From IMG/VR virus record IMGVR_UViG_3300034407_002229, positions 1 through 26,456 of that record: a stretch of DNA of 26,456 nucleotides. One strand, written 5' to 3'. The notes beneath the pieces were generated by a model. That model had not been told where the DNA came from, searched no databases, and was given only the letters and a program-made list of their open reading frames with translations. The number at the start of each line of letters is the position of its first letter. Within the stretch, counting starts at the first letter, position 1. This stretch comes from a virus. Made by a program: the position numbers and the translations under genes. Positions 1 to 26,456 of this stretch are shown piece by piece.

Positions 1-317
1 CTTCCTTGCGTTGCAGTTGTTCCGTCTGCATATACATTTACCGCCGTACCATTTCTAAATTCTGTGTATAGCGTAGTAAGTCGCGTGTCCGCTATGTATT
101 TGCTTGTAGCCGTGTCGTAAGACAATACGATGTTGTCAGCGGGAGCGGATGCGTTAACGTCACTTAAATTTGAAACCTTAAGAAGATTGGCAATGGTGAT
201 TTGTTTGCTTGTTCCGTTTGCATCTCCTGTGGTGTCGGAAACGTCAACGACCATCGCAATGTCATTCGTTGCAACTGTTGTAGCTACCGCTTTACTGGTA
301 AGTTTTGTGGCTGACAT
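1..317 (-). CDS. Tail-fibre-like structural protein, N-terminal part (runs off the left edge)
   Basis: An open frame starts at the ATG at 317-315 and stays open to the window edge, giving 105 residues that begin MSATKLTSKAVATTV. The sequence is rich in Thr, Ala, Val, Asp and Asn, with short beta-prone segments such as NDIAMVVDVSDTTG, a form I know from N-termini of phage tail fibre and receptor-binding proteins. It follows the connector gene by 33 bases and is the last gene of the virion block seen here. Receptor binding is inferred from type and position only. The rest of the gene, including any tip domain, is outside the window. Confidence 0.6.
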   Translation of the reverse strand, partial: MSATKLTSKAVATTVATNDIAMVVDVSDTTGDANGTSKQITIANLLKVSNLSDVNASAPADNIVLSYDTATSKYIADTRLTTLYTEFRNGTAVNVYADGTTATQG

Positions 318-350
318 TTATTCAGATATTTTTTTAGTTTCTGATGATTT

Positions 351-917
351 TTAATCGACGCTGGACGCACCGATGGCTGCGGCAATTGCTTGAAGTCGTC
401 TGTCTGGAATTGCATTAGGGTATATATTGATTCCACCAAAATAATTATCTCGATTTGGAGAAAGGTCACTTCCCGTATTTTGATTGTAAGAAGGAAACAA
501 CGCTGTGTTATCACACAAATAATCCATCAGGCGTTCTCTATAAAACAAACCTATTTGTTGCGCTCGGTCCGTAACTAATTTAATATCAGATGCTTGAGCG
601 CTTGCGCCTTGTTCGCTGTCTGCAACGGTGACAGAATTATTGCTGAATCTTAAACGAACTACAAATGCAACTTCACAAAAAGCCAGTTGCACTAGAGACG
701 GTTGAATGTAATCTCTTACAAGAATTAGGTTGTTTCCAATTAAAGTACCTGCGTCAATATGAGATTTCAAATGCTCATCTAGCTTGGTTCCTAAAGCAGG
801 TAATATCCAGCGGTCCTGCGCAATGCGAATGTACGGGCGAAGCAAATCTTCATCGACAGACGTACCTAGCGCTGTGTCTCGTTTTAAGGTTTGTGGGGAT
901 GTATATAGCGTTGCCAT
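351..917 (-). CDS. Head-tail connector/adaptor-like protein (DUF6712-like)
   Basis: This 188-residue protein lies just downstream of the portal gene, 10 bases away. It has an early segment LRPYIRIAQDRWILPALGT, then a long helical stretch with LVRDYIQPSLVQLAFCEVAF, and a late YRERLMDYLCDN helix followed by a Pro/Asn-rich tail. This pattern resembles small Bacteroidota phage proteins annotated as DUF6712, which I take to be gp6-like head-tail adaptors that dock under the portal. Position next to the portal supports that role. I have no direct motif proof; another neck protein is the alternative. Confidence 0.5.
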   Translation of the reverse strand: MATLYTSPQTLKRDTALGTSVDEDLLRPYIRIAQDRWILPALGTKLDEHLKSHIDAGTLIGNNLILVRDYIQPSLVQLAFCEVAFVVRLRFSNNSVTVADSEQGASAQASDIKLVTDRAQQIGLFYRERLMDYLCDNTALFPSYNQNTGSDLSPNRDNYFGGINIYPNAIPDRRLQAIAAAIGASSVD

Positions 918-927
918 GTTTTCTTAT

Positions 928-2685
928 TTATGGGTAAGCACCTCTTGTCGCTGTGTCAATTGGTGCTACAATTTCTTCACCGGGCTGTGCAACTAAAAAG
1001 TTGTTACCGACGCGTTTCATTTCGTTATCCCAATCTGAAATGTACTCAATCGTTTCGACCTCAGTTGGTTCGCCGTCCGGAGCGTATATATAAATGTTTC
1101 GGACCCAGCCGTGTCTACAGTAGATACCTCCTTTGTGCCTCCAAATACTATAGGGTTTGCCATCGTGCGCAAACTCTATGTTTTCACCTTCCATCTCCTG
1201 TATATCCTCATATCTGTACTCAAAACCACTATCTGACAAAGCCATCATTTCTTGACAAAAATCACGACTCGCATTGCTTTGAGCAGGAGTTTGTGCCGTC
1301 TCTTCATAATAATACCGAACGGAGTATCGATATCCTTTAGGTCCAATTACGTCATACGGCTCTTTTGAAGGCTCTTCTATGTCGAACTGTCTCCTTTTAT
1401 TAGAGTGAAGGAATTCATCAAACTGTGCGTCGTACACGCTCTCTGACTTAATCAGATAGTAGTCCGCTCCCGGCTTCGCGTTCTTCGTTTTCAAATAACT
1501 GATGACTACTTCCTTGTCTTTTTTTTTTAACGATTCAAAATTATACGCGGTAGGATTAGACGTCACCACTTCTTCTTTTGTGATGAAACTTGCCGGGACA
1601 TATTTTTGGAAAAACAAAGGAATGGTAAAGCTGGCGGCAGCAAGAATAGGACGAATGCCATTTAGGATTTGCTCTTGAAATCCGTCAATGACTGTTGTTT
1701 GAAATATATCAAAGGCATCACGCATTTCATCGGCATTGTTTCCAAATCCACCTCCGGTGTCACGCAGTCCAAAAAGCAAAGGACTGGTAACCCGGTGACC
1801 AGATAAAATTTTAGAACTGACTTCTTTGCTAAGGTATTCGTACATACGGTGTGGGTCAGCCAATTGAATGGGCTCTATGCTCGGTGCGTCTTCTGCATTA
1901 TCATTAAAGGAAATAAGGACTTTTCCTGCGTTAGTTGCTCCTCCAAACTTTTGATACAAACCGCGTTCAATTTCTATCCGTTCCTCATCCGTTGGTACGC
2001 CATTGTGAAAGTTGATTAACATAGAGGGCATCAAGCCTGACTTAATATTAGAAAGATGAAATTCTGAAATATCTCTGTCAAGCTCTATGTAGTTAGTGCT
2101 GCCCACGTAATCACACAATCCGTAAGAAAAACTAATCGGGTTGTACAGTTTGATTTGTACTATTTGAGAAGGCGCTGTCCTGTCATCCGTTGAAAAAGCT
2201 GGAATCGCCTGTGGAGTGTATTGAGGTTTATTTGCTTCAGCCCAATTTGGAGAAAAATAAAACTCCTTGATGTTGTCTTGGTCATCCGCTTTTCCTGTCC
2301 TGATATTAGAAGCAGGAACGTGATGCACTTCAGCTATGGTTTTTCGGTCTTGTGACCAAATTGGGTTTAGGTAGCAGTTGCCGTACAACTTTAAATCAAA
2401 GCAAGCCCTTTTTAAAACTTCACCGTCCCCAAATAATCGCTGCAACCTTAACCATTCGTCAACGTGCTGGTCCTTTGTTTCGCTGTCTAACCCACCACCG
2501 TAAATCATGTCAGCGATGCCTTTTATCAAGGCTCCGTTCATGCTTGAGCTAGAGTACAGCTCCTCTAGATAATATGGGTAAAGATTGTCAACTCCAAAGC
2601 TTATCCAATCCTGATTTGAAGCATCACCAAACTTTGGTATGTTGTTGCTACGATAATCAAGAACACTAAACTGACTCTTTTTCAT
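928..2685 (-). CDS. Portal protein with C-terminal Cys/His extension
   Basis: This 585-residue protein forms the dodecameric ring at the capsid vertex through which DNA passes. The N-terminus (residues about 1-70) has the portal signature SSSSMNGALIKGIADMIYGG. The core includes GNCYLNPIWS, then helix-rich segments RIEIERGLYQKFGG and VSSKILSGHRVTSPLLFG, and a stem-like region ending near residue 370. Residues about 450-560 form an extra domain with Cys477, Cys523 and His525 in FCQEMM and GGIYCRHGW, reminiscent of small C-terminal domains of phage minor head proteins. The start at 2685 overlaps the previous stop as ATGA. A portal gene placed after the capsid gene is unusual, since it normally follows the terminase. 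Confidence 0.85.
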   Translation of the reverse strand: MKKSQFSVLDYRSNNIPKFGDASNQDWISFGVDNLYPYYLEELYSSSSMNGALIKGIADMIYGGGLDSETKDQHVDEWLRLQRLFGDGEVLKRACFDLKLYGNCYLNPIWSQDRKTIAEVHHVPASNIRTGKADDQDNIKEFYFSPNWAEANKPQYTPQAIPAFSTDDRTAPSQIVQIKLYNPISFSYGLCDYVGSTNYIELDRDISEFHLSNIKSGLMPSMLINFHNGVPTDEERIEIERGLYQKFGGATNAGKVLISFNDNAEDAPSIEPIQLADPHRMYEYLSKEVSSKILSGHRVTSPLLFGLRDTGGGFGNNADEMRDAFDIFQTTVIDGFQEQILNGIRPILAAASFTIPLFFQKYVPASFITKEEVVTSNPTAYNFESLKKKDKEVVISYLKTKNAKPGADYYLIKSESVYDAQFDEFLHSNKRRQFDIEEPSKEPYDVIGPKGYRYSVRYYYEETAQTPAQSNASRDFCQEMMALSDSGFEYRYEDIQEMEGENIEFAHDGKPYSIWRHKGGIYCRHGWVRNIYIYAPDGEPTEVETIEYISDWDNEMKRVGNNFLVAQPGEEIVAPIDTATRGAYP

Positions 2686-3029
2686 CCTTCGAAGTATTTT
2701 GTGGTGTTGGTTGATTGATACTCTGTAAAGTTACCACCCGAAACTAAAATAGACCCTTGAACATAAGCCGTAACTGTAGTGACGTATCCTAACCCAAGAT
2801 GTACCACACGCACAATATACTGCCCTGCGAACAAACTTTCTGACGATGACAGATTAAAAAGAAATTTATAAGCCCTTCCCGTTTTACTTACGGGTGTTAA
2901 CAAAAAGTTCGAATCGCTGCCTGTCGACATTGAAGTAAAGGTGAATTGGTAAAGGCTTAATCCATAATCGGTTGCGCTAAAATCTAAGTAGAAGTTGCGC
3001 TCTTGTGTTTGACTCAGCTGTATCATCAT
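2682..3029 (-). CDS. Small virion-associated protein of unknown function
   Basis: This 115-residue protein overlaps the portal start by four bases, so the two are probably translationally coupled. It is rich in beta-prone segments: an N-terminal YLDFSATDYGLSLYQFTFT, a middle AGQYIVRVVHLGLGYVTTVT and a closing VQGSILVSGG. Short all-beta proteins with a YxVxV strand followed by a turn and G-x-L-V are common among Bacteroidota phage structural genes. Two adjacent Met codons (3029 and 3026) could start it. Position between the tail-tube-like gene and portal argues for a neck, capsid-decoration or tail role, but none can be chosen. Confidence 0.55.
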   Translation of the reverse strand: MMIQLSQTQERNFYLDFSATDYGLSLYQFTFTSMSTGSDSNFLLTPVSKTGRAYKFLFNLSSSESLFAGQYIVRVVHLGLGYVTTVTAYVQGSILVSGGNFTEYQSTNTTKYFEG

Positions 3030-3039
3030 CTTTAAATAT

Positions 3040-3076
3040 AAAAAAGGGGACAGCCGTTTCCAGCCGCCCCCCTTTC
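3040..3076 (-). terminator. Putative intrinsic terminator after the capsid/tail-tube genes
   Basis: Read on the minus strand, AAAGGGG (3075-3069) pairs with CCCCTTT (3049-3043), and the stem is followed by a run of six T (3045-3040). The 19-base loop contains a direct repeat of CGGCTG. It lies in the 71-base gap between the tail-tube-like gene and the 115-residue gene. It would reduce read-through into the portal and so keep capsid and tube transcripts more abundant. The long loop makes this only a fair terminator. Confidence 0.5.
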
Positions 3077-3100
3077 AATTGGTAACCACACCAAAACAAA

Positions 3101-3640
3101 TCAGGTGCCAAGAACCACAGTTACTGTGCTAGACAAGTTAGCAAACGGAGTGGCTCCGGCTGCAAACTGATAGTAGGCTTGTTGTTCTTTTCCGTTGAAT
3201 GATAATTGATAACCACTCATGTCTCCAAATCCTGTACCGCTTTGAATAGTTCCAGATGCAGAACATCCGTTTTCTGCTCCAAGCATAAAGATTTGGTTGT
3301 TTTGGTCAAGAACAAAAATAATTGGTCGACCCCATGTTAAAAGACGAATGTTATCTTCATCTTCAGGAGTCAACTTATGCAACACAACTTCACAGCTTTG
3401 GTCGTAAAACGTGGTGCCGTTTTCTTTCGACTGGCTGATGGTGATTGACATGCTGGCAGTTTCAGGTTGTACATCATATTGATATACGGTTTGAACGCCA
3501 ATGTCGGTTAAAGCGTGAGTCGTCGCGTCAACTGTAATGTCCTGAGAAATATCAGCGTAGTTCATAAACCACACCGTTTTGATACCTCCAACTTGGTCTT
3601 TACAACTAATTAAACGACCTGTGCTAATTACGCAAGGCAT
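3101..3640 (-). CDS. Tail-tube-like major virion protein (putative)
   Basis: This 179-residue protein lies three bases after the capsid gene and before a terminator-like hairpin, as expected for a gene expressed at capsid-like levels. The start MPCVISTGRLISCKDQVGG and the body (VWFMNYADI, YDVQPETASMSITISQSKEN, VVLHKLTPEDEDNIRLL, PIIFVLDQNNQIFMLG, and a late GFGDMSGYQLSFNGKEQQ) match a family I recognise in Bacteroidota phages. The mix of beta strands with the central helix DEDNIRLL fits a tail-tube fold. Major tail tube protein is the best guess; a head decoration protein is the main alternative. Confidence 0.5.
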   Translation of the reverse strand: MPCVISTGRLISCKDQVGGIKTVWFMNYADISQDITVDATTHALTDIGVQTVYQYDVQPETASMSITISQSKENGTTFYDQSCEVVLHKLTPEDEDNIRLLTWGRPIIFVLDQNNQIFMLGAENGCSASGTIQSGTGFGDMSGYQLSFNGKEQQAYYQFAAGATPFANLSSTVTVVLGT

Positions 3641-3643
3641 CTG

Positions 3644-4639
3644 TTATGTCCAGAATGTAGCGCCAACAAAGACGTCACCCACGACACCAACAGCTGCACC
3701 GACTGCCATTCGCATTACAATTTTAATATTATCGCTTCCGTCAAATTCGTAAGCAGGAATCCAGCTCACAGAGCTTAGGTCCGTCCCCAAATTTGTACCA
3801 ACCACTAAGTTCTCTTGACTAGCAACGAGAATGCAATCAGCAGGAATGCCGGGACAAACGCGAATTGGAACACCAAGGTAGTTAAGTTCGCCAAACGACT
3901 GTAGGGTAACATTGTTTTGATAACCCTGACCTCCAGCAGTTGCAAGTGCTTGCTGATAAAGAGCAGCTGTTTTTGTACCGACATAAATGCCAACATCTGC
4001 TTTGCTCAATACACCCGGCTTTGTGTTTGCAGTAGCAGCGTAAACAGTACCGATTTCAGTAATAACATTAGCCGCAGTAATTGCGTTAACCGTTACTTCG
4101 TTTGCACCTGCCAAAACACCTGCGTCAAAGCCAGCTTCGTCAAATACTCCGTCGTTAGACAAGAATCCTTGAGCGTAAATAGCGCCAGTTGTTTCAGACA
4201 ACCATAGGAGGTTCTCCAAGTTCTCAGCTGTTTTTGCTGCCGTCAAACCCAAAGTAAAGTTTTTAAACTCTTGAGTCATGTAATCGGTAGTCGCCATGGC
4301 TGTCGCTGCTCCGTGCCACGTAGGGTACACGGTTCCACGACAAATAGTTTCATTTACCATCAACTCGTCAAGAGTAAGAACTGCCTCATTCAACTCAAGG
4401 TTTGCACCGTCGGCGTAATCACAACCAGCAGCCTGAATTGTGTCTGTTGCGCTTTGTACTGGAATTACAGCCTTATAGTGAACGCCATCAAGAACACGAA
4501 CATAGTTTTTGGCAATCGTGTCATTTGCCTTTAGCGCAGGAGTCAAAAACGGAAGTGCCAATTCACCTGCGTAGGTGTTAGCAGCTACGTCAATGTCAAA
4601 ATTCCTGCGACGACTTCTAGTTAATGAATTGTAACTCAT
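3644..4639 (-). CDS. Major capsid protein (HK97-like, putative)
   Basis: This 331-residue protein should build the icosahedral shell. It has the usual capsid size, a basic N-terminus (SLTRSRRRNFDIDV), a central helix-rich part with LTLDELMVNETICRG and a C-terminal beta part ending in NIKIVMRMAVGAAVGVVGDV, the closing pattern seen in Bacteroidota phage capsid proteins. It is Ala, Thr, Val and Gly rich with good codon regularity. The start overlaps the stop of the scaffold-like gene by four bases, as expected for scaffold-capsid coupling. The prohead protease that would process it is encoded upstream, beyond the acidic gene array. Confidence 0.8.
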   Translation of the reverse strand: MSYNSLTRSRRRNFDIDVAANTYAGELALPFLTPALKANDTIAKNYVRVLDGVHYKAVIPVQSATDTIQAAGCDYADGANLELNEAVLTLDELMVNETICRGTVYPTWHGAATAMATTDYMTQEFKNFTLGLTAAKTAENLENLLWLSETTGAIYAQGFLSNDGVFDEAGFDAGVLAGANEVTVNAITAANVITEIGTVYAATANTKPGVLSKADVGIYVGTKTAALYQQALATAGGQGYQNNVTLQSFGELNYLGVPIRVCPGIPADCILVASQENLVVGTNLGTDLSSVSWIPAYEFDGSDNIKIVMRMAVGAAVGVVGDVFVGATFWT

Positions 4640-5223
4640 TTCATTAGATTTTGCATCATTTCAAAAGCACGTGACTTAACGCCAGTAAAGTTGTCTGTCT
4701 TTATTGACTTCTGCACCCCACGTGTTGGGTTAACAGATAACTTAGTTGCAGCTGGGTTTTGACCTAACTGCGCCTTCAACTCCTCATTTTCTTTTCGCAA
4801 CTCACGCATTTTTTCAAACAACCTGCGCTTCATGCGGTCTTCTGAAAATCGACGACGACCTGAGAAACGCTCTTCGCGAGAACCTCGTTCTCTTTTTGGC
4901 GCTCGTTCCTCCGACATTGCTCGACGACCACGACGTCGGTCACTTTGATACTCTCCTCGTCGACGACGACGGTTACGCGCTAATGCACGATTTTGGCGGC
5001 TTGCTGCCACCTCGGTTGTGGTGCTTTCAGTTACTACTTCGGCACCTCCAGCATCTACTAAATCCATAGCCATTTGATGTACTGCTTCTGCTTGCTCGGC
5101 TTCTAGTCCCATTTCGACGAGCAGGTTAATAAATTGTTCATGAGAATCCGGGACGGTCTCTTCTACGACTGTAGTTGTTTCTTCAACAACGTCTTCTTCA
5201 AACTTTTGCTTCTTTCCAAACAT
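4636..5223 (-). CDS. Scaffold-like protein with opposed acidic and Arg-rich regions
   Basis: This 195-residue protein sits directly before the capsid gene and overlaps it by ATGA. It has three parts. Residues 1-75 are acidic and Val/Thr rich (EEDVVEETTTVVEETV). Residues about 76-135 are extremely Arg rich (ALARNRRRRRGEYQSDRRR). Residues about 130-195 form a coiled coil (KMRELRKENEELKAQL) followed by a C-terminal basic helix ending RAFEMMQNLMK. An acidic-to-basic coiled-coil protein next to the capsid gene is the usual form of a phage scaffold, whose C-terminal helix binds the capsid protein. The Arg-rich block is stronger than usual and could bind nucleic acid. Role is inferred from context. 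Confidence 0.6.
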   Translation of the reverse strand: MFGKKQKFEEDVVEETTTVVEETVPDSHEQFINLLVEMGLEAEQAEAVHQMAMDLVDAGGAEVVTESTTTEVAASRQNRALARNRRRRRGEYQSDRRRGRRAMSEERAPKRERGSREERFSGRRRFSEDRMKRRLFEKMRELRKENEELKAQLGQNPAATKLSVNPTRGVQKSIKTDNFTGVKSRAFEMMQNLMK

Positions 5224-5234
5224 CGGTTTTATTT

Positions 5235-5504
5235 TTAGTAAATATAATACTGTTCATCTTCCATCTCTTCAAGTAGTTGCCGGAACAAAGAGTACTCAAC
5301 AAAACCTAAAGTTGACGGGTAGTATTCTTCAAACAATTCTTCTGCCTCCTCAAATTGCCCGTCCAACAAGAATCGCTCAATCCTCCTTATTGCCCACAAG
5401 AAATTCTTATCATACGAAAAGTCCTGAATGAATTCTTGGAGCAGGATGAGCATCTCTTCCTCAGCGGTGTTGGTCCAAACATCCCAAATTCTAGCAACGC
5501 TCAT
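5235..5504 (-). CDS. Acidic small protein 13 of the array (unknown function)
   Basis: This 89-residue, mainly helical protein has 21 Asp/Glu against 6 Arg/Lys. It shows amphipathic helices EEEMLILLQEFIQDF and FEEAEELFEEYY and ends in a Tyr-rich EDEQYYIY. It is the last gene of the acidic array, 11 bases before the scaffold-like gene. It lacks the beta-type C-terminal motif seen in several other members. I do not recognise the family. Position beside the scaffold leaves a head-assembly role possible, but anti-defence cargo is equally open. Confidence 0.7.
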   Translation of the reverse strand: MSVARIWDVWTNTAEEEMLILLQEFIQDFSYDKNFLWAIRRIERFLLDGQFEEAEELFEEYYPSTLGFVEYSLFRQLLEEMEDEQYYIY

Positions 5505-5514
5505 TCCACTACGA

Positions 5515-5757
5515 TTAACGAATCACAATGTAATAATCTGAGCCATCGTAGTCGTGAGCTACTATCTCAACGTTGGCGTCATCAGCTAAATAATCTAGCT
5601 CGTATTCAAAAGCCATGTAGCCATTGGCGATTTCCTGAGCAGCTCCAAACAAAGTTATCTCATATTGAGTCCCTCGTTGCTTCTCCATTCGTACGTCAAA
5701 TCCTAGCTCTCTATCGAGCATCTCTTTGAAATATTCAATGTCTTGTATTACAGCCAT
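5515..5757 (-). CDS. Acidic small protein 12 of the array, with the shared C-terminal motif
   Basis: The gene most likely starts at 5757 (MAVIQDIEYFKEML), 13 bases after the previous stop, giving 80 residues; an upstream in-frame Met at 5835 would overlap the preceding gene by 65 bases. An N-terminal helix is followed by FDVRMEKQRGTQYEITLFG and a C-terminal part ADDANVEIVAHDYDGSDYY that ends IVIR. The end, an acidic helix, a strand, a D-x-D-G turn and a final strand, resembles those of the genes starting at 8224 and 6470. This suggests common ancestry. Function unknown. Confidence 0.7.
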   Translation of the reverse strand: MAVIQDIEYFKEMLDRELGFDVRMEKQRGTQYEITLFGAAQEIANGYMAFEYELDYLADDANVEIVAHDYDGSDYYIVIR

Positions 5758-5770
5758 GCTTTCGTAATAT

Positions 5771-5962
5771 TTAAATTTCGCTGAGTATTCTTTCGTAAAC
5801 CCAAAATTCGTGTTCAGGAATTTCACCTGCATCAATAGAATCCATTATGAGCCAGTAGGCATTGTTCTCATATCCATTGACAAGTTCGCTGTTCACCCTT
5901 GCAAGTAAGTCTTGCGTCTCACTTACCTCATAGAAAGCCCACTCTATATCATGCTTAATCAT
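5771..5962 (-). CDS. Acidic small protein 11 of the array (unknown function)
   Basis: This 63-residue protein starts at an ATG that overlaps the previous stop by four bases (ATGA), so it is probably coupled to the gene before it. It is predicted mostly helical: IEWAFYEVSETQDLLARV and a later PEHEFWVYERILSEI. Acidic residues clearly outnumber basic ones. It does not contain the common C-terminal motif and I do not recognise it. It may form a pair with the 77-residue gene that overlaps it, which has the same helical and acidic character. Confidence 0.65.
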   Translation of the reverse strand: MIKHDIEWAFYEVSETQDLLARVNSELVNGYENNAYWLIMDSIDAGEIPEHEFWVYERILSEI

Positions 5963-6192
5963 GCTAGTGAATTTAAGTAATCTCGTTCTTCTTCAAGGGA
6001 CTCGGCGTACTGAATGATTCCCATGTTACCGCTTCTTGGATTGTCGTGCCAATCCTTAAGGTGAGGTAGAATATAAGCGTTAGCCTGATTGTATTCATTT
6101 GTTCCGCTTAAGGCTCCATCAACCAATTCAATAACTTCTTCAAGCAATTCTGCTGCGTGATAAAGTTGGTCTATTCTATCATCAAAATTCAT
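5959..6192 (-). CDS. Acidic small protein 10 of the array (unknown function)
   Basis: This 77-residue protein has 16 Asp/Glu and 4 Arg/Lys. Its N-terminal half is a long amphipathic helix (YHAAELLEEVIELVDGAL) and its C-terminal half another (YAESLEEERDYLNSLA), separated by a Pro/Asn/Gly linker. It looks like a helical hairpin. The 11-base gap before its start (AAAACGAAGAC on the minus strand) has the same length as the repeated junction of the preceding genes and matches it at 7 of 11 positions, so it may be a decayed copy. Function unknown. Confidence 0.65.
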   Translation of the reverse strand: MNFDDRIDQLYHAAELLEEVIELVDGALSGTNEYNQANAYILPHLKDWHDNPRSGNMGIIQYAESLEEERDYLNSLA

Positions 6193-6203
6193 GTCTTCGT
6201 TTT

Positions 6204-6470
6204 TTATCCTTTTGCTGTTTCAATAACATAAACGCCTGATTGGTTATACATATCAAAAACTACAATGCCGTTATCTTCGATTTCATCAACGATGTCTAAA
6301 ACAGTATTTTTAAAAAATGCGCTTGAGTCTTCAGCATAATTATAAACCTCGAAAACTAAGTGGTCGTACTGTTCGCGTATAAAACTATTCCCGCGCTCCT
6401 CGTACAATTCATTAACTGTTCGGTCATCGATTAAGTCACTAATCATCTGAATGGTATCTTCTACAATCAT
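6204..6470 (-). CDS. Acidic small protein 9 of the array, with the shared C-terminal motif
   Basis: This 88-residue protein begins MIVEDTIQMISDLIDD and has helices up to about residue 60. It then shows VLDIVDEIEDNGIVVFDM followed by YNQSGVYVIE. The helix ending in DEIE-x-x-G, then a strand, a turn with Gly and a final YxV strand, is shared with the genes starting at 8224 and 7977. Its start follows the array junction TAA-ACAACAGCGAT-ATG. The fold may be a small helix-plus-sheet unit. No function can be assigned. Confidence 0.7.
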   Translation of the reverse strand: MIVEDTIQMISDLIDDRTVNELYEERGNSFIREQYDHLVFEVYNYAEDSSAFFKNTVLDIVDEIEDNGIVVFDMYNQSGVYVIETAKG

Positions 6471-6481
6471 ATCGCTGTTGT

Positions 6482-6700
6482 TTATACCCCTACTTCGACT
6501 TGGGCAATGCTAGGTTCATGGCGAAGTTGAATGACGCGAACGCTATCATACATACCTGCTACTTCGTATAACTCGTCCAACTCATCATTCGTCCAATAGC
6601 TAAAATCTAGCTTCATTACGTCAATTATTCTATTGTCCATAAAATTAATGATGTAACCCATGCGCTTAAATTCGTGTGCAATCTCTTCTGTTGTATTCAT
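6482..6700 (-). CDS. Acidic small protein 8 of the array (unknown function)
   Basis: This 72-residue protein begins MNTTEEIAHEFKRMGYIINF and then has a helical WTNDELDELYEVAGMYDSVR and a final strand-like VRVIQL followed by IAQVEVGV. It is acidic, though less so than its neighbours. The start follows the repeated junction TAA-GCAACAGAGAT-ATG, which favours this Met. I do not recognise the family. Confidence 0.7.
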   Translation of the reverse strand: MNTTEEIAHEFKRMGYIINFMDNRIIDVMKLDFSYWTNDELDELYEVAGMYDSVRVIQLRHEPSIAQVEVGV

Positions 6701-6711
6701 ATCTCTGTTGC

Positions 6712-6984
6712 TTAAAACTGCGATAAAAAATCAGCTATATCCGGGAAGCCAGTCGCATCTAAAGCATCGATTAGTTCATCTATTAATTTGTTTATGCTGT
6801 AACCAACGGCACTTGAAACGTCTTGCGCAGCTCGGTAGGGCATATACGAATAATCAATGTTCCGAAATACTTCTTCTAATTTTCTGTTTTCAGAATGCGC
6901 ATTTGCATCTTCCAAACAAACATAAACCACACCTAGTGCTTCGCTTTGCAATGCACCGCTTAAAAATTGTTCTAAAATCTTCAT
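6712..6984 (-). CDS. Acidic small protein 7 of the array (unknown function)
   Basis: The gene is taken to start at 6984 (MKILEQFLSGALQSE), giving 90 residues, because this ATG follows the array junction TAA-ACAAAAGAGAT-ATG; an earlier in-frame Met at 7035 would overlap the preceding gene. A strand-like LGVVYVCLEDANAH is followed by a helical C-terminus (INKLIDELIDALDATGF). It is acidic and mostly helical, and lacks the common C-terminal strand pair. Function unknown. Confidence 0.7.
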   Translation of the reverse strand: MKILEQFLSGALQSEALGVVYVCLEDANAHSENRKLEEVFRNIDYSYMPYRAAQDVSSAVGYSINKLIDELIDALDATGFPDIADFLSQF

Positions 6985-6995
6985 ATCTCTTTTGT

Positions 6996-7244
6996 TTAAA
7001 GTGGTGCGACAATCGCAGTTCCTGCATCCCACCATTCGACAAAGTAACCCATGTCTTCTAGTTCCTCTAAAAACGGCAAATAAACGCCTAAGTCGTAATC
7101 ACTACTTGTAGCATAATAATCCAAGGCTCTACGCCCATTGTATTTTGCACTAGGGTCTTCGCCTGAAACGCGAAAAGTTCCGTCACCATCTTCAATAACG
7201 TTTAGAAAAACTTCTTGTAAAAAATCAAATACTTCTTCGTACAT
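6996..7244 (-). CDS. Acidic small protein 6 of the array, with a variant of the shared motif
   Basis: This 82-residue protein has 18 Asp/Glu against 4 Arg/Lys. An N-terminal helix (YEEVFDFLQEVFLNVIED) leads to GDGTFRVSGEDPSAKYNG, and the C-terminus reads LPFLEELEDMGYFVEWWDA followed by GTAIVAPL. The LEELEDMG helix end followed by a strand, a turn and a last strand follows the same plan as other array members. The start lies after an exact junction TAA-ACAACAGAGAT-ATG. Function unknown. Confidence 0.7.
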   Translation of the reverse strand: MYEEVFDFLQEVFLNVIEDGDGTFRVSGEDPSAKYNGRRALDYYATSSDYDLGVYLPFLEELEDMGYFVEWWDAGTAIVAPL

Positions 7245-7255
7245 ATCTCTGTTGT

Positions 7256-7486
7256 TTATCGTGTTTGCTGTACGCTAACCATGCCGTAATCATCCATCAA
7301 ATCGTCCATAACCCACGCACCCTGCTCTCTCATGTCATCCCATGTCCAAAGAAAGACTTCATTGTCAATACGACTTACTTCTCCTACATCTGACCAATAT
7401 GGTAAATCATGATTAACCATCCAGTCATCAATCCAGTCTTCGAGGGCGTTTAAACTTGGTCCCCATCCGTAAATTTCAAATTCCAT
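7256..7486 (-). CDS. Acidic, Trp-rich small protein 5 of the array
   Basis: The start at 7486 (MEFEIYGWGPSLNALEDW) is chosen because it follows the repeated junction; an upstream Met at 7576 would overlap the preceding gene by 80 bases. The 76-residue product has 18 Asp/Glu against 3 Arg and no Lys, and seven Trp, an unusual density. Its C-terminus WDDMREQGAWVMDDLMDDY then GMVSVQQTR again has an acidic helix followed by Gly and a short strand. Acidic surface plus many aromatics would suit a protein-protein contact or a DNA mimic, but that is speculation. Confidence 0.7.
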   Translation of the reverse strand: MEFEIYGWGPSLNALEDWIDDWMVNHDLPYWSDVGEVSRIDNEVFLWTWDDMREQGAWVMDDLMDDYGMVSVQQTR

Positions 7487-7496
7487 ATCTCTGTTG

Positions 7497-7742
7497 TTAT
7501 AGATAATTAATTTCCGCGTCAGGTTCCTCTTTTGCCAAGTCTTCGATAACCTCAATAAATGACTCTTCTTCGTCAAAATCCAAGTTCATGGTGATTTCAA
7601 CTAACCGACGATAGTCTCCCTCTTCAGCATCTACATAACCGTAGTCGTCAATGTAAATATCTAAATCGCCTTCGCCGGCGTCACGAGAATCAAGGTAATC
7701 ATGTACCTCGTTAAACTCTAATCCTTTGATTTCAATAAGCAT
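7497..7742 (-). CDS. Extremely acidic small protein 4 of the array
   Basis: The start at 7742 (MLIEIKGLEFNEVHDYLD) overlaps the end of the previous gene by 11 bases; earlier in-frame starts would lie deep inside it. The 81-residue product has 28 Asp/Glu and only 5 Arg/Lys, net about -23, the most acidic protein in the window. The middle reads DLDIYIDDYGYVDAEEGDYR and the end is an acidic helix (ESFIEVIEDLAKEE). Such charge density over 81 residues is typical of DNA-mimic inhibitors, although highly acidic phage proteins can have other roles. Confidence 0.7.
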   Translation of the reverse strand: MLIEIKGLEFNEVHDYLDSRDAGEGDLDIYIDDYGYVDAEEGDYRRLVEITMNLDFDEEESFIEVIEDLAKEEPDAEINYL

Positions 7743-7977
7743 TTGCGTAAATCTGTACGTGATAGTCAAAGCCAAATTCGGTCTCAATATTGAAGTCCGA
7801 AATGTATCCGTTGAACTGCCAGTTCTCCAAAACAAAACGAATATTCTTCTCTGCGCTTTGATTACCGCTTGTCTCAACTAAAATAAAGCCTTCACTTCCT
7901 TCGTTACCCATGTCTAAAGCCACCAAGCCGTAAGACTCGATGTCATCAATAATTCCGTTATAAACTCTTTTGTCCAT
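7732..7977 (-). CDS. Acidic small protein 3 of the array, shared motif at the N-terminus
   Basis: This 81-residue protein begins MDKRVYNGIIDDIESYGLVA, then LDMGNEGSEGFILVET. The DDIE-x-x-G helix end, strand, Gly turn and strand are the same elements that close the genes starting at 8224 and 6470, but here they open the protein. The second half has FVLENWQFNGYISDF and FGFDYHVQIYANAY, possibly a second such unit. The motif moving between ends suggests a domain that has been duplicated or shuffled. Function unknown. Confidence 0.7.
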   Translation of the reverse strand: MDKRVYNGIIDDIESYGLVALDMGNEGSEGFILVETSGNQSAEKNIRFVLENWQFNGYISDFNIETEFGFDYHVQIYANAY

Positions 7978-7981
7978 AGTT

Positions 7982-8224
7982 CTATCTTAATCTTTGAATG
8001 TAAAAATAAACCTCGTCACCATCATCAAAATCAAATGTGACACCCCAAATTCCTAAGCTTTCAATTTCGTCGGCAATGTCATCAGCTTCTCTATCGGTAA
8101 TGTCGTACACCGCAATCCAAGGATTAATCATTTGTCTTGACGGTTTTGCTCGAACGCGAAACTCAGCTTCAATGATTTCTGCTAAGTTTATAATGTCGCT
8201 CTCGTAAACTTTAAGTCTTGGCAT
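7982..8224 (-). CDS. Acidic small protein 2 of the array, with the shared C-terminal motif
   Basis: This 80-residue protein starts MPRLKVYESDIINLAEII and closes with ADDIADEIESLGIWGVTF, then DFDDGDEVYFYIQRLR. It gives the clearest form of the shared C-terminus: acidic helix, Gly, strand, D-D-G turn, strand. It has 18 Asp/Glu and 9 Arg/Lys, so it is less extreme than some neighbours. A strand-helix order in the first half (WIAVYDITDREADDI) may be another copy of the same alpha-beta unit. Function unknown. Confidence 0.7.
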   Translation of the reverse strand: MPRLKVYESDIINLAEIIEAEFRVRAKPSRQMINPWIAVYDITDREADDIADEIESLGIWGVTFDFDDGDEVYFYIQRLR

Positions 8225-8232
8225 GCTTTCTA

Positions 8233-8493
8233 TTAATCTAAATCTGTTTGATGCATTATTACAACTGTGCCGTGAAGAACTGTGGGTAGACCCGTCATTC
8301 GGGTTGCAGGGTGATTTGGTTCTAAACGCGGAGGTAAAGCTCCCTCCTCGTTAACAACTGCAATCTCACCTGCTCCAATGTATATGACTTCAATGTATCC
8401 ATCGACCAATTCCTGCAAGTGTCTAAGCTGGTTGTCTTGCAACTCAACTTCGTAGTCGTTGCCGTTTGGTGGTATTACTTGTACAATTGCCAT
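8233..8493 (-). CDS. DUF3846-like small protein, first gene of the acidic array
   Basis: The start at 8493 (MAIVQVIPPNGNDYEVEL) lies after the stop of the protease gene; an earlier in-frame Met at 8571 would overlap that gene. The 86-residue protein has the pattern YEVELQDNQLRHLQELVDGY, a strand IEVIYI, then IAVVNEEGALPPRLEPNHPA and a final TVVIMHQTDLD, matching DUF3846 as I know it. DUF3846 proteins are common in phages and plasmids and have no settled function. It is the only array member with a recognisable family, and it is less acidic than those that follow. Confidence 0.7.
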   Translation of the reverse strand: MAIVQVIPPNGNDYEVELQDNQLRHLQELVDGYIEVIYIGAGEIAVVNEEGALPPRLEPNHPATRMTGLPTVLHGTVVIMHQTDLD

Positions 8494-8518
8494 GCTCTTT
8501 TTTTTTACTAAAGTAAGG

Positions 8519-9445
8519 TTAATTGTACAAACGTGCAAACTTATTCTTGAGATAGTGCTTGTAATAAGCAACCTTCATTTGGTCCAATTCCACCGCAACC
8601 GACTCCTCAACTACGGGTACAACCTCTTCTTCAATGACGCTGGTGTCGTTGTCCCAATTAGTTATCGTTCCCCCAAAAACCTCAAAAGGAATACCAGCAA
8701 TGGTGGTGTAGTTTCCGTTCTGCAATTCGGTGGGCTCTCCTTTTTCGTCTAAAAGAAAAACGTCAACACCGGAGGTAAAATCCTCTGCTTCAGTTGCAAT
8801 CACCAACCCGCCCTGAATACGAGCTTCTTGATAAAAGTTTCGCTTGCGCAGCGCCTGAAATATTCGACTTAGCATGGATTTAGGTTTGTTCATTTCCGTA
8901 ATCTTATCTGCAAAGTACCCCTCCACAGAAAATCCTCGAACGTTTTTTTCTTTGACTTTCTGCCACATATCGTCATTGTCCACTTTGACGCGGACCATCC
9001 AAGTACCAGCAGGTACCTCTAAATTATATAAAGCCGACTTATCTCTTTCCGGGTCTTCAACAATCCAAGACTCAACAACGGACACTCCTTCTACCGCCGT
9101 CTGATGCTCAAACGTGTGTTGGTTCGTTCTGTTTTGCTCAAGAAAAAGTTCACTTGCTCTCTTAACTGTTTCCTTGCTGAAGTACACGTCGTACTCCTCA
9201 TCCGCACTTTCGTCGTAACGACTGATTTTCTTTTCAGGAATTAAGGCTGCACCAACGAGCGTCCTTTGCTCTTCGTCAATTGCCGCCAAGCTAACCATCG
9301 TTTGGTTCAAATCCTTAGAACCTTGCTTTTTAAAAAAGACCCAATTAGATTCGATAGCGGGGTACTCAACTAAACTAATGGCTTCAACACCAAACATTTC
9401 GTGGTCCTCTTCAATCACTAATTCGATTAATCTACGTCCATTCAT
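8519..9445 (-). CDS. XkdF-like prohead maturation serine protease
   Basis: This 308-residue protein should cleave scaffold and capsid proteins inside the prohead. The core matches the XkdF family: LVGAALIPEKKISRYDE, YDVYFSKETVKRASELFLE, a His-containing NQHTFEHQTAVEG, VSVVESWIVEDPE, LEVPAGTWMVRVKVDND and the Ser-containing NVRGFSVEGYF. The His in HTFEHQ and the Ser in GFSVEG are the likely catalytic residues. A C-terminal part after about residue 200 has the LQNGNYTTIAGIPFEVFGG repeat-like strand unit and an acidic tail. It is separated from scaffold and capsid by the 3.3-kb acidic array, whereas these genes are usually adjacent. Confidence 0.8.
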   Translation of the reverse strand: MNGRRLIELVIEEDHEMFGVEAISLVEYPAIESNWVFFKKQGSKDLNQTMVSLAAIDEEQRTLVGAALIPEKKISRYDESADEEYDVYFSKETVKRASELFLEQNRTNQHTFEHQTAVEGVSVVESWIVEDPERDKSALYNLEVPAGTWMVRVKVDNDDMWQKVKEKNVRGFSVEGYFADKITEMNKPKSMLSRIFQALRKRNFYQEARIQGGLVIATEAEDFTSGVDVFLLDEKGEPTELQNGNYTTIAGIPFEVFGGTITNWDNDTSVIEEEVVPVVEESVAVELDQMKVAYYKHYLKNKFARLYN

Positions 9446-9465
9446 GTTATTAGATATAAGGTTGT

Positions 9466-11400
9466 TTACAATGTTGTTTGCGCATTGATTCTTGCTTGCA
9501 GCATTTGCTGTCCCTCAAGCTGACTTTGCACAACGTACGCCTGACCAGCACCAATCATATTACCTCCTGTAAAGTTTTGATTTTCATTACCCTCTGGAAC
9601 TAGTGTTTGTTGGACGGTATTTAAACGACCTAAATTGTCAACACTTGGGTCGGGGACGTCGGCATCTGCCTGACTCATGATGCTTTTAATTTGTGCAAAT
9701 CCGGATGTTAAAGCGCCCACCATGCTCGCAATGTATCCCGCAAGCGTAAACGGTGCTGCTGGACCCGTTGCGGCTGCCGCAGCAGTTGCGCCTGCCAAAG
9801 CAGACGAAAAAGCTCGTCCCTGATTAATTAATATCTCAGTTACAGCAAACGCTCTTTGTGTTGCTTCATTGTTTTCACCAGCTCTAATTAAACTGCCGAG
9901 TGCGTTCAGGCTGGTATCAATAAACTCCCTCTGTGCAGTAAGTCTTGCTTTGTCGGTTTTTAACTGTTGGTCTACAAGAACTTGGTCATGCTCCTTTTGT
10001 GCTTGTTCTATGTCAAGCCTCATTTGAGCATCTAATTCTTTAGTTAATTCGGCATTATCTACCGCCAAAGCAAATCGCTCCTCGTAAGCCTGAACAATAG
10101 CGTCCTTTTCTTTTTCAAAGCGCAGGTCTTCTCCTTCAAGTCGACTGTATTCTAAGAATTTATCAAGGCGGTCTTCAGCATCTTGAGCAGCAAGGTATGC
10201 TAGGTCGGCTGCCTCTTTCTTTCTGTCCTCGTCCTCTTTTCTCTTTTCTTCTGATTCGTTGTAGTATTTGTCTTGAAGCAGAGCGAGGTCAATATAAAAT
10301 TGCTCCTCCATCTGTTCTAGCTGCGTCTTTGATGCACCTGACGCGGCAGCTTGTTTTTTCTGTCGCAGAAACTGCTGCTCCATCAATTTGGTTTCTCGCA
10401 TCAAACCTTCAAGACCATACAACTCTTCTTTGTCGTTCAGTTCGTCTTGCAGCTTAATTCTATACTGAAGTCTTTTAGCTGCTGCTGCATCATCTTTTTC
10501 CTTTTGTCTTGCTGCTTCAGCTTCTTCTCTTTTCAATCGAAGATTTTCTTCAATCTCAGCATTTATTCTGTTTTGCTGCTCTATAACACCGTTCAACTGA
10601 AGTTGCAAAGCATCTGCTTCTTGCGCTGCCTCATTCATCTTATCGCTCACCGCACCATAAGCACTACTCGCACCGCGCATTGAAATGGTGATGTAGTCCC
10701 ACCAAGACAACTCCGCGTTTCTAACCTCTTTCCTTTTGTCGGCAATTCGCAGCGCTATTTGCTGTCGGTCAGTACGCAGAACTTCTAAATCCGAAGCTCG
10801 TTGTACAGCCTCATTTAGTGTATTTAAATCATCTGCTTGTGTAATATCTAAATCGGCAACCTCCTGTGAGCTTTTTGCTAACTCTTTTTGGGCTTGTGTC
10901 CGTTCCTCAATACTGCGCGTTGAATCATTGACAATTTCAATGTACTGCTGGTTGCGAAGATTGAATTCAACTAAGGTGTTTGTTGCTTCGTCCGTAAGTT
11001 TCGCTTGGAACTTCATTGCCTCTGAAGTCCCGGTGAAGAAATCGGAAACCTTATCCCAGTTAGCAATAAGCCACGTCAATCCCTGTATTAACAAAGGAAT
11101 GCCTAACGCAGCAATGGAAGTGCCTAGAATCTTAAAAGACGTACTGGCACGTTTGACTGAACGTGAAGTCCCCATAAAACCCCTGATAGACCGTTGTAAG
11201 CCACGCGGCAGGACTGATTGAAAAATATCAACGAGTCCTTTCCAGTCCTTTTTCTTATTGGTGTTACGAGTTTTTTTCAGCTCACCATCCAGTCCCTCGG
11301 CTGATTCTTTTGTCTTTTTGATAGATTGGTCTATCTCATCAAGACCATCTATGACCTCTTGGGCTTCTAGCTCACCTTTAAATTTTAGCTCCTCTGACAT
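9466..11400 (-). CDS. Tail tape measure protein
   Basis: This 644-residue protein sets tail length and is ejected with the DNA. It has an N-terminal coiled coil (EVIDGLDEIDQSIKKTKESA), a hydrophobic segment at residues about 91-114 (LGTSIAALGIPLLIQGLTWL), a long charged coiled-coil middle rich in Glu, Lys, Gln and Ala, and an Ala/Gly-rich hydrophobic stretch at about 530-568 (PFTLAGYIASMVGALTSGF). If the whole chain were helical at about 1.5 angstrom per residue, the tail would be near 95 nm, within the siphovirus range. Its start overlaps the 59-residue gene by 23 bases. Confidence 0.8.
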   Translation of the reverse strand: MSEELKFKGELEAQEVIDGLDEIDQSIKKTKESAEGLDGELKKTRNTNKKKDWKGLVDIFQSVLPRGLQRSIRGFMGTSRSVKRASTSFKILGTSIAALGIPLLIQGLTWLIANWDKVSDFFTGTSEAMKFQAKLTDEATNTLVEFNLRNQQYIEIVNDSTRSIEERTQAQKELAKSSQEVADLDITQADDLNTLNEAVQRASDLEVLRTDRQQIALRIADKRKEVRNAELSWWDYITISMRGASSAYGAVSDKMNEAAQEADALQLQLNGVIEQQNRINAEIEENLRLKREEAEAARQKEKDDAAAAKRLQYRIKLQDELNDKEELYGLEGLMRETKLMEQQFLRQKKQAAASGASKTQLEQMEEQFYIDLALLQDKYYNESEEKRKEDEDRKKEAADLAYLAAQDAEDRLDKFLEYSRLEGEDLRFEKEKDAIVQAYEERFALAVDNAELTKELDAQMRLDIEQAQKEHDQVLVDQQLKTDKARLTAQREFIDTSLNALGSLIRAGENNEATQRAFAVTEILINQGRAFSSALAGATAAAAATGPAAPFTLAGYIASMVGALTSGFAQIKSIMSQADADVPDPSVDNLGRLNTVQQTLVPEGNENQNFTGGNMIGAGQAYVVQSQLEGQQMLQARINAQTTL

Positions 11401-11557
11401 TTTGAATTGCGAGTTTTATTTTTTTAAACCAATGAACGCGAAGTGAGTAGTAACCGTAAAAGGTTAACCACACCGCATGACCTTTCTGCCTTTTCGCTTG
11501 CGCCATTTTAATTGACGGCACAATTGATTTTCCTACGTTGTTAATATATGTCTTCAT
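11378..11557 (-). CDS. Small basic protein between hub and tape measure genes
   Basis: The start at 11557 is chosen because its ATG overlaps the stop of the large hub gene as ATGA; an upstream in-frame Met at 11614 would overlap by 61 bases. The product has 59 residues, begins MKTYINNVGKSIVPSIKMAQ and contains WLTFYGYYSLRVHWFKKIKL. It is strongly basic, unlike its neighbours. It also overlaps the tape measure start by 23 bases. A small tail accessory or coupling peptide is possible, but I do not recognise it. Confidence 0.5.
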   Translation of the reverse strand: MKTYINNVGKSIVPSIKMAQAKRQKGHAVWLTFYGYYSLRVHWFKKIKLAIQNVRGAKI

Positions 11558-14448
11558 CCGTTCCATATCATTTCGTCTCCATTTTGGAATGCAATAGTGT
11601 TTCCGTCCTGCCATAAAGCGTCGCCTGAGCCAGCAGGTGCGGGAATGTAATGACTACTTAAGTCGACGTCCATAACGTTTGCAATGGCACTATAAACTGT
11701 CGTTTGACCTGCAACACCCTGTACTTGAAAAGACAACGTAGCTGCACTTGTTCCTGCTGAAACAGGCTGAACACTAATTGTCCAATCGCCTGTACTCATG
11801 ACTGTTTGAACGGTCCCCACGGCTCGTGCAATTGTCGTATTATAGTTGTAGGCAAGAGTAAACTCTGCAACAGCCGTCTGTCCGAACACACCTGTGGTAC
11901 TCGTTTCAATTCCAGTCACTCTTAAATTTACCTGATAGGTGTGGGCAAGCCTTAAGTTAATCGTAAATGGTGAAATACCATCTGTGGTTAAATCAACGTA
12001 AGAAGTTGTGTCATCTGCTAAACCTTGAATTGGAATTGAGTAGCCACCAATCGAAACTCCGTTTGAAGAATAATTTGTTAGCGGAGAAACTTGAAATCCA
12101 TCACCAAAAATGCCACCACCAATACCTCCATCTTCCTCGACAGGTGCCACATCGTCTTCGTTGGTTGGTCGTGTTGGTCTCTTCCATCGGCACGTTCCCG
12201 TTGCCTCGTCCCACATTAAACCATTCTCCTCGCAGCAAATCTGAGTTGGTGATGTAGCGCCTGCTGCGTCTTCCCAATTAGTCGTCCCGTCAGCATTAGA
12301 ACTGACCCAATTTAAACCACAAGTGCTTTGCGCTCCTTCTACGCTTTTTATTAATCGCGCTTTTACAGGACGCTTGTTGCCAACTGAAAAGTTTCCCAAT
12401 TCAATCACCCGGTAGTAATCTTGGTCAATGAATATTTTATCGTTCCACTTTAAATCTTGAACATCTTGTGGGTCCAAAAGCAAAAAACAATCAAGGATTT
12501 TTGCCGTCTTGTCCCGAAGGCTGGTTACTACTCGTTGGTGATAGTTCTTGTATGTCCAGTAGTCAACATTCCAAGACGCAGTAAAATAGTAACTAGTAAC
12601 CAATCCTGTAAACGAATACGGCACAAACGTCAGCCCGATGGTGTTCGACGTTGTGGGAAACTCGTTGTAGTTATCAAAAAAGGGAAATTGATTAGTTGAC
12701 ACGGTGTCAACGAAATACGTTACTGAAGCGTCGTTTGCTAAAAACTGCTGTGGTCCATTGTAATATCCCAACCAAGGTTTGTAGGTTGTTGTTTGATACT
12801 CTTTATCATAACCAATGGGTATCAGCGCGTCACACACACTATTAAGTGAATATACGCCGTTAGAAGTAGGTATGCGAGTCAACCTAAGCACGGAAAATAT
12901 GGAGCGAAACTCATCAACTTCAGTCGCAAATTCGTTGTCATTTGTTATAATGCAATCACCATTTATCGGCTGTGCAATTCCAAACAAATTCGAAGATTCA
13001 TCGGAATGAATATACTTTCGTAGGCTTTTTTGAAATTCAGTTGTTGGAGAAACAACCAATGATTGAGAACGGTCTATTTTATTTGTCCAGTCCTTTTTGT
13101 TGCCTGTTTGGACTAAATCAGTCCAAGGTTCTACGACGATTGTAGTGGGGTCGTCTTCATACTCAATAAAGGCTAAATTAAAATACTGAATTACATTTTT
13201 AAAAAAGGCGCTGACTCCGTCGGTGATAAGCATTTCAGGCATGTCTAACGTTTGGCTAGAGCCGCCTATGTCGTAGGTGTCCATTGACCATTCACTTCCT
13301 GCCGAAAGAACCGTAAGGCTTGTGCTGGCATTGTGAATGATATATGCTTGAGCCTGTTGTGACTGCGTAAGTGTTACTCCAATGCTAACACCTAGGTTGT
13401 TTGTCGTTCCTTGATTATATGTTTGGTTTACGCTGTAGTTCTCTGTTCCTGCGACAATCTGCAACTGCAAGTTAAAAGTGCCTGTACCTCCTGTGGAGAA
13501 ATTAAGTGAAAAATGGAATTGGTAACTCCCTGCGGCTGGTGCTACAAAAACACCACCTACAATTAAATTGTCAGGGTCATAATGTCCTGAAGATGACTCG
13601 TCTGTAAATGCAATTGCTGTGGCTGTGTTTGCCGGGCAACTTAGATTTGTTGTTCTGCCAACGTTAAATCCATATAAAGCTCGGTATATAAGGTTTTCAA
13701 ACTCAGTTCCAACAGCCATGTAAAGGTTATCAAATCTATCAGAATTGAAAAACGTACTGTTGACAGCGTAACCAGCATAATTAACTATTTTCTCAAAGAG
13801 GTAACGGACCTTTACCGCTGGCTTTAAATCAGCTGGGTTTATTCCAGAACCGGCAGCACCAATTGAACCATTATTAAAATACGAGAAGTTAAAGTAGATG
13901 CGAAAATTCGACTCAAACCGATTGGCGCTGTCAATAAGAGGATAAACAACTACCCCGTTTCCAGCGCCATTAGTAATGTCATTGGTTATGTCCCAGCTAT
14001 CTACAACGTTTTGAGCAGTTGATTCATGGTCCAGTTCTATGCCTACTATATCTCTCCACGTCGCTTCTTTAATGCTAAAGAAAACATCAGCAACCGTACC
14101 AAGAACTACGCATTTGTATACTTTGCTCGTTTTATCAATGCTTAATAGCTGTAGGGTGCCATCTAAAAGACTCGTTCCATTGTCTCTAATTTGAACGGGA
14201 GTTTTTAGATGTGGCTCCCAGATTTTGTTATACCCGCTAATAGCGTTAAGGTCATAGTACGCTTTAAAAAACTTGTTGTTGGTTTCAGTAAACGGTAAGT
14301 CAAAAGTTAAGCTATGTGGCGACTTTCGTTCTAAGAGGTTATTCATGTCCTGAACGACAACGTTCAACTCCAAGCGAGTCCCCGTAGTGTCCAACTCAGT
14401 ATCAAATACGGTAGGGGTAGATTGTCGAGCAGCAAATAACTGAATCAT
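11554..14448 (-). CDS. Tail hub/tip protein with C1q-like insertion
   Basis: This 964-residue protein is probably the tail tip or hub. Residues 1-135 follow a pattern I know from Bacteroidota phage tail proteins: NNLLERKSPHSLTFDLPFTE, TNNKFFKAYYDLNAISGYNK, LLDGTLQLLSID and VYKCVVLGTVADVFFSIKE. Residues about 265-390 look like a C1q/TNF-type jelly roll (VFVAPAAGSYQFHFSLNFST). Residues about 710-755 are Cys rich (QICCEENGLMWDEATGTCRW). A Gly-rich linker GGIGGGIFGDGF leads to a C-terminal beta domain ending IWNG. The start overlaps the previous stop by ATGA. A role in receptor contact is inferred from the jelly roll. Confidence 0.6.
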   Translation of the reverse strand: MIQLFAARQSTPTVFDTELDTTGTRLELNVVVQDMNNLLERKSPHSLTFDLPFTETNNKFFKAYYDLNAISGYNKIWEPHLKTPVQIRDNGTSLLDGTLQLLSIDKTSKVYKCVVLGTVADVFFSIKEATWRDIVGIELDHESTAQNVVDSWDITNDITNGAGNGVVVYPLIDSANRFESNFRIYFNFSYFNNGSIGAAGSGINPADLKPAVKVRYLFEKIVNYAGYAVNSTFFNSDRFDNLYMAVGTEFENLIYRALYGFNVGRTTNLSCPANTATAIAFTDESSSGHYDPDNLIVGGVFVAPAAGSYQFHFSLNFSTGGTGTFNLQLQIVAGTENYSVNQTYNQGTTNNLGVSIGVTLTQSQQAQAYIIHNASTSLTVLSAGSEWSMDTYDIGGSSQTLDMPEMLITDGVSAFFKNVIQYFNLAFIEYEDDPTTIVVEPWTDLVQTGNKKDWTNKIDRSQSLVVSPTTEFQKSLRKYIHSDESSNLFGIAQPINGDCIITNDNEFATEVDEFRSIFSVLRLTRIPTSNGVYSLNSVCDALIPIGYDKEYQTTTYKPWLGYYNGPQQFLANDASVTYFVDTVSTNQFPFFDNYNEFPTTSNTIGLTFVPYSFTGLVTSYYFTASWNVDYWTYKNYHQRVVTSLRDKTAKILDCFLLLDPQDVQDLKWNDKIFIDQDYYRVIELGNFSVGNKRPVKARLIKSVEGAQSTCGLNWVSSNADGTTNWEDAAGATSPTQICCEENGLMWDEATGTCRWKRPTRPTNEDDVAPVEEDGGIGGGIFGDGFQVSPLTNYSSNGVSIGGYSIPIQGLADDTTSYVDLTTDGISPFTINLRLAHTYQVNLRVTGIETSTTGVFGQTAVAEFTLAYNYNTTIARAVGTVQTVMSTGDWTISVQPVSAGTSAATLSFQVQGVAGQTTVYSAIANVMDVDLSSHYIPAPAGSGDALWQDGNTIAFQNGDEMIWNG

Positions 14449-15728
14449 AGGGTGCGGTTGTTTTTTCCAAACTCAATCGAAATGCTATATTGAGAAAGTT
14501 CTTGATTTTCAGCAACTTTGTATGTTACCGTTCTACTTGTGACCACCACGGGCAGCCATCCAAATTCCTGAATGTAAACCTTTGGACTTTGTAACAGCGC
14601 TTCTATTAGAGGTTCCATTTCAGCACCTCGAAAACCCGTGTTTAAAGTCATCTGCTGCACTCCTTGAACATCATATTGCTGCCTTCCACCTTCCCACGGG
14701 TAATTGTTCCAGCCCGAAGCTCCTGCATTGTAGGCTGTGCTTCCACTAGATTCAAATTCACTTACCTTGACACTTGTGGTTGTTTTATTACTCTTATCAA
14801 ACGTCAAATAATCCCAACCTCCTAAACCGTTTAAAAACGCCAATCGATAAGACGTGTATTTGCTGCAATCGAGCCTTTTGAAAATATATGTTTGGGTTTG
14901 TTGGTTTGTAAAAGTCAGGCTAGTATATCCGGTAATTTCGTAACTGTCCCACCCAGCATTTGCTGCATCAGCGGGAGACGCTGCTGCGTTTAATGTTTGG
15001 TTTTTTAAATTAGCTGGACCACAGAAGAAATATGTAATGTCTGTATTTCCAGACCCGGCAACTCCGTTGACTAATCCGGTCGTGCTAAGAACCGTTCCAC
15101 CAGCGTCTTTATACCTTACCTGCCAAACCACAACCTGTGTGTTAACCGTGTTGTCTAGGTTGTTTGTAAAAGCAAAAATGCCCGAATCATTGTCGCCAAC
15201 GTAATGCGTCGTAGACACAGAAAAAACTTTGCGAAACGCATCATTGGGAATGTAACTGTTCAGAGGAGTTGCGGTGCTTGGCGTTTGCAAATCATAAACA
15301 CCTCCTTGCCAAAAATCTAGGTCTGTAGGAGCTGTGAAAGAATAAGTGTAAGTGCTGCCAGTAATGCTATTCGCGTAGCGCCATCCAAGTCGAATGGCAA
15401 TTGTACTTTCTGTAAGATTGATGGCGTTTGTTCCAACAATGATATCATGAATTGCTGCTCCCGTAGAGTCAACCTCATCGTATTTTACGTAGTCAGCAAG
15501 GATACGAGCAATTTCAAAGGTTCCGCAATTCTGTGCATTTAACCCAGCGTAAACTTCAACCAAAGGACCGAGTCCTTGATAAACTTGTAAGACATAACTA
15601 AACCTTGGCTGCGCAATTATGGTGGCATCGGTTTCTTCAATTACATAAGTTGCATAATCAGAAGTTCCTACAAATGCCTTGCTTGCAAGAGATACCGCTG
15701 TTGGCTGTTGGTGAATGGTTAATGCCAT
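14445..15728 (-). CDS. Distal-tail-like structural protein
   Basis: This 427-residue, mainly beta protein lies directly before the hub gene and overlaps its start by four bases. It is rich in Thr, Ser, Tyr, Trp and Asn. A conserved-looking section reads RLDCSKYTSYRLAFLNGLGG then WDYLTFDKSNKTTTSVKV, followed by SPKVYIQEFGWLPVVVTSRT near the end. This form is familiar from Bacteroidota phage tail proteins in front of the tip protein. A distal-tail (Dit-like) or tip-attachment role fits the order; the exact family is not certain. It starts with a TAATG junction. Confidence 0.5.
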   Translation of the reverse strand: MALTIHQQPTAVSLASKAFVGTSDYATYVIEETDATIIAQPRFSYVLQVYQGLGPLVEVYAGLNAQNCGTFEIARILADYVKYDEVDSTGAAIHDIIVGTNAINLTESTIAIRLGWRYANSITGSTYTYSFTAPTDLDFWQGGVYDLQTPSTATPLNSYIPNDAFRKVFSVSTTHYVGDNDSGIFAFTNNLDNTVNTQVVVWQVRYKDAGGTVLSTTGLVNGVAGSGNTDITYFFCGPANLKNQTLNAAASPADAANAGWDSYEITGYTSLTFTNQQTQTYIFKRLDCSKYTSYRLAFLNGLGGWDYLTFDKSNKTTTSVKVSEFESSGSTAYNAGASGWNNYPWEGGRQQYDVQGVQQMTLNTGFRGAEMEPLIEALLQSPKVYIQEFGWLPVVVTSRTVTYKVAENQELSQYSISIEFGKNNRTL

Positions 15729-16336
15729 TATAAAGAGATTGTGATAATAATTGGTTCCGCTGTTACTTTTTCAAAATGCTCAGATACGTCTTTTTGCATG
15801 GCAAGTTCAAGTTCCGGCTTGTATCTTTCATATACTTTGGTAAGTGATTCCTCGCTAAACGGAGTAGGCTTTATACCATATAAATATATTTTTCTACTTA
15901 TCCTTGCGACCTGCTGTTTTCTTGGAACAAACCGTCCCTTAGCGTCACGGAATCCGGGAAGCTTTTTTGTGATAACCCAGCGGTCAATTGCACCTCTTAA
16001 CCCTCCCTTTCGCCCTGACCCACTTCCAAAACTAAATGGAGAATCAGGCGCTTTATTTTCTGGACCACCAAGCGCTCCTCCTACACCATACTCAACGTAC
16101 ATCCAATAATCAGCACCTTCGTATGTGAAGCTGATATTTAGAACGTTCTTATCGTCGACGGAATATTGAAAGTCCACACTCTTGCGCAAATTGCCCGTTG
16201 CGTTTTTTCCTTTTTGGTCCAGATAGTGCCGAGCAGCTAAAACTAAATCGCGACCCATTCTGTTGTAAACGACAGTCAAGTTTTCACACCTCCACCTTTC
16301 TTTCCCGTTGTTAATGTAGAAAGATATACTTTTCAT
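15728..16336 (-). CDS. HK97 gp10-like tail completion protein
   Basis: This 202-residue protein begins MKSISFYINNGKERWRCENL and has the gp10-like core NATGNLRKSVDFQYSV, YWMYVEYGVGG and SPFSFGSGSGRKGGLRGAID, then VARISRKIYLYGIKPTPFSE. Proteins of this family sit at the head-tail interface and help complete the tail. The basic, Gly-rich loop in the middle is typical. It follows the tail terminator-like gene by two bases and shares a TAATG junction with the next. The pairing with a terminator-like gene supports a neck or tail-completion role. Confidence 0.6.
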   Translation of the reverse strand: MKSISFYINNGKERWRCENLTVVYNRMGRDLVLAARHYLDQKGKNATGNLRKSVDFQYSVDDKNVLNISFTYEGADYWMYVEYGVGGALGGPENKAPDSPFSFGSGSGRKGGLRGAIDRWVITKKLPGFRDAKGRFVPRKQQVARISRKIYLYGIKPTPFSEESLTKVYERYKPELELAMQKDVSEHFEKVTAEPIIITISL

Positions 16337-16338
16337 GG

Positions 16339-16803
16339 TTACGCAATCAAAGCGTCACACAGATTGCTTGGCAGGGGAACGTTTATGCTAATGTTCGTTG
16401 ACCATCCAAACAGCATGTTGTCAAAACGAAACTGAAACGGACTACAGGTGAATGGTAAATCAACGGTGTAGTTTGGGTTTGAAATTGGAGAGGTCTGACT
16501 AGCAGCTAAATGCAGCTCGGCAATTACGTCTTGCACAATGAGCAGAGTAGAACTTAAGACGTTGTTTATGATTTCCGCTTGCTCTTCAAATACAATGTCA
16601 GCAACGACAAGGTCAAAATCTAAACGTGTAAACTGCGCGTCTACTTGTGCGTTTGTCACCTGTGCATACATCAATGGATAACCGTTGCTCGGTATCTTAT
16701 TGATGTCAAGCTCGTCAAAGTTGTTTTCATAAAACGTTTGTATTTGCAGGTGAGCCGTTGCAATGTTTTTGAATATTCTACTTACGTCCTGAACTGTTCC
16801 CAT
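16339..16803 (-). CDS. Tail terminator-like protein
   Basis: This 154-residue protein begins MGTVQDVSRIFKNIATAH. The section YPLMYAQVTNAQVDAQFTRL then DFDLVVADIVFEEQAEIINN and ILIVQ-like helix LLIVQDVIAELHLAASQ, ending FRFDNMLFGWSTNISINVPL, matches a family I associate with Bacteroidota phage neck or tail terminator proteins. Its start lies inside the predicted -1 frame of the chaperone gene, which ends at 16778, so the two overlap by 26 bases. The role is inferred from its place before the gp10-like gene. Confidence 0.45.
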   Translation of the reverse strand: MGTVQDVSRIFKNIATAHLQIQTFYENNFDELDINKIPSNGYPLMYAQVTNAQVDAQFTRLDFDLVVADIVFEEQAEIINNVLSSTLLIVQDVIAELHLAASQTSPISNPNYTVDLPFTCSPFQFRFDNMLFGWSTNISINVPLPSNLCDALIA

Positions 16804-17520
16804 TAGTTTTTATTTTTTGACTCATAATCACATCCTTTTCGTATGATAGAAAAGTAAGCGCTTCCCGTACCTTTAGGTTAGTGACACTTTCTATATCTAA
16901 TATATTTCCGGACGCAAGTTGATAGATTATTTGATACCACCCCCATTTTTGAGCGACCGCATTCGCTGTACCTCCGCTGAATATTGTGGCAAACTCCGCA
17001 CTAATTGTTTTGCGATAGTTGAAAAAAAAACCATCAAACTTACTGCAACGCCAAAAGGTGCATTCAGCATCATTTCATTTTTGTCTTCGGTAGGTTGATA
17101 CGGCTCAATTTCGTACCAGTTATTGACCGTGCGTGTGACCGGTCGATAAAGAGTTGCCATGACTTTATGAATATTAGCATCCGCATCTTCGCAAAGAACC
17201 TCAAGGTCCGCAAACTCTCCCACGGATAAGTTTTCCATGTCGGGTACCAATCCATACTGCACGCCATCCATTTCAAACGTTCGTTGCAAATCGTATTTGT
17301 CGGGCGGTGTCTTGAGCCAAAGCAATACTTTTTCAATGCGAGGTATGTCCTTGCTTGTGATTGACATCACTTGCTTTTCGGTGGCTTTTGTTAGAATGCG
17401 AATTGTTGCCATCACCTTATGAATATCCTGCGTGTACTTTTTGTCCAATTCACAGATATCGCGGTATTGCTGAATGCTTACTTCGTTGTAATTGGTAGGA
17501 AACTTTAATGCAAATTTCAT
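16778..17520 (-). CDS. Tail assembly chaperone, predicted -1 frameshift (G-GT) fusion, 247 residues
   Basis: The 0 frame is read from 17520 to the slippery T run at 17030-17022. A -1 shift there continues an open frame to the TAG at 16780-16778. The new 81-residue tail contains FNYRKTISAEFATIFSGG, QKWGWYQIIYQLASGNILD and TNLKVREALTFLSYEKD, followed by a short Ser/Asn/Lys end. The WGWYxxIxxLAxG and ALTFLSYxKD pattern is, to my knowledge, the usual C-terminus of Bacteroidota phage tail chaperones. Fusion length is 166 plus 81 residues. Long and short forms made in a fixed ratio are well known for this protein class (lambda G and GT). A sequencing indel in the run would give the same appearance. 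Confidence 0.7.
16927..17520 (-). CDS. Tail assembly chaperone, short (G-like) product
   Basis: This 197-residue protein starts at an ATG overlapping the terminase stop as ATGA. It begins MKFALKFPTNYNEVSIQQY and contains GLVPDMENLSVGEFADLEVL and NIHKVMATLYRPVTRTVN, then YEIEPYQPTEDKNEMM and a hydrophobic AVSLMVFFSTIAK. The conserved-looking section ends at the T run; the last 31 residues after it (to KNGGGIK) are less typical, which is one reason to suspect the frameshift. These chaperones bind the tape measure during tail building. Here the gene lies about 5.5 kb from the tape measure gene, instead of beside it. Confidence 0.6.
   Translation of the reverse strand: MKFALKFPTNYNEVSIQQYRDICELDKKYTQDIHKVMATIRILTKATEKQVMSITSKDIPRIEKVLLWLKTPPDKYDLQRTFEMDGVQYGLVPDMENLSVGEFADLEVLCEDADANIHKVMATLYRPVTRTVNNWYEIEPYQPTEDKNEMMLNAPFGVAVSLMVFFSTIAKQLVRSLPQYSAEVQRMRSLKNGGGIK
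17022..17030 (-). other. Slippery run of nine T for -1 frameshifting
   Basis: On the minus strand the codons read G GTT TTT TTT TCA. The heptamer T-TTT-TTT is in the correct register for a -1 shift, since both the P-site and A-site TTT codons can re-pair after slipping. The following -1 codon is TTC. The shift opens the chaperone extension described at 16778-17520. I did not identify a downstream pseudoknot by eye. Transcriptional slippage at nine T is an alternative mechanism. Confidence 0.65.
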
Positions 17521-18668
17521 CGAATGTAATATTTACCAGTTTTTTTAATCAGCTTATTCAAACAAACATAGCGTACCGCATCCACTCCGTGATTCCAAAG
17601 GTCGACTGGAATATTAAGTATCTTCCCATTGCGGTCCGTCTGCCATTTGTAGTTGCGAAACTCTTTGTGCAAGTTAACGCTGTTCTCCGTGATGTAAAGC
17701 TTGTAACGTCGCATGGCATCAATACCTATGCGTATCGAGTCCGGACCTTTCTTTGCTCCTTTAATATTAAAACCCATGCGGTGAATCTCTTCAATTGATT
17801 TTGGTTCGCTGCTATCAGCAATTATCTCCATGCGACGGTCCACACCTATGGCACGTAGTTTTTTTGCCACGTCCGGGTTAGTCAGGTTTGTCTCGTACAG
17901 CAGTTCGTCCATATAAATGTCATCGCCTTGTAAATAGACACCGACAATTACCGTCGGGTCGTTTGAGAAACCCCAGTCTAAACCGTAAGCTACTAGCTTT
18001 GCGTTCTCAGGAACTTTTGGTGTTGTTGCCGTGTGAAACACCACCTCCTTGCTTACACCGCGCTCACCGAGCCCGTAGACAGTCCAGTAATATTCGTCAG
18101 TTTCTCTCAGCCTTTCAATCTCTTCAACTAATTCTTTAGGCAAAAACGGGTTATCAAGGTAGGTGCTTTTAAAAAACTCGCTGTCATCACGCGGTATGAC
18201 TTTGTCGTAAAGCCAATGATATTCGTCGCTGGGGTTAAAGTCCACGATTACCTTCCACGTAGTTCTTAAAATTAGTTGCTGCCAAGAGCCCCAATCAAGC
18301 TCGTTGGCTTCGTTGCAGAAAAGGACGTCGCGCTTCCTACCTCTTACTTTTTGGCTCATGTCAACGGAAATAAACTCGATGGTGTTGCCAAACAGATTGT
18401 AAAGGTTTTCCGATTTGTTGTGGTCGTTAGCGTTGTACAAACCTTCGGTTTCTAATATCTCCATGAAGTCACGTAGAACAGAAGCGCGAAGAGCTGGAAA
18501 GGTCTTGCGACAGATGGTGATAACCATTCCCGCGTTTGGATTAGAATGGCAAAGCTCAATCAGACACAAGCAGACGGACCATGTCTTTCCGCTACGCGTG
18601 CCTCCTTGATGGATTTGAATCTTAGCTTTAGAAGCTTTGCAGTCGTAGTACGTTTTTGCCAGCTTCAT
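17517..18668 (-). CDS. terL: Terminase large subunit (ATPase and nuclease)
   Basis: This 383-residue motor protein packages DNA into the prohead. Walker A is GGTRSGKTW (residues 22-30) and Walker B is DVLFCNEAN (114-122), with Glu120 as the likely catalytic base. The C-terminal nuclease domain shows the acidic residues of YGLDWGFSNDPT, IADSSEPKSIEEI and DLWNHGVDAVRYV. Size and motifs fit the Terminase_3 (PBSX-type) family. The gene overlaps the small subunit by ATGA and the chaperone gene by ATGA. Confidence 0.92.
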   Translation of the reverse strand: MKLAKTYYDCKASKAKIQIHQGGTRSGKTWSVCLCLIELCHSNPNAGMVITICRKTFPALRASVLRDFMEILETEGLYNANDHNKSENLYNLFGNTIEFISVDMSQKVRGRKRDVLFCNEANELDWGSWQQLILRTTWKVIVDFNPSDEYHWLYDKVIPRDDSEFFKSTYLDNPFLPKELVEEIERLRETDEYYWTVYGLGERGVSKEVVFHTATTPKVPENAKLVAYGLDWGFSNDPTVIVGVYLQGDDIYMDELLYETNLTNPDVAKKLRAIGVDRRMEIIADSSEPKSIEEIHRMGFNIKGAKKGPDSIRIGIDAMRRYKLYITENSVNLHKEFRNYKWQTDRNGKILNIPVDLWNHGVDAVRYVCLNKLIKKTGKYYIR

Positions 18669-19030
18669 TCATCCAGCAAGTGTGACTTCGTCTGGTCGGT
18701 GTGTTCCAGCACTTCGTCAAACCAAGACAAAGGTTTCTTTTCTTTAATAATCACTTCTTGTGACTCAGTATAACCACGCTTTTTGCCCTTGGTCTTTAAG
18801 TAGAAAATGGTTGCACTTGGGTTGCCTTGCTTGATTAACTTATACAGATTGCTTTCCGCAAAATCTACGGACGCTTCTGCAATGCCCTGCACTTCCTTAG
18901 CATACTCATCGTCGTTCTTTTTCCAATCGTAGTGTGTCCAACGACTAATGCCTACTTGCTTACAAGCTACTGACACCACACCTAGAGAACGCTCCAAAGC
19001 TTCGAGCATTGATTTTTTCTTGTCGTTCAT
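18665..19030 (-). CDS. Terminase small subunit (putative)
   Basis: This 121-residue protein has an N-terminal helix-turn-helix (VVSVACKQVGISRWTHYDWK) and a helical middle with NLYKLIKQGNPSATIFYLKT, then KGKKRGYTE, a combination typical of small terminase subunits that recognise the packaging start. The C-terminus is acidic and variable. It overlaps the large subunit start by four bases and starts six bases after the methyltransferase stop. The order HTH protein then TerL makes this a firm contextual call. Confidence 0.75.
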   Translation of the reverse strand: MNDKKKSMLEALERSLGVVSVACKQVGISRWTHYDWKKNDDEYAKEVQGIAEASVDFAESNLYKLIKQGNPSATIFYLKTKGKKRGYTESQEVIIKEKKPLSWFDEVLEHTDQTKSHLLDE

Positions 19031-19036
19031 TCTTTT

Positions 19037-20224
19037 TTATGTGTTAGGTATGTAAGCTTTTCCATTCACCTTAATTTGCAGGTTAGGCTCTAAGTTAAGC
19101 ATACGGTTGATGACCACTTCACAATATTTTGGGTCTAACTCCATTGCATAACACAAGCGTCCCAGCTGCTCACATGCCACCATAGTAGTTCCGCTTCCAA
19201 TAAATGGGTCCAACACTATCTCTTCTTTGTCTGTGCTGTTTTTGATAAGGTAAGCCATTAGCTCCACGGGTTTCATTGTTGGGTGTTCCCGGCTTGACCT
19301 TGGCTTATCAAATTCAAGTACGGTGGTTTGCTTTCTGTCTGTGAACCAACGGTGCGACGCTCCTTCTTTCCATCCATAGAGACACGGTTCGTGCTTCCAT
19401 TGGTAATCTTGCCTTCCCATAACAAGTGTGTTCTTAACCCATACTAAACATTGACGTATTTGTATGTTGGCTGCTTTCAATGCTAGTCGAAAGTTGATGC
19501 CTTCGGTGTCTGCGTGCCAAACGTAAAAGGCACTACCGGGTTTGATGCATTCCATCGCACGTGAAAAAGCATCGAGCAGGAAAAGATAGAAATCGTTATC
19601 CGCCATGTGGTCGTTTTCAATCTTGAGCTTTTGCTCCGTACCTCCTTCGTAGTTCACGTTGTAAGGTGGGTCTGTTACCACCGCGTCACACATCTCTAGG
19701 GAGGTTAATTTGACGTAGTCATCGTACTTGGTTGCATCTCCGCAAAGCAATCTGTGACTTCCAATTTCGATTAAATCTCCACGCTTTAAAAATGACTCAG
19801 GCGGTAGCTCTACTTCAAAGTCATCGTCTGATGCTTCCGTTTCTAGTTCGTTTGCAAAGTCAATATCAACACCCCAATCTGTAAGGTCTTCTGCGTCGTA
19901 GAGATTTGCAAGCATCTCCATATCCCACGCACCAAATCCAGCGTTGTCTTTAATGACAAACTCCTTCTGTTTTTCTTCGTCCCAATCAACGATTACAATT
20001 GGAACTTCTTTTAAGCCAGCTTCTTTACAGGCTCGGTACCGCATGTTGCCGCCGAGTATAACGTAATCTTTGTTTACGACGATTGGTCGCGTTGATAACA
20101 TCTCCGGAAACTCCTGCACGCTTTTTACAAGTAGCGCAAACTTGTCGTCTTTAATGAACCGAGGATTATTCGGGTTTTGTTTCAGTTGTTGAATCTTCAC
20201 AACTTGCGAGGTAGGCTTGTTCAA
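19037..20224 (-). CDS. ParB-like domain fused to a DNA methyltransferase
   Basis: This 395-residue protein has a ParB-like N-terminus (residues about 8-100: QLKQNPNNPRFI, VILGGNMRYRACKEAG) and a C-terminal amino-methyltransferase. The catalytic motif DPPYNV is at 185-190, and the SAM-binding FIGSGTT at 341-347 lies after it. This order, with the target part between, fits the beta class of N6-adenine or N4-cytosine methyltransferases. HPTMKPVELMAYLI is the helix before the SAM motif. Such fusions are common next to phage terminases and may protect or mark the genome. The start overlaps the preceding gene by 59 bases. Confidence 0.85.
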   Translation of the reverse strand: MNKPTSQVVKIQQLKQNPNNPRFIKDDKFALLVKSVQEFPEMLSTRPIVVNKDYVILGGNMRYRACKEAGLKEVPIVIVDWDEEKQKEFVIKDNAGFGAWDMEMLANLYDAEDLTDWGVDIDFANELETEASDDDFEVELPPESFLKRGDLIEIGSHRLLCGDATKYDDYVKLTSLEMCDAVVTDPPYNVNYEGGTEQKLKIENDHMADNDFYLFLLDAFSRAMECIKPGSAFYVWHADTEGINFRLALKAANIQIRQCLVWVKNTLVMGRQDYQWKHEPCLYGWKEGASHRWFTDRKQTTVLEFDKPRSSREHPTMKPVELMAYLIKNSTDKEEIVLDPFIGSGTTMVACEQLGRLCYAMELDPKYCEVVINRMLNLEPNLQIKVNGKAYIPNT

Positions 20225-20609
20225 GGTCAGCTAGTTTTTGGTTTACACATGAGCCACAACGACTCATTTTATGTCTAATTCTAAATACGCTTTCATACAA
20301 CTTGAGAGCCGCCTCTTGTTGTTGTTTTGTGATACGCCCTTCTTTCCACGCGGCTCTTAAATCAAAAAGCCAAATAGAAGCTTCTTCACCCGTCATTGAT
20401 TTCACAAATGAAAACCGCTTGTTTAAAGCAACCTTTCGTTCTTTGCATCCGCAATCATCCCCCAGTATTTTCTTTACCACCGTCGCAACTCCTGTCGCTT
20501 CTGCTACCGATTCCACTACGTCCCCTAATCCTTTGTGCTTCTTTTTTGAGGTACGCTTTCGTTTTGCAGATGCTTTTGTTGATTGTGCTTCTTGAGATTC
20601 CTGTTTCAT
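20166..20609 (-). CDS. Conserved Cys-containing phage protein of unknown function
   Basis: This 147-residue protein has a Lys/Ser/Thr-rich basic N-terminus, then GLGDVVESVAEATGVATVVK, DDCGCKERKVALNKRF, a helical middle and MSRCGSCVNQKLADLE. The four Cys in DCGC and CGSC could bind a metal. I know this GLGDVVE-DCGCKER pattern from Bacteroidota phages, usually upstream of the terminase, and have not seen a function for it. It overlaps the sigma-like gene by 155 bases in a different frame and the methyltransferase gene by 59 bases. Expression control or packaging-associated DNA binding is a guess. Confidence 0.65.
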   Translation of the reverse strand: MKQESQEAQSTKASAKRKRTSKKKHKGLGDVVESVAEATGVATVVKKILGDDCGCKERKVALNKRFSFVKSMTGEEASIWLFDLRAAWKEGRITKQQQEAALKLYESVFRIRHKMSRCGSCVNQKLADLEQAYLASCEDSTTETKPE

Positions 20610-21018
20610 TGGATAATGTGTTTAATGAATGATTGTGCCAATAATAGATTTCGAAAAGCTTTGCATCAAACCAATGCAGGTTTTTAAGCTTGTCCATAAT
20701 CCACTCCATTTCCTTTTCATATAATGGGACAGCTTCAACTTCAGCTCTTTGATGATACGATTGAAACTGCTGCGTGTTTTCATTGTGCTTTTTGTACTTG
20801 TAGTAATACGGTGAGTTTTTTGAAAAAGAACTGATGCCAATCATTCGCAATATATAAAAGAGAAGCTCGTCACGCTCGCACAACTCTTTTGCTTTTTTAT
20901 TTTCTAAAGCCCATAAACAAATGTCCTGAAATAAATCGTCGCCATTTTCAACCTTAGCCCGACAAAGGTTTAAAAGTTCGTTGTGTTTTTCTTTTATGAA
21001 TAATTCAGCACAGGTCAC
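20455..21018 (-). CDS. Sigma-70-like transcription factor (putative)
   Basis: This 187-residue protein has an N-terminal helical part with GDDLFQDICLWALENKK, like sigma region 2, and near the end a helix-turn-helix (FEIYYWHNHSLNTLSNETGI then SRSTINKSICKTKAYLKK), like region 4. The last 25 or so residues are Arg/Gly/Ser rich and are read from the same bases as the next gene, so they may be of little functional weight. A phage sigma-like factor placed just before the terminase could direct late transcription of the virion genes. It overlaps the NinG-like gene by ATGA. Confidence 0.55.
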   Translation of the reverse strand: MTCAELFIKEKHNELLNLCRAKVENGDDLFQDICLWALENKKAKELCERDELLFYILRMIGISSFSKNSPYYYKYKKHNENTQQFQSYHQRAEVEAVPLYEKEMEWIMDKLKNLHWFDAKLFEIYYWHNHSLNTLSNETGISRSTINKSICKTKAYLKKEAQRIRGRSGIGSRSDRSCDGGKENTGG

Positions 21019-21431
21019 AAATATTTCGTCACTTTTAGGTTAGTCAGTTTGACCTTGTACTTTTCAATCATTTCAGCAAGTTCAGCTGCTGAGTACTTCA
21101 CGCTGATATTACTTAACCTTAACACCTCGTCTGCCGTTCCTTCACCGTAAATTGCGTCCAGCATTTGACCGTGTAGGTACTGCTCTCCTCCGTTCATATT
21201 GCATTGTTTACATTGCAAAGATGCATTGACTAAAGGAGGTTGATGCAACCAGCGCGTCGACTTTTTTGCTCGTGTGATAAAGTGACCGCAGTCGGCATCC
21301 TTATAAAATTTACGGGTGTTGCACGTCACACAATTGCCGTAGCCGTTTTCATCGGTGTTGAATAGTCGGACGTACTCGCTGTATATCCTGTCCAATTTCT
21401 CCACTAGCTTTTGTCTTGGAGTTTTTGCCAT
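21015..21431 (-). CDS. ninG: NinG-like recombination protein
   Basis: This 138-residue protein shows NCVTCNTRKFYKDADCGHFI, then RAKKSTRWLHQPPLVNASLQ and CKQCNMNGGEQYLHG. The two CxxC pairs, DCGHF and QCKxCN are the NinG (Rap) signature, a zinc-binding relative of HNH proteins that acts on recombination junctions in lambdoid phages. The C-terminus is helical (ELAEMIEKYKVKLTNL). It is preceded by two hairpins in the 67-base gap to the nuclease gene. The nuclease upstream and NinG would work together in phage recombination. Confidence 0.75.
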   Translation of the reverse strand: MAKTPRQKLVEKLDRIYSEYVRLFNTDENGYGNCVTCNTRKFYKDADCGHFITRAKKSTRWLHQPPLVNASLQCKQCNMNGGEQYLHGQMLDAIYGEGTADEVLRLSNISVKYSAAELAEMIEKYKVKLTNLKVTKYL

Positions 21432-21441
21432 GAAGTAAAGA

Positions 21442-21495
21442 TAGGTCAGAATGACGTTTCACCCTGACCTACCAACCGAGCGAATAGGACTCGGT
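21442..21495. promoter_or_regulatory. Two adjacent hairpins between the nuclease and ninG genes
   Basis: The 67-base gap contains two perfect inverted repeats in tandem. TAGGTCAG (21442-21449) pairs with CTGACCTA (21464-21471) around a 14-base loop, and ACCGAG (21475-21480) pairs with CTCGGT (21490-21495) around a 9-base loop. The minus strand then has TCTTTACTT and the ninG start ten bases on. Without a clear T run they look more like an RNA processing site, attenuator or protein-binding site than a simple terminator. Confidence 0.55.
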
Positions 21496-21498
21496 AAC

Positions 21499-22212
21499 TT
21501 AAACCCAAGAAGGCAGCTCTAAATTCACAACTTCATTGCTGTAGCTTTCAGGACTGCCATCCCAAAGTTTAAATTTACTCACTAATGTTTTTAATCTTGC
21601 TTTTGACCAATACAATGCGTCCGGTGATATATCATAAACCATGACATTGTAAGGAGCCGTTTTTTCAATTGCTAACCATCTAAATTGGTCGCGTCCAGTT
21701 AGCTCACAGTAAATAGCTGCTTGCAGGTAGTAGTCCATGTTGTAGGCTGCCTTTTTAAAGCCGTTAGGACTTGCGTCTTGACATGTTTTAAGGTCCCATG
21801 TCCCATGCTCATTTGTACGGTCTATCCACCCCTTAAATTCGATTCCGTGTATCTTCTTAACCACCGGAATTTCACTTAATCCTTCTTCGTATATTTTTAT
21901 TGCTTCCGGATGTTCTTCGATTTTATTCTGCATTGCCATAATTCTAGCAAGTTCAGATTCATCAATGACCACTCTAGAACCGTTTTGCCGTTTTGACCAT
22001 TCCGCTTTTCCCGCCTTTGTTCTTTTATCTACTTTCGGCATTACGTCGTAGCTCGAATCAAAATCGTTTCTTTCTAGAACATACTTGTGAAACGCAGTAC
22101 CAAACTTCATGTCCGGTGTTTCCACGCGGTCTCCCATTACGTACTGAATATAATGAGCAGGGCTTTTTGCAAACGCTTTTAAAGCGGTATAGCTTAGATA
22201 ATCTCTTTTCAT
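21499..22212 (-). CDS. RecE-like PD-(D/E)XK exonuclease
   Basis: The start at 22212 (MKRDYLSYTALKAF) is preferred because its ATG overlaps the previous stop as ATGA and is preceded by the AACCACACAAA leader element; an upstream Met at 22236 also exists. The 237-residue protein has MKFGTAFHKYVLERNDF, VMPKVDKRTKAGKAEW and the nuclease core FKGWIDRTNEHGTWDLKTCQ, whose Asp and DLK supply metal and catalytic residues. A later YLQAAIYC supplies the conserved Gln. This fits the exonuclease VIII type used for phage recombination and end processing. No RecT-type annealing partner is recognisable in the window. Confidence 0.75.
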   Translation of the reverse strand: MKRDYLSYTALKAFAKSPAHYIQYVMGDRVETPDMKFGTAFHKYVLERNDFDSSYDVMPKVDKRTKAGKAEWSKRQNGSRVVIDESELARIMAMQNKIEEHPEAIKIYEEGLSEIPVVKKIHGIEFKGWIDRTNEHGTWDLKTCQDASPNGFKKAAYNMDYYLQAAIYCELTGRDQFRWLAIEKTAPYNVMVYDISPDALYWSKARLKTLVSKFKLWDGSPESYSNEVVNLELPSWV

Positions 22213-22778
22213 TTTGTGTGGTTGTTTTTTTCCCAAGACTGGCGAATTCGCGTACCTCCTCCTTGTGGCGTTGGTAAAGGTGAATCTTTCACAAGGTCTT
22301 TTAAATTTAAAGGTTCCAGTTTTCGTTCCGAGCGCTCAAACATCTCAGACCTTTGCTTACTGATGCGGTCTTCAATTACTTGAGTCCTAATTTCTGACTC
22401 GTAATTTCGTAGGCAATCTAAAATCTCTGCCGTTTTTAAACGTTCGTACAGTTTCCCAAACTTTCCCTGTCTCACCATATTAAAGCAAAGGCGCATTTCC
22501 TGTAACGTAACCGTAGGATGGTCTTCGATAATACTTCGGCAGCAAAATTGAATCTCTTCATCGCTTTTTAAGGTTTTACTCATATCCATGTCTTTGCATA
22601 ACTTTCCAACCTCAGCAAGCATCCATCCTCGAACCAAAGACGGGTACTCTTTTACCGCTGCCTGTAAACTTGTCCCATCGTAAAAAGCCTCACTTGGTCT
22701 TGTAGGGAAATTATCCGTTTTTAATAAAGTCGCTAAGTCCGTCCGTTGTGAAGTTGTCTTTTTTAAATCCTTTGTCAT
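22209..22778 (-). CDS. Replication-region protein, DUF6633-like
   Basis: This 189-residue protein has a helical core: EEIQFCCRSIIEDHPTVTLQ, EMRLCFNMVRQGKFGKLYER and LKTAEILDCLRNYESEI. The last two segments resemble DUF6633 proteins of Bacteroidota mobile elements, which lie near replication genes. The C-terminal part is charged and ends in a disordered TRIRQSWEKNNHTK. The start at 22778 overlaps the previous gene by 68 bases and is preceded by the leader AAACCACACCAA, which supports it. A role in replication initiation or helicase loading is inferred only from position. Confidence 0.55.
   Translation of the reverse strand: MTKDLKKTTSQRTDLATLLKTDNFPTRPSEAFYDGTSLQAAVKEYPSLVRGWMLAEVGKLCKDMDMSKTLKSDEEIQFCCRSIIEDHPTVTLQEMRLCFNMVRQGKFGKLYERLKTAEILDCLRNYESEIRTQVIEDRISKQRSEMFERSERKLEPLNLKDLVKDSPLPTPQGGGTRIRQSWEKNNHTK
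22213..22223 (-). repeat. Leader element copy: AACCACACAAA before the nuclease gene
   Basis: On the minus strand AACCACACAAA directly precedes the ATG at 22212. It is a one- or two-base variant of the AAACCACACCAA element found before the genes at 22778 and 24705. It lies inside the 3' end of the upstream gene. Confidence 0.55.
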
Positions 22779-23394
22779 TGTTGGTGTGGTTTTTTGGTAG
22801 CGCCCAAAACGTGTCCCATGATTTCAAGATAGCATGGTTAATGATATTAATTGCTTGTATAGCGTCACCTTTTGATAACTCGTTTAATCTTTTTAAAGCC
22901 ATCTGTTTAGCTCTCTGAGTGTAGGGTTTCTTTCTAATTGTTTTTTGTTCGTCCACCCATTCCTCCCAAGCGTCCGTCAATCTCACATACTCAGGATGCC
23001 ACCAAATATTAAGTTGTTTACTACTCTGTTTACTAACTGTAGTATTATGTTGCGCTTTTGATGATGCTGGCTTTTCGGTTTGATTTACCCTGCCTACCCA
23101 TTTCTGATTACTCTGAGTACCCGGCTTTAAGTATGCAGGGTTTACGGTTACCTCTCTTTTCCTGCCATCAAAACTTACAAGTTCTAAATGACCTGTGGCA
23201 ATCAAGTTACTGACGCTCCGTGATATTGTTCCTGCGCTTACATTAAAGTCAAGACCAATCCGAGCGTTCGATTTAAAATAAGGAAGACCACCGCCTACCA
23301 TAGCCAAGACGTCTGCAAGTACAAACTTCTCAACTGCGGTGAGCGATGGTTCCTTAATTATAGAAACTGGTATCCAAAGTCCTGTCATCTCCAT
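22711..23394 (-). CDS. Winged-helix replication protein (putative initiator)
   Basis: This 227-residue protein has an N-terminal winged helix: LWIPVSIIKEPSLTAVEKFV, then FNVSAGTISRSVSNLIATGH and LELVSFDGRKREVTVN. A Ser/Thr/Gln-rich linker at about 95-130 leads to a C-terminal helical domain (EEWVDEQKTIRKKPYTQRAK, LNELSKGDAIQAINIINHAI), which looks like the DnaD-type end of phage replication initiators. It lies upstream of the nuclease and ninG genes. The start follows a 41-residue gene with a 10-base overlap. The last 68 bases also encode the start of the next gene. Confidence 0.6.
   Translation of the reverse strand: MEMTGLWIPVSIIKEPSLTAVEKFVLADVLAMVGGGLPYFKSNARIGLDFNVSAGTISRSVSNLIATGHLELVSFDGRKREVTVNPAYLKPGTQSNQKWVGRVNQTEKPASSKAQHNTTVSKQSSKQLNIWWHPEYVRLTDAWEEWVDEQKTIRKKPYTQRAKQMALKRLNELSKGDAIQAINIINHAILKSWDTFWALPKNHTNNDKGFKKDNFTTDGLSDFIKNG
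22781..22792 (-). repeat. Leader element copy: AAACCACACCAA before the gene at 22778
   Basis: This is an exact 12-base match to the element at 24705-24716. It precedes the ATG at 22778 by two bases and lies within the coding sequence of the winged-helix gene, where it reads through Asn-His-Thr-Asn. Confidence 0.6.
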
Positions 23395-23510
23395 CTTTGG
23401 TCACCTGTTCTTGTTACTAAAACGCGTTTCACTTTTTGTAGTTCTTCGTTCAACAAGTACGCCTTATATCCCTCAGTTTTCAAAATCAAGTGTAACAGTT
23501 CTTTGCGCAT
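23385..23510 (-). CDS. 41-residue small basic protein
   Basis: This short frame fills the otherwise empty gap between the 95-residue gene and the winged-helix gene. It begins four bases after the previous stop and overlaps the next start by 10 bases. The product starts MRKELLHLILKTEGYKAYLL and ends VKRVLVTRTGDQRWR. It is a basic helix followed by a short strand. Tight fit on both sides and an AT-rich start (AAGAAAATG) support it; no family is recognised. Confidence 0.5.
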   Translation of the reverse strand: MRKELLHLILKTEGYKAYLLNEELQKVKRVLVTRTGDQRWR

Positions 23511-23514
23511 TTTC

Positions 23515-23802
23515 TTAAGGTCTTCCACCTTCAGAGTTTCGTAATGCTGTAACGTCGGCATCTCGTTGTAGAATTAACTCGACGATTTCACCATACTCCA
23601 TTCCGCTTTCATTTTTTAATTCAGGTAGAACTTTTAAAAAACTTCTCGGTTCTGCGTTGTACCATCGATTGCAAGTTTTTTTAGTCCTTTGCAAAACAAT
23701 GTCGGCAGCGTCCTGTGTTCCAAAATACATCTTAATGAAAGTGTCTAAAGTGCGAGGTTTAGTAACGTCAATGTTAGGATAAGCTTCCTTTATTTTTCCC
23801 AT
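23515..23802 (-). CDS. Small helical protein, possible HTH regulator
   Basis: This 95-residue protein reads RTLDTFIKMYFGTQDAADIV, then LQRTKKTCNRWYNAEPRSFL and KVLPELKNESGMEYGEIVEL. The part from AADIVLQR to CNRWYN resembles the turn and recognition helix of small phage DNA-binding regulators. The evidence is a general pattern only. It overlaps the HTH_39-like gene by 29 bases and lies in the early operon, where a repressor or activator would fit. The C-terminus is short and Arg/Gly/Pro ended. Confidence 0.5.
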   Translation of the reverse strand: MGKIKEAYPNIDVTKPRTLDTFIKMYFGTQDAADIVLQRTKKTCNRWYNAEPRSFLKVLPELKNESGMEYGEIVELILQRDADVTALRNSEGGRP

Positions 23803-24004
23803 GATATATGTATTCAGTTACGGACACTTCTTTTCCCCATCGCGTCGGAACCTTTTTGTCCGTGCTTTCAATATTGTAACCTTCATCACGAAGATTAAAA
23901 ACAGTAGCTGCCAACCGAGTGTTGCCTAATTCGTAAACAGCCTCCAGCGACGTTATTTTTTTGTTCGCTTCAAGATATGATAACAACCTTTCTTTGTGTG
24001 TCAT
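23774..24004 (-). CDS. Winged-helix DNA-binding protein, HTH_39-like
   Basis: This 76-residue protein has MTHKERLLSYLEANKKITSL then EAVYELGNTRLAATVFNLRD and EGYNIESTDKKVPTRWGKEV. The run SLEAVYELGNTRLAATVFNLRD-EGYNI is the typical helix-turn-helix and wing of the small HTH_39 family seen in phage early regions. It overlaps the preceding gene by ATGA. It is probably an early transcription regulator or a replication accessory; the target is not visible. Confidence 0.65.
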   Translation of the reverse strand: MTHKERLLSYLEANKKITSLEAVYELGNTRLAATVFNLRDEGYNIESTDKKVPTRWGKEVSVTEYIYHGKNKGSLS

Positions 24005-24417
24005 TTGATTGATTCTCTAAGTTCGATTAACTCCTTTGCAAGTCGACCAATATTTTCAATGGTTATCTGACTTCCGGTGGTCACCTGCAACTGCAACACT
24101 TGAACCGCGCAGTTAATTGCCCATTGATTACCAATCCTCACGTCTTTTGAGTCGTTTGAATAACCAAAACTCATCGGTTTTGCAGAATTTCCAGCGCCGT
24201 TAAATCCGGGCTTTTTTACCGAGCCTCGGCTCACGCCTTCGTACTCTCCTTTGATTTCGTACTCAGCTTCTTGTCCCGGTTGGAATGGTGATGCTTGAGA
24301 CTTGTGAGAAGCTTTGATAACAGTTCCGTCTTGGAAGGTGTAGATGAAAGCCCATTTTTGTCCATAGTCGTCCGTGTAGGACTCGGCTGGAGTGACCGAT
24401 TCGATTTTTGATACCAT
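24001..24417 (-). CDS. Early protein with possible OB-fold, putative ssDNA-binding
   Basis: The start at 24417 (MVSKIESVTPAESYTDDYGQ) is chosen; an upstream in-frame Met at 24450 also exists. The product has 138 residues. Residues 1-70 are beta rich: KWAFIYTFQDGTVIKASHKS and PGQEAEYEIKGEY, a pattern like a small OB-fold. A flexible Gly/Ser/Asn linker leads to a C-terminal helical part (GNQWAINCAVQVLQLQV). Place among replication and recombination genes fits an ssDNA-binding role, but I cannot show it. Its stop overlaps the next start as ATGA. Confidence 0.45.
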   Translation of the reverse strand: MVSKIESVTPAESYTDDYGQKWAFIYTFQDGTVIKASHKSQASPFQPGQEAEYEIKGEYEGVSRGSVKKPGFNGAGNSAKPMSFGYSNDSKDVRIGNQWAINCAVQVLQLQVTTGSQITIENIGRLAKELIELRESIK

Positions 24418-24492
24418 CGTTTTTCGATTTGGTGTATATGGTTGTACCAATCATTAAGGGAGATTGGTTTGCCCGTTGGATATACCGTTGTT

Positions 24493-24705
24493 TTAATTTT
24501 CAGCTTCTGACCAGCGTCTTGTGTGTTCACAGAATTCTTCTTCGACTGCCCTGTACGTAAACTCTTTATGAGGTTCAAAAGCAACCTGACGTTCCAGCCA
24601 TTTTTCCGCATCTCGTTTTGTTGAAAACACCGAAAGAGCCCGTGCCTTGTAAATTATAGCCTCGGCACTTACGGTTGCGTTAATGTAAACTGCTCCTCTT
24701 TTCAT
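24493..24705 (-). CDS. First gene of the leftward operon, small protein of unknown function
   Basis: This 70-residue protein begins MKRGAVYINATVSAEAIIYK and has a helical ALSVFSTKRDAEKWLERQVA then a charged C-terminus (YRAVEEEFCEHTRRWSEAEN). It lies directly behind the Bacteroidota-type promoter at 24722-24751, so it would be the first protein made from the main operon. The predicted transcript leader is only about a dozen bases and contains the AAACCACACCAA element. No family is recognised; first genes of phage operons often act on the host. Confidence 0.6.
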   Translation of the reverse strand: MKRGAVYINATVSAEAIIYKARALSVFSTKRDAEKWLERQVAFEPHKEFTYRAVEEEFCEHTRRWSEAEN

Positions 24706-24716
24706 TGGTGTGGTTT
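24705..24716 (-). repeat. Leader element copy: AAACCACACCAA at the first gene of the operon
   Basis: On the minus strand AAACCACACCA directly precedes the ATG at 24705; the last A of the 12-base element is the A of the start codon. An identical 12-mer lies before the gene at 22778. Shorter variants are at 22213-22223 and 24790-24802. Confidence 0.6.
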
Positions 24717-24721
24717 AGCGA

Positions 24722-24751
24722 CAAAGGTAAGATAAAGTTTACAATATCCAA
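24722..24751 (-). promoter_or_regulatory. Bacteroidota-type promoter for the leftward operon
   Basis: On the minus strand TTG (24751-24749) and TACCTTTG (24729-24722) are separated by 19 bases. This matches the known Bacteroidota consensus, TTG near -33 and TAnnTTTG near -7. Transcription would begin around 24715-24718, a few bases before the ATG at 24705, giving a very short leader. It could drive the 24.7 kb of minus-strand genes up to the first terminator. Confidence 0.7.
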
Positions 24752-24772
24752 GGATTATGGAAAAGAAAGTGT

Positions 24773-24780
24773 TAACTTTG
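24773..24780 (+). promoter_or_regulatory. Possible -7 element for the rightward small operon
   Basis: TAACTTTG fits TAnnTTTG and lies 32 bases before the ATG at 24812, in a region where divergent transcription must begin. I see no good TTG about 19-21 bases upstream, so the promoter would be weaker or need an activator. Confidence 0.4.
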
Positions 24781-24785
24781 GAGGT

Positions 24786-24833
24786 ATGGAAAACCACACA
24801 AATACCACAACATGGCACCAACACCTAAAATGA
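24786..24833 (+). CDS. Possible 15-residue leader peptide
   Basis: A short frame starts at ATG 24786 and gives MENHTNTTTWHQHLK, ending with TGA at 24831-24833. That TGA overlaps an ATG at 24830 (ATGA), which is an internal Met of the next gene (MKRIAQEWYG). Its first bases resemble the start of the gene at 25116 (MEDHTEI). It may be a real translated leader that couples to the next gene, or simply a copy of a translation start region. Confidence 0.3.
   Translation: MENHTNTTTWHQHLK
24790..24802 (+). repeat. Leader element copy on the plus strand: AAAACCACACAAA
   Basis: This variant lies about ten bases before the plus-strand gene at 24812, so both directions of the divergent region carry a related leader element. 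It also lies just inside the possible leader peptide at 24786. Confidence 0.5.
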
Positions 24834-25009
24834 AGCGCATAGCGCAAGAATGGTACGGCAAGCACTTCAACGAGCTGACCACCGACCAAAAGTTTAATGT
24901 CTTCGACGAAGCCGAATGGATTGAGAAAGGCTACGACGATGAGCGCAACCGCAACTCACACGAGTTAGCTTGGGGTACACAACCAACACGAGGTATCGCC
25001 CCCCGATAA
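24812..25009 (+). CDS. Small protein, first gene of the rightward operon
   Basis: This 65-residue protein begins MAPTPKMKRIAQEWYGKHFN, then ELTTDQKFNVFDEAEWIEKG, and ends in a disordered tail (WGTQPTRGIAPR). The second Met (24830) is an alternative start and overlaps the stop of the possible leader peptide. The helical middle suggests a small folded domain. Its stop and the next start share TAATG. It belongs to a three-gene operon on the opposite strand from everything else. I do not recognise it. Confidence 0.6.
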   Translation: MAPTPKMKRIAQEWYGKHFNELTTDQKFNVFDEAEWIEKGYDDERNRNSHELAWGTQPTRGIAPR

Positions 25010-25113
25010 TGTGGAGAGAAGGCTACGACTACCCCAGCGACGAAGAGCAGGACACAAGTCCTGACTTCTTCGAACGCGCAGACCACGACTACGAACAATT
25101 AAACGATAAATAA
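25009..25113 (+). CDS. 34-residue acidic peptide, second gene of the rightward operon
   Basis: The start overlaps the previous stop as TAATG, and the stop lies two bases before the next ATG, so the peptide fills the gap exactly. It begins MWREGYDYPSDEEQDTSPDF and ends YEQLNDK. It has many Asp, Glu and Tyr and no hydrophobic core, so it is probably disordered or acts by binding a partner. The tight operon fit is the main support. Confidence 0.5.
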   Translation: MWREGYDYPSDEEQDTSPDFFERADHDYEQLNDK

Positions 25114-25115
25114 CA

Positions 25116-25325
25116 ATGGAAGACCACACCGAAATCAATGCCTTAGATAAGTTGATACAAGACAAGAAATGGGAAATTGACTACCACAAGAAAAAGCTAA
25201 AAGAAAGCGTCGAAATTTTGACGGCACTTCAATCGGCAAAAAAGTGGAAGGTCGAAGACGAGCCGGAAACCAGAGGTATCGTAAACATGGACGGAACTAT
25301 CGAAAAGTTCACGGGAGAATACTAA
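25116..25325 (+). CDS. Small coiled-coil protein, third gene of the rightward operon
   Basis: This 69-residue protein begins MEDHTEINALDKLIQDKKWE, then IDYHKKKLKESVEILTALQS and ends in a looser GIVNMDGTIEKFTGEY. The central 40 residues form a charged amphipathic helix likely to dimerise. It is followed after three bases by a good intrinsic terminator. The function is unknown. The gene start shares MExHT with the possible leader peptide at 24786. Confidence 0.6.
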   Translation: MEDHTEINALDKLIQDKKWEIDYHKKKLKESVEILTALQSAKKWKVEDEPETRGIVNMDGTIEKFTGEY

Positions 25326-25328
25326 ACT

Positions 25329-25354
25329 AAAGCCGGACTACTTTTTCCGGTTTT
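25329..25354. terminator. Intrinsic terminator of the rightward operon, possibly two-way
   Basis: AAAGCCGGA (25329-25337) pairs with TCCGGTTTT (25346-25354), with one G-T pair and an 8-base loop, and is followed by a T run. It lies directly after the stop of the third rightward gene. The loop and right arm also encode the last codons of the holin-like gene read from the other strand, whose own stop is at 25338. So one hairpin closes two convergent units. Confidence 0.7.
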
Positions 25355-25499
25355 TACCAAAGACGACGGCTTGGAGGATACGTGATAATACGTTGACTAC
25401 CTTGTCGTCTTTTTTTGTTTCGGTCAATGCAGTAATAGTACCTGCTGCAACGAGAACGACATTTAAAATTTCACTCCAATATTGTGCTAGAAAACTCAT
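25338..25499 (-). CDS. Holin-like small membrane protein
   Basis: This 53-residue frame starts two bases after the amidase stop. It begins MSFLAQYWSEILNVVLVAAG, then TITALTETKKDDKVVNVLSR and ILQAVVFGKNRKK. The first 25 residues hold a hydrophobic segment that could span the membrane, and the C-terminus is basic. A short membrane protein next to an amidase is the usual form of a holin, which forms the membrane lesions that let the amidase reach the wall. The KKDDKVV segment recurs in small phage proteins of Bacteroidota in my memory. Confidence 0.6.
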   Translation of the reverse strand: MSFLAQYWSEILNVVLVAAGTITALTETKKDDKVVNVLSRILQAVVFGKNRKK

Positions 25500-25501
25500 T
25501 T

Positions 25502-25921
25502 TTATATTTTTTCGTTGATAAACTTATATTTCTCCTGAACGTCAAATGACGGACAAGCCTTGCTGGAATATTCATTGTGACCGTGAACGGGCATCCAATG
25601 GAAAACTGTTCGCAAGCTAAAGATTAATTCCATAAGAGTTAGCTCTTGATAAGCCGTCATGGTATCTTTTGGTTCTTTGTTTGCGTCTAAACCTCCGACA
25701 TAGACAATTCCAATGCTGTCGCTGTTTTCACCTTTTGCGTGACTTCCTACTTCGTCTAAGCTTCTTCCAACCTGAAGCGTTCCGTCTTGTTTTATCAGGT
25801 AATGATAACCCACCGACTTCCAACCTCTTTTTTTGTGCCAGCGGTCGACGTCTGTGATGTCAAATTCTTGACCTTCAACCGTTGCTGTGCAATGCAAAAT
25901 GATTTTTTTGACCTGCCTCAT
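25502..25921 (-). CDS. N-acetylmuramoyl-L-alanine amidase (endolysin, T7 lysozyme type)
   Basis: This 139-residue enzyme cleaves the bond between muramic acid and the stem peptide in peptidoglycan. The amidase_2 fold is shown by IILHCTAT (His10 as zinc ligand), GWKSVGYHYLI (Tyr39 in the position of T7 Tyr46), GSHAKGENSDSIGIVYVGG and GHNEYSSKACPSFDV (His115 and Cys123 as zinc ligands, Lys121 near the active site). Size equals a single catalytic domain without a binding domain and without a signal peptide, so release needs a holin. It starts where the 29-residue membrane peptide ends. Confidence 0.9.
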   Translation of the reverse strand: MRQVKKIILHCTATVEGQEFDITDVDRWHKKRGWKSVGYHYLIKQDGTLQVGRSLDEVGSHAKGENSDSIGIVYVGGLDANKEPKDTMTAYQELTLMELIFSLRTVFHWMPVHGHNEYSSKACPSFDVQEKYKFINEKI

Positions 25922-26007
25922 AGCAAATAAAGCACAGATAAAAGCAACCCAACTAAACCCACTAGGACCAAGTAGAAACTATCTTCATATTGCTGTTGTC
26001 GTTTCAT
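25918..26007 (-). CDS. 29-residue single-pass membrane peptide in the lysis block
   Basis: This short frame starts at a TGATG junction with the previous gene and its stop overlaps the amidase start. It begins MKRQQQYEDSFYLVLVGLVG and ends LLLSVLYLL, so a charged head leads into a hydrophobic stretch of about 18 residues that would span the membrane once. Its exact fit between two genes makes it credible. It could be a holin partner, an antiholin or a small lysis accessory. Confidence 0.55.
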   Translation of the reverse strand: MKRQQQYEDSFYLVLVGLVGLLLSVLYLL

Positions 26008-26363
26008 CAGTACATTCTAGAAATTCGTTTGTCAATACCGTAATCCAAAAGAACGCAAGCATTATTGTACGTACCCCAATTTTCCGCACGGTACAAATCA
26101 CAGTTGGTAATGTTTAAAGCGGGAATAGTTGCTTTCACCATGTCAACTAGCTGCGGCATTATTTTGTCTGTTGCTGTTATTCTGCGCATACAAACAAAGC
26201 CACCTAACGACCAAAGAAGCGGTGCAAGATGACCGCTGCTTTTGTAGGTTTCCCAAACCTTGCCTTCGTTGATTCCTTGCAACCATCCTCGACGGTCTAA
26301 TGGAATTTTAAAGGCTTTGGTTTTAGTCAAAACAACTAAGCGAGTAGACATTTTAATCTGCAT
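26007..26363 (-). CDS. Conserved phage protein of unknown function upstream of the amidase
   Basis: This 118-residue protein has IPLDRRGWLQGINEGKVWE, then HLAPLLWSLGGFVCMRRIT and ITNCDLYRAENWGTYNNA, closing VLLDYGIDKRISRMY. I recognise this pattern from Bacteroidota phages, next to lysis genes, but know no function. The N-terminus may begin at 26363 or at the second Met (26351); the stop of the upstream gene lies directly before 26363, which favours the first. It is a soluble alpha-beta protein with no signal peptide. Confidence 0.6.
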   Translation of the reverse strand: MQIKMSTRLVVLTKTKAFKIPLDRRGWLQGINEGKVWETYKSSGHLAPLLWSLGGFVCMRRITATDKIMPQLVDMVKATIPALNITNCDLYRAENWGTYNNACVLLDYGIDKRISRMY

Positions 26364-26456
26364 TCATTCAATTCCTTTTTTAGCAAGTAGCAATTTGATT
26401 TCGTTTACGCCTTCTAGCAAAACGTCTAAGGATTGTTGCACCCTAGTTTCTTGTTT
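26364..26456 (-). CDS. C-terminal end of an upstream gene (runs off the right edge)
   Basis: The last 30 residues, ending GVNEIKLLLAKKGIE, are read in one open frame from the window edge to TGA at 26366-26364, immediately before the next ATG. It is a charged helix with Leu repeats, as in a coiled-coil end. Nothing else can be said of the gene. Confidence 0.5.
   Translation of the reverse strand, partial: KQETRVQQSLDVLLEGVNEIKLLLAKKGIE

Follow-up and report, generated by a model that had tools for sequence, protein, structure and literature searches.

Arrays of small acidic genes occupy two fixed sites in the structural operon of a group of phages, are missing from the sister clade, and vary in content with no set order. 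A short repeated start leader links many of the genes, and these leader-joined cassettes are a new finding of this work. The array is probably a cassette-exchange locus within the structural operon and probably serves counter-defence, the role that we infer for the 13 products in the phage studied here.

Small acidic genes at two structural-operon sites

In the window (the whole 26,456-nucleotide stretch of viral DNA that was analysed), 13 open reading frames (ORFs) of 63-90 aa span positions 8493-5235 on the minus strand, with an XkdF-like protease on one side and a scaffold-like gene on the other (Table 1); the latter has no family match and is named from its position and composition. An earlier sequence-only reading had singled out these genes, and its coordinates and charges were reproduced when recomputed. 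All 13 proteins are acidic (pI 4.05-4.43, net charge -8 to -23), the 7742-7497 gene encodes 28 D/E residues against 5 K/R, and DUF3846 was recognised on gene 1 only, the other 12 being without a Pfam family. Gene 7 is taken to start at 6984 and not at an upstream ATG at 7035 because the leader marks 6984. No RNA families or tRNAs were found in the window, internal sigma-70 promoters in the array showed no excess over shuffles, and there were no Bacteroidota-type promoters (TTTG/TANNTTTG) inside the array on the coding strand.

Table 1. Array genes, start leaders, bordering genes and candidate recombination genes of the window.
Feature	Position	Strand	Remarks
Tape-measure-like gene	9466..11400	-	PHROG 24676 tail length tape measure, 2.9e-5; borders second exchange site upstream
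XkdF-like prohead protease	8519..9445	-	Pfam Peptidase_S78_2, 5.2e-16; upstream array border
Array gene 1	8233..8493	-	86 aa; net -10; Pfam DUF3846, 2.6e-11
Array gene 2	7982..8224	-	80 aa; net -9; no family match; singleton
Array gene 3	7732..7977	-	81 aa; net -10; singleton
Array gene 4	7497..7742	-	81 aa; net -23; family in 10 loci, both sites; predicted ferredoxin-like fold
Start leader ACAACAGAGATATG before gene 5	7484..7497	-	exact copy
Array gene 5	7256..7486	-	76 aa; net -15; family 13
Start leader before gene 6	7242..7255	-	exact copy
Array gene 6	6996..7244	-	82 aa; net -14; near-identical cassette in L127
Start leader before gene 7	6982..6995	-	1 mismatch
Array gene 7	6712..6984	-	90 aa; net -9; family 6
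Start leader before gene 8	6698..6711	-	1 mismatch
Array gene 8	6482..6700	-	72 aa; net -8; family 14
Start leader before gene 9	6468..6481	-	1 mismatch
Array gene 9	6204..6470	-	88 aa; net -15; family 40
Array gene 10	5959..6192	-	77 aa; net -12; singleton
Array gene 11	5771..5962	-	63 aa; net -11; singleton
Array gene 12	5515..5757	-	80 aa; net -12; singleton
Array gene 13	5235..5504	-	89 aa; net -15; recurrent; predicted all-helical
Scaffold-like gene	4636..5223	-	named from position, composition and profile conservation; downstream array border
Major-capsid-like (MCP-like) gene	3644..4639	-	PHROGs 11320 and 1623; served to find relatives
NinG/Rap-like recombination protein	21015..21431	-	Pfam NinG, 2.2e-7; candidate helper in cassette exchange
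DUF3799 PD-(D/E)XK nuclease	21499..22236	-	Pfam, 9.4e-28; candidate recombination exonuclease

The window was compared with about 160 related viral loci, all metagenomic and some overlapping. Protease and scaffold are normally adjacent, as had been supposed; in the sister clade the gap between them is mostly 30-60 bp. When the array was followed through related phages, as the sequence-only reading had suggested, member number proved to vary: in the window's clade, 0-13 genes lie at the protease-scaffold site and at a second one, which is located between the tape-measure and protease genes and is empty (20 bp) in the window phage. The split between array clade and sister clade received 100% support; in the array clade, the handful of mixed labels belong to contigs truncated inside a site, and two of these contigs (L119 and L139) have leaders at their ends. 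Searches for the array among isolated phages (tblastn with the 13 concatenated array proteins and one ArdA) and for the MCP in 320 genomes of a single family, that of a Flavobacteriaceae genome picked arbitrarily, gave no match, the second search being uninformative about the host.

An all-against-all search grouped the 357 distinct proteins encoded at the two sites into 140 families, 76 of them singletons, and gene order within the arrays was not fixed across relatives. The gene 13 family was found in 29 loci, at the protease-scaffold site only and never with the common leader in front. Small proteins from the two sites have a pI below 5 in 98% of cases, and array proteins carry a mean charge per residue of -0.148, whereas proteins of the same size from other parts of these loci average -0.024 (p about 5e-25); the acidity is specific to the two array sites. 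The earlier description of these genes as fast-changing holds for gene content and not for individual protein sequences. Cassette pairs are under purifying selection (dN/dS 0.16), and this selection together with the charge contrast argues that an array of acidic genes did not arise by chance. Relatives do carry unrelated genes at the site, a finding that had been named beforehand as one that could count against an anti-defence role; since these are genes of the same kind, the finding agrees better with an exchange locus than with a refutation of anti-defence.

The start leader and probable cassette exchange

From stop to start, the cassette junction reads TAA-ACAACAGAGAT-ATG, with an 11-nt leader (consensus TAAACAACAGAGAT) that fills the spacer and abuts the ATG. 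This common leader precedes window genes 5-9 and most cassettes of several related lineages, and is absent before 8 of the 13 window genes, gene 13 included. Of 117 leader junctions, 100 had a spacer of exactly 11 nt and 114 had TAA as the stop codon. Exact copies in the 1.9 Mb of loci were confined to the interior or borders of the two array sites: 84 exact 14-mers marked the starts of called array genes; a further 16 belonged to the protease start, to unscored arrays on site-cut contigs or to uncalled starts, and every copy lay on the coding strand. The non-coding strand of the loci held no exact 14-mer, and their reversed sequence held none with up to one mismatch. Viral stretches with at least two copies of the 17-mer all came from this phage group (36 of 36, L124 included), and the frequency of the 17-mer in 257 Gb of cellular genomes was about that expected by chance. 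The leader is thus a conserved short sequence in a single orientation beside the starts of non-homologous genes. Other lineages carry other leaders, and 16 families occur with at least two leader types. The sequence-only reading made no mention of the repeated leader.

Phages that are only distant relatives share cassettes with about 90% DNA identity, and on either side this identity stops at the leader. For 69 cassette pairs from 28 families, DNA identity was 0.90 inside the cassette, 0.77 and 0.66 across the 14 nt flanking the gene, and 0.27-0.29 further out. Window gene 6, for example, is 96% identical in nucleotides to a cassette of L127, a relative whose core proteins are 40% identical; in the comparison of array with core identity, the gene scores 95% against that 40%. 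Recent exchange between distant phages (at least 80% aa identity) was found in 28 of 72 pairs whose leader types matched and in 0 of 60 pairs whose leader types differed. Near-identical cassettes without a recognised leader made up 17 of 530 pairs, some having a leader 2 nt shorter; these pairs, and the 8 window genes that lack the common leader, indicate that exchange is not always leader-dependent. Since leader type goes with lineage, and perhaps with host, shared hosts and not the leader could account for exchange within a type. All of these exchanges are deduced from sequence comparison of metagenomic loci and not from recombination events observed directly.

We propose a reading in four parts, given in order of support, in which the cassette unit would be one small acidic ORF. 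Best supported is the part in which cassettes would be gained, lost and swapped through recombination at short common leaders, perhaps assisted by the phage's own NinG/Rap and DUF3799 nuclease. Second in support, the leader would also set the translation start or the co-regulation of each cassette, as suggested by lineages placing different leaders before the same families. It is quite possible, though short of probable, that the leader is a translation or co-regulation signal only, kept by selection, and that recombination takes place at gene borders without using it. Its position against the ATG, the 16 families with several leader types, the near-identical cassettes without a recognised leader, and the start-associated sequences (SAS) of mycobacteriophages (PMC3203893) are all consistent with this alternative, whereas the halt of DNA identity at the leader on both sides of exchanged cassettes and the lack of recent exchange across leader types argue against it.

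Candidate counter-defence function and its alternatives

Of the 44 complete array loci, 19 have at the array sites a gene for ArdA, a known DNA-mimic anti-restriction protein (PF07275, 2.1e-13, and PHROG 2059 anti-restriction, 5.2e-16; 4.5e-9 for the L008 copy). With a net charge of about -40, ArdA is the sole functionally named family in the relatives' arrays; DUF3846 and DUF7249, also array families, have no known function. A known anti-defence gene therefore lies beside small acidic genes in relatives and not in the window's own array, where no ArdA gene was found. Pfam ArdA did not match window genes 1-10, and a custom ArdA profile gave nothing significant against the small array proteins, genes 1-13 included, which speaks against their being ArdA fragments of the sArdA kind. 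Among the 141 family representatives, PADLOC found no match and NCBIfam weak unrelated matches only. Taken together, the shuffling of different genes, the frequency of ArdA and one identical joining sequence give the array the look of an exchangeable counter-defence kit.

The suggestion that these genes encode DNA-mimic anti-defence proteins found support in its anti-defence part, by association with ArdA and through the arms-race-like turnover of gene content, and not in its mimicry part. Strong negative charge within 63-90 aa is indeed as in DNA mimics. The proteins show no sequence relation to ArdA, however, and gene 4, the most acidic, is predicted to adopt a compact ferredoxin-like fold and not an elongated DNA-like shape. 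The structure comparison that had been advised was carried out for genes 4 and 13, whose predicted folds differ (alpha/beta versus all-helical). The gene 4 fold had no significant match, with generic ferredoxin-like entries only among the matches listed, those for gene 13 were generic helical entries only, and neither model had a solved DNA mimic or anti-defence protein among the matches listed.

In the third part of the reading, the products may act mostly against host defences through binding to defence proteins, some of them perhaps as acidic decoys in the manner of ArdA. It counts against this that anti-restriction genes are usually active early, whereas the array sits in the structural operon; the fourth and least supported part is that the products, whose genes sit in the late operon, might act late, protect progeny, or enter the head and be delivered with the DNA. 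If the counter-defence reading is true, the two sites and their leaders could be used as bait for counter-defence genes (140 families in about 50 loci, nearly all unannotated), such genes would be located in a late structural operon, an unlikely place to search, and the arrays would offer a clean natural case of single-gene swaps with exact ends, which bears on the old question of phage mosaicism.

We consider it unlikely that the products serve host takeover or superinfection exclusion, as inhibitors of transcription, translation or later phages, and are not chiefly anti-defence. Phage takeover repertoires typically consist of small, diverse, orphan, exchangeable genes, and two array families of no known function would suit them, whereas the only functionally named array family is anti-restriction and a late position suits early takeover poorly. 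Somewhat less likely still, the products would be internal head or assembly proteins (scaffold helpers, minor capsid or ejection proteins) with no anti-defence role. The tight operon that holds the array between prohead protease and scaffold, the recurrence of gene 13 at that site only, and one larger array family of 259-278 aa, unlike the acidic genes, would be in keeping with such a role; yet the sister clade makes heads without any array gene, each array holds 0-13 unrelated families, ArdA is among them, and no packaging motif common to the N- or C-termini of the array proteins was found. Origin of the array from a single ancestral acidic gene by tandem duplication, which the similar size and charge of the members might suggest, is very improbable given the 140 families, the few weak profile-profile links among 2,967 of about 9,700 cluster pairs compared, and the two differing predicted folds.

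Relation to known systems

The nearest precedents for the leader are the mycobacteriophage SAS and the PeSLs of T4-type phages. In cluster K mycobacteriophages, SAS/ESAS (GGGATAGGAGCCC) contain a Shine-Dalgarno core, lie 3-7 bp from the start of non-structural genes only, and have been proposed as a translation or co-regulation signal; like the leader, they are short, lineage-specific, in one orientation, beside the starts of many unrelated small genes and nearly restricted to a phage group (PMC3203893). The leader differs in sequence (ACAACAGAGAT, with a consensus other than GGGATAGGAGCCC), abuts the ATG and fills the entire spacer, and is found at two structural-operon sites only, where cassette identity ends. 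PeSLs, which Arbiol and colleagues in 2010 and Comeau and colleagues in 2014 reportedly described as a promoter plus a stem-loop terminator, are likewise short conserved intergenic elements with a proposed role in the shuffling of accessory genes; an 11-nt spacer is too short for either a promoter or a stem-loop terminator.

Single-ORF cassettes of mixed origin and a repeated junction also recall integrons. In integrons every ORF is followed by a structured attC site of about 57-141 bp, for which the 11-nt spacer leaves no room, and no integrase was recognised among the window proteins scanned, these being part of the ORFs of a record that may be incomplete. We tentatively propose an integrase-free cassette system in which a lineage-specific leader would act as both translation module and recombination junction, allowing phages of different species to exchange individual counter-defence genes with precision, in two fixed slots of the head-assembly operon, with products possibly in the virion; we hold this fuller version at less than even confidence.

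Short sArdA proteins illustrate that small acidic proteins of about array-gene size can have anti-restriction activity (PMC12548430). True ArdA (PF07275) is present in many relatives' arrays, whereas 0 of the 13 window proteins are related to it in sequence. Anti-defence islands are also carried by plasmid leading regions (PMC11541004), and anti-defence genes of archaeal viruses were found through a shared upstream regulatory sequence (PMC11065993). Those genes are expressed early from promoters, in contrast to a late structural operon with an 11-nt spacer only; as here, they are clustered, small and diverse with known anti-defence members, and in the archaeal case a single upstream sequence precedes them.

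Two sites holding small acidic genes

All 13 small ORFs that the sequence-only reading had described in this 26.5 kb IMG/VR virus record are present on the minus strand, separated by short spacers or slightly overlapping, with the XkdF-like protease on one side and a scaffold-like gene followed by a major capsid protein (MCP)-like gene on the other (gene starts throughout are computed calls). The acidity proposed at that stage extends to every ORF, with net charges of -8 to -23, and gene 1 is still the only one with a family (DUF3846), there being no significant Pfam or PHROG match for genes 2-10 and none in PHROGs for genes 11-13.

Searches with the MCP and protease collected approximately 160 viral loci, all metagenomic and some overlapping, which share the gene order terminase, long 964-aa-type gene, tape measure, site TP, protease, site PS, scaffold, MCP, 179-aa-type gene and portal. 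Member number, which the sequence-only reading had proposed to compare among relatives, does vary, with 0-13 genes per site in the window's clade. A sister clade with strong support has nothing at either site, the gaps there measuring mostly 30-60 bp, except for two loci with small insertions; the protease of the isolate Nonlabens phage P12024L likewise adjoins an MCP-like gene. Taken together with the junctions described below, the locus is shown to be clade-specific and to comprise two sites, whose small acidic genes are exchangeable and form cassettes that end exactly at a shared leader.

After removal of identical copies, 357 array proteins remained, and all 357 fell into 140 families, 76 being singletons. 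Of these proteins 317 are no longer than 110 aa, with a median length of 80 aa and a median net charge of -12. Array gene order is not conserved and a given family can be found at either site. Within families, sequence change is conservative (dN/dS 0.16). The acidity is specific to the array proteins, which average -0.148 charge per residue versus -0.024 for proteins of matching size encoded outside the arrays of these loci. Of 141 family representatives, 2 matched Pfam DUF7249, probably those of family 7, which carries an NGWANHATW-type motif. The recurrent family 3 (259-278 aa), present in L131, L128 and relatives, looks unlike the small genes among which it lies; it may encode a structural protein that is likewise mobile.

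Structure prediction gave gene 4 a beta-alpha-beta-beta-alpha-beta ferredoxin-like domain with good confidence (pLDDT 90) and gene 13 an all-helical fold (pLDDT 87); two such different predicted folds argue against a single family. Structure comparison returned no telling match for either, and the predicted folds reveal the function of neither. Gene 13 is unlike the other array genes: it turns up in 29 loci, always at the protease-scaffold site, and in no case carries the common leader.

Coordinates of the array and associated features
Feature	Locus	Positions
Array, genes 1-13	window (minus strand)	8493 to 5235
ParB_N domain fused to N6/N4 DNA methyltransferase	window	19037-20224
Protease and ArdA domain in one frame	L008	7471-9129
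Family 3	L131	6017-6826
Family 3	L128	12529-13305
Family 7	L103	8386-8676
Family 7	L126	7432-7692

A common leader before the start codon

The starts of window genes 5-9 carry one same sequence, and these account for five of the 6 matches in the window at no more than 2 mismatches (0.19 expected). The identical 11 nt precede unrelated genes of distant relatives, and 117 leader-bearing junctions gave the consensus TAA ACAACAGAGAT ATG; in 100 of them the spacer measures exactly 11 nt, and in 114 the stop is TAA. The 1.9 Mb of loci contain 84 exact copies of the 14-mer at called array-gene starts and 16 others (protease start, unscored arrays on contigs that break off at a site, starts missed by the gene caller), all on the coding strand; none was found on the opposite strand, nor in reversed sequence at up to 1 mismatch.

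A 17-mer scan of 2.9 million viral contigs returned 66 stretches. All those with at least two copies (35 checked, plus L124 from the loci collected before) are members of this phage group, with the 17-mers at the two sites wherever borders are visible. The 34 stretches in 257 Gb of cellular genomes, 33 of them single-copy, are close to the approximately 30 expected by chance; the one other, L247 (contig JAFMIA010000163.1, binned as a Pseudomonadales genome), has five leader copies along with core genes of this phage group and is probably phage sequence that ended up in a bacterial bin.

Other lineages have other leaders before ATG, for example TAAAACAACTTAAAG and CTAATAAAAAGAAT. The leader is a property of the lineage and not of the gene, because sixteen families sit behind at least two leader types.

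Exchange of cassettes between phages

Among 121 same-length cassette pairs with at least 80% DNA identity, 69, from 28 families, are bordered by unrelated sequence on either side. Mean DNA identity in these 69 is 0.90 inside the gene, 0.77 upstream and 0.66 downstream within the adjoining 14 nt, and 0.27-0.29 beyond, and such near-identical cassettes are shared by phages with just ~32-47% identity between their core proteins. Window gene 6, for example, shares 95% protein identity with a cassette at the other site of the related locus L127 (core 40%).

When members of a family were compared between phages with divergent proteases, close pairs (at least 80% protein identity) made up 28 of the 72 that share a leader type versus 0 of the 60 with different types, which fits exchange running through the leader, with the confounder that leader type also tracks lineage and possibly host. 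Pairs without a recognised leader were equally close in 17 of 530 cases, some having a leader shortened by 2 nt. Family 12 (L104, L138, L141, L133, L111) has such a leader, TAAACAACAGAG-ATG, with AT shared with the start codon, and is nearly identical across distant phages.

Possible working and function

Cassettes would recombine at leaders, perhaps helped by two proteins that the phage encodes, one NinG/Rap-like and the other a DUF3799 nuclease, and the leader may also act in translation or regulation. It resembles the start-associated sequences of mycobacteriophages (PMC3203893) and, in role, T4 PeSL elements, but differs in having its own sequence, in abutting ATG, in its confinement to two slots of a structural operon and in the exact cassette ends. 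The arrays themselves resemble anti-defence islands (PMC11541004) and archaeal-virus genes found by a common upstream sequence (PMC11065993).

Counter-defence would be the main function of the array products. One array family (230-248 aa, net charge about -38 to -48) matches the anti-restriction protein ArdA in Pfam (2.1e-13) and anti-restriction families in PHROGs (5.2e-16), and a profile of the family gives a weak alignment to 2w82, a solved ArdA structure (E 0.01). Of the 44 loci that are complete at both sites and hold one or more array genes, 19 contain ArdA. In L008 the 552-aa protease-ArdA ORF is either a real fusion or the product of a stop codon lost in assembly. Descent of the small array proteins from ArdA was rejected, sequence comparison having given no significant match. 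ArdA-like proteins of about one third normal length were reported in 2025 to show anti-restriction activity (PMC12548430), so the size of the small array proteins would allow a function of this kind.

The array would be expressed late alongside the head genes and its products possibly packaged; a search for an internal Bacteroidota-type promoter found none, as did one for a packaging motif shared among array proteins. A precedent for anti-restriction proteins delivered by the virion comes from T4, whose internal proteins Ip2 and Ip3 enter the cell by injection and act as inhibitors of type IV restriction enzymes (PMC12373910). Elsewhere in the window, the ParB_N-methyltransferase fusion is a candidate for self-protection of the phage against restriction.
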